64,000 nt of DNA from Edaphovirga cremea (GCF_003332275.1 NZ_QOVA01000012.1:1-64000), one strand, 5' to 3'. Counted from the first letter of the stretch, positions 1 to 64,000 are shown. Notes: generated by a model not told the origin, from the sequence alone. Made by a program: numbers and translations.

Positions 1-73
1 AGTGTTTTCACTGGCTTATCCCTTCCTGGCTGGGCGACTTGGTCTCGTTGGAGGAGTCGTTGTTCCCGGTCAG

Positions 74-150
74 TGGAGGCGCATTATAGGGAGTTCTCGT
101 CAGCCTGCAACCCCTAATTTCAAAAAATTTTTCAAGCGAGTCTTTTTTCA
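74..150 (-). promoter_or_regulatory. rRNA operon P1 promoter with UP element, reading out of the window
   Basis: On the minus strand there is a -35 TTGCAG (110-105), a 16-bp spacer and a perfect -10 TATAAT (88-83), followed by a GC-rich discriminator and a likely start at A74. The stretch from the -10 through CACTGACCGGGAACAACG closely resembles E. coli rrn P1, including the GC-rich discriminator associated with ppGpp control. The A/T-rich block at about 115-150 fits an UP element. In E. coli hemG lies just upstream of rrsA, which matches the layout here. The rRNA genes themselves lie beyond position 1. Fis sites, if placed as in E. coli, would fall in the 3' end of hemG. Confidence 0.88.
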
Positions 151-179
151 TCGAAACGACGGTTAGATCACCATTTTAG

Positions 180-713
180 CTATTTTTCATACGGCATCTT
201 GGCAATATCTTCAGCAAAACGCGTCACATCATCCCAATCGGTGTATTCCACATCTTTACTCGTATCAGTCTCGCCGCCGGTTAAACGCATAATGAATTGA
301 ATCATAAGTCTGTCCATCCAGCGATAACGCGGATAACGAAGCGCTCCAGCAAAAACCGTGCTCAGCGCAGGCTTCCAAGGCGTTTTGATGAGGAATTTCC
401 TGACATAGGGATTGGTTTGCACCGTACGTTTCTCAGGTTTTCTCGCCGTCAGGTTAACGGCGTAGAAAGCTGAAGGCATCTGATTGAGGATCTCCAGGTT
501 TTGTTTGATGAACTTTTCCAGGAGTGGATTGAAATGCCCATAGCGTATTGAGGCACCCACCACGACCTTCTGATAACGCTGCAAGTCCAGATGTTGCGCA
601 TGTCGCAAATCAATCACATCACACACATCTGTCACCTGCAAAATACTGGCAATATAAGAAGCGATATTACGCGTCTGCCCATCAGTCGTGGAATATAGAA
701 TCAGAACCTTCAT
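180..713 (-). CDS. hemG: Menaquinone-dependent protoporphyrinogen IX dehydrogenase HemG
   Basis: This 177-residue flavodoxin-like enzyme oxidises protoporphyrinogen IX to protoporphyrin IX in heme synthesis and passes electrons to quinones at the inner membrane. The FMN-phosphate loop STTDGQTRN is at residues 8-16, and the long-chain-flavodoxin segment VVVGASIRYGHF is about residues 50-61. Length is close to that of E. coli HemG (181). It lies 24 bp downstream of trkH and is the last gene of the pepQ-yigZ-trkH-hemG run. No terminator is visible between it and the rrn P1 promoter, so read-through into the rRNA promoter region is possible. Confidence 0.95.
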   Translation of the reverse strand: MKVLILYSTTDGQTRNIASYIASILQVTDVCDVIDLRHAQHLDLQRYQKVVVGASIRYGHFNPLLEKFIKQNLEILNQMPSAFYAVNLTARKPEKRTVQTNPYVRKFLIKTPWKPALSTVFAGALRYPRYRWMDRLMIQFIMRLTGGETDTSKDVEYTDWDDVTRFAEDIAKMPYEK

Positions 714-737
714 AGTAGGCTTTCCTTGTCAGCAGGA

Positions 738-2189
738 TCACTCACGCCAGAACGTCGGCGTAAACAACACAAGTAATGTGAACACTTCGAGACGCCCGAA
801 GAGCATCGTTACAACGAGAATCCATTTCGCAGTCGCATTCATGGACGCAAAGTTATCGGCAACAACACCCAGCCCCGGCCCCAGATTATTCAGCGTGGCC
901 GTAACTGCGGCAAAAGCAGAGAAATCATCGACACCTGTTGCAATAATGGCGAGCATGCTAATGATAAAGACCAGTGCATAGGCGGAGAAAAATCCCCAGA
1001 CAGCTTCAAGAATACGCTCAGGAATCGCGCGGCTTCCCAGTTTAATGGTATAGACCGCATTAGGGTGCACCAGGCGCTTCAATTCACGCGACCCCTGGAG
1101 ATAGAGCAATAATATTCGAATAACTTTCAGCCCGCCGCCTGTCGATCCTGCACAGCCACCAATAAAAGCAGCGCAAAGCAAGAGTATTGGCAAGAACAGT
1201 GGCCACTTGGCAATACTGTCCGTGGTATATCCCGCCGTTGTGGCCATTGAGATAACCTGGAAGAAGGCCTGATTAAGCGTGGTCAATGTAGAACTGTATA
1301 CATCATGCCGCCAGAGCACGAAGGTGCAGATGATTACCAGCGTCAATTGCACAGAAATGAACATCCTGAATTCAGGATCACGCCAGTACACTTTGAGACT
1401 TCGCCCGCTAAGAACGGCGAAGTGCAAACCAAAGTTACAACCGGAAATTAGAAGGAAAACCGCGATGATGGTATTAATCGTCGAGTTGTGAAAATAGCCG
1501 ATACTCGCGTCATGCGTTGAAAATCCACCGATTGAGATCGTTGAGAAACTATGTGCAATCGCGTCAAAGGCCGACATTCCTGCCCCCCATAGCGAAAGCG
1601 CGCAGGCAATCGTCAGCAGGACATATATCAACCACAACGTTTTGGCCGTTTCAGCGATTCTTGGTCGCATTTTATTATCTTTCAGCGGACCCGGCATTTC
1701 TGCCCGGTAGAGCTGCATTCCCCCAACTCCCAGAATCGGCAGTATCGCCACGGCGAGCACAATGATCCCCATACCGCCAAACCACTGCAGCATCTGGCGG
1801 TAGAAAAGGATCGCTTTGGGAAGAGAGTCCAATCCAACCAGCGTGGTTGCCCCCGTGGTTGTGAGGCCGGAAAAGGACTCAAAGAATGCATCGGTCACCG
1901 ACAAATTCGGTCGTTCGGTAAAAAGGAAAGGTAACGCCCCCACACTTCCCAGCACGGTCCAGAATAAAACAACGATCAAAAATCCTTCGCGTGGCTTAAG
2001 CTCGTGTTTTTGCTTCCGGTTGGGAAGCCACAGGAAAAGCCCGATGATCAACGCCACGAAGAAGGTTTGGAAAAAGGCACGCCCTGCGCCATCACGATAG
2101 ATCAATGCCACGAGACCAGGAATAAACATCGTCCCGGAAAACAGGATGACTAACAGACCGACAATACGGGTTATGGCGCGAAAATGCAT
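738..2189 (-). CDS. trkH: Trk system potassium uptake protein TrkH
   Basis: This 483-residue inner-membrane protein is the pore subunit of the low-affinity Trk K+ uptake system and normally works with the cytoplasmic NAD-binding regulator TrkA, encoded elsewhere. Four selectivity-filter segments of the SKT superfamily can be read: TTTGAT at 110-115, STISIGGFS around 216-224, TTAGYTT at 317-323 and NNLGPGLG near 435. The rest is strongly hydrophobic with many membrane helices. Length equals that of E. coli TrkH. It starts 36 bp after the yigZ stop, in the same transcription unit. Confidence 0.97.
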   Translation of the reverse strand: MHFRAITRIVGLLVILFSGTMFIPGLVALIYRDGAGRAFFQTFFVALIIGLFLWLPNRKQKHELKPREGFLIVVLFWTVLGSVGALPFLFTERPNLSVTDAFFESFSGLTTTGATTLVGLDSLPKAILFYRQMLQWFGGMGIIVLAVAILPILGVGGMQLYRAEMPGPLKDNKMRPRIAETAKTLWLIYVLLTIACALSLWGAGMSAFDAIAHSFSTISIGGFSTHDASIGYFHNSTINTIIAVFLLISGCNFGLHFAVLSGRSLKVYWRDPEFRMFISVQLTLVIICTFVLWRHDVYSSTLTTLNQAFFQVISMATTAGYTTDSIAKWPLFLPILLLCAAFIGGCAGSTGGGLKVIRILLLYLQGSRELKRLVHPNAVYTIKLGSRAIPERILEAVWGFFSAYALVFIISMLAIIATGVDDFSAFAAVTATLNNLGPGLGVVADNFASMNATAKWILVVTMLFGRLEVFTLLVLFTPTFWRE

Positions 2190-2225
2190 TCCGGCATATT
2201 CCTTAGCTATTTAATGGAGGGATTA

Positions 2226-2837
2226 TTACGAAATGGGCAGTAAATGCAACGTACCCCGACTGAGATCGTGCAAACGTGCCGCAATATCTTCGGCTTGCAT
2301 CGCGGGCAGCGTCAGTTTCAGATCCACTCTGACACCATAATCCCCGTGCAATAACTGGCCTCCCACCTGCTGTAACAGCCCTTCGACCAACGCGAGCTGT
2401 GCATAATCACACTGCAGCGAATATTCTGCCTGCGGTACTTTTTGTTTGGTAATAAGTCGTTTCAGAGCCTGTTGCACACCGCTGCCATACGCCCTGACCA
2501 ACCCGCCGGTCCCTAGTTTGATTCCACCATAGTAACGCACAACGACCGCCGTGATTTCCCCCACGCCACTCCCCTGCAATTGCGCCAGTATAGGCTTTCC
2601 TGCGGTTCCTGAGGGTTCACCATCATCAGAAAAACCCAATTGCTGTGAGTCATCGGGTGCACCAGCAACAAATGCCCAGCAATGATGTCTCACGACAGGA
2701 TGTTCATTCCTGACGTGCTGAATATAAGCTTTTGCCGCCTCAATGCCATCGGTATGTGCCAACAGAGTAATGAAGCGGCTTTTTTTGATCTCTTCGCTGA
2801 TGCTTATCGCCTCAGCGGGAACCAGATACGGTTGCAT
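2226..2837 (-). CDS. yigZ: IMPACT-family protein YigZ
   Basis: This 203-residue member of the UPF0029/IMPACT family has the conserved N-terminal segments HHCWAFVAG (about 51-59) and DDGEPSGTAGKP (about 71-82), then YYGGIKLGTGGL, followed by the DUF1949 C-terminal domain. In eukaryotes IMPACT relatives regulate GCN2, but the bacterial role is not settled. Its ATG shares one base with the pepQ TGA stop (TGATG), which implies translational coupling to pepQ. The pepQ-yigZ-trkH-hemG order is the same as in E. coli. Confidence 0.93.
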   Translation of the reverse strand: MQPYLVPAEAISISEEIKKSRFITLLAHTDGIEAAKAYIQHVRNEHPVVRHHCWAFVAGAPDDSQQLGFSDDGEPSGTAGKPILAQLQGSGVGEITAVVVRYYGGIKLGTGGLVRAYGSGVQQALKRLITKQKVPQAEYSLQCDYAQLALVEGLLQQVGGQLLHGDYGVRVDLKLTLPAMQAEDIAARLHDLSRGTLHLLPIS

Positions 2838-4168
2838 CAGGCCAGATTAAGATCGCGGGTCATATTCTCGACACGACTCTCATGAATCACAATATTGTCC
2901 TCGATACGTATTCCACCAAAGGCTTTCAATGCATCCAGTCGCTGCCAATCAAAATGCTTACTGTGTTGCCCCTCACGCCATGGTGCCAACAGTGACTCAA
3001 TAAAATAGATGCCAGGCTCAATGGTCAATACCATGCCCGGCTGAAGAATCCGCGTGCAACGCAGATACGGATACATAGATGGCGCAGCGAGATGAGTACC
3101 TTTGTCATCCTGCATAAAACCAGCAACATCATGAACCTGTAAGCCCAGGGGATGCCCAAGCCCATGAGGCAGGAACGGGCAGGTCAACCCTTGCTCAACC
3201 ATCGCATCGGTACTGATATCGACCACCAGCTTATGTGACTTGAGTAACTTGGCAATGCGCTGGTGCATTTGGATGTGATAATCCGTATAGCGAACCCCGG
3301 CTTCGATCGTATCAATAAGCGCCAGCTCTTCGTCATTCAGATCTTTCAGCAACGCGGCAAAATCGTTATCGCCCTGTGCAGAATAGGTACGGGTAAGATC
3401 GGCAGCATAGCCATTGTATTCCGCGCCAGCATCAATGAGGAAGCTACGCACTTCGGCAGGAACCTGATGATCCAGTTTGGTGTAGTGGAGAACGGAGGCA
3501 TGTTCATTCAGGGCAACAATATTACCGTACGGAACATCAAAATCACGGTGGCCAGTCGCAGTGAGATAAGCATTATTGATATCAAACTCACTCATGCCAG
3601 AAAGGAAAGCTTCATGCGCAGCACGATGTCCGCTTACCGCCGTTTTCTGGGCCTCCCGCATACAGGCCAATTCATAGTCTGTTTTATATGCACGGTAGTA
3701 ATGCAGGAAATCAAGGACGGCGGCGGGATTAATGTTCCCTGCGCTGAAACCCATCTCATGAGCCCGCGACTGGGCATAACCAATGTAGGCGACGTTATTG
3801 CGTTCGGCAGGTAGCAATTGTGCAATATCATCAGCACTTTTCAGGGCAATGATATCAACTTCGGGTGTCCAGAAACTGTCGGGTAAAGACTCGACACTGT
3901 GCCAGTAATCAACGGGAGAATAGAACCACAGCTTGGGTTTGTTCACTCCATCAACTAACAACCAGCAATTAGGCACCTGCGTCACCGGAACCCAAGCCTT
4001 GAATTGGGGATTCACTTTGAACGGATAATCATGATCGTCAAGGAAGACGGTCAGCAACTCGCCCGAGTGAATCAGCAAAGCATCCAACTGATGCCGTTCC
4101 AATACCTCACGGGTGCGTTGTTGCAGCGTTGATATATGTTCTTTATAGAGGGTAGCCAACGATTCCAT
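2837..4168 (-). CDS. pepQ: Xaa-Pro dipeptidase PepQ
   Basis: This 443-residue cytosolic metallopeptidase hydrolyses Xaa-Pro dipeptides. It has the pita-bread M24B fold with metal ligands visible in the segments [18 protein letters not shown] (two Asp), [16 protein letters not shown] (His) and [10 protein letters not shown] (Glu). I chose the ATG at 4168, because AAAGGA lies 7 nt upstream and the product then has the 443-residue length of E. coli PepQ. The in-frame GTG one codon earlier would overlap the spacer. It is divergent from fadB and heads the pepQ-yigZ-trkH-hemG unit. Confidence 0.96.
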
Positions 4169-4313
4169 CACAGTGTCCTTTCACCTTCAGTTCGATCTTT
4201 TCATCTTATCACAGCAAAGCATTTGCCGTAGAGCAGTGCGGATTGTGATCATCACAGCAAAAATGCAATATCTTGTTTGCAAATTATTAACATAAAAACC
4301 ACACTCTTGAACA

Positions 4314-4330
4314 TCTGGTCATACCAGATC
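4314..4330. promoter_or_regulatory. FadR operator upstream of fadBA
   Basis: ATCTGGTCATACCAGAT is a perfect inverted repeat with 7-bp arms and a 3-bp spacer, 25 bp before the fadB ATG. It closely resembles the E. coli fadB FadR site (ATCTGGTACGACCAGAT, from memory). FadR bound here would repress fadBA until long-chain acyl-CoA releases it. The intergenic region from 4169 also carries the divergent pepQ promoter. Confidence 0.88.
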
Positions 4331-4355
4331 CATTGCGCTGATTCAGGAGATAGAC

Positions 4356-7719
<3,364 letters not shown>

Positions 7720-7748
7720 AACAATTCACACTTTTAGTTGTTGTTCTT

Positions 7749-7774
7749 CCCGCCTGTCAGGGGCGGGTTTTTTT
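7749..7774 (+). terminator. Intrinsic terminator of fadBA
   Basis: A stem CCCGCC/GGCGGG with a 7-nt loop is followed directly by a run of seven T (7768-7774). It lies 30 bp after the fadA stop and before the convergent fre gene. Confidence 0.9.
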
Positions 7775-7859
7775 ATCGTTCTTTTGCCAGTGACGTCGCC
7801 GGAAGCGATCATCACTGGCAAATACCACTTCAGCGCAATGTCGACCAGATAAACGCCGA

Positions 7860-8561
7860 TCAGATAAATGAAAAGGCATCACCAAACATGCGATTTTCAA
7901 TTGCACCACGCTCTGCACAGAAACGCTCACGAGCAATCTTCGCCATTTCGAAACGTCCGGCGATATAGATGTCGTGTTTTGCCAAAGAACCAAAGTCCTG
8001 CAGCACAGCACTCAGCACAGTCCCGGTTCTTCCTGACCAATCCTTTTCCGGCTGCTCGACGACTGGAATCACTTTCAACTGTGGATACTGAACACTCAAG
8101 GATTCCAGCTCACCCAAATCATACAAGTGCATCAACTCACGTCCGCCCCAGTAAATGGAGATTTCGCGATCCGGTTGCTGTTCCAGCGCAGTAATCAAAA
8201 TAGAGCGGACATAAGAGAATCCTGTCCCGCCAGCGATCAAAACCAGTGGGCGCTGGCTATCTTCACGCAACCAGGCATCACCATGAGGAATATCCACGGT
8301 AATCGATTTTTCTTTCAGGATGCGATCCATCACAGCCATCGCATAGAGATTGATTTCGGACGCACCAATATGTAATTCAATAAAATCTTTTTGGGCTGGG
8401 GTGGATGCCATAGAGAACGGGCGCTTGTCCCGCTCGTCCATTACCACCATCAAATATTGGCCAGCGCGAAAAGTGAACGCGGCTTCAGGCACCAGTCTAA
8501 CCCGGTAAACGGTATCAGTTATGGCCTCTACAGAGGTCACTTTACAGCTCAATGTCGTCAT
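7860..8561 (-). CDS. fre: NAD(P)H-flavin reductase Fre
   Basis: This 233-residue soluble enzyme reduces free FMN, FAD and riboflavin with NAD(P)H. It supplies electrons for ribonucleotide reductase activation and ferric reduction. It has the ferredoxin-NADP reductase fold without bound flavin: flavin-site motif KRPFSMAS at about residues 46-53 and pyridine-nucleotide loop [10 protein letters not shown] at about 110-119. Length equals that of E. coli Fre. It lies 52 bp downstream of ubiD and is convergent with fadA. Confidence 0.95.
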
Positions 8562-8613
8562 GCCTTCCCTCTATCGGGTCATCAATGCAAAACTGAGAAT
8601 AGAGTCAGGTCGA

Positions 8614-10101
8614 TTATCGCCCGGTGTCTCTATCACTGAATATGGCGAGTTCGTCCCAAATGGCATCAATGCGGGTCGTAACAGCAGGATCCTTCTCAAT
8701 AGGATGACCCCACTCACGTTGTGTCTCACCTGGCCATTTGTTTGTGGCATCCAGCCCCATTTTTGACCCCAACCCGGAAACCGGCGAGGCAAAATCCAGA
8801 TAATCTATTGGCGTATTCTCAACTAATACCGTGTCACGTGATGGATCCATACGCGTAGTAATCGCCCAGATCACATCGTTCCAATCCCGAGCGTTTATAT
8901 CATCGTCGCATACAATAACAAACTTGGTGTACATAAACTGGCGTAAAAACGACCAAACGCCCATCATCACGCGTTTTGCATGCCCGGCATATTGTTTTTT
9001 GATGGTAACAACAGCCATTCGATAGGAACAACCTTCCGGCGGAAGATAAAAATCGGTGATCTCTGGAAACTGCTTTTGCAGGATCGGAACAAAAACTTCA
9101 TTCAACGCCACGCCCATTACTGCCGGCTCATCCGGCGGGCGCCCTGTATAGGTTGAATGATAAATAGCATCCTTACGCTGGGTAATATGCGTAATAGTAA
9201 ATACCGGGAAACTATCTACTTCATTGTAATAACCGGTGTGATCGCCGTAAGGCCCTTCGGGTGCCATTTCTCCCGGTTCTATATAGCCTTCGAGAACAAT
9301 CTCCGCACTGGCGGGAACTTCCAGATCGTTGGAAATACATTTCACGACTTCTGTCTTGTTGCCACGAAGCAAGCCGGCAAACGCGTATTCCGAAAGCGTA
9401 TCCGGCACTGGCGTTACCGCCGCAAGAATTGTTGCGGGATCTGCTCCGAGCGCGACGGCCACGGGAAAACGTTCCCCCGGATGTGTCTGGCACCACTCCT
9501 GGAAGTCGAGGGCACCACCACGGTGAGAGAGCCAGCGCATGATCAACTTGTTTCGACCCAGAACCTGCTGGCGATAAATACCCAAATTCTGCCGCTCTTT
9601 ATGAGGTCCCCGGGTCACGGTCAATCCCCACGAAACCAGCGGCGCGACATCTTCAGGCCAGCAATGCATCACCGGAATGCGGCCAAGATCAACGTCATCA
9701 CCCTGCCAAACCTGTTCCTGACAAGGTGCCGTGCTTAAACACTTGGTCGGCATATTCAGTACTTGCTTGAACTTGGGCATTTTATCGAAGAGATCGCGAA
9801 AACCTTTCGGCGGTTCAGGTTCTTTCAAGAAGGCCAGCAATTTACCGACGTCGCGCAACGCACTGACATCCTCCTGACCCATTCCCATGGCGACCCGTTT
9901 GGCCGTACCAAACAGATTGCACAGAACGGGCATGTTGTAGCCCTTGGGGTTTTCAAATAACAGGGCTGGGCCATTCGCACGCAATGTACGATCGGCAATT
10001 TCTGTCATTTCCAGATAGGGATCGATTGGCTGGCTGATACGTTTAAGTTCACCTCTCTTTTCCAGCAGCGAGAGGAAGTCGCGTAAGTCACGGTATTTCA
10101 T
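8614..10101 (-). CDS. ubiD: 4-hydroxy-3-polyprenylbenzoate decarboxylase UbiD
   Basis: This 495-residue prenylated-FMN-dependent decarboxylase acts in ubiquinone synthesis, converting 3-octaprenyl-4-hydroxybenzoate to 2-octaprenylphenol. The start [21 protein letters not shown] and the cofactor-binding region around [13 protein letters not shown] and RGGALDF match the family. Length is close to that of E. coli UbiD (497). The cofactor is made by UbiX, not encoded here. Together with ubiE, ubiJ and ubiB 4-7 kb away it forms part of a quinone-synthesis neighbourhood. Confidence 0.97.
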
Positions 10102-10234
10102 GCTGATCCACAGTATTTGATACTGATTTTATTGCTGTCAGTGTAGAGGGCATTATAAGCCCTCTATCGGGTTGATGCTGCATTTTTGTTAAAAGGCAGT
10201 GAATCCACTCAACTGACGTTAAGTGAGGCAAAAA

Positions 10235-10960
10235 CTACAGGCATTCGAAAGGAACCAGCCCAGCCAATGCCTTGGTATCCTGACATTCCTGCGTTGCCCG
10301 TGCATGGCGGAAGATTTTAAACCCTTCGCCTTTCGCACTGAAATAACTCAGTTGACCATCACAAACATGCAGATAACTGCCTTCTCTGATAGCAATTACC
10401 GATTCCGATGGGTTAATGGCACAAAACTCGGCAATACGTTCATCACGGGTTTCACCCATATGACCGCTCAACTGTGCATCAATATAATGTGGATTAATCT
10501 GGACGGGGAAGAGACCCAATGAGGGCAAGACCACACTGTTACGAATAGGCATATCATTAGTAGTACGAATGCTTGGAGTCGCAACGTTACATCCGGCGCT
10601 CCAACCAACGTAAGGAATATTGCGCTCACGAACCACGCGTTTGATGGGAACGATTAACCCTTGCTCATGCAGCATCTGATTCAACATCCAGGTATTGCCC
10701 CCACTGACGAGGATACATTGCGCGTGACCTATCGCTTCAGCGGGATTCCCTGCATGATGGAGACTGCTGACTTTGATCCCCAGCGATTGCTCAAGCTCCT
10801 TGGCCCGTTCATCATAGTTGCCACGAATGATGGCATAAGGGACGAGAACAGCTGAGGTGATTTGGCGTCTGGCAATCATCTCCTGTAAAGCATCCTTGGC
10901 GTAACTCAGTAATGCCGAATCACCAGAAATTTTGCCATTACTCAGTAAAAACAGTTCCAT
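10235..10960 (-). CDS. pepE: PepE-type (S51) alpha-aspartyl dipeptidase
   Basis: This 241-residue cytosolic serine peptidase belongs to the S51 family, which cleaves N-terminal Asp-Xaa dipeptides. The nucleophile elbow GWSAG places the catalytic Ser at residue 121, next to E. coli Ser120. SGGNT (86-90) and the TIRTTNDMPI-like segment IRTTNDMPI are also conserved, as is INPHYIDA. It is somewhat longer than E. coli PepE (229) and clearly diverged, so substrate range could differ. It sits between ubiD and rfaH, where E. coli has no gene, and is divergent from rfaH. Confidence 0.85.
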   Translation of the reverse strand: MELFLLSNGKISGDSALLSYAKDALQEMIARRQITSAVLVPYAIIRGNYDERAKELEQSLGIKVSSLHHAGNPAEAIGHAQCILVSGGNTWMLNQMLHEQGLIVPIKRVVRERNIPYVGWSAGCNVATPSIRTTNDMPIRNSVVLPSLGLFPVQINPHYIDAQLSGHMGETRDERIAEFCAINPSESVIAIREGSYLHVCDGQLSYFSAKGEGFKIFRHARATQECQDTKALAGLVPFECL

Positions 10961-11213
10961 ACGATCTACTCCGAAGATAAACGTTAAGGCTCTTTGTCTG
11001 TTGATGACTGTATAACAAGTCCGCTCGCAGAAAGACCCGATCTCTCACAGATTGCGCTAACTACCTAAGAGTCTGATATAGAACGCAGCAGAAAGCGACT
11101 GAATATCTCGTCTCGCATAACTTAGTGTTATATAACTCAATACATTACCTTTGCTATTTATCCGTGATGGCTTTTGCTATGCTTATCAGCAAGACAGAAA
11201 GGCATGTGACACT

Positions 11214-11702
11214 ATGGAATCTTGGTATTTATTATATTGTAAACGCGGTCAACTCCTGCGCGCGAAAGATCATCTTGAACGACAAGAAGTAAATTGTCTG
11301 AGTCCGATGATCACCCTTGAAAAAGTGGTGAGGGGTCGACGTACCCCGGTCAATGAACCTCTGTTTCCTAACTATATGTTCATAGAATTTGATCCGGAAA
11401 TCATTCATACCACCACGATCAGTGCCACTCGCGGTGTGAGTCATTTCGTCAGATTTGGCAAGCAGCCAGCGACCATTAATATAGCCGTGATTAATGAATT
11501 GATGAACCATCCGGTACACAACATTACCGATCCGGAAACTCCACATCCTGGCGATACCGTGTTGATAACAGAGGGGGTTTTTGAAGGGTTGCAGGCTATC
11601 TATACCGAACCTGATGGTGAAGCCCGTTCGATGCTATTGCTCAACCTAATTAATAAGCAGGTTACTCAAAGTCTGGACAATAAGCAGTTCCAGAAACTTT
11701 AA
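11214..11702 (+). CDS. rfaH: Transcription/translation regulator RfaH
   Basis: This 162-residue NusG paralog is recruited to RNA polymerase at ops elements and suppresses termination in long operons for LPS core, capsule and other surface structures. Residues [13 protein letters not shown] to FVRFG form the NGN domain, and the C-terminal KOW-type domain ends [18 protein letters not shown], nearly identical to E. coli RfaH. The ATG at 11214 gives exactly the 162 residues of the E. coli protein; the frame extends 21 codons upstream without family similarity. The Shine-Dalgarno sequence is weak. It is divergent from pepE. Confidence 0.96.
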
Positions 11703-11739
11703 TTTCGTAAACCTGATCTCGCCAATATCAGCAAAAATC

Positions 11740-11784
11740 CGTCTACTCAACATTCCGCCAGAGTGCTCTCAGTAGACGAGTTTT
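11740..11784 (+). terminator. Possible rfaH terminator hairpin
   Basis: CGTCTACT (11740-11747) can pair with AGTAGACG (11771-11778) across a 23-nt loop, followed by AGTTTT. The long loop and short T run make this weak. Confidence 0.35.
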
Positions 11785-11831
11785 GCTAACCCAGCCTTTC
11801 AGCTTCACGCTTCCTGGTAATCTTCCTGAAC

Positions 11832-12614
11832 TTAAATCAGGCCGAAAACGCGACGCGCATTGGCCTCCGTTGTCTGCCCTAGCCAAAATGGATCTTCCTG
11901 CCGCCATGCCGCTACTTGCCTGACGATGTGCGGCAAGAAACGGGGCTCGTTACGGCGGGACGCTGGTTTTGGCTTTATATCCCGTGGTAACAAATAAGGC
12001 GCGTCGGTTTCAAGCAACAGCCGTTCCGCAGGGATATAGGGCAGTAATTCACGCAACTCCATGCCACGCCGTTCGTCACATACCCAACCCGTCACGCCAA
12101 TTGACGCGCCCAGCGCCAGACAATCCTCCAGTTCCTGGCGATTGCCGGTAAAACAGTGCACTACCGCTGCGGGTAATTGCGACATCCACGGTGCGAGCAG
12201 CTCAACAAAACGTTGATGGGCATCCCGGCAATGGAGAAAAACCGGCAATTGCAGTTCTGCCGCTATCGCCAACTGAGCACTGAACGCCTTTTCCTGATTC
12301 TCGACAGTGGAAAAATTACGGTTAAAGTCGAGACCACACTCCCCTATCGCGACAACAACGGACAATTCAGCCAATTGGCGAACCTGCATTTCCGTATCAG
12401 CATCCCATTTGTCTGCCCCATGAGGATGGACTCCCGCAGTGGACCAGCAGAAATCTGGATATTGCCTTGCGAGCTTTGAGGCGAAAAAGCTTTCCTGAAT
12501 GCTGGTGCCTGTGAGCAACATTCCTGTGACACCTGCCGATTTTGCTCTGGTCACAACATCATGCCGATCCTGGGCAAATTGCGTACTGGTTAAATTAACA
12601 CCGATATCAAACAT
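11832..12614 (-). CDS. tatD: 3'-5' ssDNA/RNA exonuclease TatD
   Basis: This 260-residue TIM-barrel metal-dependent nuclease of the TatD family is implicated in DNA repair of oxidative damage and RNA quality control. It is not needed for Tat export despite the name. Metal-binding residues are visible in [30 protein letters not shown] and [12 protein letters not shown]. Length equals that of E. coli TatD. It follows tatC by 58 bp with a GC-rich hairpin in between, so its expression may be only partly coupled to tatABC. Confidence 0.96.
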
Positions 12615-12621
12615 AGGTCAT

Positions 12622-12652
12622 CCCAAACAGAAGCCGCCCATAAAGGGCGGCT
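12622..12652 (-). terminator. Hairpin between tatC and tatD
   Basis: AGCCGCCC and GGGCGGCT form an 8-bp stem with a 5-nt loop. On the minus strand it is followed by TCTGTTT, a T-rich but imperfect tract. It could terminate or attenuate tatABC transcription before tatD. Confidence 0.55.
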
Positions 12653-12672
12653 GAAAAGGCAAGAAACTGTGG

Positions 12673-13455
12673 TTATGGCGTATTCGGATGATGATCCTCT
12701 TCCTCACCTTCGTCTTCTTCCGCCGGCCTCTTGCGACCCTTACCCACATAGAAACGGGCAAAAAATACGCCAACTTCAAACAGCAGATACATAGGTATAG
12801 CCAGCAGAGTTTGCGAGAAAACATCCGGTGGAGTCAGAAGCATACCAACAACGAAGGCACCGACTAACACATAAGGACGCTTTTTCTTCAGATCTTCCGG
12901 GGTCGTTACGCCGCTCCAGCAAAGCAGAACGATGGCGATAGGCACTTCAAACGAAATCCCAAAGGCCATAAACAAAGCCATCACAAAATCGAGATAGTTA
13001 TTGATGTCTGTAGCGATGAGTACGCCTTCCGGTGCCGTCTTGGCAAAGAAGCCAAATGCCAGCGGGAAAACAATAAAATAGGCGAAAGCCATGCCCAGAT
13101 AGAACAACAAAGTACTGGAGACCAGCAATGGCATCATCAACCTGCGTTCATGCTTATATAAGGCTGGCGCAATAAATGCCCATACCTGATACAGAATCAT
13201 GGGTGCAGAGACGAATACCGACACCATCATCGTCAATTTGATCGGCGTAAAAAACGGAGAAGCTACATCCGTTGCAATCATGCTTGCGCCAACAGGCAAC
13301 TGGTTGATCAACGGCGCCGAGACCAGATGATAAATATCATTAGCGAAATAGACCAACGCCAAAAATACTGCCAGCACACAAATTATGGAGTTCAATAACC
13401 GTTTACGCAGCTCAATCAGATGGCTGATAAGCGGTTGTGTATCTTCAACAGCCAT
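12673..13455 (-). CDS. tatC: Sec-independent protein translocase subunit TatC
   Basis: This 260-residue six-helix inner-membrane protein is the twin-arginine signal-peptide receptor and core of the Tat translocase. The N-terminal segment with [10 protein letters not shown] is the conserved cytoplasmic start, and the first periplasmic loop region through [10 protein letters not shown] and the PALYKHERR loop are family hallmarks. The tail is acidic and poorly conserved (about residues 240-260). It is 3 bp downstream of tatB in a tatABC operon. Confidence 0.97.
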
Positions 13456-13458
13456 GCT

Positions 13459-14109
13459 TTAACGATCGCCTGAGGGTTGATGAGAAGAAGTCGGCTTCAC
13501 AGTAGCGGGTATGTCTTCAGCGGCCGTACCCGGCATTTCCGGGGTTTCTGGTTTGGTTACTGGTGCAGAAGCAGCCCGCGTTTCCCTCGCATTTATCGGT
13601 TCCACTGGCGCAACAGATGCATCTGACGTATTGATCACCGCAGCAGGATTGACCTGAGCCGGAGGTGCTTTGGCAGATGCAGTCGCAACATGCGCAGCAT
13701 GCGCAGCATCTCCTGGTGTCACACCGTCATGGAGCGCTTCTGCTTCTATCGGGGCCGGGTTGTGGATGGTTTGCGGACTGTTTTCTTGTCCGGCAGCCTC
13801 GATGCTGCTTACCTCGCCCTTGTAAGAGCGCTTCATTGATTCAGCCGCTTCTCTCAACTCATCCATCGACGCTTTCAGTTCAGGCGTTAGATTTTTCAGC
13901 CCGGCCTCTTCCGCTTTCTTAAGACTGTCCTGCAGTTCCTGCAATTTCAACTCTTGCGAAAGTTCTGTCTGTACGGTTGCGGCAAGGGAACGAAGTGCCC
14001 GGATCCACCCAGCAACAGTTCTGACCGCCACGGGCAATCGTTCTGGACCAAGCACGACCAGACCGATCACCATGACGAGTACAAGTTCACCAAATCCAAT
14101 ATCGAACAC
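13459..14109 (-). CDS. tatB: Sec-independent protein translocase subunit TatB
   Basis: This 216-residue protein has the TatB N terminus: the start [17 protein letters not shown], the VLGPERLP hinge and an amphipathic helix up to about residue 70. It binds twin-arginine signal peptides together with TatC. The C-terminal part (about 100-216) is a low-complexity Ala/Pro/Thr/Glu-rich tail, making the protein about 45 residues longer than E. coli TatB (171). The tail is expected to be disordered and dispensable. It lies 3 bp after tatA and 3 bp before tatC. Confidence 0.96.
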
Positions 14110-14112
14110 GGA

Positions 14113-14376
14113 TTACACCTGCTCTTTGTCTTTACTCTTAGACTCTTCAACCTTCACTTCAGTCTGTTTATCAGCAATTGATTTTGCTGTAAAATCAGCG
14201 TCATTCTGTGTTTTATCGCCAGAATTGGTCGATTGGTTGTCATCACCCATGGCTTTTTTAAAGCCCTTGATGGACGCACCCAAATCAGATCCCAGCGAAC
14301 TCAATTTCTTCGTACCGAACAGCAATACAACGATCACCGCGATGATCAGTAATTGCCAAATGCTGATGCCACCCAT
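14113..14376 (-). CDS. tatA: Sec-independent protein translocase subunit TatA
   Basis: This 87-residue protein forms the oligomeric Tat pore. It has one N-terminal membrane helix starting [17 protein letters not shown], the FGTKKL hinge and the amphipathic helix [15 protein letters not shown], then a charged tail ending KDKEQV as in E. coli. I chose the ATG at 14376, since GAGGTG lies 6 nt upstream; the in-frame GTG three codons earlier is part of that ribosome-binding site. It is the first gene of tatABC and lies 78 bp downstream of ubiB. Confidence 0.96.
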
Positions 14377-14454
14377 TTTGTTCACCTCATTAACAGGAAT
14401 TACTTAAAAGTTGCCCGTATTATACGGCACCTTGATATGGTGTCCCGATTTTAT

Positions 14455-16086
14455 TCAGCCAGTACGCTTCCAACCTATAATCCAAGTCACAATACCCGCT
14501 GAAATTAACCACGCAGGGAAGTTTTCTACATTCCCTACCATTAAAATAGTACCACTCAGCAACAGTACTGCACCAATTCCAAGCAAATAACGTGACTGAC
14601 CCTGACGAATTTGCTGATGCTGTAACTGGGCGGTCATTTTACTGACGTTCTCCTGCAAAAGCTTATGCTGCTGCAAACTCTCATACACCAGTTCGGGTAA
14701 CTCAGGCAGTTTCTCCGCCCAGAACGGGGCCTTTTCTTTCAAGGCTCTGATAACAGAAGGGAAACCGACCTGTTCATGCATCCACTTTTCAAGGAAGGGT
14801 TTAGCCGTTGTCCAGAGATCAAGTTGTGGGTAAAGCTGGCGTCCCAGCCCTTCTATATACAGTAACGTTTTTTGCAGCAATACCAACTGCGGTTGCACTT
14901 CCATATTGAAGCGCCGGGCAGTATTGAACAGATTCAGCAAGACGTTCCCAAAAGAGATTTCCGCCAGCGGCTTTTCAAAGATAGGCTCACAGACGGTGCG
15001 AATGGCGAATTCGAACTCTTCAACATTGGTATCACGCGGGACCCAGCCTGAATCAACGTGCAGTTCGGCAACCTTACGATAGTCCCGGTTGAAAAAGGCG
15101 ATAAAATTTTCTGCCAGATAGCGTTTATCGTCCTTATTCAATGATCCCACAATGCCGCAATCGATACCTATATAACAAGGATCCTCAGGGTGATCATAGC
15201 TCACGAAAATGTTCCCTGGGTGCATATCGGCATGGAAAAAACTGTCACGGAAGACCTGGGTGAAAAAGACCTGCACACCGCGTTCTGCCAGCAGTTTCAG
15301 ATTGGTGCCCTGCTGTTCCAACGCGGCAATATCAGAAACGGGAACACCGTAAATCCGTTCCATCACCAATACGCTTTCATAGCAGTAATCTGAGTATATT
15401 TCAGGAATATACAGCATCGGACTATCTTCAAAGTTCCGCCGCAACTGAATGGCATTCGCAGCTTCGCGCAACAGGTTCAGTTCATCAAGCAGAGTCTTTT
15501 CATAATCGCGTACCACTTCACGCGGACGTAACCGACGGCCATCCGGCAATAACTTCGGTAACCATCCCGCCAAACGATACATCAACCGCATATCAGCCTT
15601 GATGATAGGGCGAATATCTGGACGGATCACTTTGATAACGACTTCTTTACCCGTATCTTTCAGGCGCGCCGTATGGACCTGGGCAATAGACGCTGAAGCC
15701 AGTGCATTCTGATCGAAATCCTCAAACCACCTTTCCAGCGGGCCGCCCATTGCCAACTCAATGTGTTTGCGCGCCAGCGCACCATCAAAAGGTGCAACGC
15801 GATCCTGTAGCATGGAAAGCTGATCGGCCACCATCGGCGGGAAAAGATCTCGGCGCGTTGACATCATTTGACCAAATTTGATCCACACCGGCCCCAACTC
15901 TTGAAGAGCCAGACGTATACGCTCACCAAGTGGTTGATCTTTATGCCGATTTGGTATCCAGAAAAACAGATGACGCCCCAACCGCAATGGCAGAGTCAAA
16001 CGCATTTTTGGAATGAGTTCATCAAGACCATAACTTAGGAAAACACGGACTATCAGATAGAGGCGACGTAGTTCACCTGGCGTCAT
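14455..16086 (-). CDS. ubiB: Ubiquinone biosynthesis kinase-like protein UbiB
   Basis: This 543-residue protein of the ABC1/ADCK/UbiB atypical kinase family is needed for ubiquinone synthesis; the family has ATPase activity. The KxGQ signature is seen in [11 protein letters not shown] near residue 75-85, the nucleotide-binding Ala-rich segment in [10 protein letters not shown], the invariant Lys in VVIKVIRP, and the metal-binding segment in [10 protein letters not shown]. Two membrane helices lie at the C terminus (about 500-540). Its ATG overlaps the ubiJ stop by one base (TAATG), so the two are coupled. Confidence 0.96.
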
Positions 16087-16703
16087 TACTTCGTCTCCAT
16101 TTTATTCAATCGCGCATCAAGGGCATCAACCTGTTGCGATAGCGCATCGACTTCATCCTGGAAATAGGCGAATTCCAGTGAACCAGGAGCAACTCTCCAC
16201 TCTTCTGTCAATGTTTCGCCGAGATAACGCTGCTGACGGGTAAACGTGGATTTAATAAACCCGGCTCCTTTGAAGAATGCCTGGCTAACCCCATGAGCGA
16301 CAATATCGCCCACATACGGGGCCAACAGTTCGGCGGGATCCCACTCGGCCATATCAAGTAACGTCGTCAACTGCTGAATGACCTGGATATCCCCTTCAAC
16401 CAGCAAATCACCGCTGCGCATCAATGGAGAGAGCTGTTGACGGTCTCGGAGCTTTACCAATACGGACAATCGGGTCATAACGGTACAATTTGCCTCGCCA
16501 TCCCACTGCCCCACGACATCAACCTGCTGTTCACCGAATACCAGCGTGATGGGGGTGCCCAGCTCTTTCAAAGTTATCTTCAGTACTTTGCCTGAGAGTC
16601 GGGAACGCGCGGATTTCATGCTGCGATCGCGATAGAGAAGTCGATTGAGTGAGGCTTCCAACGTAGCAGTAAGCAGCGGGGTCAACAGCATAACGTTTTC
16701 CAT
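16086..16703 (-). CDS. ubiJ: Ubiquinone biosynthesis accessory factor UbiJ
   Basis: This lipid-binding SCP2-domain protein helps organise the soluble Ubi metabolon with UbiK. The N-terminal half (about 20-120) is the SCP2 domain and the C-terminal 30 residues form a coiled-coil ending NKMETK. The start is uncertain: the ATG at 16703 lies two bases after the ubiE stop and gives 205 residues, while the ATG at 16691 gives 201, exactly the E. coli length. In E. coli the sRNA EsrE is encoded in the 3' half of this gene; I cannot confirm it here. Confidence 0.9.
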
Positions 16704-16704
16704 A

Positions 16705-17460
16705 TCAGAACTTATAACCACGATGCAGCGCAACGATGCCGCCAGTCAGGTTGAAATAGGTCACGTTATCGAAACCTGCATCTGACATCATACCTTTAAG
16801 TGTTTCCTGATCGGGATGCATACGAATGGACTCCGCCAAATAACGGTAACTGCCTGCATCCTTCGCGATAAACTCACCAATTTTTGGTAACAAATGGAAG
16901 GAGTAAGCATCGTAGGCTTTATTCAACGGTGCAAATATCGGTTTGGAAAACTCCAGGACCAACAAGCGGCCACCCGGTTTTAAAACACGGAACATGGAGC
17001 GCAGCGCTTTCTCTTTCTCAGTGACATTTCTCAGCCCGAAAGAGATTGTGATGCAATCGAAATAGTTATCAGGGAAAGGCAACGCCTCTGCATTGGCTTG
17101 CACGTAGTTTACGTTACCGACAATACCTTTATTGCGCAGTTTCTCTCGCCCCATTTTCAGCATGGAGTCATTGATGTCTGCAAGAACCACTTCACCCGTA
17201 TCACCAACCAGGCGGGAAAATTTCTCAGTGAGATCGCCAGTACCACCCGCCAGATCCAATACTTTCTGACCGCGGCGTACGCCGCTGCAATCTATGGTAA
17301 AACGCTTCCAGATACGGTGAATGCCAAACGACATCAGGTCGTTCATCAAATCGTATTTCGCCGCAACCGAATGAAAAACCTCTGCGACCATCTCTGCTTT
17401 TTCATCTTTGGCTACGGTGCGAAAGCCAAAGTGTGTCGTATCCTGATCCGGATCTGCCAT
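16705..17460 (-). CDS. ubiE: Ubiquinone/menaquinone C-methyltransferase UbiE
   Basis: This 251-residue SAM-dependent enzyme methylates demethylmenaquinone and 2-octaprenyl-6-methoxy-1,4-benzoquinol. SAM-binding motif I is [12 protein letters not shown] (about 67-78), followed by [12 protein letters not shown] and the family signature [11 protein letters not shown]. Length equals that of E. coli UbiE. It is the first gene of the ubiE-ubiJ-ubiB-tatABC run, 83 bp after rmuC. Confidence 0.97.
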
Positions 17461-17543
17461 CTTCTTGTGCCTGCTTTTCAGTCATTCTTATGGAAATAGT
17501 GTATCAGAACCCCAGTTAAAGCCCCATCTGACGATGCGAACCG

Positions 17544-19079
17544 CTACTCATTGGCGGAAAATTTTCCCACGGGGAACGTCTCTGTTTCCGGCTCATCCAC
17601 TTCTTCAGGTAAAGCCGTATCATCTTCAGGCGAGTGATCCGCCGTTGCAACAGCGCTCAGCGAGGGGCTGATTGGACGTTTTATCTCCACGCCCATCGCC
17701 CGAAAGCCTTCGACCTGTCCTATAAGATTACCACGGCCTTGCGAGAGTTTGTTCATCGCAAGGCGATAACTTGCCTGCGCTTTATCAAGGCTTTGCCCCA
17801 TACCTTCCATATCATCCACGAACAGGCGCATTTTGTCGTACAATCGGGCAGCACGATCGGCAATGCGTTGGGCATTCTGGCTCTGATGTTCATAACGCCA
17901 TAAATTGTTAATGGTGCGCAGCGCGACCAAAAGAGTTGTCGGGCTGACCAGCATGATGTTGTGTTTTAATGCTTCGCTGATCAATTCAGGTTCGCGATCG
18001 ATTGCCAAAAGAAAAGCGGGTTCGACCGGAATGAACATCAGGACATAATCCAGGCTACGCAGCCCCGGCAGTTGCTGGTAATCTTTTCTGCCGAGCATGC
18101 GGATATGCCCACGCAACGACGCAATGTGCTCACCCAACGCCGCTTCACGCTCGATATCGTCATCACCATTAAAATAGCGCTCATACGCCACCAGAGACAT
18201 TTTCGCATCAATGACGACGTCTTTTTCCTGCGGTAATCGCACGATCACGTCAGGCTGCATGCGGCTATTGCTATCAATTTTTACGCTGACCTGCGTCTCA
18301 TACTCATAACCTTCACGCAAACCAGAGGCTTCAAGTACCCGGGTCAGCACCACTTCTCCCCAATTGCCCTGGGTTTTATTGTCACCTTTCAGTGCTTTGG
18401 TTAGATTGATCGCCTCTTTGGCCATCTGCGCGTTCAACTGCTGCAAGTTGCGGATCTCATGCGCCAGCGTATGCCGTTCCCGCGACTCCTGACCGAAACT
18501 GTCCTGCACCTGACGACGAAAACCATCAAGTTGTTCACGTAACGGCAGCAACAGGCGGTCAAGGCTCAGCTTGTTTTGCTCATCGGCCTTACGCCCGCTC
18601 TGGTCGAAAATCCGGTTAGCCAGGTTTTCAAACTGCGTCGTCAAACGCTGCTCGCTGTTGATCAATAAGCGTTGTTTCTCTTCTGCTGCCAGCCGGGTTT
18701 CTTCCAGACGAATGGTCACTTCACGCAATTCGGCTTCTTGTGCACTGTTCACTTCACGCTGGGCGCGAAGTTCCTGATTAAGTTGATCACATTCACTGCG
18801 CCAATGGGCGAGTTGCAGCAACTTCTCACTGCTGGCAGCCACTTGACTATGCAAACCACGGATCTCCAGCTCAGCGTCCCTGAATTGCTGCTGCACCCGC
18901 TGTTGCTGTGCAAGTTGACTGTCGATCTCTTTTTGCGCCTGTGACAAAGCCTGCTCAAGTAAACGCAGTTCCGTCTCATGCCGGGCTTGATGTTGCTGCT
19001 GGCGTATACTGACGAATAACCCGCCCAACAATAGGCCGATCAACCCACCGCCGAGACCATAAATTATGCTGATGTCCAC
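17544..19079 (-). CDS. rmuC: DNA recombination protein RmuC
   Basis: This 511-residue protein has one N-terminal membrane helix (about 5-24), a long coiled-coil from about 25 to 190, and a restriction-endonuclease-like core. The core includes GNWGEVVLTRVLEASGL and MQPDVIVRLP..VVIDAKM. It is proposed to limit inversions at short inverted repeats, and RmuC homologues have also been linked to anti-phage activity. It is longer than E. coli RmuC (475), mainly through the coiled-coil and an acidic tail. It is transcribed towards ubiE. Confidence 0.94.
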   Translation of the reverse strand: MDISIIYGLGGGLIGLLLGGLFVSIRQQQHQARHETELRLLEQALSQAQKEIDSQLAQQQRVQQQFRDAELEIRGLHSQVAASSEKLLQLAHWRSECDQLNQELRAQREVNSAQEAELREVTIRLEETRLAAEEKQRLLINSEQRLTTQFENLANRIFDQSGRKADEQNKLSLDRLLLPLREQLDGFRRQVQDSFGQESRERHTLAHEIRNLQQLNAQMAKEAINLTKALKGDNKTQGNWGEVVLTRVLEASGLREGYEYETQVSVKIDSNSRMQPDVIVRLPQEKDVVIDAKMSLVAYERYFNGDDDIEREAALGEHIASLRGHIRMLGRKDYQQLPGLRSLDYVLMFIPVEPAFLLAIDREPELISEALKHNIMLVSPTTLLVALRTINNLWRYEHQSQNAQRIADRAARLYDKMRLFVDDMEGMGQSLDKAQASYRLAMNKLSQGRGNLIGQVEGFRAMGVEIKRPISPSLSAVATADHSPEDDTALPEEVDEPETETFPVGKFSANE

Positions 19080-19284
19080 GGCTTTCCCCTCTTAGAGTGC
19101 CTGCTGTGAGCAAAGGTAAGGAAATACTGTATATATGTCCAGAGGGTTTTGTGTGTCCGTGGGGCATCTTGCGGTGAAGTACGCAAAACCGGGCAAGCGT
19201 TGCTGCAAACGCTCAATTCCAACGGCTCATCCATTGGATACCAAATACCCAAGATCATTGGTAAATAGATGCCTGCAAGAATGA

Positions 19285-20067
19285 TTATTCGAGATAACGT
19301 TCGCGCAGCACCTCACGAGTCGATTCATCCAGACCATACTCGTGCGCCAGCCAGTGATTTGTAGAACCATACAAATCATCAATAGCATTGAGCGCTGTAA
19401 CCATAAACTCTTCGCGAGCAGACAAAACATAGGTAAATTGCTTCAACCCGTGATCGTCCAGCACGCTGGACAATTGCCCGAGCATTTTTTCACGGAAAGG
19501 TGCCAGCGTCGTTTCAGTCAGCAAATAGTCTTCCAAAACGGTATTTTTATCGGCTCCCAGCGCAAACAGAACCAGTGCCGAGCCGATCCCGGTGCGATCT
19601 TTTCCTACTGCACAATGCTGCACAATCGCGCTGCCATTTGACTTATTCAACAGGGAAACGAGCTGCGTGTAGGCGGCATTGTTGAAGGGTAAACGACGAT
19701 AAAGCTCTTCCATAAACGATCGTGCATCAAAGCCGGATAGCGATTCACGGGTGAGCTTGGCCAGATTGGCGTTCACTTCATCACTCAATGGATTGGCCGG
19801 GGTATGGTGATAAATCGCGCCCGCCCAGACAACATCGGGTTTGGCAGCAACTTCATCTGCATCGCGATAATCCAGAATATTGCCAACCGGAACACTGCCA
19901 AGAAAACGGCAGTCACGTGCGGTGAGTTGGTCCAGAGAACCCGAACGATAAAGCCAGCCGCGCTTGATACGACGGCCATCGGCAGTAGAATTGCCGCCTA
20001 AATCGCGAAAGTTGATGCCGCCTTCAAGAGGGGCCAGAGAAGGATGAAGCAAGATTGTCGCAGTCAT
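19285..20067 (-). CDS. Tyrosine-protein phosphatase family protein (Y_phosphatase3 type)
   Basis: This 260-residue protein carries the CX5R loop HCAVGKDRTG with Cys152 as nucleophile and Arg158. INFRDLGG (18-25) and LYRSGSLDQL (39-48) are also typical of the MptpB/LipA-like family of dual tyrosine/phosphoinositide phosphatases. No signal peptide is visible, so it is likely cytosolic, and its substrate is unknown. It lies between udp and rmuC, which are neighbours in E. coli, so it is an insertion relative to that genome. The udp terminator separates it from udp. Confidence 0.85.
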   Translation of the reverse strand: MTATILLHPSLAPLEGGINFRDLGGNSTADGRRIKRGWLYRSGSLDQLTARDCRFLGSVPVGNILDYRDADEVAAKPDVVWAGAIYHHTPANPLSDEVNANLAKLTRESLSGFDARSFMEELYRRLPFNNAAYTQLVSLLNKSNGSAIVQHCAVGKDRTGIGSALVLFALGADKNTVLEDYLLTETTLAPFREKMLGQLSSVLDDHGLKQFTYVLSAREEFMVTALNAIDDLYGSTNHWLAHEYGLDESTREVLRERYLE

Positions 20068-20120
20068 AAACCCTCTTTTTATTGTATTGCTGGAGTACTG
20101 ACCTTACCAGATTCTCGGTT

Positions 20121-20152
20121 TGAAATGAAAATGGGCCGCCAATGCGACCCAT
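20121..20152 (-). terminator. Intrinsic terminator of udp
   Basis: On the minus strand ATGGGTCGC pairs with GCGGCCCAT (one mismatch) around an ATTG loop and is followed by TTTCATTTCA. It lies 28 bp after the udp stop. Confidence 0.7.
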
Positions 20153-20179
20153 TATCGACCACTGCCCGGTACAATCAGC

Positions 20180-20941
20180 CTAGATAAGGCGACGGGCCGC
20201 TTCAACCACAATTTTCACCGCGTGGCTTTCGGTTTGCTTCATGGTTTCAACATTAGGAATTTCTTGCTGGGTACGGTTGACGATAACGCCCGCCACCATC
20301 CCTGCACGCCAACCCTGACTGGCACACATGGTCAATAGTGTCGCAGATTCCATTTCGTAGTTCATGACGCCCATTTCCTGCCACTCTTTCATGGACCCTT
20401 TGAAACGGCTGACAACGCGGCCAGAAACCGTATCGTAGCGTTCCTGACCTGGATAAAACGTATCAGAGGACGCAGTCACACCGATATGGGTCGTCGCACC
20501 CACTTCTTTCGCGGCAGCAACCAGTGCGGTAGTACAGGCAAAATCAGCAACAGCCGGGAATTCCATGGGTGCAAAGTGCAGGCTGGCACCATCGAGGCGC
20601 ACGGCGGCGGTAGTCACCAAAACATCACCGACATTGATATTCTTCTGGATTGCGCCGGTGGTTCCTACGCGCAGGAAAGTACGGATACCCAACTGAGCCA
20701 ACTCTTCGACAGCGATGGAGGTAGACGGGCCGCCTATGCCTGTAGAACAGACGATCACAGCCTTACCGTCCAGTTCTGCACGCCAGGACGTGAATTCTCG
20801 GTGGGAAGCCAGATGTACTGGGTTCTCCATCAGTTTGGCGATTTTCTCAACGCGTTCCGGGTCACCAGGAACGATCGCCAGCGTAGCACCTTGTAAATCA
20901 CTTTTAGCGAGGCCGAGGTGAAAAACTTCAGACTTGGACAT
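20180..20941 (-). CDS. udp: Uridine phosphorylase Udp
   Basis: This 253-residue cytosolic enzyme splits uridine with phosphate to uracil and ribose-1-phosphate in pyrimidine salvage. Phosphate- and ribose-binding segments of the PNP/UDP family are visible: IVPGDPERV (about 24-32), VGTTGAIQ (about 92-99) and [13 protein letters not shown] (about 193-205). The length of 253 residues equals that of E. coli Udp. The promoter region contains tandem CRP sites arranged as in CytR-controlled operons, so expression is probably CRP-activated and CytR-repressed. Confidence 0.97.
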
Positions 20942-20989
20942 AAGGAACTCCTCTGTAATCGGTTCATATTTTGGGAGGAACAGGCTGAT

Positions 20990-21032
20990 ATTCTACTCAA
21001 AAGCCCATTGCAAAATCGTGATGACTATCACT
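20990..21032 (-). promoter_or_regulatory. udp promoter with CRP site at -41.5
   Basis: The -10 TAGAAT (20995-20990) predicts a start at about 20983. A CRP-like site CGTGATGACTATCACT (21017-21032) is centred 41.5 bp upstream of that start, the class II position. The -35 region is poor, as expected for an activator-dependent promoter. Confidence 0.75.
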
Positions 21033-21068
21033 CACAATAAAGAAACAATGTATCGCAAACAATTATCT

Positions 21069-21084
21069 TGTGACGCAAATCACT
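21069..21084 (-). promoter_or_regulatory. Distal CRP site of udp (-93.5)
   Basis: TGTGACGCAAATCACT matches the CRP consensus TGTGA-N6-TCACA at 9 of 10 defined positions. Its centre is 52 bp from the proximal site, the same spacing as the two CRP sites of E. coli deoP2 and similar CytR-regulated promoters, where CytR binds between them. The 36-bp spacer has GTTTGCG-like half-sites but no clear CytR octamer pair. Apart from the promoters, the 433-bp udp-dlhH region (20942-21374) holds no gene that I can see. Confidence 0.78.
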
Positions 21085-21374
21085 AAATATGAGCTTTCAG
21101 ACCCTGTAATCCGCTAAATAATGCCCACGAAACGACCATTTTAAATTAGCAGGTACAGTGTTATAAAAATGGAGAACATTTGTTTTACGATGGGACGCTG
21201 GTTATTGCAATTCGGACAGCCCAAAGATTGAGATAACCCGCAGGCAAAGCATTGTCATACTTCAGCAGACGAATAAAAACGGTCACCGCTGAATATTCAT
21301 CTCAATCTCATGACGCCGGGCATTATTGTTCTCTATAGTTAACCTCAGCCGCGCTTTCACGTATGGAGACCGCA

Positions 21375-22202
21375 ATGAAAACCGAAGAACACCTTAACCT
21401 GAAGCAGTCTGCAGGTACGTTTACCCCAGCCTTAAGCCCAGTGGCTTCATCGACGATTTATACTGATGTTGAAGGGCTGCACGCGGGCGAAACCACTATA
21501 CCCACGCAGGGAGAAGAGATGCCAGCCTATCTGGCACGGCCGGATTCCGCCGAAGGCCCCTTCCCTGTGGTTATTGTGGTACAGGAGATTTTCGGTGTGC
21601 ATGAGCATATCCGTGATGTCTGTCGCCGACTGGCGAAGCAAGGCTATCTGGCGGTTGCGCCAGAGCTTTACTTTCGTGAAGGGGATCCGAATCAATTCAA
21701 TGATATCAACGAGCTGTTTACTAATCTGGTCAGCAAGGTCCCGGATCGGCAAGTGTTGGCCGATCTCGATCATACGGCCCATTGGGCTACACGCCATGGC
21801 GGTGATGCCAGTCGCCTGGCGATGACGGGTTTCTGCTGGGGCGGGCGAATTACCTGGCTGTATGCGGCACATAATCCGCAACTGAAAGCCGCCGTCGCCT
21901 GGTACGGGAAACTGGTGGGGAACAAATCCCTGACGATGCCGAAGAATCCTGTGGATGTTGCCGTAGATCTCTCCGCGCCGGTTCTCGGTTTATATGGCGG
22001 ACAGGATACGGGGATCCCGCAGGAGAGCATTGAAAGCATGCGTCAAGCGATTCGCGCGGCCAATGCCGATGCGGAGATCATTGTCTATCCGCAAGCCGGT
22101 CATGCATTTAATGCGGATTATCGTCCAAACTATGACGCCGAAGCTGCCGAAGATGGCTGGCAGCGGATGCTGCAATGGTTCGAAAAATATGGTGTTGCCT
22201 GA
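21375..22202 (+). CDS. dlhH: Dienelactone hydrolase family protein DlhH
   Basis: This alpha/beta hydrolase of about 275 residues is homologous to E. coli YsgA/DlhH (271). The nucleophile elbow is GFCWGG with a catalytic Cys; the family pattern also includes VVQEIFGVHEHIRDVCRR, GLYGGQDTGIP with the Asp, and AGHAFNADYRP with the His. The physiological substrate in enterobacteria is unknown. I use the ATG at 21375, which has GGAG 6 nt upstream; another ATG lies four codons earlier inside the leader. It is divergent from udp and convergent with metE. Confidence 0.92.
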   Translation: MKTEEHLNLKQSAGTFTPALSPVASSTIYTDVEGLHAGETTIPTQGEEMPAYLARPDSAEGPFPVVIVVQEIFGVHEHIRDVCRRLAKQGYLAVAPELYFREGDPNQFNDINELFTNLVSKVPDRQVLADLDHTAHWATRHGGDASRLAMTGFCWGGRITWLYAAHNPQLKAAVAWYGKLVGNKSLTMPKNPVDVAVDLSAPVLGLYGGQDTGIPQESIESMRQAIRAANADAEIIVYPQAGHAFNADYRPNYDAEAAEDGWQRMLQWFEKYGVA

Positions 22203-22212
22203 TTCTTCGCGC

Positions 22213-22237
22213 CAATAGAAAGGGCGCCGAAGCGCCC
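22213..22237 (-). terminator. metE terminator with TTCG tetraloop
   Basis: On the minus strand GGGCGC-TTCG-GCGCCC is followed by TTTCTATT. It lies between the convergent dlhH and metE genes; the T tract favours metE. Confidence 0.75.
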
Positions 22238-22271
22238 AAAACATCACATCATTCTGGATTATGAATCAAGG

Positions 22272-24548
22272 CTAGCCCTTTTCAGTACGCAGACGTTGCG
22301 CTGCCTGAACCATATTGGCCAATGACTGGCGGGTTTCAGGCCAGCCACGGGTTTTCAGACCACAATCCGGGTTGACCCACAGGCGCTCAGCCGGAATACG
22401 CTGCGCCGCTTTACGCAGCAGGGCTTCGATCCACTCCACGCTTGGTACATTCGGTGAGTGAATATCATAAACACCCGGACCGATTTCATTCGGATAATCG
22501 AACACTTCAAACGTCTCAAGCAGTTCCATATCGGAGCGTGACGTTTCGATAGTGATGACATCGGCGTCCAGTGCCGCGATGGAATCCATAATGTCGTTGA
22601 ACTCGCAATAACACATGTGCGTATGGATCTGCGTGTCATCCTGCGCAATCGCGGCATTGAGTTTAAAGGCATCGACGGCCCATTGCAGATACGCCTGCCA
22701 GTCAGACTGACGCAGTGGTAAACCTTCGCGCAATGCAGGCTCATCAATCTGGATAATACCGATACCGGCTTTTTCCAGATCTTCCACTTCATCACGCAGC
22801 GCCAGTGCGATCTGCTTAGCGATAGTTTCGCGGCTGACATCTTCACGCGGGAAGGACCAGCAAAGAATGGTTACCGGACCGGTCAACATGCCTTTTACTG
22901 GTTTGTCAGTCAGCGACTGGGCATATTTCGCCCATTCAACGGTAATCGCTTCCGGACGGCTGATATCACCAATAATGACCGGCGGTTTTACACAGCGGGA
23001 ACCGTAACTCTGAACCCAACCGTTTTGTGTGAAGACAAAACCATCCAGATGTTCACCGAAGTATTCCACCATGTCATTACGTTCAGCTTCGCCATGGACC
23101 AGAACATCCAGTCCCAAACGCTCCTGCTCGGCAATGGCCTGCTTGATATGTTCGCTGATACCGGTGCGATAGTTTTTGCCGTCCAGGCGACCTTGCTTAA
23201 AGTCCAGCCGCAGTCCACGAATCTCAGTGGTCTGTGGGAAAGACCCGATGGTCGTGGTCGGCCAGGCCGGGAGATTGAAGCGCTCGCGCTGCGCTGCCGC
23301 ACGAATTGGATACGCATTCGGGCGCTCAATATCTTTTGCGGTAATTGCCGCCAGACGCTCACCGACGCTGGCATTATTAACGCGGCTCGAATTACGGCGT
23401 GCGCGGATCGGCGCGCTGTATTGCGTGATTCTGGCTAAGGTGGCCGCCTGCGGATCGTTCAGGGCTGACGTCAACAGTGACAGTTCGGCACATTTTTGCA
23501 GTGCGAAAGCAAACCAACTCTTCACTTCCTCGTCCAGTCGCGTTTCTACGCTCAGGTCGATTGGGCTGTGCAGCAGCGAACAGGAACTTCCCAGCCACAA
23601 CTGACGGTGGTTGATCAGCGGTTGCAGTCGATCCAGCCAGGTGCCGAGATCGGCACGCCAGACGTTACGACCATTGATCACCCCCAGTGACAGCAACCAC
23701 TCCGACGGCAGCGCCTTGTGCAGTTCGTCAATATCATCTTTACCGGCGACAACATCCACATGCAACCCCTGCACCGGCAGGCGGCGGATAACGTCAAGAT
23801 TGTGGCCGACGCTGTCGAAATAGGTCGTGAGCAGCAGTTTTACCTGCCCTTGCAAAGCGTCATAAGCCGGTTGGAAGGCGTTCTGCCACTCCTGTGGCAA
23901 TTCCAGTACCAACGCAGGTTCGTCGATTTGTACCCACTCAACGCCACGCTTTTTCAATTCTGCCAACACTTGCTGATAAACCGGCAGAATGTCATTCAAT
24001 AGTGACAGGCGATCAAACTGCTCACCCTTCACTTTCCCCAACCACAAATAGGTTACTGGGCCGAGCAGCACCGGTTTCACGTTGTGACCCAGCGCCAAGG
24101 CTTCGTCAACTTCGTCCAGTAATTGCGTCCAGGTCAGCTTGAATTGCTGTCCCTGAGTGAATTCCGGAACCATGTAATGGTAGTTGGTGTTAAACCATTT
24201 GGTCATCTCGGCGGCAGCAGCCGGTTCACCGGTAGGCGCACGGCCACGGCCAAGACGGAACAGGGTGTCCAGGTCGATTGAACCATCAGCATTCTGATGG
24301 CGTGCCGGAACGTTACCCAGCAGCAGGCTGGTGGTCAGGACATGATCGTACCAGGCGAAGTCACCCACCGGCAGCAGATCAATACCGGCTTGCTGTTGTT
24401 GTTGCCAATGACGGGCGCGCAGTTCACGACCCACAGCCAGCAGTTCTTCTTGCGTTGAGTTGCCTGCCCAGTAACTTTCTTGCGCTTTTTTCAGTTCGCG
24501 ACGCAGACCAACGCGCGGAAAACCCAGAGTGTGATTCAGAATTGCCAT
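22272..24548 (-). CDS. metE: Cobalamin-independent methionine synthase MetE
   Basis: This 758-residue enzyme transfers a methyl group from 5-methyltetrahydropteroyltri-L-glutamate to homocysteine. It has two TIM-barrel halves; the C-terminal half binds zinc through the segments HTHMCYCEF (His and Cys), [11 protein letters not shown] (Glu) and [14 protein letters not shown] (Cys). Length is close to that of E. coli MetE (753). It is divergent from its activator gene metR. Met-box-like repeats in the shared 104-bp region suggest MetJ repression as well. Confidence 0.98.
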
Positions 24549-24564
24549 CGTTAATTCCCCATTT

Positions 24565-24588
24565 AGCCGTCCAGATGTTTACACATCC
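24565..24588. promoter_or_regulatory. Candidate MetJ met-box array in the metE-metR region
   Basis: Three tandem 8-mers AGCCGTCC, AGATGTTT and ACACATCC match the met-box consensus AGACGTCT at about 6, 6 and 5 positions. They lie 17-40 bp upstream of the metE ATG. The spacing in exact 8-bp steps is as expected for cooperative MetJ binding, but the individual matches are only moderate. A dyad TTCACTGTCACTGTGAA lies close to the metR start and could be a LysR-type site. Confidence 0.5.
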
Positions 24589-24652
24589 ATAATCCGCAGG
24601 TACTGTATATTCCACAAGCGCAAATTGTTCACTGTCACTGTGAAGGACTCTC

Positions 24653-25603
24653 ATGATCGAACTCAAACACCTACGGACGCTGCAAGCGCTGCGTAATACC
24701 GGCTCTCTGGCCGCCGCCGCCGCACAGCTACATCAAACGCAATCCGCCCTTTCGCACCAATTCAGCGATCTGGAGCAACGTTTGGGCTTCCGGCTGTTTG
24801 TGCGCAAAAGCCAGCCACTGCGTTTTACGCCGCAAGGAGAAATCATGTTGCAGCTTGCCGAGCAAGTGCTGCCGCAGATTCAGCAGGCGTTGCAGGCTTG
24901 CCATGAGCCGCACCAAACTGCCCTGCGTATCGCTATTGAATGCCATAGCTGTATTCAGTGGCTGACTCCGGCACTGGATAACTTCCATTTAAGTTGGCCG
25001 CAGGTAATGATGGACTTTAAATCCGGCGTCACTTTTGACCCGCAACCCGCACTGCAACAGGGCGAGTTGGATGTAGTGCTAACTTCTGACATTTTACCGC
25101 GCAGTGGGCTGCACTATTCGCCGATGTTCGATTTTGAGGTGCGTCTGGTGCTTGCTCCAGACCACCCTCTGGCGGCAAAAAGCCAGATTCAGCCGGAAGA
25201 CCTGAGTGATGAGACGTTGATGATTTATCCAGTGCAACGCCAGCGATTGGATATCTGGCGCCATTTCCTGCAACCGGCGGGCGTCAGCCCAGCGTTGAAA
25301 AGCGTGGATAATACGCTGCTGCTCATTCAGATGGTGTCAGCCAGGATGGGGATCGCGGCTCTGCCACATTGGGTGGTGGAGAGTTTCGAGCGTCAGGGGT
25401 TGGTGGTTACCAAAACCTTGGGAGAAGGGCTTTGGAGTCGATTGTACGCCGCTGTTCGTGATGGCGAGCAACGTCAACCCGTGACCGAGGCATTCATTCG
25501 TTCTACGCGGCAACACGCCTGCAATCATTTGCCATTTGTACGTGATGCTGCGCGCCCAGGCGCCGGGATTGCGAATGTCAAACCTATGGCACAGCAATCT
25601 TAA
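24653..25603 (+). CDS. metR: LysR-type transcriptional regulator MetR
   Basis: This 316-residue LTTR activates metE and other methionine genes with homocysteine as coinducer. The N-terminal winged HTH reads [32 protein letters not shown] (about 1-60), followed by a linker helix and two effector subdomains (about 90-295). Length is almost the same as E. coli MetR (317). The ATG has GAAGGA a few bases upstream. It is divergent from metE, the classic arrangement. Confidence 0.97.
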
Positions 25604-25609
25604 GCTAAT

Positions 25610-25640
25610 CGGGCTGTCTTTATCTGGACAGCCCGCTCTC
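25610..25640 (+). terminator. metR terminator hairpin
   Basis: CGGGCTGTC (25610-25618) pairs perfectly with GACAGCCCG (25627-25635) across an 8-nt loop, directly after the metR stop. The following tract is CTCTCTTGCCTTTTT, so the T run is delayed. Confidence 0.6.
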
Positions 25641-25749
25641 TTGCCTTTTTCAGCACGCCCCGCACCATGCAAAGCCCTCAAAAGCAGTTACAGTAATTAC
25701 ATACGGTGAATAACCAGTCTGAATCTTACTGGCTCCTCGCGAGGCACTC

Positions 25750-28266
25750 ATGCAAGCCATACGTTACTTTTCCCGGCTGATCTTCCTGTTTACCCTATTG
25801 TGCAGCCCCACACTCTGGGCAGCAAATGTCCCAACGGCGATCGATCCCTGGCCACACAGCGTACTGCTTTCCGGGACGGAAATGATGCTGCACCAACCCC
25901 AGCTCGATAGCTGGCAGGACAACCGCCTCACTGGTCGCATGGTGGTGGCAGTAAAAACCGGTACCGTGACCGATACCAATGGCAAACCCCAGGACAAAAT
26001 CAGTTACGGCGTGGCCTGGTTCAGTACACGTAGCGATACTGACAAAGAGCAGCGGTTGGTCACGCTGGATAATATCCACGTCGATAAGGTTAATTTCCCG
26101 ACAGATAGCAGCAATCAAGCGCATTATCTCGACTTGTTACAGCAACTGCCGCAAAAAACATTGACGGTCAGTCTCGACCAACTGGAATCCGATCTGGCGA
26201 TTCAGGATAAAGGGCCACAGCAGAATGTGAAAGTGAGCAATGCGCCACCGCAAATCATTTTTGCCTTCCAGCCAGCAACGCTGGTATTGCTTGATGGGCA
26301 ACCGGCCTGGCAAGCCACCGGTCAAAACGGCGTGGAACGCGCGATCAACACCCGATCCCTGCTGCTGAAAAAGAGCGGTGTGTTGTATATCTATTTTGCC
26401 AATGAGTGGTATACCGCGACCGATCTTAATGGGCCATGGGCGCAAAAAATGTCAGTACCCATTGAGGTGGTGAATGCCATGCAGGCGTCGGTGAAAAAAG
26501 ATAACGTCGTCACCGGCCCGGAAGGAAAAAACCCGATCACCCAGCCCGCTGAAATCCATGTTGCCACTGCGCCAACAGAACTGATCCAGATCGACGGTGA
26601 TCCGCAATTCATTCCGATTGCCGGTACCCAGCTTTCTTACATCAGCAATACGCCATCTGATGTATTTATCGACGCCAATCAAAATAACAATTGGTACATT
26701 CTGGTTTCTGGCCGCTGGTTCCACGCCGAGTCCGTCAAGGGACCATGGCAGTATGTCGCAGGCGATGAATTACCGGCAGATTTCGTTAAAATTCCGTCAA
26801 ACAGCCCGAAAAGCGCCGTACTGGCTTCGATACCAGGAACACCAGAGGCGCACGAAGCGCTAATCGCCAACGCTGTGCCGCAGACCGCCAGTGTGTCGCG
26901 CAGTAAAGCATCGCTGACCGTCAGTTACGACGGTGGTACCGCCAAATTCAAACCGATTACGGGCACACCACTGCACTATGCCTGGAACACGGATGTACCC
27001 GTGATTGAAGTTGATAGTCACAGTTATTTCGCCGTGAAAAGTGGCGTATGGTTTTCGGCGACCTCTTCGCATGGCCCATGGACGGTTGCGACGACGATTC
27101 CAGCAGTGATTTACACCATTCCGGCAGACTCCCCGCTGCATTACGTCACCTATGTGCGGATTTACGGTAGCACCAGCGATGTAGTGTATGTCGGTTATAC
27201 GCCGGGCTACTACGGCACGGTGGTGAGTGATGGCGTGGTGGTCTATGGCACCGGTTATCCTTGTAACGCCTGGGTCGGCGATGTCTGGTATAGCTGCCCG
27301 GCAACTTACGGTTACGTTAGCAGCTTTGCGTGGGATCCGGCGATCGGCTGGAGCTTCGGCTTCGTTAGCGGCTGGATTTGGGGCAGCAGTTGGAGCAACC
27401 CTTGGTGGGGTCCGTGGTACGGTTATTATCCACCTTACCATCCCGGCTACTGGGGCGGTGGCGTCTCGGTTTACAACGTGTATAACCACTGGGGCAATAC
27501 CGTCGCCCAGGGTGTTCGTGCCGATTGGAGCAATCCGTGGAATGGTCATTACGGCAGCGACGTTCGCGGGAGTTTTTACAACAACGCGACGGGTGGCCAC
27601 GGTTACGGTTATGCGGGTCGTGATATCAATGGTTATAACGGTATGACCCACGCCGCAGCAGGCGGTGTGCGATTCAATCCGCAGACTGGGCGCGCTATTT
27701 CGGCCAACGGCGCGGCGGTACATAATCCAGATACCGGCAATGGCCTTGCAGGCGGAGAACGCAACAGCGTCAATGCCAATACCGGGCGTGCCACGCACAG
27801 TCAAAGTATCGCGGGCAACACGCCGCAGGGTGCGGGCAAAACCGGCAGTTTTACCAGCGTCGGAGCAGACGGCGTGACCCACGGATCAGGCTATGTGCAC
27901 TATGACAAGGAGACCGGTCAGGTCACCCATGGTGGGGTCGTTAACGGCCCTGATCACGTATACGCCGGACGCGACGGCAATATCTATCAATACAACAATG
28001 GCAATTGGCAGAAAATGGACGCCAGCGGCAATTTCGTGAAAGGCCAGCCACCCGCTGAAGTGAATAATGCCCAACTGGCCCGCACCCGAGGCACAGAAAG
28101 GCAGACGGAGCGAACCCAAACTTTGCAATCACGGCCACAGGTCAATCAGCTACAGATACAGCAACACATACCGCAAGATCGCGGTGAGCGATTGCAGCAG
28201 ATGCATTCTTTCGATCGCAGTAACTACGTGCCACGCTTTCAAGGACGGATGGGTGGTCGAAGATAA
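25750..28266 (+). CDS. Exported triple-repeat protein with Gly/Tyr/Trp-rich region, function unknown
   Basis: This 838-residue protein starts with a Sec signal peptide (about 1-24, cleavage after LWA). Three tandem modules of roughly 105 residues share a core ending WYTATDLNGPW (228-230), WFHAESVKGPW (331-333) and WFSATSSHGPW (442-444). Each core is preceded by an L-x-Y-x-x-NT-like strand and followed by a P-x-x-SP segment. Residues 495-610 are rich in Trp, Tyr and Gly. From 640 to 700 there are N-x-x-TG repeats, and the C terminus is Gln/Arg-rich. No catalytic motif is evident. Similar proteins are, I believe, sometimes labelled carbohydrate-binding family V/XII, but I cannot support a ligand. 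It sits between metR and yigM, which are adjacent in E. coli. Confidence 0.85.
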   Translation: MQAIRYFSRLIFLFTLLCSPTLWAANVPTAIDPWPHSVLLSGTEMMLHQPQLDSWQDNRLTGRMVVAVKTGTVTDTNGKPQDKISYGVAWFSTRSDTDKEQRLVTLDNIHVDKVNFPTDSSNQAHYLDLLQQLPQKTLTVSLDQLESDLAIQDKGPQQNVKVSNAPPQIIFAFQPATLVLLDGQPAWQATGQNGVERAINTRSLLLKKSGVLYIYFANEWYTATDLNGPWAQKMSVPIEVVNAMQASVKKDNVVTGPEGKNPITQPAEIHVATAPTELIQIDGDPQFIPIAGTQLSYISNTPSDVFIDANQNNNWYILVSGRWFHAESVKGPWQYVAGDELPADFVKIPSNSPKSAVLASIPGTPEAHEALIANAVPQTASVSRSKASLTVSYDGGTAKFKPITGTPLHYAWNTDVPVIEVDSHSYFAVKSGVWFSATSSHGPWTVATTIPAVIYTIPADSPLHYVTYVRIYGSTSDVVYVGYTPGYYGTVVSDGVVVYGTGYPCNAWVGDVWYSCPATYGYVSSFAWDPAIGWSFGFVSGWIWGSSWSNPWWGPWYGYYPPYHPGYWGGGVSVYNVYNHWGNTVAQGVRADWSNPWNGHYGSDVRGSFYNNATGGHGYGYAGRDINGYNGMTHAAAGGVRFNPQTGRAISANGAAVHNPDTGNGLAGGERNSVNANTGRATHSQSIAGNTPQGAGKTGSFTSVGADGVTHGSGYVHYDKETGQVTHGGVVNGPDHVYAGRDGNIYQYNNGNWQKMDASGNFVKGQPPAEVNNAQLARTRGTERQTERTQTLQSRPQVNQLQIQQHIPQDRGERLQQMHSFDRSNYVPRFQGRMGGRR

Positions 28267-28289
28267 CGGGGCAGTAAAATAGAAAAGAG

Positions 28290-28324
28290 AACGGCGTCTG
28301 CTGACGAAGCAGACGCCGTTTTTT
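28290..28324. terminator. Bidirectional terminator overlapping the yigM stop codon
   Basis: A perfect 12-bp stem AACGGCGTCTGC/GCAGACGCCGTT with a 7-nt loop is followed by TTTT on the plus strand, giving six T in a row with the stem end. On the minus strand it is preceded by AAAAAA and followed by CTCTTTTC. The yigM TAA (28325-28323) lies inside the T run. Confidence 0.88.
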
Positions 28325-29177
28325 AGCGGGTCTGAACGACCCAACGTTTATGTAGCCACAGCGAAGCGACAATCAGTGAACCGCCGATAATAAAGCTCGG
28401 CCAATGCGGCGATTGCTGCCAAATAAGCAGATTCACCAACAAACCTGCGGGAACGTGGAAATTGTTCATAATACCCAGCGTTCCGGCATCGACCTGCGTC
28501 GCTCCCACATTCCACATGAAATAACCCAGCGCAGATGCCCCCACGCCTAACCAAATCAGGACTCCCCATTGCAAGGAGGTAGTGGGGAGTTTTTCCGGGT
28601 TTCCGAACAGTACCCAGGCGACGATTGCACACAAAACTGCACCGATATAAAACCAGGAGAAGGCGGTGTGCTGCGGCATCGGATGCGTTTCCATCAGGCG
28701 TTTGTAGCCAACCAGCCCAATAGCGAAACAGAGATTGGCGGCCTGCACCAGCAGCAACCCAATCACGAAATGCTCATTGATATGATCGTAGCGGATGATG
28801 GCCGCACCCAGTACCGCGACCAGCGCGCTGGAAACATAACCGAGACGCACGCCTCGGCCACTGAGCAGATCATAAATCAGGGTGATATAAAGCGGAGTGA
28901 TCACGGTAAACAGTAAAAACTCCGGCACGGTCAGATACAGAAAAGCCTGGAAACTGATGAGATACATAATGCCAAGCTGCATCGCGCCGACTGCCATATA
29001 TAACAGCAGCGTAGTTGGCCGATAGCCGCGCCAACGCAAGAAAGGCAAAAATACCAATGCCGCCAGCACCAAACGTACCAACACAGAAAAAACGCTGTCG
29101 ACCTGTCCGGCCAGATATTCACCGATCAAACTGAATGAAAAAGCCCATAAAACGGTTGTGATGATCAGTAGAAGCAC
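28323..29177 (-). CDS. yigM: EamA-family biotin transporter YigM
   Basis: This 284-residue inner-membrane protein has about ten hydrophobic helices as two EamA repeats. Many stretches match E. coli YigM as I recall it, for example TTVLWAFSFS, VDAGTLGIMNN and HVPAGLLVNL. YigM is reported to be a high-affinity biotin importer in E. coli. It is shorter than the E. coli protein (299) at the C terminus. In E. coli it adjoins metR; here a 2.5-kb gene lies between. Its downstream neighbour yigL in E. coli is found 31 kb away in this window. Confidence 0.9.
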   Translation of the reverse strand: MLLLIITTVLWAFSFSLIGEYLAGQVDSVFSVLVRLVLAALVFLPFLRWRGYRPTTLLLYMAVGAMQLGIMYLISFQAFLYLTVPEFLLFTVITPLYITLIYDLLSGRGVRLGYVSSALVAVLGAAIIRYDHINEHFVIGLLLVQAANLCFAIGLVGYKRLMETHPMPQHTAFSWFYIGAVLCAIVAWVLFGNPEKLPTTSLQWGVLIWLGVGASALGYFMWNVGATQVDAGTLGIMNNFHVPAGLLVNLLIWQQSPHWPSFIIGGSLIVASLWLHKRWVVQTR

Positions 29178-29362
29178 GGTGAGACCCGTTCAATGCAGAA
29201 GAAAAAGCAATTGTACCGGATGGCGAAGAAATTAATTCAGCGGAGATGGTTTACGTCTGTATTCTTTTTACACAAACAAATACCTATCTTGACACGATCG
29301 CCTACAACGCCTTGCCGGGGATAGGTTAAACTTAAGAAGCCTACCCGGCAGGAGGAAAAATC

Positions 29363-29698
29363 ATGAAACGACTCACTGGAACATTCATCGCCATTCCTTT
29401 GTTTATTTCGCTGTCTGCACTGGCCAATACGATCACTCCCTTGCAGCAACAACAGCAACAGCAGACGTTTCAGGCTCAGAAAAACCTGCAGCAAAACATG
29501 CTCAACAATCAGCAGTTGCATCAGCGTCAGTTAGAGCAGGATCTCAAATATAAAAACCAGCAACAGAATATGCAGTTACGTTCGCAACTACAGAATAATC
29601 AGCAGCGTTTGCAGCAAAACCAGTTGCGTAGCAATCAATCATTACAGCAACAGCAGTTACAAAATAACCAACAAGAGCGTTTGCGTACGACGCCTTGA
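29363..29698 (+). CDS. yhhA: DUF2756 family exported Gln-rich protein YhhA
   Basis: This 111-residue protein has a signal peptide (about 1-20, cleavage after SALA) followed by an almost pure Gln/Asn/Leu/Arg composition. Runs such as QQQQQQQ sit near residues 28-34 and heptad-like LxQNQLRxNQ occurs throughout. The mature part is probably a helical, coiled-coil periplasmic protein. E. coli YhhA (146 residues) has the same make-up and lies next to ugpQ, as here with one permease gene in between. The function is unknown. GCAGGAGG precedes the ATG. Confidence 0.8.
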   Translation: MKRLTGTFIAIPLFISLSALANTITPLQQQQQQQTFQAQKNLQQNMLNNQQLHQRQLEQDLKYKNQQQNMQLRSQLQNNQQRLQQNQLRSNQSLQQQQLQNNQQERLRTTP

Positions 29699-29713
29699 GC
29701 TGCCCTGTGGTGT

Positions 29714-30670
29714 TTAGATCCTTACGCCCATCAACGTCAGGATTAGCGGTGTCGTGATGGCGGCCAGTGCTGTCGACATCACCAAACTTGCCGCCGCGGG
29801 GCCACCCAATACGTTGAACTGGCGCGACATCAGATAAACATTCACCCCGACGGCCATCGATCCCAGCAATACCACTACCCGGGTTTCCATCTGCGGCAAA
29901 TCCATCATCCAGGCCAAGACCCAAATCACGCCAGGCTGCACCAACAGCTTCAGCGTACAAATCGCTGAACTCAGTTTCCATCCTTCACTGATGCGGTATT
30001 CAGCCAGACCCATACCCAGCACAACCAGTGAGAGCGGGGCAGCAATCTGACCCAGCATACTGACGGGTTGGTCAACGAATTTTGGCAATGGCAGTCCGGT
30101 CAAACTGAACGTCGTTCCGGAAATAATGCCGATAATCAGGGGATTGGTCAGCACACTGCGTGCCGTTTTGGCAAAACCGGTGAGGGTCGGGGTGCCATTT
30201 CTTGCCCACTCAATCGAAATAGTGACCAGTGTCCACAGAATCAAACCATTGAAGACCAGAACCAGCGCCACAGAAGGAATGGCCTCTTCCCCCAGCATGA
30301 CGGTCGCGATAGGCAGGCCAAGCATGACGTTATTTGAAAAAATGCCGCCCAAGGCAAAGACTGAGCCCGAAACACCGTCCAGCTTGAACACGCGGCGTGC
30401 CAGAATGCGACCAATAACGAAAACAATCAGGCAACTGCCAAAAAAAGCGATCAGCAGACGGGCATCCACAGCGGGGCGCTTGGAGAAGTCGCACATCATA
30501 CGGAATAGCATAGCGGGTAACGCGACAGAAAAAACAAAGCGGGTGAGACCATCGGTGATGGTTGACGGCCATTTTCCCCAGCGCATCAAGCCATATCCCA
30601 GCACAATCAACACAAATAGCGGCAATGACAGCAAAATCTGATGCCAAAGTGAAAGCAGAAAAATAGGCAT
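29714..30670 (-). CDS. AEC-family permease
   Basis: This 318-residue membrane protein belongs to the auxin efflux carrier (AEC, TC 2.A.69) family, with two sets of five hydrophobic helices. Signature stretches are FVFSVALPAMLF (about 46-57), GIFSNNVMLGLPI (about 109-121) and the C-terminal NVYLMSRQF. AEC members in enterobacteria move malate, malonate or similar anions; the substrate here cannot be told. It is convergent with yhhA, 15 bp apart, and is not present at this place in E. coli. Confidence 0.88.
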   Translation of the reverse strand: MPIFLLSLWHQILLSLPLFVLIVLGYGLMRWGKWPSTITDGLTRFVFSVALPAMLFRMMCDFSKRPAVDARLLIAFFGSCLIVFVIGRILARRVFKLDGVSGSVFALGGIFSNNVMLGLPIATVMLGEEAIPSVALVLVFNGLILWTLVTISIEWARNGTPTLTGFAKTARSVLTNPLIIGIISGTTFSLTGLPLPKFVDQPVSMLGQIAAPLSLVVLGMGLAEYRISEGWKLSSAICTLKLLVQPGVIWVLAWMMDLPQMETRVVVLLGSMAVGVNVYLMSRQFNVLGGPAAASLVMSTALAAITTPLILTLMGVRI

Positions 30671-30839
30671 GATATTCCCTTGCTAACCCAACCTGATCTG
30701 GAAAAAAGACGCATTTACTGGGCATTCATTAATTGAATGCTCGATTTTTAAAATAGCATTTTAATCTATAAATTTTCTGTGGCTATTACAATCGCAATGC
30801 AATTAACAGGGTGTATTCTGTCAAAGGTTTTATCGCTAA

Positions 30840-31586
30840 TCAGTGAAAATCCGGGTCTATCAGATCGATACGATCGGTACAGATACAGTCAACGCCCCAG
30901 TTCAGCAGAAGCCGGGCACGTTCCGGGCTGTTCACCGTATATACCAGAATATGCAAACCGGCTTCCTTCAGTGCTGCAACCCGTGCTTCGGTCAGCGCTT
31001 TATGATCAATATGCAATGACACGCAGTTCAGTCGCTGAGTCAGGGCCAGCCAACTATCATCCCATTTCTCCAGCAAAATCCCCCGCGGCAATTCGGGCGC
31101 CGTCTGCATTGCCGCTTCCAGTGCGTCGACAGAAAATGAAGAAAGTAGTGGAGCAACGGTCTGCGTCTGCCACAACCGGCGTGCCGCCAGAGCCACAACC
31201 CGGCCTGTTTCTTTTTCCAGCCCGGTCGTGGGTTTGATTTCAATATTCGCCATCAGCCCCAAGCGAGCACATTGTTGCGCCACTTCTGATAGCAATGGCA
31301 GTTTCTCGCCGCGAAATGCTGGGCTGTACCAACTTCCGGCATCAAGTTGTACCAATTTGTCCCAGACCAATTCTCCCGCCACACCCCAACCATTACTGGT
31401 ACGATCCAGCGTGTCGTCATGCAACAGGAAGATCTGGCCGTCTTGAGCCAATTTGGCATCAAGTTCAATCATTTTGTGTCCGTGCCGGGCACCCACTTCA
31501 ATGGCCGCAAGCGTATTTTCAGGTGCCAATGAGCCGCCACCACGATGCGCAACAATCGAAGGATAAGGCCAGTCTTTAGTCATCAT
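30840..31586 (-). CDS. ugpQ: Cytoplasmic glycerophosphodiester phosphodiesterase UgpQ
   Basis: This 248-residue TIM-barrel enzyme hydrolyses glycerophosphodiesters to glycerol-3-phosphate and an alcohol. The catalytic segments are [17 protein letters not shown] (about 12-28), [24 protein letters not shown] and NIEIKPTTG. It has no signal peptide, unlike GlpQ. The start ATG overlaps the TGA of a ugpC remnant (ATGA), preserving the normal ugpC-ugpQ junction although the Ugp transporter is gone. Without Ugp, its substrates must come from internal lipid turnover or another importer. Confidence 0.95.
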
Positions 31587-31702
31587 TCCATCCGTAATCC
31601 GCTTGGCGAATCAAAAAAATGCAGTGCCTGCGCGGGCAGGCGTACATAGAGTGTTGTGCCCGCCTGTGGATAATACTTATGAGACAAGCGGGCAAATGAC
31701 CA
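31583..31702 (-). pseudogene. ugpC: C-terminal remnant of ugpC (ABC transporter ATPase)
   Basis: Read on the minus strand, about 40 codons ending at the TGA at 31585-31583 encode SFARLSHKYYPQAGTTLYV followed by [19 protein letters not shown]. This aligns with the very end of E. coli UgpC (from memory RLAHQERPTAGSTLWLHLP then ENQLHLFDGETGQRV). The stop overlaps the ugpQ start as in intact ugp operons. No start codon, ATPase motifs or upstream ugpC sequence remain, because the aminotransferase gene ends 28 bp upstream. This is the scar of a deletion that removed ugpB, ugpA, ugpE and most of ugpC. Confidence 0.82.
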
Positions 31703-31729
31703 AAGTACTTGGAAGTGCGGGTACAAAAA

Positions 31730-32917
31730 TTATAGTGCGCGGCGCAGGCGTGCGACAGCCTCATGCATCTGCTCTTCCGTGGCGGTCGCAAAGGAGAGAC
31801 GCAAGGTTGAGCAGTCCGGATTATCAGAGAAGAAGTATTCACCTGGAACAAAGACGACGCCCTGCTTGATTGCCTGCTCGAGCCACACGGACGTATTCAC
31901 TTGCGAACGGAATCGTGCCCATAGGAACATGCCGCCTTTCGGCATATCAAAACTGATGTAGTCACCCAACTCCTGCGTCATGAGACCGGCCAGGGTTTCA
32001 CATTTGGCTTTATACGCCGCCCGGATTTTCGCGATCTGGGTCGGCAAGCGATTGAGGCCCAGATAATATTCCGCTACCGTTTGTGACAAGGAGTTGGAGT
32101 GCAGATCTGCGGCTTGTTTGATAATGGCTACTTTATGTAATAACCACTGCGGCAGAACCAGCCATCCGAGACGCATCCCAGGTGCCAGAATCTTGGAGAA
32201 GGTCGACGTATAGACAATATTGGCCGCGTCGCCGTAGGCCTCTTTGCCGAGTTGGGATAGCGTTGGATTACGCTCATCAGTGAAACGCAGTTCCCCGTAA
32301 GGATCATCTTCGACAATCAGGAAGTGGTGCTGATGCGCCAATTTAACCAACTGTTCACGGCGAGCACGACTGAGCGTCAAACCGCTGGGGTTGCCAAACG
32401 TCGGCACCAGATAAACGCCTTTTATCTTCTGGGTTTTCAGCAATTCTTCCAGTTCATCAACCACCATGCCATCGCTGTCGGATGCAACAGACATAATATT
32501 AGCTTCAGCCAATTGAAGCGTTTGCAATGCAGCCAGATAGGTTGGCCGTTCGACGACAAAAACATCACCGGGATCGACCACCGCACGCATTACCAGATCC
32601 AATGCCTGCTGGGAGCCTGCGGTGACAATGATTTCATCAGCCCGGGCAATAACACCACGTTCGGCACACAGCGTAACTATACCTTCACGCAGTTTTTCAC
32701 TGCCTTCGGTCAAGCCATATTGAAACGCATTCTTTGGCTGCTGGGTGATAGCCAGTTGCGTGGCTTCATTCAAACCCTCGAAATCGAACAGCGCATCAGA
32801 GGGAATACCACCCGCCAGCGAAATGATATTTTCCATCTTGCTGTGTTTCAGTAGTTCCCGGATCGCTGAACTTTTTAACCTGTGCATCCGTTGCGAGAGT
32901 AATCCTTCTGTATCCAT
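31730..32917 (-). CDS. PLP-dependent aminotransferase (class I/II) of the liv cluster
   Basis: This 395-residue fold-type I aminotransferase resembles the catalytic half of MocR proteins and LysN/2-aminoadipate aminotransferases, with no HTH domain. The PLP lysine is in STFSKILAPGMRLGW, and other markers are AGGIPSDALF, TAGSQQALDL, PTFGNPSG and IVEDDPYGELRF. I chose the ATG at 32917, which has AAGAGAACGGAA in front; the frame extends into the livF end without similarity. It follows livF by 61 bp and is probably cotranscribed with the liv genes, suggesting a branched-chain or related amino acid as substrate (inference). Confidence 0.88.
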   Translation of the reverse strand: MDTEGLLSQRMHRLKSSAIRELLKHSKMENIISLAGGIPSDALFDFEGLNEATQLAITQQPKNAFQYGLTEGSEKLREGIVTLCAERGVIARADEIIVTAGSQQALDLVMRAVVDPGDVFVVERPTYLAALQTLQLAEANIMSVASDSDGMVVDELEELLKTQKIKGVYLVPTFGNPSGLTLSRARREQLVKLAHQHHFLIVEDDPYGELRFTDERNPTLSQLGKEAYGDAANIVYTSTFSKILAPGMRLGWLVLPQWLLHKVAIIKQAADLHSNSLSQTVAEYYLGLNRLPTQIAKIRAAYKAKCETLAGLMTQELGDYISFDMPKGGMFLWARFRSQVNTSVWLEQAIKQGVVFVPGEYFFSDNPDCSTLRLSFATATEEQMHEAVARLRRAL

Positions 32918-32978
32918 TTCCGTTCTCTTTGTGAGGGTGGGCCGGTATTCTCCGGCCCTGGTTTTATCAGGTACCGAA

Positions 32979-33680
32979 TCAGGCGCCGAGATAAGCACTG
33001 CGCACTGCTTCGTTAGCGAGCAAAGCATCACCGCTATCTTCTAATACCACATGCCCATTTTCCAGTACATATCCACGATCTGCGAGTTTTAATGCCTGAT
33101 TGGCATTCTGCTCAACAAGGAAAATGGTCATTCCCTCTTCCCGCAGCAGTTGAATGGTCTCGAAAATCTGCTGAATGATGATCGGTGCCAGTCCCAGCGA
33201 AGGTTCGTCAAGCAGCAGCAGTTTAGGTTGGCTCATCAGCGCACGGCCAATCGCCAGCATTTGCTGTTCACCACCGGACATCGTGCCCGAACGCTGCGCC
33301 TGACGCTCTTTCAAACGCGGGAAGAGCGTATAGACACGCTCTATGCGCTCCTGATACTGGTCGCGATTGGCAAAAAATCCGCCCATTGCCAGATTCTCTT
33401 CCACTGTCATTCGGGAGAAAACGCGTCGGCCTTCAGGAACGATAGCGATCGCTTCGCGCATAATGCGGGCAGTTTGCCAGTCGGTGATATCTTTCCCTTC
33501 GAAGACGATATTGCCATGCGTCGCACGCGGCTCACCGCACAACGTGCCCAGCAGCGTGGTTTTACCCGCACCGTTCGCACCGATGAGCGTGACAATTTCG
33601 CCTTTGTTGATTTGCAGGCTGACTTCATGCAACGCCTGAATTTTACCGTAGTGGGCGGAGACCTGATTAAACGACAACAT
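32979..33680 (-). CDS. livF: Branched-chain amino acid ABC transporter ATPase LivF
   Basis: This 233-residue ATP-binding subunit of the LIV-I/LS importer has Walker A GANGAGKTT (about 33-41), signature MSGGEQQML (about 134-142) and Walker B LLLLDEPSLGLAP. It works as a heterodimer with LivG on the LivHM permease. It starts 4 bp after livG. Length is close to that of E. coli LivF (237). Confidence 0.97.
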   Translation of the reverse strand: MLSFNQVSAHYGKIQALHEVSLQINKGEIVTLIGANGAGKTTLLGTLCGEPRATHGNIVFEGKDITDWQTARIMREAIAIVPEGRRVFSRMTVEENLAMGGFFANRDQYQERIERVYTLFPRLKERQAQRSGTMSGGEQQMLAIGRALMSQPKLLLLDEPSLGLAPIIIQQIFETIQLLREEGMTIFLVEQNANQALKLADRGYVLENGHVVLEDSGDALLANEAVRSAYLGA

Positions 33681-33684
33681 TATT

Positions 33685-34455
33685 TTATTCCTCGCCCAGA
33701 TAGGCCCGAATCACATCGGGATTATTGCGGATCTCCGATGGCGTACCCTGTGCCAATGGCGTTCCCTGATTCACCACGTAGATGCGGTCTGAAATGCCCA
33801 TCACCAGCTTCATGTCGTGTTCTATCAGCAAGACAGAAACATTGTGCTGATTGCGCAGCTCCATAATCAGATGATCCAGTTCTGCGGTTTCCTTCGGGTT
33901 CAGTCCAGCGGCAGGCTCATCCAGCATCAGGAGTTCCGGGCGGGTAACCATGCAACGGGCAATTTCCAAACGACGCTGCTGACCATAGGCCAGATTACCG
34001 GCCTGACGATTTGCCATTTCAAGCAGACCAACGCGATCGAGCCATTCGGAGGCGCGATCGAGTGCATCCACTTCTGCCCGACGAAACGCAGGGGTTTTGA
34101 ATAAACCCGCCAGCACCCCACTTTTAAGATGCTGATGCTGGGCTACCAGCAGGTTTTCAATGACCGTCATTTCCCTGAACAGGCGCACGTGCTGGAATGT
34201 TCGCACCACGCCCATTCGCGCAATTTTCTGTCCCGGCAATCCTTCCAGATGCTGATCGCGCAGTTTGATGGTGCCGCCAGTTGGCTTGTAAAATCCGGTC
34301 AGGCAGTTAAAAACCGTGGTTTTACCCGCGCCGTTGGGGCCGATCAATGAAACGATTTCGCCTTGATTCAGCGTCAACGCCACGTTATTCACGGCCAGCA
34401 AGCCGCCAAAACGCATCATCAAACCTTCTACAGCCAATAAAGGTTGTGCACTCAT
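33685..34455 (-). CDS. livG: Branched-chain amino acid ABC transporter ATPase LivG
   Basis: This 256-residue ATPase has Walker [10 protein letters not shown] (about 38-46), the LivG-type signature [13 protein letters not shown] and Walker [15 protein letters not shown] helical insertion between Walker A and signature, including [10 protein letters not shown], is typical of LivG. It overlaps livM by 4 bases (ATGA) and precedes livF. It partners with LivF to energise leucine, isoleucine and valine uptake. Confidence 0.97.
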
Positions 34456-35738
34456 ACTTGCTCTCCTTTATCTGCTTTCATCTGGGAAGGTTTCAGCTTG
34501 AGCTGCGGTCGCTTCATCGGCAACAATCCTTGCGGCCGCCAAATCATCATCAACACCATCAGCGCACCCAGTAACAACATGCTGTATTCATTCAGGTCAC
34601 GCATTAATTCACGCGAAACAACCAGTAAAACTGCGGCCAAAATAACGGCAAATTGCGATCCCATCCCGCCGAGAACCACAATCGCCAGAACAAAGGCTGA
34701 TTCGGCAAAAGTAAATGATTCCGGGCTGACAAAACCCTGGCGTGCAGCAAACAAGGTTCCGGCAAAGCCAGCGAATGCAGCACTGATGGTAAAAGCCGTC
34801 AGCTTGATGTTTGTTGGGCTCAGGCCCAAAGAGCGACAGGCGATTTCGTCTTCACGCAACGCTTCCCAGGCACGACCCAGCGGCATCCGCAGCAGACGGT
34901 TGATCACAAACAGTGTGGCGATCACCAACAATAACGCCACCATGTAGAGGAAAATGATGCGATCGCCTGGATCGTATTGCAGACCAAAGAAATTATGGAA
35001 CGTGTCCCAACCCCCATCACGCGCACTGCGGCTAAACTCCAAACCAAATAACGTCGGCTTGGGGATCTGGCTGATGCCATTGGGGCCGCCAGTGATTTCC
35101 GTGTTATTCAGTAGCAGGATGCGAACGATTTCACCAAAGCCAAGGGTGACGATCGCCAGATAGTCACCACGCAAGCGCAGCACCGGGAAACCGAGCAGGA
35201 AGCCGAATGCGGCAGTCATCAGCCCCGCCAATGGCAGGCTTTCCCAAAATCCCAGACCGTAATAGTGATTGAGCAGCGCGTAAGTGTAGGCACCAATCGC
35301 ATAAAAGCCGCCATAACCCAGAACCAGCAGACCGGATAAACCAACAACGACGTTGAGGCCGAGACCGAGCATGACGTAAATCAGCGTCAGCGTGGCAATG
35401 TCGACCGTACCGCGAGAAACGAGAAACGGCCAGGCGATGGCAGCAATAATCAGCACGGCCACCAACAGTTTTTGTTTGGGTGTTGTGCCGTCAAAACTCG
35501 GTAAAACAAAAGCCGGGCCTGAGGCTTTTTTCAGCCCTTTTTGCAACAATGGCCGCAAAAGCTGGAAGAAAAATACGATCACACAGCCAATGCCGATCCA
35601 GTTCCAACGCACTTGTGAGGCACCACCCACCACCAGCTTGGTACCATCAACATTGAGTTGGAGACCCATCATGAACGAGGCCATAACGAACAGCACGACG
35701 GTGGAGATAATGGCATTAAGCAGATTGAGCTGTTTCAT
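34452..35738 (-). CDS. livM: Branched-chain amino acid ABC transporter permease LivM
   Basis: This 428-residue inner-membrane permease has about ten to twelve hydrophobic helices. The first 100 residues are a LivM-specific N-terminal extension (DUF3382-like), and the conserved core includes [19 protein letters not shown] and the cytoplasmic loop [18 protein letters not shown]. It overlaps livH by 4 bases upstream and livG by 4 downstream, showing tight coupling. Length is close to E. coli LivM (425). Confidence 0.97.
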
Positions 35739-36661
35739 ACCTTCTCAACCTCCGGACGTCCCAGAATCCCGGTCGGCATGATCAGCAGCACAACAATCAA
35801 CAGAGCAAATGAGACCACATCTTTATATTCAGTGCTGAGGTAAGCGGAGGTTAGCGCTTCCGCCACGCCGAGGATCAGACCACCAATCATCGCACCAGGA
35901 ATGCTGCCGATACCCCCAAGAACCGCGGCGGTGAACGCTTTCATGCCAGCCATAAAACCGATGTACGGATTGATCACGCCATAAAACTGACCGAGCAATA
36001 CCCCGGCGACGGCAGCCATCACAGCGCCGATAACAAACGTTAGAGAGATAACGCGGTCAGTGCTGATACCCAGCAGACTGGCCATTTTCAGGTCTTCCGC
36101 ACAGGCACGGCATGCGCGGCCCATGCGCGAATAGCGGATGAATGTCGTCAGCGCCAGCATCGCGACAAAGGTAACAACCCAGATAATAATCTGCATCGAA
36201 CTGATCGTGGCCGCAAAGCCGTTGCTTTCACCCAGTGTCCACTGACCGGTCACCAGACCTGGCAGTGCCAAATCACGCGAGCCCTGGGTCAGGCTGACGT
36301 AGTTTTGCAGAAAGATCGACATCCCTATTGCAGAGATCAGCGCAATCAGGCGCTTGGAGTTGCGTACCGGTCGGTAAGCGACCCGCTCAATACTCCAGCC
36401 GTAGGCGCTGGAGATAACAATTGCCACGATGAAACCTGCGCCAATCAACAACCAACCGGCGTCAATACCCATCATCATCAGGGCCGCAATAACAATAAAA
36501 GAGACATAACTGCCGATCATATACACCTCGCCGTGGGCGAAGTTGATCATGCCGATAATGCCGTAGACCATGGTGTAACCGATGGCGATAAGTGCATACG
36601 TGCTGCCCAACGTAACGCCGTTGAACATCTGTTGCAGAAAGTAAAGAAACTGCTCTGACAT
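35735..36661 (-). CDS. livH: Branched-chain amino acid ABC transporter permease LivH
   Basis: This 308-residue permease has about eight membrane helices and the family segments [33 protein letters not shown] and the cytoplasmic loop [14 protein letters not shown]. Length equals that of E. coli LivH. It pairs with LivM in the membrane. It lies 146 bp downstream of livK, with a strong GC hairpin in the gap. Confidence 0.97.
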
Positions 36662-36738
36662 ACCCTAACCCTTGGATTCGCTTGCGTCGCGGTCCCTGCC
36701 CCGTCTGTTTGATATTTGCTCAGTACCTGGCAAACAAA

Positions 36739-36761
36739 TTCCCCCCTGCGTGAGGGGGGAG
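36739..36761 (-). terminator. GC hairpin between livK and livH
   Basis: CCCCCC (36741-36746) pairs with GGGGGG (36754-36759) around a 7-nt loop, extended by one A-T pair. On the minus strand it is followed by AATTTGTTTG rather than a clean T run. It may act as an attenuator or as a 3'-end stabiliser, giving more binding protein than permease. Confidence 0.55.
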
Positions 36762-36807
36762 ACAATGGTAGGAGCAGGAGTCAACCGTCGATAAGTTGAC
36801 TTGCTGA

Positions 36808-37920
36808 TTATTGAATCGGCGTTGACGTACCGTCTGCATGCCATTCAAAGACACCAAATTCGAATCCTTTCAAATCGCCCTTTTCATCCCAGCTCAGTGG
36901 TCCCATCACCGTATCTACCGGCTTGGATTTGAGATCTTTCACAATGTCAGCGGGTTCCTGGCTGCCACTACGTTCCATACCTGTGGTCAATGCTTGCAGC
37001 GCAGCATACGTGGTCCAGACAAATGGCCCGGTTGGATTCAGTTTCTTCGCTTTCAATGCTTCAACGATAGGTTGGTTGGTCGGTACCTGGTCGTAACGCT
37101 TCGGCAAGGTAACCAACATGCCTTCGGACGCATCACCGGCGATGTTAGACAGTGAAGAGTTGCCCACACCCTCTGGCCCCATGAATTTTGCTGTCAGCCC
37201 GGCTTGTTTGGCCTGGCGCAGAATCTGGCCCATTTCCGGGTAGTAACCACCAAAATAGACGAAATCGATGTTCTCTTTTTTCAAGCGCGCAACCAGCGTT
37301 GAGAAGTCTTTATCACCTGCGGTGATACCTTCAAACATCACTACGTTGCCGCCAGCTTTTTTCAGGCTGTCCTGTACTGAACGCGCCAGACCTTCACCGT
37401 ATTGCTGTTTGTCATGAACAACCGCAATGCGCGTCGGTTTGATGGTACCGAGGATATATTTCGCTGCGGTTGGCCCCTGGTCGGAATCCAGACCAGTAGT
37501 ACGCATGATCATTTTGTAACCACGAGTGGTCAAATCGGCGTTGGTTGCCGCCGGGGTGATCATGATGATGCCTTCGTCTTCATAAATATCTGACGCAGGC
37601 TGCGTTGAGGAGGAGCAAAGGTGACCAATCACATAACGGATACCGTCGTTGATCACTTTGTTGGCAACGGCCACCGCTTGTTTTGGATCGCAGGCATCGT
37701 CATATTCCACGCCAACCAGTTTGTCACCCTTGATGCCACCTTTGGCATTGATGTCGGCAATCGCCTGACGGGCTCCGGTAAATTCCATATCACCATACTG
37801 CGCCACAGGACCTGACATCGCGCCGACGATCGCTACTTTGATATCTTTTGCCAGAACAGCTTGGCTCATCGCCAAGGCCATACAGCCCGCCAGCAAAACT
37901 TTACCTTTTGCTAATTTCAT
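36808..37920 (-). CDS. livK: Branched-chain amino acid ABC transporter substrate-binding protein (LivK/LivJ)
   Basis: This 370-residue periplasmic binding protein has a signal peptide (about 1-24, ending AVLA) and the type I fold. It contains [37 protein letters not shown] and the disulfide Cys pair YDDACDPKQ / GHLC. Sequence signatures mix E. coli LivJ ([31 protein letters not shown]) and LivK ([28 protein letters not shown]). Position next to livH matches livK. No second copy lies between panM and rpoH, so one protein may serve both roles. Confidence 0.95.
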
Positions 37921-38324
37921 CCGCTAATCCCCATACCTTGTTGTGATGTCGTCTGTTGTGTTTGCCTATGTAAATCATCGCCACTTACTTTTTCTTCATA
38001 AGTAATAATGATTTAGATGTTTTCCTGGCAATATTTTCTAATAAGACTTTATTTTTCATGCCATTAAACAGGAGTTTTCTGCTGCAAAGCAACTGGCATT
38101 TACAGAAACAAGAGGTGTAAACAGAATAAAATTCGGATTTAATTCTCGCCATTTTCTGAATGGGTGGTGTCTTATGCTGCCTTTTGATCAATATGTAGAT
38201 CCTAAACTCTGAAAATGAGCGTCGCAAAAAACATTCCACTCAGTTTCCGTATAGAAAAAGTTACACAACGGTCAGCGCTCGGATCTTTTACAATAACGCA
38301 TCTTTTCTGCTGGTGAATCTGGTT
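37921..38324. promoter_or_regulatory. Divergent livK-panM regulatory region
   Basis: These 404 bp hold no credible gene and are AT-rich, especially 37980-38060 and 38110-38150. A 15-mer at 38122-38136 (CAGAATAAAATTCGG) matches the Lrp consensus YAGHAWATTWTDCTR at 12 positions, in keeping with Lrp/leucine control of liv genes in E. coli. The match is suggestive only. Promoters for livK (minus) and panM (plus) must lie here. Confidence 0.4.
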
Positions 38325-38732
38325 ATGAAATTAACAATTGAAAGGCTGGCAAGCCTGTCGCAACAAGATGAACTCGATTTGGCAAAAATATGGCCGCAGC
38401 AAACGGTGGCGCAGTGGCGGGCGTGGTTAGACGCGCCAGAAAACAGGATTTTTGCAGCGCGGTTCAATGACCGTCTACTCGCGGCAGTAAAAGTGTCCGT
38501 GACGGGAGAAAATGCTCATCTGAATGATTTCAACGTGCGTGAACTCACCCGACGCCGTGGTGTGGGATTATATCTGCTGGAGGATACGCTGCGTCAGATG
38601 CCTGATGTTACCTGCTGGCAGATCAGTGACGATGGTGTGGACGCAGGGCAGCGCAACGCGTGGGGGCTGTTTTTACAGGCCGTGGGTTTTGTACCCAACG
38701 CCTGGGGCTGGGAAAAACGCCTGACTCGATAG
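38325..38732 (+). CDS. panM: PanD maturation factor / regulator PanM
   Basis: This 135-residue GNAT-fold protein binds acetyl-CoA or CoA and triggers self-cleavage of pro-PanD, controlling beta-alanine and pantothenate synthesis. The CoA-binding loop is LTRRRGVGLYLLE (about 74-86), and the C terminus GWEKRLTR resembles E. coli PanM (GGWEKC). The ATG at 38325 has GGTGA 8 nt upstream and matches the E. coli start MKLTI. Its place between livK and rpoH is as in E. coli, minus livJ. Confidence 0.92.
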   Translation: MKLTIERLASLSQQDELDLAKIWPQQTVAQWRAWLDAPENRIFAARFNDRLLAAVKVSVTGENAHLNDFNVRELTRRRGVGLYLLEDTLRQMPDVTCWQISDDGVDAGQRNAWGLFLQAVGFVPNAWGWEKRLTR

Positions 38733-38734
38733 GT

Positions 38735-38767
38735 ATGAAAAAGGCGCTGTATCTGCATACAGCGCCT
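38735..38767 (-). terminator. Intrinsic terminator of rpoH
   Basis: A perfect 11-bp stem AGGCGCTGTAT/ATACAGCGCCT with a 4-nt loop is followed on the minus strand by TTTTTCAT. It lies between the convergent panM and rpoH genes; the plus-strand side lacks a T run. Confidence 0.88.
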
Positions 38768-38833
38768 ACATTATGCTTCGACCCGATTGACCTCGACCCG
38801 CTTGTATTTGGAGTCGAATGTACTCAGAACCAA

Positions 38834-39691
38834 TCAGGCTTCGATAGCGGCACGCAATTTTTTCATTGCGTTCTTTTCAAGCTGACGGACACGTTCAGCA
38901 GAAACGCCATATTCATCGGCCAGTTCCTGCAACGTCGACTTATTGTCATCATCCAACCAGCGGGCACGAATGATGTGCTGGCTACGCTCATCCAGTCCTT
39001 CCATCGCGTACAACAATTTGTCGGCAGCGTGGCTCTCCCAGTTGTCTTCTTCAATACCGTCCGCAAAGTCCGAGCTTTTATCCTGCAGATAGAGCACAGG
39101 TGCCATCGACTGTCCCTCACGGGCATCATCATCTGGCGTCGGATCAAAGGTCATATCCTGCGCGGCCATGCGAGATTCCATCTCACGTACGTCTTTGCTG
39201 GTCACGCCCAGTTCGCGTGCCACCAATTCAACTTCATCCTGATTGAACCAGCCCAGACGCTGCTTGGTTTTACGCAGGTTGAAGAACAGCTTGCGCTGTG
39301 CCTTGGTTGTCGCGACCTTGACGATACGCCAGTTGCGCAATACGTATTCGTGGATTTCAGCTTTAATCCAGTGCACCGCGAAGGAGACCAGACGCACACC
39401 CACTTCCGGGTTGAAACGGCGAACCGCTTTCATCAAACCGATGTTACCTTCCTGGATAAGATCCGCCTGTGGCAAACCGTACCCTGAATAGTTGCGGGCA
39501 ATATGAGCGACAAAGCGCAGGTGAGCCAGGATAAGCTGTTTAGCTGCTTCCAGATCGCCCTGATAATGCAGCCGTTCAGCCAGCTCCCGCTCTTCCTCTG
39601 CCGTCAGCATTGGATAGGCGTTGGCTGCCCGAATATAGGCTTCCAAGCTGCCTTGGGGTATTAAGGCTAAAGTTTGCATTTCTTTGGTCAT
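38834..39691 (-). CDS. rpoH: RNA polymerase heat-shock sigma factor RpoH (sigma-32)
   Basis: This 285-residue sigma-70-family factor directs transcription of chaperone and protease genes. Region 2 includes [35 protein letters not shown], and the RpoH box [15 protein letters not shown] lies at about residues 131-145. Region 4.2 ends [24 protein letters not shown]. Length is close to E. coli (284). The first codons ([14 protein letters not shown]) parallel the E. coli start where the mRNA forms a thermosensor. The leader GATTGAGAGAGGGTTTGA before the ATG is nearly the E. coli sequence. Confidence 0.98.
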
Positions 39692-39826
39692 TCAAACCCT
39701 CTCTCAATCAAACAGTTAATGCGGTGGTGTAGATTCATTTCAACACAGGATGCGGCTTCTTGATTCATTTAATGCGCCGACAGCCGAGCACCTTACACAT
39801 CTGCTGCTATTTTCAAAACTGCAATT

Positions 39827-39853
39827 TTTGACCGTATTGCGCGCCAAAAGTTC
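39827..39853 (-). promoter_or_regulatory. Sigma-E promoter of rpoH
   Basis: On the minus strand GAACTT (39853-39848), a 16-bp spacer and TCAAA (39831-39827) match the sigma-E consensus. E. coli rpoH P3 has GAACTT with TCTGA in the same arrangement. It lies about 135 bp upstream of the rpoH ATG. The rest of the 319-bp rpoH-ftsX gap (39692-40010) should carry sigma-70 promoters; I see no gene in it. Confidence 0.8.
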
Positions 39854-40010
39854 GCTCTTCAGGCTGTCACAACTGCATGAGCATAGGCGACACGGCGGCG
39901 AACTGATAAGGAAATTGTGCGAAATGGAAAAGCCAGATGAGACGTCATGATAGAGGCTCTTCCCCTGCAAAACGATCGGAGCAGCAGGAGAAGAGTATAT
40001 CAAAAATTTA

Positions 40011-40982
40011 TCATTGTGGTGTAAATCGGCGTAAATGTTGTACCGTCGCCAGCCAGGCGGCGATCCAACCAATCATCGCAGAGATCAACAACAGCAACAG
40101 ACTTTCGTCCCAGGCCAGGCCATGCAGGGTGAATGTGGTGCCAAAAACCGCCGCCACCTGCAACACTACGCTTTCCAGGCGCAGTACCAGCGCTTGCGAA
40201 AGTACCAGTGACAACAATGCACCAAAGAACCCCAGCATCGCGCCGCCATTAAGAAAGGGCCGCAGGATAAAACCATCGGTCGCACCAATCAGCTTCATAA
40301 CGTTGATTGTATCGCGACGACTGAAAATACTTAGACGCACACTGTTACCAATGACCAGGAAGACCGCCACGATCATCAGGATACCAATCATTGCCGCCAC
40401 CTGCCCCACCAGGCCGGTCAGCGCCGCCAGCCGGGCAAACCAGCTGTCATCCATACGCACGTCGTCAATGCCCTGCACCGCCGCCACCCGATCACGCAAG
40501 GTGTTCAGCGTTTCGGAACTCTGGAAATTCAATTTAGGCGTGATGATGGCTACGGCAGGCAGAGGATTCTCTTCCAGCATATCCAACGCACCACCAAAAC
40601 CTGACCAGTTGCGGAATTCACCCATCGCCTCATCGCGTGAGAGATAATTTACTTTCTCGACGCCCGCTTCTGCCCGCAACGCTTTGACCACGTTTTCGGC
40701 AGCATCGTCATCAAGGGATTTATCCAGATAGACCGTCAGTTGCGGCGTCGGATACCACTGCTGCGCCGCAGTGTTCACGTTTTTCCATACCAGATAACAG
40801 ACGCTGGGCAATGTCAGGGAAATCGCGATAACCATGATGGTCAGCAGCGTCGCCAGCGGTTGGCGCAGCATGTCAGAAAGCGCGTTCATCCATGCATAAC
40901 GCCACTGCTCACGCCAGCCACCGCGCAAGGCTTTGCTTTTGGCTGCCTTGGCATCACTCGCCGTTCTAGGGCTATTCGCCAT
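40011..40982 (-). CDS. ftsX: Cell division protein FtsX
   Basis: This 323-residue inner-membrane protein has four membrane helices, with a large periplasmic loop between the first and second, and belongs to the MacB-like ABC family. FtsEX recruits and activates the amidase activator EnvC at the septum. The conserved region [32 protein letters not shown] starts at about residue 34. The cytoplasmic N-terminal tail is about 30 residues shorter than in E. coli FtsX (352). It overlaps ftsE by 11 bases. Confidence 0.95.
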
Positions 40983-41643
40983 GATGCGCTCCTCCTGCCA
41001 TCCGTCCCTGACTGAGGGTCAGAATCCGGTACTGTCGGCGTGCGATCAGCGCCATGTCATGCGTTGCCATCAGTACGGTGACACCAACGCGGTTGAACTC
41101 TTCAAACAGTCTTAAGATGCCTTCGGACAGCGCATCATCCAGGTTACCGGTAGGTTCATCTGCCAGCAAAACCGCAGGTTTATTCACCACGGCCCGGGCA
41201 ATCCCCACGCGCTGCTGTTCACCACCGGAGAGTTGAATCGGGAAGTTTTTCGCTTTATCCAGCAGACCGACTTTATCCAGCGCAGCAGAAACGCGGCGGC
41301 GGATATCTTCACTGCTCGCCCCCGCAATCACCAGCGGCATAGCGACGTTGTCATATACGGTACGATCGAGCAACAGATGGTGATCCTGAAAGATCATGCC
41401 AATCTGCCGACGCAGAAACGGCACCTCACGGTTTTTGAGGCGGCTAATATCATGACCGCCGAACCAGATATGGCCAGCGCTGGGTCTTTCGATACCACAA
41501 ATCAGTTTCAGCAGGGTACTTTTCCCCGCGCCTGAGTGACCGGTCAGAAACGCCATTTCCGCCGGGCGGATATGGAAATCCACCCCTTGCAGCGCTTGTC
41601 GTCCGCCCAGATAAGCTTTACTGACCTGTTCAAAGCGAATCAT
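40972..41643 (-). CDS. ftsE: Cell division ATP-binding protein FtsE
   Basis: This 223-residue ABC ATPase has Walker [10 protein letters not shown] (about 35-43), Q-loop [16 protein letters not shown], signature [14 protein letters not shown] (about 138-151) and Walker [13 protein letters not shown]. With FtsX it couples ATP hydrolysis to septal peptidoglycan hydrolysis control. It starts 5 bp after ftsY, giving the conserved ftsY-ftsE-ftsX operon. Confidence 0.97.
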
Positions 41644-41648
41644 CCGTA

Positions 41649-43175
41649 TTAATCCTCTCGGGCAAAAAGTGCCTCAATAAAATCGTCGGCTTTAAATGGC
41701 CGCAAATCGTCGATACCTTCTCCGACACCAATGTAGCGGATAGGAATACCGAACTGATCGGCAACAGAGAAAATCACGCCACCTTTTGCCGTACCATCCA
41801 GTTTAGTCAGCGTAATTCCGGTCAGGCCAATCGCTTCTTTAAACAATCTGACCTGGCTGACAGCATTCTGTCCGGTGCTGGCGTCAATCGTCAGCATAAC
41901 CTCATGGGGGGCGTCCTCGTCCAGTTTTTTCATTACACGGACGATCTTCTTCAACTCTTCCATCAAGTGCGCTTTATTCTGTAAACGGCCCGCGGTATCA
42001 GCGATCAATACGTCTGCACCCCGCGCTTTCGCCGCCTGAATGGCATCGAAAATCACCGAGGCGGAATCCGCGCCAGTGTGCTGGGCAATCACCGGAATAT
42101 TGTTGCGCTGACCCCATATCTGCAACTGTTCGACCGCGGCCGCACGAAAAGTATCGCCCGCCGCCAGCATCACTGATTTACCCTGCGCTTCGAACTGACG
42201 CGCAAGTTTACCGATGGTGGTGGTTTTACCCACACCATTGACGCCAACCATCAAGATCACAAAGGGACTTTTGCCGCTGACATCCAGTGGCTGATCAACC
42301 TTGGCCAGGATCTCGGACATCTCTTCCTTCAGCTTGCCGTAAAGCGCTTCCGCGTCTTTCAACTGTTTGCGGCTGGCGTGAAGCGTCAGGGAACTGATGA
42401 TTTTACGCGTGGTTTCCACCCCGACGTCGGCGATAAGCAACTGTTCTTCCAGTTCCTCAAAGAGTTCATCATCTATTTTCTTGCCACGGAACAAACCAAG
42501 AATGCCTGATCCCAAATTCTGTTTGGTTTTCAGCAAACTGCGCTTCAGTCGTGCGAAGAAACCCTCTTTTGACGGACGCTCCTGTTCCTGCGGCGCCGCA
42601 GTGACAGGTTCCGGCTCAATAAGCTGTGCGACGTGGGGCTGTTCGGGCTCTTCTTCCCACTCAGGCTCTTCATCGTCATCGTGCTGGCTCAGGTTCTTAC
42701 TCAGGCCGACGATTTCCTGCGCCAACGCGTTGGATTCCATTTCCGCATCATCAAGCAGTGAATGCGGGGCCGAGCGCTGTTCAACCACTTTCTCCGTCAG
42801 TTCCACAATCTCTTCTGCCAGGGCTGCAGACTGCGACTCTGGAACCGCCGTTGTCACTTCAGTAACGTCAGCGTTTGTTTTGGAGTGTTCTTGCGGTTGC
42901 GCGACAGTGACGCCTTCATCGGCACTTACTGCCCCATGCGAATCAGTGATTGGCGGGACAATTTCCGCGATCTGTTCGTTGCTGGCATCCCATTCCCCAG
43001 GCATCTCGGCCTGCAGTGAATGTTCAGGCTCCTGCGTAGGAAGTTGATCTCCAACAACCGATTTGGCGTTCTCATCCTGTGACGGCTGTGCGGAGGCGTC
43101 CTCCTGCTGTTGCTTCTCTTCCTGGCGACCAAGGCCTAACCAGGAGAAAAACCCACGTTTTTTCTCTTTTGCCAT
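41649..43175 (-). CDS. ftsY: Signal recognition particle receptor FtsY
   Basis: This 508-residue SRP receptor targets ribosomes making membrane proteins to the translocon. The acidic A domain (about 1-205) is Glu/Gln/Ser-rich, starting MAKEKKRGFFSWLGLG, a lipid-binding amphipathic start. The NG GTPase domain follows, with GVNGVGKTTTIGKLA, DTFRAAAVEQL, DTAGRLQNKAHLM and TKLDGTAKGG. It is slightly longer than in E. coli (497). It heads the ftsYEX operon and is divergent from rsmD. Confidence 0.97.
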   Translation of the reverse strand: MAKEKKRGFFSWLGLGRQEEKQQQEDASAQPSQDENAKSVVGDQLPTQEPEHSLQAEMPGEWDASNEQIAEIVPPITDSHGAVSADEGVTVAQPQEHSKTNADVTEVTTAVPESQSAALAEEIVELTEKVVEQRSAPHSLLDDAEMESNALAQEIVGLSKNLSQHDDDEEPEWEEEPEQPHVAQLIEPEPVTAAPQEQERPSKEGFFARLKRSLLKTKQNLGSGILGLFRGKKIDDELFEELEEQLLIADVGVETTRKIISSLTLHASRKQLKDAEALYGKLKEEMSEILAKVDQPLDVSGKSPFVILMVGVNGVGKTTTIGKLARQFEAQGKSVMLAAGDTFRAAAVEQLQIWGQRNNIPVIAQHTGADSASVIFDAIQAAKARGADVLIADTAGRLQNKAHLMEELKKIVRVMKKLDEDAPHEVMLTIDASTGQNAVSQVRLFKEAIGLTGITLTKLDGTAKGGVIFSVADQFGIPIRYIGVGEGIDDLRPFKADDFIEALFARED

Positions 43176-43406
43176 TTTGCGACTTCACTCCTCGCCGTTG
43201 ATTCATGGCGGACGGATTACGAAAAAGTTATTAACCCGGCAGTCTACCACTTTCTGTTTGCCAGCAACACGCATGCAAACAGGGTTTCGATAGTCAATTC
43301 AATCAACAACCGTGAAACATTTGCCCAAAGCACACACACCGGTAGAATAGCGCACCAAAATGATTTTGAATGAAGCCCCTGAGGCCTCAGATAACTGAAA
43401 CGAGCT

Positions 43407-44024
43407 ATGGCAAAGAAACCGCAAACCCAGCCTGCCGGGCAAATCCGCATAATCGGCGGTCAATGGCGTGGACGAAAACTTCCTGTACCGCACAGCCCCG
43501 GCCTGCGCCCGACAACTGACCGGGTCAGGGAGACGCTGTTCAACTGGCTGGCTCCTATTATCCAGGGCGCGCGATGTCTGGATTGTTTTGCAGGAAGCGG
43601 AGCGCTGGGGCTCGAAGCCTTATCGCGCTATGCTGGCAGCGCAACCCTGCTGGAGTTTGAGCGCCCGGTCGCCCAACAGCTACAGAAGAACTTGGCGCTG
43701 TTGCAGCCCAACAAGGGTGAAATCATCACCACCAATACACTTAACTGGCTGGCAAAGGCCGGAACGCCGTACAATGTTGTTTTCCTCGATCCACCTTTTC
43801 GTAAAGGCATGTTGGAAGAGTCAATGCGCCTGCTGGAACAGTATGGCTGGCTAGCCGATGACGCCTGGATTTACGTTGAAACCGAAGCGGAAAGCGCGGT
43901 CACCGACGTACCGGAACGCTGGCAATTGCATCGGGAAAAAGTCGCCGGTCAGGTGGCTTATCGTCTCTATATTCGCACGGCCATTTCTGCACAGGCAGAA
44001 CAGGAGCAGGACAATGTTGATTAA
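43407..44024 (+). CDS. rsmD: 16S rRNA (guanine(966)-N(2))-methyltransferase RsmD
   Basis: This 205-residue SAM-dependent enzyme methylates G966 of 16S rRNA in assembled 30S particles. The family start IRIIGGQWRGRKLPVP (about 13-28), motif I CLDCFAGSGALGLEALSR (about 55-72) and the catalytic VFLDPPFRKG (about 121-130) are all present. It is slightly longer than E. coli RsmD (198). Its end overlaps the yhhL start by 11 bases. Confidence 0.97.
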   Translation: MAKKPQTQPAGQIRIIGGQWRGRKLPVPHSPGLRPTTDRVRETLFNWLAPIIQGARCLDCFAGSGALGLEALSRYAGSATLLEFERPVAQQLQKNLALLQPNKGEIITTNTLNWLAKAGTPYNVVFLDPPFRKGMLEESMRLLEQYGWLADDAWIYVETEAESAVTDVPERWQLHREKVAGQVAYRLYIRTAISAQAEQEQDNVD

Positions 44025-44289
44025 CTGTGGTCGGATTCTGATGTTGGGTATCTGGGCGTTTCTGGTTTTTAACCTGATCCACCCCTATCCAAAACCCCTG
44101 AAATATTTCATGGATGTGGCGATGATCTTCATGGTGCTGATGCATGGTCTGCAATTGGTGCTGCTGAAATCCACCCAAGGCAAGGATCAGCCTAAAATCA
44201 GTGGTTGGTTGCAGGTGCGGATTTTTCTGTTTGGGGTATTCGAATTACTGGCTTGGCAGAAGAAACAACCCCCGTTGCCGAAGAAGTAG
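44014..44289 (+). CDS. yhhL: DUF1145 family membrane protein YhhL
   Basis: This 91-residue protein has about two to three hydrophobic segments (about 5-22, 32-52 and 68-80) and a basic C terminus ending KKQPPLPKK. E. coli YhhL (89 residues, DUF1145) sits in the same place after rsmD. The ATG at 44014 lies inside the rsmD end and has CAGGAGCAGG in front; the frame is open upstream in antiphase with rsmD. No function is known. Confidence 0.82.
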   Translation: MLINCGRILMLGIWAFLVFNLIHPYPKPLKYFMDVAMIFMVLMHGLQLVLLKSTQGKDQPKISGWLQVRIFLFGVFELLAWQKKQPPLPKK

Positions 44290-44325
44290 TGATAGACCGA
44301 TGACCAGCACCGGTCAATGCTCTCG

Positions 44326-44682
44326 CTAGGCCATGGGCACAAACGAGATAAAACGCGTGCCCTGCAAGCGCAACGCGCCCTTCACACCCTTATCAATCCG
44401 GTGATAATCATCCTTTGCCAGTTGCAGCTTGATTTCACTGCCACCGGCAAGGGGCTGGAAATAAACTTCATAGCGCATATCCTCCACCGGGATCACTTCA
44501 CGCTGCCGCGAACGCCGATTGGACGTGGGGAATTCACGTTTGCTGGCGACCTTCACCTGCAGGGTTCGCGCCGGTGAAACATTATTGGCCGCATCCTTTC
44601 GCCGTTTGACGAAATATTGCCGGGTCGCCAGCACCACAATCAATACCACGATTAATAGAAAAATCAGTGGAGGCTTGTTCAT
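44326..44682 (-). CDS. yhhM: DUF2500 domain-containing protein YhhM
   Basis: This 118-residue protein has an N-terminal membrane anchor (about 5-20) and a cytoplasmic or periplasmic DUF2500 domain. The shared segments KREFPTSNRRSRQREV, MRYEVYF and KGALRLQGTRFISFV align with E. coli YhhM (119). No function is known. It follows the DUF1820 gene by 16 bp and is convergent with yhhL. Confidence 0.92.
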   Translation of the reverse strand: MNKPPLIFLLIVVLIVVLATRQYFVKRRKDAANNVSPARTLQVKVASKREFPTSNRRSRQREVIPVEDMRYEVYFQPLAGGSEIKLQLAKDDYHRIDKGVKGALRLQGTRFISFVPMA

Positions 44683-44698
44683 TGTTGACTCTCAACCC

Positions 44699-45019
44699 TC
44701 AGGGCTTTTTGCCGGGGAAGTAAGGAAACGGCGAGACATTATCGCCAAGATCAGAGATCCGTGCGCTGCCGCGTTCTGTCACGGCGTCCACCCTGATTAC
44801 AGCATGCATGGGGATAAAGCTGCGATTCACACCTGCAAATTCCGTTTTCAATTTTTCGGTAGAGGGATCAACCAGCAGGGTCGACTGGCTGTCGAACACG
44901 AAATCCGCAATCTCAATAAAACCAAAGAGCGTGCTTTGAATAATTTCACGCACATATAGCTGATAATTTTTTCCGTTATTCATAAACTGAATACGATAAA
45001 GAGACTGTTCGTTGCTCAT
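44699..45019 (-). CDS. DUF1820 family protein
   Basis: This 106-residue soluble protein starts MSNEQSLYRIQFMNNGKNYQLYV and contains GFIEIADFVFD and RSFIPMHAVIRVDAV. This is the pattern of the DUF1820 family found in Pseudomonas and Xanthomonas. The ATG at 45019 is preceded by AAGGTGAGG; the frame extends upstream without similarity. It lies directly upstream of yhhM and is missing at this site in E. coli as far as I recall. The function is unknown. Confidence 0.85.
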   Translation of the reverse strand: MSNEQSLYRIQFMNNGKNYQLYVREIIQSTLFGFIEIADFVFDSQSTLLVDPSTEKLKTEFAGVNRSFIPMHAVIRVDAVTERGSARISDLGDNVSPFPYFPGKKP

Positions 45020-45295
45020 CGCCTCACCTTGTGTCAATCCATGGTTAAACAGGTACGTCTGCCGCATGGTGTTGCGGTATGGCTCGCAGTAACGGAACCT
45101 GACGGGAGAGTTAATAATCAGTAATAAGATACCATGCGCCCGCAGCCAGTGCATACGTCCCACCGATAGTCCGGTATTCTGATTGTCGCGAATGGACGCT
45201 TTCCCCTACACTGAAGAGGGGAGCAAAAAAATGAGGTTCATGATTTCAAACCAACATTTATGCATGCCGAATACTTACTTTAATAAGGATAAACA

Positions 45296-45922
45296 ATGAG
45301 CTGGCCATTCCTTGCGGTGTTTTTTTCCGGTTGGCTATTCGTGGATGCCAGTTATCGTGGCCCGCGGTGGCAACGTTGGGTGTTTAAGCCCGTCACTCTG
45401 TTACTTCTTTTATTGTTGGCCTGGCAAGCACCGGTACTGACGGTCTATGGCTATCTGATCGTTTTGGGCCTGCTCGCGACGCTGATTGCCGATGGGCTGT
45501 TGCTGCTGCCAACTGAACGCGTTCTTTATGCCATCGGGGCGTTCTTCTTATCCCATTTGCTGTACACCATCAGTTTCGCCAGCCAGATGACCATTACCTT
45601 TTTCTGGCCGCTGCCGTTGGCGCTGATTGTTATCGGTATTTTGCTGCTGGCTGCCGTCTGGACACGGCTTGAGGAGCTGCGCTGGGCGATTTGTACCTAT
45701 TTCGCCATGACGTTACTTATGGTATGGATTGCAGGCGAACAATATTTCGCCCGTAATACCGATTTCAGTTTCTCGATTCTGGCCGGCACGGTGCTGTTGT
45801 TGCTGGGAAATATTGTCTGGTTGTTCTCACGTTACCGGATAAAATTCCGCGCAGCGGATGCGATTATCGCCGCCTGTTATTTTGGCGGGCATTTCCTGAT
45901 TGTCCGTTCGCTCTACCTCTAG
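45296..45922 (+). CDS. yhhN: YhhN/TMEM86 family membrane protein
   Basis: This 208-residue inner-membrane protein has about eight hydrophobic helices and equals E. coli YhhN in length. The TMEM86 family includes eukaryotic lysoplasmalogenases; conserved Asp residues lie in [10 protein letters not shown] and in [19 protein letters not shown]. The bacterial activity is not firmly established. TAAGGATAAACA precedes the ATG. It lies upstream of zntA with a 152-bp gap. Confidence 0.93.
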
Positions 45923-46001
45923 TCTCCATATTTAGTAGAGTAAAAGTTTTGGTGGGGTCAAAAAACCGGCCCCACCCATTCCAGCCTGTTCGTTTCCCTC
46001 C

Positions 46002-46033
46002 TTGACTCTGGAGTCAACTCCAAGGTGTAGAGT
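46002..46033 (+). promoter_or_regulatory. ZntR-controlled zntA promoter
   Basis: TTGACT (46002-46007) and TAGAGT (46028-46033) are separated by exactly 20 bp, the long spacer of MerR-family promoters. Between them the dyad ACTCTGGAGT-CA-ACTCCAAGGT (46005-46026) closely matches the E. coli ZntR site. zntR is not in this window. Confidence 0.9.
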
Positions 46034-46074
46034 ACCTTTGACAACATTCTACCCGTGACCCAAAGGAGGGCGCT

Positions 46075-48408
46075 ATGCCTACGCCACACAAGCACGACCA
46101 CCACGACCACCATCACGATACCACCAGCGCCTGTGGCTGCGCGCACCAGCACGCCAAGACTCAGCAGGGGTGCAGCAACCAATCTGCGTCGTCTAAAGAA
46201 AGCAGTTCATGCTGCAGTAATCAATCCACAGCGCATACTCACGGGGCAGATCACTGCTGTAGTGATGAAGGTGACAGTCCCGACGATGAGAGTGACCGGC
46301 AAAGCCCCCCGCTCCCTCCCAGCAGCCAGCAATACAGTTGGCAAGTCAGCGGCATGGATTGTCCTAGCTGCGCGAAAAAAATAGAAAATGCTGTTATCTC
46401 CCTTCCTACCGTTGCCCGGGCCCGGGTATTGTTCGCGACAGAAAAATTGGTTGTTGATGCCAGCAGCGATGTCCGTCAGCAAGTCCAACAGGCGGTGACC
46501 TCTGCCGGTTTTGTATTGATTAGCCCGCAGTCAGCCGCCAATAACGAGAAAAAACCAGAAAATATTTTACGTGGCTATGTCCCGATTATCCTTCTCGCCC
46601 TGTTGATGGCGGCCAGTTGGGTCATCTCCACGTTTGATGAATACACCGGCAATATTGCGTTCATTGCAACCACGCTGGTTGGCCTGTGGCCTATCACCCG
46701 CTCAGCGATTAAATTGATCCGATCCGGCACGCCTTTTGCGATCGAAACATTGATGAGCGTCGCAGCCATAGGTGCGCTATTCATTGGCGCAACGGCAGAA
46801 GCTGCCATGGTGCTGCTGTTGTTTATGATTGGTGAGCAGCTTGAATCCTATGCGGCCAACCGGGCACGTAGCGGGGTCAAGGCACTGATGGCGCTGGTTC
46901 CCGAAGAAGCCTCGCTGATTGTCAATGGTCAGGCTCGCCCGGTGGCGGTCAACCTTCTACGGCCAAATGACATTATTGAAGTCGCCGCAGGTGCCCGTTT
47001 ACCGGTTGACGGTGAATTGCAGGTCTCTGCCGCCAGTTTTGATGAAAGTGCGCTGACAGGGGAATCGATCCCCGTTGAGCGGCAGCCTGGCGAAAAAGTA
47101 CCTGCAGGCAGCCTGTGTGTGGATCGCGTTGCCCGCCTGAAAGTGGTTTCGCAACCCGGTGACAGCGCTATCGACCGCATTCTCAAATTAATCGAACTGG
47201 CTGACGAGCGCCGCGCGCCCATTGAGCGTTTCCTCGATCGCTTTAGCCGTTATTACACCCCGGCAATTATGCTGCTGGCGGTGCTGGTCATTATTATTCC
47301 CCCGCTGGTTATGGGTCAGGCCTGGGAACCCTGGATTTATCGTGGTTTAACGCTGCTATTGATTGGGTGCCCGTGTGCGCTGGTTATTTCTACCCCCGCG
47401 GCCATTACTTCCGGCCTGGCCGCTGCCGCCCGTCAGGGTGCGCTGATCAAGGGCGGAGCCGCACTTGAGCAGCTCGGGTTAGTGAAAATGTTGGCGCTGG
47501 ATAAAACCGGGACACTGACCGAAGGCAAGCCACAGGTAACGGAAGTGGTCACCGCGCCGGGGATCACGCAAGACTATTTGTTACGCATGGCAGCCGCCAT
47601 AGAGATCGGTTCGCACCACCCGCTGGCTGTCGCTATTGTTAATTACAGCCGCCAGCAGCAAGTAACCATTGAGGAGGCCGGGCAACGTCGCGCATTGTCA
47701 GGCGTGGGTGTTGAAGGCGTACTCGACGGGAAGACGATCGCAATATCCGCACCGGATCGTTTGCCTGCGGGAGAGATCAGCTCACCAACGCACGATCGCA
47801 TTACGGTGCTGGAGCAGGCGGGCAATACGGTCGTTGTTGTGACGGAGGATCAGCAGGTCATTGGCTTGCTGGCACTACGCGATACGCTGCGATCCGATGC
47901 TGTTGCGGCGCTGCATGAATTGAAGTCTTTGGGTGTTGATGCCGTAATGCTTACGGGGGACAACCCACGGGCCGCCGCCGCCATCGCTGGCCAGCTCGGC
48001 ATCGATTTCCGTGCCAGTTTGCTTCCTGCCGATAAGGTTCAGGCGGTCACGGAGTTAAACCAACGTCAGGCGACTGCCATGGTGGGCGACGGGATTAATG
48101 ATGCGCCAGCGATGAAAGCCTCTTTGATCGGCATCGCCATGGGTGGCGGTACCGATGTGGCACTCGAAACCGCCGATGCCGCACTGACTCATAACCGCCT
48201 GATGGGCCTGGCAGATATGATCCGTTTGTCGCGCGCTACGCGGGCAAATATTCGCCAGAACATAACATTGGCGCTGGGTTTGAAAGCTATCTTTCTGGTG
48301 ACAACGCTGATGGGTCTGACTGGCCTGTGGATCGCCGTGTTGGCCGATTCGGGCGCAACAGCGCTGGTCACAGCTAACGCCTTGAGGTTATTAAAGAAAA
48401 GGCGTTGA
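46075..48408 (+). CDS. zntA: Zn(II)/Pb(II)/Cd(II)-translocating P1B-type ATPase ZntA
   Basis: This 777-residue inner-membrane pump exports zinc, lead and cadmium. Residues 1-65 are a His/Cys-rich tail with 12 His and 7 Cys. It is followed by a heavy-metal-associated domain with GMDCPSC (Cys96, Cys99), the membrane CPC motif in IGCPCALVIS, the phosphorylated Asp in DKTGTLT, SHHPLA (HP locus) and the hinge GDGINDAPA. It is about 45 residues longer than E. coli ZntA (732), all at the N terminus. The ZntR promoter is just upstream. Confidence 0.97.
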   Translation: MPTPHKHDHHDHHHDTTSACGCAHQHAKTQQGCSNQSASSKESSSCCSNQSTAHTHGADHCCSDEGDSPDDESDRQSPPLPPSSQQYSWQVSGMDCPSCAKKIENAVISLPTVARARVLFATEKLVVDASSDVRQQVQQAVTSAGFVLISPQSAANNEKKPENILRGYVPIILLALLMAASWVISTFDEYTGNIAFIATTLVGLWPITRSAIKLIRSGTPFAIETLMSVAAIGALFIGATAEAAMVLLLFMIGEQLESYAANRARSGVKALMALVPEEASLIVNGQARPVAVNLLRPNDIIEVAAGARLPVDGELQVSAASFDESALTGESIPVERQPGEKVPAGSLCVDRVARLKVVSQPGDSAIDRILKLIELADERRAPIERFLDRFSRYYTPAIMLLAVLVIIIPPLVMGQAWEPWIYRGLTLLLIGCPCALVISTPAAITSGLAAAARQGALIKGGAALEQLGLVKMLALDKTGTLTEGKPQVTEVVTAPGITQDYLLRMAAAIEIGSHHPLAVAIVNYSRQQQVTIEEAGQRRALSGVGVEGVLDGKTIAISAPDRLPAGEISSPTHDRITVLEQAGNTVVVVTEDQQVIGLLALRDTLRSDAVAALHELKSLGVDAVMLTGDNPRAAAAIAGQLGIDFRASLLPADKVQAVTELNQRQATAMVGDGINDAPAMKASLIGIAMGGGTDVALETADAALTHNRLMGLADMIRLSRATRANIRQNITLALGLKAIFLVTTLMGLTGLWIAVLADSGATALVTANALRLLKKRR

Positions 48409-48430
48409 TAAATCAGTTTATTATATAACT

Positions 48431-48457
48431 ATTTAGCCTCCGATAAGGGGGCTAAAT
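48431..48457 (+). terminator. Hairpin downstream of zntA
   Basis: ATTTAGCC (48431-48438) pairs with GGCTAAAT (48450-48457), 24 bp after the zntA stop. No T tract follows, so termination is uncertain. The 171-bp gap also has to hold the promoter of the next operon unless it is read from zntA. Confidence 0.4.
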
Positions 48458-48579
48458 AGAGCACTAAATGTTATGCCTCCCCTCTTATTTTCCGCTACAT
48501 TCCTGCCGCTTAATTCATCTATGCCACCCTTTCCGCCAGAATACCTCTGGCCGTAAACCTGTGACCCGCGGTTCTCATA

Positions 48580-49692
48580 ATGAAGCGACTACCCTGTGCC
48601 TGCTATCTGGTTTTTCCCCTTGGCTTATTGGTTCACAGTGCATATGCCGATGACAAGGCAGCAAATACCGATCAACTGATCGCTCAAGCCGATCGCCCAA
48701 TGTTCAGCCAGCAGGAATCGCTCGCCGATCCGGCTGCTGTCACCCCCCAATCGACTGTGGCAGAACACCATGTGCTGCCGATCTGGGGCGATGCCGCTCG
48801 GGCGAAAGGTTATGATCTGCCATTGCCTTTTGGCGTTGGCATGAGCTACATGAATATGCGGCAAAATATTGATGTCGATAGCATCAGTTTTTCCGGTTTG
48901 TCGCTGCCATTGCCCTCGGGTGGTGCACACGCCATTCCAGGCGATATGTTTAATATCGCCGTGGGCAACACCCGCGAGAAAAGCGAAACAGAGACACTGC
49001 GACTGGATACCTGGCTGTTTCCTTTCCTGAACGTCTATGGCGTGGTCGGATACACTGACGGCAGTTCGGTTTCCCAGGTTTCCGTGGATGCCGATCCCGC
49101 CAAATATACCTGTCCGCGTAAAGGCAAGAAAGCCGGATGCCACCTGGATACGGCGATTGCGTCCGCCGTTCATGCCATGAATCAAAGCGGTAAATTGCAG
49201 AATATTGACTTCCAACTCGACTTCAAAGGTATGACCTATGGCGCAGGTTTTACTCTGGCGGGTGGCTACAAGAACTGGTTTACCGCTGTGGATACCAACT
49301 ACACGCGCACCAATTTTGACATTCTCGACGGTAAAATCTCCGCATTAACCGTCACGCCCCGGGTCGGGTACCGTTTTGACACGCCAGGCAATGAGACGCT
49401 TCATCTGGCACCCGGACATCTCAGTCTGTGGGTCGGCACCATGTATCAGGACGTCCAGCAAGAGTTTCGCGGTAACCTCTCTGATTTGCAAATGCCGACA
49501 GAACTGGTGAACCTCATCAATCTGGTCAATCAGGATGATCAAGGGAAATTTGATGTTAAACAGCATCTTAAATCACCCTGGAATGTCTTGATTGGTACGC
49601 AATATGAGGTAAGCAAAAACTTCAATATTCTGGCCGAAGTCGGTTTCAGCGAACGAAACAGCTTCTTTATTTCAGGTGAGTATCGCTTTTGA
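48580..49692 (+). CDS. Predicted outer-membrane beta-barrel protein, first gene of an OM operon
   Basis: This 370-residue protein has a signal peptide (about 1-23, AYA cleavage). A region of about 60 residues follows, then alternating strands up to a terminal aromatic ISGEYRF, the C-terminal Phe signature read by the BAM machine. An internal loop has two Cys (CPRKGKKAGC, about 178-187), which may form a disulfide. I do not recognise a named family. The Shine-Dalgarno sequence is weak. Its TGA overlaps the TTG start of the next gene, and three coding regions run as one unit to 51937. E. coli has no gene here between zntA and tusA. Confidence 0.8.
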   Translation: MKRLPCACYLVFPLGLLVHSAYADDKAANTDQLIAQADRPMFSQQESLADPAAVTPQSTVAEHHVLPIWGDAARAKGYDLPLPFGVGMSYMNMRQNIDVDSISFSGLSLPLPSGGAHAIPGDMFNIAVGNTREKSETETLRLDTWLFPFLNVYGVVGYTDGSSVSQVSVDADPAKYTCPRKGKKAGCHLDTAIASAVHAMNQSGKLQNIDFQLDFKGMTYGAGFTLAGGYKNWFTAVDTNYTRTNFDILDGKISALTVTPRVGYRFDTPGNETLHLAPGHLSLWVGTMYQDVQQEFRGNLSDLQMPTELVNLINLVNQDDQGKFDVKQHLKSPWNVLIGTQYEVSKNFNILAEVGFSERNSFFISGEYRF

Positions 49693-50810
49693 TCAAAGCG
49701 CTGATATGCGCTTTGCTGCTCGTGACCTCATTGAGCGCTGCCGGAGCCTTGCCCAGCCGACAGCAGGTTGATGGCATGCTTGCCTCATTGGGGGCCGATA
49801 ACCAGTTTGATCGCAGCAAAAGCATTGATTGGGGTATTTTACCGGGGCCGTTTTTTACCCCGGAGCTAGGTCTGGGTATGGGTATGGCTGCCGTTGGTAT
49901 GTACCGCCCTGACGCAGAGGATTCAACCAGCCAAAACTCTACGTTGGCCTTGAAAGGCTTTGCCAGTTCAACGGGCGCTTTTGGCATGAGCTTTGAAAAT
50001 TATAGTTTTTTTGCTAACGACAGTTGGCGTTTTTTTATCAGTGGTGCGATCAGCGATATGCCGACCTACTACTGGGGTACCGGTTATCAGGCCGGGAAAA
50101 ACGATGGCAATAAAGAAAAATATACCTTGCAGTCACTTTCCCTGACCCCCCGGCTATTGTATCGCATCGCGCCTGACACCTATTTCAGCCTGGGATGGGA
50201 TATCTCATCCAGCCATGCGAAAGACCCGCAGGGCAACTTGTTCAGTGAAGAAGCAGCTGGCGAGTCAGTGTTCAGTTCCGGTTCCAGCATCGGGCTGAAT
50301 TACGACAGTCGAGATAATGTGTCTAACGCTACCCGCGGTCAGGTGGCGTCGGTGATCTTGACCCAGTATGCGCCGCAGCTAGGCAGTAACAGCCACTATA
50401 CCTCGCTGGAGGCGCAGTATGGCCGCTATCAGCGTTTAAGTGAACGCAGCGTGCTGGCCGTTGATGTCTACAGTCGGCTGACGCAAGGGGATGTGCCCTG
50501 GGATCGCCTATCGCAACTCGGCGACGATAAGCATATGCGTGGTTACTATGAAGGGCGGTATCGCGATCGTAATACGTTCAGCGCGCAAGTGGAGTATCGC
50601 CGCAAGCTCGACTGGCGAAACGGCTATGTCCTGTGGGCTGGCGCAGGCACGATGAGTTCCCACACCGACCAATTGGGGGGTGGCCCCTGGCTGCCGACCG
50701 TCGGCGTAGGCTATCGTTTTGAATTTAAACCCCATATGAATGTGAGATTGGATTTAGGTATTGGGCGTGAAAGCGCTGGATTCTATTTTCAGGTAGGAGA
50801 AGCGTTTTGA
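49689..50810 (+). CDS. Omp85 / BamA-TamA family barrel protein without POTRA domains
   Basis: This 373-residue protein has a signal peptide (about 1-20) and a surface-antigen (D15) barrel. GLNYDSRDN (202-210) and the loop-6-like motif MRGYYEGRYRD (283-293) are Omp85 hallmarks, and the protein ends GFYFQVGEAF with terminal Phe. At most about 40 residues precede the barrel, so POTRA domains are absent. The start is TTG at 49689: AGGTGAG lies 8 nt upstream, the TTG overlaps the previous TGA as TTGA, and only this start gives the signal peptide. No ATG is available in frame nearby. Confidence 0.82.
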   Translation: MIKALICALLLVTSLSAAGALPSRQQVDGMLASLGADNQFDRSKSIDWGILPGPFFTPELGLGMGMAAVGMYRPDAEDSTSQNSTLALKGFASSTGAFGMSFENYSFFANDSWRFFISGAISDMPTYYWGTGYQAGKNDGNKEKYTLQSLSLTPRLLYRIAPDTYFSLGWDISSSHAKDPQGNLFSEEAAGESVFSSGSSIGLNYDSRDNVSNATRGQVASVILTQYAPQLGSNSHYTSLEAQYGRYQRLSERSVLAVDVYSRLTQGDVPWDRLSQLGDDKHMRGYYEGRYRDRNTFSAQVEYRRKLDWRNGYVLWAGAGTMSSHTDQLGGGPWLPTVGVGYRFEFKPHMNVRLDLGIGRESAGFYFQVGEAF

Positions 50811-51937
50811 TACGATCTTTCGTTTTCACTGGCCTGCTGCTGACGCTTTTCTGCGTACACGCCAGCCCTTCGGCTCCACAGACAGACGCCGCCCTGTGGC
50901 CAGCGAACCCAACAAATCAGGCGTGGCCTGTGACCCAGCCGCTAAATCCCCCCGAAGGGCTGCGACCATGCTGCGCCTTCGGTTACAACCTGAAGGCTGA
51001 AGCGCTTGGCGTACCCGTGCCCTTCTATCAACTGGGCAATGTCATCGATACTCAGCACCTTGGCGAACATCATTACAACGACAGCAATCTGGGTGCGGTG
51101 ACCAATCTACTGGGCATCAACAGTGAGAAAGTCGGGTTGATATATACCCGACGCGGTGGCTTTATCGATCTGGCGCACGTCCGCGATACCGCCGATAACA
51201 CCTTTTATCTGTTCAGTCAGATACTGCCACAGCTTGGTCAACGCTGGCGTATCGATTTGCAGCCGGAACTGGCGCTAAGGCGTATTCAGTTTACCGAGTT
51301 TACCGCGCCCGCCGATCCGGCAGAACGTTACGCGCTGGCAACGTATCTGGCAGGGAAACTGGCCTTCCAACTGGCAGCCTGGCATGAGATTGCGCAATGG
51401 TATGGATTTCAGTCGGTACCCGGATTTTCAGAGGGAGTTTCCGCATTTTCACCGGAAGATCTCTACTCCAATTTGCTCGGGGCACATCTGGCGATTCAAA
51501 CTATCCTGACCGGCCACGCCCAATCCGTCAGTGAATTCAATCAGGCAATGACCGATCTTTTGCCCACAGCACTCGCCCAACTTGATGCGGTGAGTGTGAC
51601 AGAAACCCGCGTGCAGTTTGACCTGCTGGATGGAAACTGGTGGGACAGCCATAAGCGCGTGCCGGAGAAGTTCCTGGTACTCAAGCGCAATTACGATACG
51701 TCAGACGATCGCTTGCCGACGCCGGTACCGGATGAAACTTTACCGCCGCAACGTCTTGGGTTGCCTGATAATATCGACAGCTATCCGCTTAGCGCACTGG
51801 CTGCGTTGCAACTGTGGCCGGGCAGCGACCGGGGGACATTGCCGCCTTCAAAAATGTATTTTACCGCAGCAGATTTCGCCATGCTGGCGCTGCAGGCACG
51901 TAGCGCCGATGCACAGCAGATTCTACAGAAGAGGTAA
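50807..51937 (+). CDS. DUF4056 domain-containing exported protein
   Basis: This 376-residue protein has a signal peptide (about 1-20, VHAS) and then DUF4056-like segments. They are LRPCCAFGYNL (52-62), RRGGFIDLAHVRDTADNT (115-132), AWHEIAQWYGF (191-201) and SAFSPEDLYSNLLG (212-225). The clustered His124, Asp127, His193 and Glu194 look like a possible metal or catalytic site, although HEIAQ is not the classic HEXXH. It starts with TTG overlapping the previous stop as TTGA, with AGGAGA 6 nt upstream. It is convergent with tusA, 12 bp apart. The function is unknown. Confidence 0.82.
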   Translation: MIRSFVFTGLLLTLFCVHASPSAPQTDAALWPANPTNQAWPVTQPLNPPEGLRPCCAFGYNLKAEALGVPVPFYQLGNVIDTQHLGEHHYNDSNLGAVTNLLGINSEKVGLIYTRRGGFIDLAHVRDTADNTFYLFSQILPQLGQRWRIDLQPELALRRIQFTEFTAPADPAERYALATYLAGKLAFQLAAWHEIAQWYGFQSVPGFSEGVSAFSPEDLYSNLLGAHLAIQTILTGHAQSVSEFNQAMTDLLPTALAQLDAVSVTETRVQFDLLDGNWWDSHKRVPEKFLVLKRNYDTSDDRLPTPVPDETLPPQRLGLPDNIDSYPLSALAALQLWPGSDRGTLPPSKMYFTAADFAMLALQARSADAQQILQKR

Positions 51938-51949
51938 TATAAAGAAGAA

Positions 51950-52195
51950 TTACAAGCCTTTACGCAACAGATAGCGATAAGGCAATTGCTCTGTTTCAGC
52001 CGCAATAAGCTGATGTTCCATATAGCGGCAGAAACCAGGAATATCGCGCGTGGTGGCGGGATCGTCAGCCAGGATCAGCAGAGTCTGGCCGGGTGCCATA
52101 TGGCGCACCGCTTTACGCACCATCATTACCGGTTCCGGGCAGCGCAAACCCAATGCATCAAGCGTTTTGTCCGGATTAGTAAAAGGATCTGTCAT
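51950..52195 (-). CDS. tusA: Sulfur carrier protein TusA
   Basis: This 81-residue protein accepts persulfide sulfur from IscS and passes it to TusBCD for tRNA 2-thiouridine synthesis, and also to molybdenum cofactor pathways. The reactive Cys is in [13 protein letters not shown] (Cys19), and the segment [18 protein letters not shown] is nearly identical to E. coli. The ATG at 52195 gives the E. coli length of 81; an in-frame extension of four codons exists upstream. Confidence 0.96.
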
Positions 52196-52251
52196 CTCTG
52201 TTCTCACAACCTGTCAGCAAAATAGGACTCAATCAACCGCGACAGATTTTT

Positions 52252-52289
52252 CTTATCGCAACTTCTTATCGCAACTTCTTATCGCAACT
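52252..52289. repeat. Tandem 13-bp repeat between tusA and yhhQ
   Basis: CTTATCGCAACTT occurs twice in perfect tandem, followed by a 12-base third copy (units start at 52252, 52265 and 52278). It lies in the 291-bp divergent region. Such arrays change copy number by slippage and may vary between strains. Confidence 0.9.
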
Positions 52290-52408
52290 GAAGAGCGACA
52301 GTTTACCCCGGCGAATTTCTGGCGCAAGCTACGTGAACGTTTGCGTTAAAATTAACCATTGCATTGGTTGCGCAAACGGGTAAGATGCGCGCCGCAACGA
52401 TATTATGT

Positions 52409-52480
52409 ACCCAAAGTCATTGAAGGGCATTCGTCGCGAATATTTTGTTTGGGTTCCCTCACCCCAATAACCAAAAAGGT
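52409..52480 (+). promoter_or_regulatory. Structured leader upstream of yhhQ
   Basis: ACCCAAA (52409-52415) can pair with TTTGGGT (52448-52454), enclosing a second hairpin ATTCG-TCG-CGAAT (52429-52441). AGGG (52424-52427) could reach CCCT (52456-52459) to form a pseudoknot. The ribosome-binding site AAGGT follows at 52476-52480. YhhQ transports queuosine precursors, so a preQ1-type control is thinkable, but the known preQ1-I sequence motif is not present. Confidence 0.3.
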
Positions 52481-52486
52481 CACAAT

Positions 52487-53152
52487 ATGTACTCTTTTAC
52501 TCCCCGACAGCGGATGACCGCGTTGGTATGGCTTTCGCTATTCCATGTCATCATCATTACCTCCAGTAACTATCTGGTGCAACTGCCGATCGAGATCTTC
52601 GGCTTTCACACCACCTGGGGGGCATTCACCTTCCCGTTTATCTTTTTGGCAACGGATTTAACCGTACGCATTTTCGGTGCGCCGCTGGCAAGACGCATTA
52701 TTATTGCGGTTATGGTGCCCGCCCTCTTCATCTCCTATGTCGTTTCCGTGGTGTTCTATCAGGGCGGCTGGCAGGGATTTGACGCGTTGAGCCAATTCAA
52801 TCTGGTGGTGGCGCGAATTGCGATAGCCAGCTTTATGGCGTATGCCTTGGGGCAAATTCTGGATGTTCATGTCTTTAACCGCCTGCGTCAGCGTAGCCGC
52901 TGGTGGGTAGCGCCGACGGCTTCCATGTTTTTTGGCAATATCAGTGACACGCTCTCGTTCTTCTTTATCGCGTTCTATCGCAGTAGCGACGCGTTTATGG
53001 CGCAACACTGGGTGGAGATAGCCTTGGTGGACTACAGTTTCAAGCTGCTGATCTGCCTTGTTTTCTTCCTGCCAATGTACGGTGTATTACTGAACGTATT
53101 ACTCAAACGCCTGACTCGCGTGGGCGAAGAGACGCGTTTTCAGTTGAGTTAA
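52487..53152 (+). CDS. yhhQ: 7-cyano-7-deazaguanine/7-aminomethyl-7-deazaguanine transporter YhhQ
   Basis: This 221-residue inner-membrane protein of the COG1738/ECF-like family takes up preQ0 and preQ1 for queuosine modification of tRNA. It has six hydrophobic helices and conserved stretches FPFIFLATDLTVRIFGAPLAR (about 46-66) and FGNISDTLSFFFIAF. The ATG at 52487 has AAGGT 6 nt upstream and gives exactly the length of E. coli YhhQ; the frame is open upstream without similarity. Confidence 0.95.
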   Translation: MYSFTPRQRMTALVWLSLFHVIIITSSNYLVQLPIEIFGFHTTWGAFTFPFIFLATDLTVRIFGAPLARRIIIAVMVPALFISYVVSVVFYQGGWQGFDALSQFNLVVARIAIASFMAYALGQILDVHVFNRLRQRSRWWVAPTASMFFGNISDTLSFFFIAFYRSSDAFMAQHWVEIALVDYSFKLLICLVFFLPMYGVLLNVLLKRLTRVGEETRFQLS

Positions 53153-53218
53153 TCTGACTTGCTTTTCATTGCTGAATAGGGTGCGATAGCAAGGTTAAGT
53201 CATATATAAGGAAGCCCA

Positions 53219-53779
53219 ATGCGCAAACTAGCAAAATTCATCGGGATTGGTCTGCTGGTGACCGGTCTGGCCGCCTGTGACGGCAACAACGATGATAAAA
53301 CTCCGGCAACAGACAGTGCTCCTGCCAGTACCGCCGTCGGGCAGCAAGTGAAATTACTGGACGGTAAAGTCAGCTTTACGTTGCCCGGTAGCATGACCGA
53401 TCAGAGCGGGAAATTGGGTAATCAGGCCAATAACATGCACGTTTATGCCGATGAGAGTGGGCAGAAAGCGGTGATCGTGATCCTTGGTGATAACACCACG
53501 GAAGAACTCAGTGTCCTGACGCAGCGGCTGGAAGATCAACAGCGCGCCCGCGATACCAATCTGCAAGTGGTGACCAATAAAGCTATTGAAGTGGACGGCA
53601 AGAAACTGCAACAGTTGGACAGCATTATCTCCACCGGCGGACAGAAAGCCTATTCCTCCGTGGTGATGGGTAACGTTGATAGCCATCTGCTGACGCTGCA
53701 AATCACGCTGCCAGCCGATAATCAGCAACAGGCGCAATCAGAAGCTGAAAGCATCATCAGTACGCTGAAAATTCAGTAA
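53219..53779 (+). CDS. dcrB: Lipoprotein DcrB
   Basis: This 186-residue protein has a lipoprotein signal peptide with lipobox GLAAC (Cys20) followed by Asp, which by the +2 rule favours inner-membrane retention. The rest is the DcrB domain with [11 protein letters not shown] and [13 protein letters not shown]. In E. coli DcrB affects adsorption of phages C1 and C6 and, with YciB-type proteins, envelope homeostasis. It is one residue longer than E. coli DcrB and follows yhhQ as in E. coli. Confidence 0.95.
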
Positions 53780-53787
53780 CTGCCTGA

Positions 53788-53811
53788 GGGCGGGAAAATC
53801 CCGCCCTTTTT
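53788..53811 (+). terminator. Intrinsic terminator of dcrB
   Basis: GGGCGGG (53788-53794) pairs with CCCGCCC (53800-53806) around AAAAT and is followed by five T. It separates dcrB from the convergent glpC and marks the junction between two blocks that are far apart in E. coli. Confidence 0.92.
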
Positions 53812-53820
53812 ACGTTATTT

Positions 53821-55020
53821 CTATGCCAGCGCCTGCGCCAACAGGGTAATCGGGTGCTCGCATTTTTTACTGGTCGACATCTCAATCTGCCATTTGCAGG
53901 TTTCACAGTCTGTCACAACCAAATCCACCCCACTCGCTTCGATCTGCTCAAACAATGAGGCACCAATAGCCTGTGACGTCTGATAGTTTTCAGATTTGAA
54001 ACCGTACGTCCCCGCAATCCCGCAACACTGCGACTCCAAAACCACCAACTCTATCCCTGGAATCCGCTGCAATAGCGCCAGCGTATACGCCGTCCAGCCC
54101 ATTTTTTCCATATGGCATGGCGTGTGATAAGCGATACGCAACGGTAAAGATTTGAGCGGCAGGTTTTTTCCTTCGCTAAGCAAACGGTAGATATAGCGGG
54201 TCGCCAATTCAACGCGATCGCGCACTGCGGAAGTATCCACACCCAACAGATGCGGATATTCATCGCGCAGGGTAAAAGTACAACTCGACGAGGTGGCGAC
54301 CACAGGGATGCCGCGATCAATCACCGCCTCTTCCAGGGCACCCGCATTCACCCGTGCCTGCTTCTTGGCTTTGTCGATAAAACCGTTGGCGATCAGCGGC
54401 ACGCCGCAGCATTTCTCGCCTTTCAGCAGTTGCACGCCGATATCCATCGCATTCATCACGCTAATCAGGTCTTTCCCAAGCTGCGGATGGTTATAGTTCA
54501 CGAAACAGCCGTGGAAAAAAGCGACCTGCTGCGGGAAATTTGACTGCTCCGCCGCATGTTGCTTATACCAGCGCCGGAAGGTACCGGGCGAATAACGCGG
54601 CAATTCGCGACGATGATCAATTTTGAGCGCAATATCCAGCAATTTGCGTACTGGTTTCAGACCTGTCGCGGCATTGACGATTGGCGCAAATGGCGTCGAT
54701 AGCGTTCCCATCAGATCTGTATGACTGAGAAGTGCATCGCGCAATTTCGGCTTATGCTTACCGTAATCTGCTTTTGCCCGCTGAATGATGTCGCCAATAT
54801 TTACGCCGGAAGGACAGGCCACTTCGCAGCGCTTACAGTTGGTACAGTATTTCAAGGCATCATCGTAGAGCGCCGGATCTTTCAAGCGCAGTCTTTCACC
54901 ATCTGGCCCCGCCTGTTTGGGTCCGGGATAGAGCGGGTTCACTTTCGCTACCGGGCAGTAGGTGGTACACACCGTACATTTAATGCATTTCTCGAAGCTG
55001 TTATCGCTGCGTGTGCTCAT
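53821..55020 (-). CDS. glpC: Anaerobic glycerol-3-phosphate dehydrogenase subunit C
   Basis: This 399-residue iron-sulfur subunit anchors GlpAB to the membrane and hands electrons to menaquinone. Two [4Fe-4S] motifs are CIKCTVCTTYC (about 12-22) and CTNCKRCEVAC (about 58-68), followed by two CCG-type Cys-rich domains with EKCCGVP and ESQCCGIAGTYG. Its start overlaps the glpB stop by 4 bases (ATGA). Length is close to E. coli GlpC (396). Confidence 0.97.
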   Translation of the reverse strand: MSTRSDNSFEKCIKCTVCTTYCPVAKVNPLYPGPKQAGPDGERLRLKDPALYDDALKYCTNCKRCEVACPSGVNIGDIIQRAKADYGKHKPKLRDALLSHTDLMGTLSTPFAPIVNAATGLKPVRKLLDIALKIDHRRELPRYSPGTFRRWYKQHAAEQSNFPQQVAFFHGCFVNYNHPQLGKDLISVMNAMDIGVQLLKGEKCCGVPLIANGFIDKAKKQARVNAGALEEAVIDRGIPVVATSSSCTFTLRDEYPHLLGVDTSAVRDRVELATRYIYRLLSEGKNLPLKSLPLRIAYHTPCHMEKMGWTAYTLALLQRIPGIELVVLESQCCGIAGTYGFKSENYQTSQAIGASLFEQIEASGVDLVVTDCETCKWQIEMSTSKKCEHPITLLAQALA

Positions 55021-56288
55021 GCTGCGGCCTCCGTAAAGCCAGCAATTTGCTGGGCGGCAAACAGTGCGCTCACCAAAGACACCCCTGCGCCACAGCCTTC
55101 TCGCAATGGGTCATAACCGCCCAGTACGGCACCGATGGCGTAGAGATTCTCCAGAGGATTTCCCTCGCGGATCGCCCGCAGGTGACGATCGGTTTTCACA
55201 CCGAATTTCAGGTAGGGTTGCGGAGCAAATAATTCAGGTGCCGTCCATTGCGCATGATGTGAGGGTGCATCAATATCCAGACCGAACACCGGTTCGATAA
55301 TCTGATCGAAACGGGCAATCAATCCATTACTGAAAAAGCTGCCGCTGGCGAGAACATAATTCTTCGCCACCAAAGGAATATCACCGTGGTTGTGGCTATA
55401 AAGATGGGTAACCCGATGATTTTCAATTGCGGCCCGCAACGCCTTGTCACCCGGCATGAACATCCCGCCCAATTGTTGAAAGCGGCGACGCAATTGCTGA
55501 TACAGACGCATGCCCAGCAATGAAGGAGGCAGGGTCGGCAATAAAAAAATGGAGGCGGGTATCTGCTTACGCAAATCGTCCAGCGTTTGACTGCTATCCA
55601 ACCCCAGGCAAGCGGGCAGGATGATAGTCTGGGCACCTACAGACAGCCGTTTCAGCTCTTCAATCAGCGCTTCACGATGAGCAGGGAGATCCAGCACGCG
55701 CGCGATATTGACCGCGCGGAACTCACTGGGATTGGTGCGCAGACGATCCAACGCTGGCAGCATCAATGAATGCGAAGACGCCGTCACACCGGCCTTTTGT
55801 AACGAACCGGCGACTAATTGCGGGTGAAAGTCGAGAAAACCTTCAATACCAATCACCGCGACCTGTTCCCATGGAATCGGCCCTTGCAATGACGTTACAG
55901 GAACATCAAGTGGGCTCAGCCAGGTTGAACGACGCATTCCCAGAGGAGTGAGCCGCAGATGGTTTTCTTCACTGTGGCCAAAAAGAGGAACATCGCAACG
56001 CTGCATCAGTTGTTCAGATTCACTGGCCAGTTGGGTAACCGCTGCACTCCCCATCACGCTGTAGGGATGATCCGGTGCCTGCTGCGCCAATGCCCCCAGC
56101 GCCTGTAAAGGGTGATTAACCACCGTGCCATCCGGTAATTTACCGAGCAAATCCAGAGAGCCAGAAGAAAAGTGCAGGGCACTTTGCCCGGCACTGACAA
56201 TCGCGCAACGTTGCCCTCTCTCTGCCAATCGGATGCCGCAGGCCAGTCCAGCCAATCCTCCGCCGATTAAGACCGTATCAAATTGCAT
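55017..56288 (-). CDS. glpB: Anaerobic glycerol-3-phosphate dehydrogenase subunit B
   Basis: This 423-residue flavoprotein subunit has the dinucleotide-binding start MQFDTVLIGGGLAGLACGIR. The C-terminal FAD segment includes YAIGAVLGGYDPLREGCGAGVSL. The ATG at 56288 overlaps the glpA end by 11 bases and matches the E. coli start; a frame extension of 45 codons upstream lies inside glpA. Length is close to E. coli GlpB (419). Confidence 0.96.
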   Translation of the reverse strand: MQFDTVLIGGGLAGLACGIRLAERGQRCAIVSAGQSALHFSSGSLDLLGKLPDGTVVNHPLQALGALAQQAPDHPYSVMGSAAVTQLASESEQLMQRCDVPLFGHSEENHLRLTPLGMRRSTWLSPLDVPVTSLQGPIPWEQVAVIGIEGFLDFHPQLVAGSLQKAGVTASSHSLMLPALDRLRTNPSEFRAVNIARVLDLPAHREALIEELKRLSVGAQTIILPACLGLDSSQTLDDLRKQIPASIFLLPTLPPSLLGMRLYQQLRRRFQQLGGMFMPGDKALRAAIENHRVTHLYSHNHGDIPLVAKNYVLASGSFFSNGLIARFDQIIEPVFGLDIDAPSHHAQWTAPELFAPQPYLKFGVKTDRHLRAIREGNPLENLYAIGAVLGGYDPLREGCGAGVSLVSALFAAQQIAGFTEAAA

Positions 56289-57933
56289 TTTCAGCCTCCT
56301 GTGCCCGATTGCTGTCATCCTCTGCATCCAATCCGCATAACCCTTGATAGATCCAACCGGTAAATTCGCTTTCACGCAGCGCATCTCCCCAGGCGATAGG
56401 GCGGACGCCTTTCCAGCGTTCATTGAGGAACTTGGAGAGTTGATCCAGTGATTGCTGCGGCGTGGTGACGCGAAAACGGTTCAAAAGCCCTGCCGCGCGA
56501 CAGGCGCAAAGCTCACCCTGACAAGTTCCCATACCTACACGGGTTCGGCGGCGTAAATCGAGCAGATTATTGACTTCGAGCGCATCCACAGCGTAACGCA
56601 CTTCTCCCGCCGTCACGGCCTCACATTCACACACCAGACTGTTATCCAGGCGTTGTTGGGTCAACAATTGACTGGCGCGATCGCCGTGGCGGTAAACCGC
56701 AGAACCGCGCAGGGTTGCTGGCAGTGAAATGACTTTACTCAGTGCCTGCTCCGCCGTTTGGTGGGAGCCCGGCAGGGGTTCTTGCGCCGTCGTACAGCTT
56801 GCCGACACACCTATTTTGCGGCAGATCATATCGGTCGCCCATTCGGCCATCAGGCGATATGTCATCAACTTGCCGCCGGTGATAGTAATGAAACCCTCCA
56901 TTCCATCGCGCTTGGCATGATCCAGCAGCACAATTCCCCGGCTGACATTACGCCCGCTTGGGTCGTCGTCACTGGCGACTAATGGCCGTACACCCGCATA
57001 GGCACGCAGAATCCGGGTTTCTGCCAGACGCGGGGACAATTTGCTGCCTTCACGGATCAGTATCTCGACCTCCTGCGGCGTAACGGTCATGTCATCAATA
57101 CGGTCATATTCGATATGGGTCGAGGTAGTCCCTATCAGCGAAATGGTATCTCCCGGAACCAGAATATCGGCATCCGCGGGCTTGCGGCAGCGGTTGATCA
57201 CCATGTTGTTGATGCGGTGCCCGAGGATGAGCAGCGCGCCTTTTGCAGGAAACATTCTCACGCGGAGATCGGCATATTCTGCAATATGCTGGCCCCAGAT
57301 ACCGGCGGCATTAACCACTATTTGTGCGTGAATCTGACGAGACTCTTTGCTCTTATGGTCGAAAACGCTCACACCAGTAACACGATCCCCCTGACGGATC
57401 AAACCGATGACTTCATGATAAGTCAGTATAGTGGCACCGCGCTCGCTGGCATCCAGCATATTGGCGGCGGTCAAACGGAAAGGATCTACCGTGCCATCAG
57501 GAACTCTCACCGCCCCCGTCAGCGCCGGATTTACCGCAGGTTCAAGACGCAGGGCATACTGTGGGTCTATTTTTTCAGCCTCGATACCGGCCTGCCGACA
57601 GGCAGCGATAAAACCATCCTGAAAGTCGAGGGAGTCCTCGGGCAACGTGATAAACAGGCCATCCGTAGGCTCAATGCAATGCCGGGCAATGCGCTTGAGA
57701 ATGCGGTTTTCCTCAATACACTCTTTGGCCGATTCACTGTCCGTTACGCAGTAGCGTGCACCGCTGTGCAATAATCCATGATTACGCCCGGTCGCTCCCG
57801 TGGCGATGTCATAACGCTCCACCAGCGTACAGCGTAATCCCCGACGCGAGCAGTCACGCGCAATACCCGCCCCGGTTGCCCCACCGCCAATCACAATCAC
57901 ATCCGTTTCGGTGCAAAAGGCATTATTCGTCAT
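56278..57933 (-). CDS. glpA: Anaerobic glycerol-3-phosphate dehydrogenase subunit A
   Basis: This catalytic FAD subunit of about 551 residues oxidises glycerol-3-phosphate to dihydroxyacetone phosphate. The N-terminal FAD motif is DVIVIGGGATGAGIARD, followed by GATGRNHGLLHSGARY. A C-terminal [2Fe-2S] BFD-like domain carries CECEAVTAGEV and TCQGELCACR. The start is either the ATG at 57933 (after GGGGG) or the ATG five codons earlier at 57948; I prefer 57933 because it fits the E. coli N terminus better. It is the first gene of glpABC and divergent from glpT. Confidence 0.96.
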   Translation of the reverse strand: MTNNAFCTETDVIVIGGGATGAGIARDCSRRGLRCTLVERYDIATGATGRNHGLLHSGARYCVTDSESAKECIEENRILKRIARHCIEPTDGLFITLPEDSLDFQDGFIAACRQAGIEAEKIDPQYALRLEPAVNPALTGAVRVPDGTVDPFRLTAANMLDASERGATILTYHEVIGLIRQGDRVTGVSVFDHKSKESRQIHAQIVVNAAGIWGQHIAEYADLRVRMFPAKGALLILGHRINNMVINRCRKPADADILVPGDTISLIGTTSTHIEYDRIDDMTVTPQEVEILIREGSKLSPRLAETRILRAYAGVRPLVASDDDPSGRNVSRGIVLLDHAKRDGMEGFITITGGKLMTYRLMAEWATDMICRKIGVSASCTTAQEPLPGSHQTAEQALSKVISLPATLRGSAVYRHGDRASQLLTQQRLDNSLVCECEAVTAGEVRYAVDALEVNNLLDLRRRTRVGMGTCQGELCACRAAGLLNRFRVTTPQQSLDQLSKFLNERWKGVRPIAWGDALRESEFTGWIYQGLCGLDAEDDSNRAQEAENAI

Positions 57934-58000
57934 TTCGGCCCCCGCCATATTTAGTCGTCCATCGCAATCTACATCCTATTTAGACATAAAACGTAGGGTT

Positions 58001-58020
58001 TATGTTTGATAAGGAGCAAA
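58001..58020. promoter_or_regulatory. Candidate GlpR operator in the glpA-glpT region
   Basis: TATGTTTGATAAGGAGCAAA matches the GlpR consensus WATGTTCGWTAWCGAACATW (from memory) at about 16 of 20 positions. It lies about 70 bp upstream of glpA. GlpR would repress both divergent units until glycerol-3-phosphate binds. Confidence 0.55.
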
Positions 58021-58064
58021 AACGAGCAACAAACGAAGATAAAATGAGAGTTAAAATCCATAAT

Positions 58065-58080
58065 TGTGACCGTCATCATA
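58065..58080. promoter_or_regulatory. CRP site between glpA and glpT
   Basis: TGTGACCGTCATCATA matches TGTGA-N6-TCACA at 9 of 10 positions. It sits near the middle of the 361-bp divergent region (57934-58294), where it could activate glpTQ, glpABC or both. The region holds no gene. Confidence 0.7.
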
Positions 58081-58294
58081 GATAGAAGACGGGTAAATAT
58101 TCCGTTTTGTTAACCAATGCCGCAAAATGCGTCTCCGGATTCGTGAAACTGTAACAATTGCGTTCTTACTCACAGTTCGTCCGAAAGTTATTCTCTAGCA
58201 TTACGCTCGCTAAGGAACATCAAAGAAAGTCACTTTACCTTGTCTGCACATTTGCAACCCGGGTTAACACTGAACACAGCCATTGGAGGCGCCC

Positions 58295-59647
58295 ATGCTT
58301 AGTATTTTTAAGCCCGCACCACATCAGGACCGCATTCCTAAAGATCAGATCGATCCCGTCTACCGTCGCCTGCGTTGGCAGATCTTCATGGGGATCTTCT
58401 TTGGCTACGCAGCCTACTATCTGGTCAGAAAGAATTTTACGCTTGCCATGCCATACCTAATCGATCAGGGGTTCTCCCGCGGCGATCTCGGTTTTGCATT
58501 GTCAGGTATCTCTATTGCCTACGGTTTTTCCAAATTCATCATGGGTTCGGTCTCTGACCGTTCCAATCCCCGGGTTTTCTTGCCAGCAGGTCTTATTCTG
58601 GCGGCGGCCGTTATGCTGTTCATGGGATTTGTCCCTTGGGCAACATCCAGTATTGCCGTGATGTTTGTGCTGCTCTTTCTGTGTGGCTGGTTTCAGGGTA
58701 TGGGCTGGCCTCCGTGCGGACGCACCATGGTTCACTGGTGGTCGCAAAAAGAACGCGGCAGCATAGTCTCAGTCTGGAACTGTGCGCATAACGTCGGCGG
58801 TGGTCTTCCCCCGTTACTGTTCCTGTTGGGGATGGCATGGTTTAACGACTGGCACGCAGCGCTCTATATGCCAGCATTCGGCGCCATTCTGATTGCTGTG
58901 TTTGCCTTTGCAACGATGCGTGATACACCGCAATCCTGCGGGTTACCGCCTATTGAAGAGTACAAAAACGATTATCCAGTAGACTACGATGAAAAATCTG
59001 CGGAAGTTGAATTAACGGCAAAACAGATTTTTATGCAGTACGTCCTGCCCAACAAACTGTTGTGGTACATCGCACTGGCCAACGTGTTTGTTTATCTGCT
59101 GCGTTACGGCATTTTGGACTGGTCACCGACCTATCTGAAAGAGGTGAAACATTTCGCACTGGATAAGTCCTCGTGGGCATATTTCCTTTACGAATATGCA
59201 GGTATCCCTGGCACGTTGCTGTGTGGTTGGATGTCGGACAAAGTGTTCAAAGGCAACCGTGGTGCCACAGGCGTGTTCTTCATGGTGCTGGTGACTATCG
59301 CCACCATCATTTACTGGCTGAACCCGGTCGGCAATCCTGGCATTGATATGGCTTGTATGATCACCATCGGCTTCCTGATCTACGGTCCGGTGATGTTGAT
59401 TGGCCTCCATGCCCTTGAACTGGCACCGAAAAAAGCCGCAGGTACCGCAGCCGGATTCACCGGTCTGTTTGGTTACCTGGGTGGATCGGTCGCTGCCAGC
59501 GCCATTGTGGGTTACACCGTTGACTACTTCGGTTGGGATGGTGGATTCATGGTAATGATTGGTGGCTGTTTCGTGGCGATTATTCTGCTGCTGATGACCA
59601 TGGTGAGTGAGAACAAACACAAAGCTGAGTTGGCCAAACGCAGCTGA
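58295..59647 (+). CDS. glpT: Glycerol-3-phosphate/phosphate antiporter GlpT
   Basis: This 450-residue major-facilitator protein has 12 membrane helices and exchanges external glycerol-3-phosphate (also fosfomycin) for internal phosphate. Long stretches are identical to E. coli GlpT, for example the substrate-site region [14 protein letters not shown] with Arg45-equivalent, and [18 protein letters not shown] containing the second arginine. The ATG at 58295 has GGAGG in front and gives the E. coli N terminus [10 protein letters not shown]. Confidence 0.98.
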
Positions 59648-59663
59648 GTGAAATAACGGAACC

Positions 59664-59699
59664 AGGCCGCGGTAAAGTCTCAGATCCCGCGGCCTTTTT
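59664..59699 (+). terminator. Intrinsic terminator between glpT and glpQ
   Basis: AGGCCGCGG (59664-59672) pairs perfectly with CCGCGGCCT (59687-59695) and is followed by TTTT. It lies 17 bp after the glpT stop and would stop or reduce transcription into glpQ. Confidence 0.82.
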
Positions 59700-59739
59700 A
59701 TTCTCCCGCAGTATTATCGGATACGAAGGAGTACATGGA

Positions 59740-60804
59740 ATGCGAAAACCTATCAAATCACTTTTGGCTGGACTGATTATGGCAACGTCGCTCTCAGGCT
59801 TTGCCCAGGCTGCCGATCAGATAGTTGTAGCCCACCGCGGTGCCAGCGGTTATCTGCCAGAACATACGCTACCGGCCAAAGCGATGGCGTATGCACAAGG
59901 CGTGGATTATCTCGAACAGGATTTGGTGATGACCCGCGACAATCAGCTCGTGGTGCTTCACGATCATTATCTTGATCGCGTCACCGATGTGGCAGAACGT
60001 TTTCCCGATCGCGCACGCAAAGATGGACGATATTACGCGATCGACTTCAGTCTCGCTGAAATCAAGTCGCTGAGATTCACTGAAGGTTTCAATATCAAAG
60101 ACGGCAAGCAGGTGCAGTCATATCCTGGTCGTTTCCCGATGTGGAAATCTGACTTCCGCGTCCATACTTTCCAGGAAGAGATTGAGTTCGTTCAGGGATT
60201 AAACCATTCGACCGGTAAAAAGATCGGTATTTACCCAGAAATCAAAGCCCCGTGGTTCCATGAGCAGGAAGGTAAAGATATCTCCAGCGAAGTGTTGAGG
60301 GTGTTGAAGGAGTACGGCTATACCAGCAAAAATGATCCCGTATTCCTGCAATGCTTCGATGCCAATGAACTGAAGCGCATCAAGACCGAGCTTGAACCAA
60401 AACTGGGTATGGATTTGAAACTGGTTCAGTTGATAGCCTACACAGACTGGAAAGAGACCTACGAAAAACAGGGCGATAAGTGGGTTAACTATGATTATGA
60501 CTGGATGTTCAAACCGGGAGCGATGAAGAGCATTGCTGAATATGCCGACGGTGTCGGACCGGATTACCACATGCTGGTGATAAAAGATTCCACGCCAGAT
60601 GCGGTGAAGCTAACGGATATGGTCAAAGAAGCTCACGAGAATAATCTGCTGGTACACCCGTATACCGTTCGCGCAGATGCGCTACCGACGTATGCAACCG
60701 ACATTGATGGGCTTTATCGTATTCTCTACCAACAGGCAAAAGTTGACGGCCTGTTTACCGACTTCCCCGATAAAGCGGTGAGTTTCTTACAACAGAACAA
60801 GTAA
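59740..60804 (+). CDS. glpQ: Periplasmic glycerophosphodiester phosphodiesterase GlpQ
   Basis: This 354-residue enzyme has a signal peptide (about 1-24, AQA cleavage) and the GDPD TIM-barrel with catalytic HRGASGYLPEHT (about 31-42), EQDLVMTRDNQLVVLHDHYLDR and the metal ligand in IYPEIKAP. It releases glycerol-3-phosphate from deacylated phospholipids for import by GlpT. Length is close to E. coli GlpQ (358). It starts 92 bp after glpT behind a terminator, so it may have its own promoter. GAAGGAG precedes the ATG. Confidence 0.97.
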   Translation: MRKPIKSLLAGLIMATSLSGFAQAADQIVVAHRGASGYLPEHTLPAKAMAYAQGVDYLEQDLVMTRDNQLVVLHDHYLDRVTDVAERFPDRARKDGRYYAIDFSLAEIKSLRFTEGFNIKDGKQVQSYPGRFPMWKSDFRVHTFQEEIEFVQGLNHSTGKKIGIYPEIKAPWFHEQEGKDISSEVLRVLKEYGYTSKNDPVFLQCFDANELKRIKTELEPKLGMDLKLVQLIAYTDWKETYEKQGDKWVNYDYDWMFKPGAMKSIAEYADGVGPDYHMLVIKDSTPDAVKLTDMVKEAHENNLLVHPYTVRADALPTYATDIDGLYRILYQQAKVDGLFTDFPDKAVSFLQQNK

Positions 60805-60821
60805 AAAGAATATGTTAACGC

Positions 60822-60842
60822 GGGCGCAGCAGTGCTGCGCCC
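60822..60842. terminator. Hairpin between convergent glpQ and yigL
   Basis: GGGCGCAGC (60822-60830) pairs with GCTGCGCCC (60834-60842) around a 3-nt loop. No clean T run follows on either strand, though TTCTTTTT appears 15 nt later on the minus strand. Confidence 0.5.
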
Positions 60843-60849
60843 AACCGGA

Positions 60850-61656
60850 TTACTCTTCTGCCAGGAACATCTTGCGCAGATAATGAGGAACCGCATTATC
60901 CACGTTGGATCCGATCACCTCCAATTCCGGCAGCATATCTTTCAGGCGTTGGTGGGCATCACGCATAATGCAACCTTTGCCGGACATCGAAAGCATTTCC
61001 AGATCGTTCATGCCATCGCCAAACGCGATGCACTCTTTCAGCGAATAGCCGATAAGCTTTGAAACCTGCTCCAACGCATGACCCTTTGAAACACCGCCAG
61101 CCATGACTTCGAGACAGGTCGGGAAAGAGAAACTCACATTCACGCGATCGCCCCAGCGGGCATTGATGGCTTCTTCCAGCGGAAGCAACAGTTCATGGTC
61201 ATCACATGTGAAATAGACTTTGCACACTCCGTCAGTCTCCAGCAATGCTGGTTCAAACAGTTGATATTTGAATACTGACTCACGGAAAAACTCAGCTTGT
61301 TCTGGCCGGTCGCGATTCATGTACCAGTCATCATTCAGATAAACGTTAGTCAGGATATCCGGATTGTTATGCACAATCTTGTAAAGGTCGCGGGCGATCT
61401 CCGCATCCAGGTTATGACTGAAAATCAGCTCACCAGCAGTATTGTGAACACGCGCTCCGTTTGAGGTGATCATGTACGCGCTAATTTCAAGATTGTCGCG
61501 GATTTGTCCAACGTCTATATGATGACGACCCGTAGCGAAAACAAAGTGAATACCCTTCTGTGTCAACAGCTTGAGGGTTTCTTTCGCGTAGGGGGACAGC
61601 GTGTGGTCTGGCGATAGCAGTGTGCCATCTAAATCGGAAGCGACGACGTGGTACAT
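60850..61656 (-). CDS. yigL: HAD-family sugar/pyridoxal phosphatase YigL
   Basis: This 268-residue Cof-type HAD hydrolase (subclass IIB) has motif I DLDGTLLSP (about 8-16), motif II FATGRH, the Lys in GVSKGHAL and motif IV AFGDGMNDLEML. E. coli YigL (266) dephosphorylates pyridoxal phosphate and sugar phosphates and takes part in the SgrS response to glucose-phosphate stress. It lies 51 bp downstream of pldB, as in E. coli. Confidence 0.95.
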   Translation of the reverse strand: MYHVVASDLDGTLLSPDHTLSPYAKETLKLLTQKGIHFVFATGRHHIDVGQIRDNLEISAYMITSNGARVHNTAGELIFSHNLDAEIARDLYKIVHNNPDILTNVYLNDDWYMNRDRPEQAEFFRESVFKYQLFEPALLETDGVCKVYFTCDDHELLLPLEEAINARWGDRVNVSFSFPTCLEVMAGGVSKGHALEQVSKLIGYSLKECIAFGDGMNDLEMLSMSGKGCIMRDAHQRLKDMLPELEVIGSNVDNAVPHYLRKMFLAEE

Positions 61657-61707
61657 AGCGATATGTTCTAACCTCTAATGGTGTTATGGCAGTTTTTCGC
61701 TGCCGAA

Positions 61708-62700
61708 TTAAGTGTGATTCGCGAAAAAACGCATGATGGCGCTAAGCGCCCTGGCACGGATATCGTCCCGTTCGAACAGGATCTCATGTCGTGCACCTTC
61801 TATGACCAGCGGTTGGTTCCCTTCACAAGGATTTCCCACCCGGGCCATCGCCTGACAAAAAGCGAGTTGGGAACGGTTATTCACCACCCGATCCTCTCCC
61901 GCCTGTAACACTAATAGTGGTGTAGTGATATTTTTGACCTGCGCAAGAAGACGCTCTCCAGCCAAAATACCTTCACGTACCCAATGATAACTGGGTCCGC
62001 CAACCTGTAACTCCGGATAATCCGCATAAGAACGCACGCTACGACGATAACGCTCCCGACTGTGGGTCAGTGCATTGACCAGAAATGGCAATGGTCGCCA
62101 GTGACCGGTACCCAACGCATAACCATCACGGCGCATAGGGCGGTTTTCAGCCCAATCCAGGATTTTGCGCGCCACCCAACCAGGTAGCGGCAGGAATATT
62201 CCCGTCATGGGCGCACAGAGTGCTGCAGCATCGAAGGACTCAGGTTCTTTGGCCAGGAATAACGCCAGAATTGCCCCGCCCATGGAATGGGCCAATGCGA
62301 ACTTGCGCCGATAATTGCGTGGTGCAACCTCTAGCTGATAAAAGGTATGAAAGTCATCGATATAGTCATCAAACAAGTGCACATGGCCGCAGTGACGATC
62401 GTTCAGCATACGGCCAGAACGCCCCTGCCCACGGTGATCCAGAATCATGACGTCATAACCACAATGGTATAAATCGTAGGCAACTTCTGAATATTTGACG
62501 TAACTTTCTATGCGGCCAGGTGATACAACGATGACTTGATCGTGCTTGGGAGAACAGAAACGAACGAAATGAATCGGTACGTCATTGACGCCAGAAAACA
62601 CGCCCTCTTCCCGGCTGTGCCAGAAATCGAGCAGCGGTCCGTTCGAGAAGGCAGCAAACTCCTGCTCCCGCGTTAACCAACTCTCATTAACTTGCGCCAT
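61708..62700 (-). CDS. pldB: Lysophospholipase L2 PldB
   Basis: This 330-residue alpha/beta hydrolase has the nucleophile elbow AHSMGGAI, the oxyanion-region DHRGQGRSGR and a late His in EGARHEILFERD. It hydrolyses lysophospholipids at the inner membrane. The N-terminal start with TREQEFAAFSNGPLLDFW is the enterobacterial form; it is about ten residues shorter than E. coli PldB (340). It is transcribed towards yigL and divergent from rhtB. Confidence 0.95.
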   Translation of the reverse strand: MAQVNESWLTREQEFAAFSNGPLLDFWHSREEGVFSGVNDVPIHFVRFCSPKHDQVIVVSPGRIESYVKYSEVAYDLYHCGYDVMILDHRGQGRSGRMLNDRHCGHVHLFDDYIDDFHTFYQLEVAPRNYRRKFALAHSMGGAILALFLAKEPESFDAAALCAPMTGIFLPLPGWVARKILDWAENRPMRRDGYALGTGHWRPLPFLVNALTHSRERYRRSVRSYADYPELQVGGPSYHWVREGILAGERLLAQVKNITTPLLVLQAGEDRVVNNRSQLAFCQAMARVGNPCEGNQPLVIEGARHEILFERDDIRARALSAIMRFFANHT

Positions 62701-62814
62701 TACCCGTTCCGTAGCATTACCCTTGCATTAAAAGCTTCTTTTTTGTGAGTCATAGCACAACAAATTGCAATAGCGTATTGTGGCATAAAACTATGCAATC
62801 GGGGAGCTTTGCTG

Positions 62815-63435
62815 ATGACCTTGGACTGGTGGCTAACTTATCTGCTGACGACTTCAATTTTAAGTCTTTCTCCCGGCTCGGGTGCAATTAACACCATGAG
62901 CACTGGCATTAGTCATGGTTTTCGCGGTGCGGCGGCGTCTATAGCAGGTTTACAAGTTGGTCTCAGCCTGCATATTGTGTTAGTTGGTGTGGGTCTCGGC
63001 GCGTTGATTTCACAGTCATTAATGGCTTTTGAAGTACTAAAATGGTTGGGCGCAGCCTATTTGATCTGGCTGGGGATCCAACAATGGCGAGCTGCGGGTG
63101 CCATCGATTTGCACGCGCTGTCAGACAGTATCCCACGCCGGAAATTATTCCAACGCGCGATTCTGGTCAATCTCACCAATCCAAAAAGTATTGTTTTTCT
63201 CGCCGCATTATTCCCACAGTTTATTATTGCTCATCAACCACAAACTGCACAGTACGTGATTCTGGGCGTAACCACCGTGGTCGTCGATATCATCGTGATG
63301 ATTGGCTACGCAACTCTCGCTACCCACATCGCCAGTTGGGTCAAAGCCCCGAAGCAAATGAAACTGCTCAACCGCATTTTCGGCTCGCTATTCATGCTGG
63401 TCGGCGCACTCCTCGCCACTGCCCGGAAAGTTTGA
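62815..63435 (+). CDS. rhtB: Homoserine/homoserine lactone efflux protein RhtB
   Basis: This 206-residue LysE-family exporter has about six hydrophobic helices. The family motif [10 protein letters not shown] (about 20-29) and the middle [20 protein letters not shown] (about 117-136) match E. coli RhtB, and the length is identical. The ATG at 62815 has GGGGAG in front. It is divergent from pldB and convergent with rhtC, as in E. coli. Confidence 0.96.
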
Positions 63436-63454
63436 TTCATACCGATTTCGCTCT

Positions 63455-63607
63455 CTGCCCAACCCCAAAATGGCAAGCAGTAGCAAGCCCAGGCGCAGCG
63501 AGCGCAGTCAGTTTGAGTGCGGCCAACGCGCAGTACCCGCAGTGGACATAAGTCCATGAGGAGTACGAGCACTGCCCAATCTCAAACAGACAAGCAGCAG
63601 CAAGCCT
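63455..63607. repeat. Palindromic repeat element between rhtB and rhtC
   Basis: Two 36-base direct copies (63455-63490 and 63572-63607) agree at about 29 positions. Between and partly within them lies an imperfect palindrome from GTTTGAG (63511) to CTCAAAC (63587). Its core is TGGAC-ATAA-GTCCA (63543-63556), with symmetric GTAC at 63533 and 63563. The pattern resembles short intergenic repeats such as ERIC, but the sequence is not ERIC. The right end contains the rhtC stop codon. Confidence 0.65.
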
Positions 63608-64000
63608 AGCGAGAAATAATGAGGTGGAGTCCGAAACCGGTAAATAAAACCCCCGCCACTCCATCGATCCAGCGGGCCAGTCTTTGGTAACCACGGCGCA
63701 TGACGGGAAGGGCGAAGATCATGGCGACGAGGGAGAACCAGACAAAGGTTTCCATGACGATGAGGACGAACAGACCCCAGCGTTCGGCGCTACCGACGTC
63801 ATCACCGACGAACAGGGAAAAGACACTACCGAAGTAAATAACGGCTTTGGGATTGGAGAGGTTGGTGAGAAAACCACGCATAAAAGTGCGACCGCGTGCG
63901 GCTAGCTTCACTTCGGGTTCAGCATCGGCGTTGGCAGTTTTCTTGGCTTTGGCAGAGCGCAGGAGTTGCCAGCCCATCCAGCAGAGATATAATCCACCGC
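63606..64000 (-). CDS. rhtC: Threonine efflux protein RhtC (N terminus beyond the window)
   Basis: The frame is open from the window edge to the TAG at 63608-63606 and encodes the last 131 or so residues. They include GGLYLCWMGWQL, FLTNLSNPKAVIYFGSVFSLFVGD and the C terminus GLHLIISR, nearly identical to E. coli RhtC (206 residues). About 75 N-terminal residues, with the SPGPDF motif, lie outside. It belongs to the LysE family and exports threonine. Its stop codon lies in the edge of the repeat element. Confidence 0.93.
   Translation of the reverse strand, partial: GGLYLCWMGWQLLRSAKAKKTANADAEPEVKLAARGRTFMRGFLTNLSNPKAVIYFGSVFSLFVGDDVGSAERWGLFVLIVMETFVWFSLVAMIFALPVMRRGYQRLARWIDGVAGVLFTGFGLHLIISR

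Follow-up and report, generated by a model that had tools for sequence, protein, structure and literature searches.

Three genes lying between zntA and tusA, here called A, B and C, form one envelope unit, and their association recurs across many bacteria. All three are on the + strand of the 64-kb window (the whole stretch of DNA analysed, from Edaphovirga cremea) and encode exported proteins, two of them outer-membrane barrels and the third a DUF4056 protein. The role best supported for this operon is phospholipid head-group chemistry at the outer membrane with dedicated barrel partners, a reading to which we assign a probability of roughly 55%.

The original prediction placed three exported proteins joined by 4-base overlaps in the zntA–tusA interval, and the open reading frames and both TTGA junctions were found there (Table 1). 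Because the overlap is TTGA at each junction, B and C begin with TTG, and these starts supply the signal sequences of the two proteins. A sigma-70 scan of the region between zntA and A found no consensus promoter site. Bounded by this 171-base region and, after C, by the convergent tusA, A-B-C is a self-contained operon. Dozens of species repeat the trio, its genes overlapping by 1-4 bases or separated by almost no gap, and its arrangement is therefore not due to chance.

Table 1. Coordinates of the A-B-C operon and of conserved sites in protein C, counted from the first base of the window.
Feature	Position	Strand	Description
Gene A	48580..49692	+	ATG start, 370 aa; exported outer-membrane barrel, ~10 long strands, C-terminal Phe; without named family
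Gene B	49689..50810	+	TTG start, 373 aa; exported Omp85-superfamily barrel without POTRA, C-terminal Phe
Gene C	50807..51937	+	TTG start, 376 aa; exported DUF4056 (CapCone lipocone) protein
A-B stop/start overlap TTGA, 4 bases	49689..49692	+	
B-C stop/start overlap TTGA, 4 bases	50807..50810	+	
zntA-to-A intergenic region, 171 bases	48409..48579	+	Without ORF; presumed operon promoter and leader
C55-C56 vicinal Cys pair of C	50969..50974	+	C56 invariant, C55 >90% in 56 homologues
H124 of C, predicted active-site His, helix H2	51176..51178	+	GGFIDLAH; G118 at -6, D121 at -3; invariant in 56 homologues; first turn of helix 122-142
H193-E194 of C, predicted active-site Glu of helix H3	51383..51388	+	Invariant in 56 homologues; helix 171-198
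S212-x-x-S215-x-x-D218-x-x-S221-N222 of C, predicted active-site Asp of helix H4	51440..51472	+	S212, D218, S221, N222 invariant, S215 >90% in 56 homologues; helix 218-234

We surveyed 295 Enterobacteriaceae genomes (GTDB family), which are related by descent, so their counts are not independent. Full-length C was present in 61 of these genomes, A in 57 and B in 55; where C was full-length, A accompanied it in 56/61 genomes and B in 54/61. Only one genome (G590) had A or B without C, and the other sampled member of that genus (G473) has the full set. Tabulation of the neighbours of DUF4056 genes showed that the possibility of their occurring mostly without barrels did not hold, as neither A nor B was found in only 5 of the 61 genomes. 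At the level of the order (218 genomes), A detected at E <= 1e-40 was present in all 34 genomes with full-length C, not always adjacent to it, and in two genomes without C. The A-B-C order is kept in 69 of 80 named loci, with the same short overlaps or gaps, and is also seen on plasmids. C loci in the family have 46 different combinations of flanking genes, and zntA lies upstream of the operon only in a minority of them. Moreover, A, B and C show correlated pairwise distances over 82 non-redundant operons (r 0.82-0.94 vs. a permutation maximum of 0.22, with no species-tree control). The set is widespread, occurring in Klebsiella, Serratia, Yersinia, Edwardsiella, Photorhabdus, Xenorhabdus, Providencia and other members of the order. 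The earlier suggestion of a single envelope unit is thus borne out by co-occurrence, by conserved order in changing surroundings and by correlated divergence.

The coupling had also been called strict. This wording is too strong: Klebsiella pneumoniae splits the set, with C alone at one locus and, at a second, A-B next to gyrB and yidA; Budvicia and Limnobaculum retain C with neither A nor B. Raoultella keeps A and C together and B elsewhere. In Salmonella houtenae, three consecutive genes of matching sizes, the last encoding DUF4056, lie at the yidA site. The statement that E. coli has nothing comparable is correct for its chromosomes (no match in 5,426 genomes) but not for its plasmids, eight of which carry DUF4056 relatives. 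Among the E. coli plasmid loci (L205 and L206), A-B-C was seen with K88-like fimbrial genes and IS elements as neighbours, and another plasmid has A, a 101-aa gene and C adjoining virK/ybjX, glycosyltransferase and deacetylase genes.

Several loci vary further in content or condition. In five of them (L047, L053, L066, L072, L079) and in other Enterobacteriaceae loci, an extra POTRA-less Omp85 paralogue, ~24% identical to B, lies directly upstream of A; some of these loci also have an exported MscS-type channel ahead of the paralogue (L053:10153-11778), so that the operon comprises 4 or 5 genes. Decaying copies were seen at L051, L064, L104 and L117 and in the B gene of G863, with C split in two frames or A and C carrying in-frame stops; B is split in Serratia rubidaea and has one stop in the K. 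pneumoniae type strain. Some database labels call for care: a ‘Chryseobacterium’ contig (L194) bears an enterobacterial operon, the K. pneumoniae chromosome CP125156.1 is filed as a plasmid, and the Salmonella contig AGRM01000003.1 is filed with phages.

Two of the three proteins were expected to end in Phe, and A (...SGEYRF) and B (...FQVGEAF) do so, whereas C has no terminal Phe. A belongs to no Pfam or NCBIfam family, its sole Pfam signal being a sub-threshold one to OMP_b-brl, and a sequence search found no solved relative. The AlphaFold2 model of A, computed from an alignment of 37 homologues, is a barrel of ~10 long strands (pLDDT 83.6, pTM 0.72). FadL provides its top Foldseek matches (E 1.3e-7), at a TM of about 0.2 that allows no fold-level assignment. 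We rejected the identification of A as FadL, which is a 14-strand barrel with a hatch domain and resembles A, with its ~10 long strands, at the level of the barrel only.

B carries the Omp85 hallmarks SRDN and RGYYEGRYRD, and it lacks POTRA domains, as had been noted from the sequence. It matches Omp85 in Pfam (PF01103, 3.1e-15) over residues 129-373, placing the barrel domain at the C terminus, and it matches the NCBIfam model Omp85_fam at 7.1e-21, under that model's cut-off. No POTRA match was obtained at E <= 1, and the whole protein has only 373 residues. A profile of B had one match among solved structures, the POTRA-containing Omp85 protein 9ccg (E 1.5e-4). With a C-terminal Omp85 barrel and no POTRA or other N-terminal domain, B fits the noNterm class of the Omp85/TpsB superfamily (PMC4104836), a class without established function; B, by contrast, has fixed partners.

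C matches DUF4056 (PF13265, 1.3e-129) over residues 44-308. The original prediction gave none of the three families a settled function and did not know of the placement by Burroughs, Nicastro and Aravind (eLife 2025, PMC12419801), who assign DUF4056 to the Lipocone superfamily as CapCone-DUF4056. Intact lipocones are predicted in the same study to remove or exchange phosphate-linked lipid head groups. CapCone proteins are recognised by a helix-2 His with a Gly at position -6 and an xD motif in front of it, a helix-3 Glu, the pattern S/GxxSxx before the helix-4 Asp, and a small residue-Asn pair ending four residues after that Asp (PMC12419801). Judged by its sequence, C is a CapCone-DUF4056 member, as all of these signatures are present. 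Among 56 homologues, G118 and H124 are invariant, as are D121 of the x120-D121 motif and E194; in the S212xxS215xxD218 and S221-N222 stretch all named residues are invariant bar S215 (>90%). In the AlphaFold2 model of C (pLDDT 83.2, pTM 0.86), E194 falls within helix 171-198, and this helix, helices 122-142 and 218-234 and strands 111-114/118-121 come in the order expected for the four-helix core and hairpin clasp of a lipocone. A Foldseek search of the model against the PDB returned no structural neighbour, so CapCone membership rests on the sequence signatures and catalysis is a prediction; sequence searches likewise found no solved relative. In an hhalign comparison, C matched a smaller family of CapCone-1-like type (95%, E 1.7e-8), whereas against YfiM/DUF2279 it gave 11%, over the signal peptide only, from alignments shallower than the profiles used for the published link.

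The predicted active site of C consists of H124, E194 and D218. A conserved metal site had been proposed around His193/Glu194 and His124; H124 and E194 are indeed invariant, but D218 was missed. A zinc-type metal site in C is conceivable, but the published site (His/Glu/Asp) is described for lipid head-group chemistry. The Cys pair and HE motif reported for the third protein correspond to C55, C56 and to H193, E194. The Cys pair follows shortly after the export signal of C and is almost invariant, being present also in a distant relative (L061). A lipobox was found in about 30 of 96 C proteins (about a third). Small CapCone-1-like proteins with no obvious signal peptide and with the motifs GWIDLGHA and SGYSAEDLISN (L059, L062, L118-L122) are possibly effector-type relatives of C.

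Barrels of the A family also stand beside lipid enzymes other than C. A lipoprotein alpha/beta-hydrolase is encoded inside the operon, usually between A and C, at 15 loci in other families of the order, and a Photobacterium locus reads A-B-C-patatin. A paralogues without C adjoin HKD phospholipase-D-type lipoproteins, carboxylesterases, patatins and further POTRA-less Omp85 barrels, and most of these enzymes have a lipobox. HKD proteins of the phospholipase D/cardiolipin-synthase type (PLD) were found in 10 of 50 loci with A and no C vs. none of 92 loci with C, and most of the HKD lipoproteins contain two intact HKD motifs by pattern. As A paralogues adjoin HKD enzymes in place of C, the HKD enzyme and the lipocone share one barrel partner family. 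The A proteins linked to C group in a single clade, where they make up 80 of the 89 members, and those linked to PLD group in a different one, so the function of the enzyme-linked paralogues could differ. Both kinds of locus coexist in some genomes, each with its own A (e.g., L057 and L283 in G044). Together, these observations support A-family barrels as partners of outer-membrane lipid-acting enzymes, C being one of them.

Other arrangements of these barrels were also seen. A- and B-family barrels lie side by side, sometimes in tandem (B-A-A-B-A), with no DUF4056 gene nearby at eight loci (L276, L277, L278, L291, L294, L308, L309 and, on a Cupriavidus plasmid, L271). A cluster that recurs at L280, L289, L293 and L312 comprises an A paralogue, a carboxylesterase lipoprotein and an HKD PLD lipoprotein; a patatin lipoprotein is often present as well. 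The GxSxG pattern was not found in the carboxylesterases of A-paralogue clusters.

We propose that the operon acts as a dedicated outer-membrane lipid-processing unit. C would be a CapCone lipocone enzyme exported to the periplasm, with a lipid anchor in roughly one homologue in three. It would act on phospholipids at the outer membrane, using H124, E194 and D218 to cleave off or exchange their phosphate-linked head groups. Barrel A would position C at the outer membrane or let it reach that membrane, and B may assist, either in the insertion of its partners or by creating an opening for lipid in the membrane. We infer the chemistry, substrate and direction of C, and the division of labour between the barrels and the outer-membrane site of action are put forward on the same footing. 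Head-group chemistry at the outer membrane is the best-supported role because an HKD enzyme and a lipocone occupy the same position by the same barrel family, and because ClsO offers a precedent: it is a surface-exposed outer-membrane HKD lipoprotein for which cardiolipin synthesis at the outer membrane is proven (PNAS 2026, PMC12846801). The shared A-family neighbourhood mirrors a published argument in which Wok lipocones were proposed as cardiolipin synthases from a gene neighbourhood shared with an HKD cardiolipin synthase. C itself could possibly be a cardiolipin synthase, and nothing here singles out that role.

The likeness to ClsO lies in the outer-membrane phospholipid head-group chemistry predicted for C and in the HKD lipoproteins of that general type beside A-family paralogues. 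However, C has another fold and no HKD motif (a read-through of its sequence found neither two HxKxxxxD motifs nor any HxK), and the text of the ClsO paper mentions no operon or barrel partner (PMC12846801). The YfiM-DUF2279 and YfiM-Griddle proteins are likewise lipocones coupled to outer-membrane barrels and proposed modifiers of outer-membrane lipids, but they belong to another lipocone clade, whereas C is a soluble lipocone and barrel A has no Pfam or NCBIfam family (PMC12419801). More tentatively, DUF4056 may represent a second, non-homologous route to make or exchange outer-membrane phospholipids, a lipocone counterpart of ClsO, with A-family barrels serving as a general, hitherto unrecognised docking or lipid-access module for interchangeable HKD, patatin, carboxylesterase, alpha/beta-hydrolase and lipocone enzymes.

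The same neighbourhoods allow other readings. C and the linked hydrolases might degrade exogenous phospholipids at the surface, with A importing the resulting hydrophobic molecule. This would follow the VolA-FadL idea of Vibrio, where V. cholerae VolA releases fatty acids from phosphatidylcholine for uptake. The FadL matches of A and the lipases and esterases among hydrolases linked to its paralogues would suit such scavenging; we nevertheless consider it unlikely, as those matches have a TM of about 0.2 to a barrel of 14 strands rather than ~10, a head-group enzyme alone releases no fatty acid, and no catabolic gene is constantly linked. We hold it equally doubtful that A and B are an export or surface-display route with C, or the lipoprotein enzymes beside A paralogues, as cargo. 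Several unrelated exported enzymes do adjoin A-family barrels, and Omp85 proteins can translocate lipolytic cargo (PlpD, PMC4104836), but B is without the POTRA domains that normally receive cargo, and C occurs without either barrel in some genomes and far from A-B in Klebsiella.

An antibacterial effector or toxin role for C, as thought for its CapCone-1 and CapCone-2 relatives, draws on the proposal of a Salmonella DUF4056 protein as a T6SS effector candidate (PMC11669294), on the many predicted lipocone toxins in the literature and on the homology of C to the CapCone-1-like family. This seems improbable for a protein with its own signal peptide or lipobox, encoded in a stable, mostly one-copy chromosomal operon with no immunity-like neighbour and no PADLOC or PHROG match; S. 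houtenae, moreover, has the ordinary three-gene arrangement outside a T6SS cluster. We rejected T6SS effector as the general role of C on account of its own export signal and the position of the operon outside T6SS clusters, and anti-phage defence in view of the PADLOC and PHROG results. Least probable of all, and very much so, is action of C on polyisoprenoid-linked precursors (lipid II, O-antigen or ECA carriers) rather than phospholipids, as for TelC: TelC and the CapCone families share one lipocone clade, yet the linked enzymes are of phospholipase and esterase type rather than glycan enzymes, and the partners are outer-membrane barrels, away from inner-membrane carriers.

That DUF4056 is a lipocone, and that lipocones are linked to outer-membrane barrels (YfiM-DUF2279), was already known (PMC12419801). 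Every sequence signature listed there is present in C. The paper's main text names no operon or partner for the family, to which the present analysis adds barrels A and B and the link to lipid enzymes. What appears to be new is the A-B-C unit, the unnamed barrel family A and the pairing of this family with interchangeable lipid enzymes; the literature searched reports no tested function for any DUF4056 protein or any barrel of family A. If C does modify outer-membrane phospholipid head groups, it would represent, alongside ClsO, a lipocone-based way of remodelling the lipids of this membrane. It would also give POTRA-less Omp85 barrels a working context, and it suggests a candidate function for barrel family A, whose members are repeatedly encoded beside lipid enzymes of several kinds.
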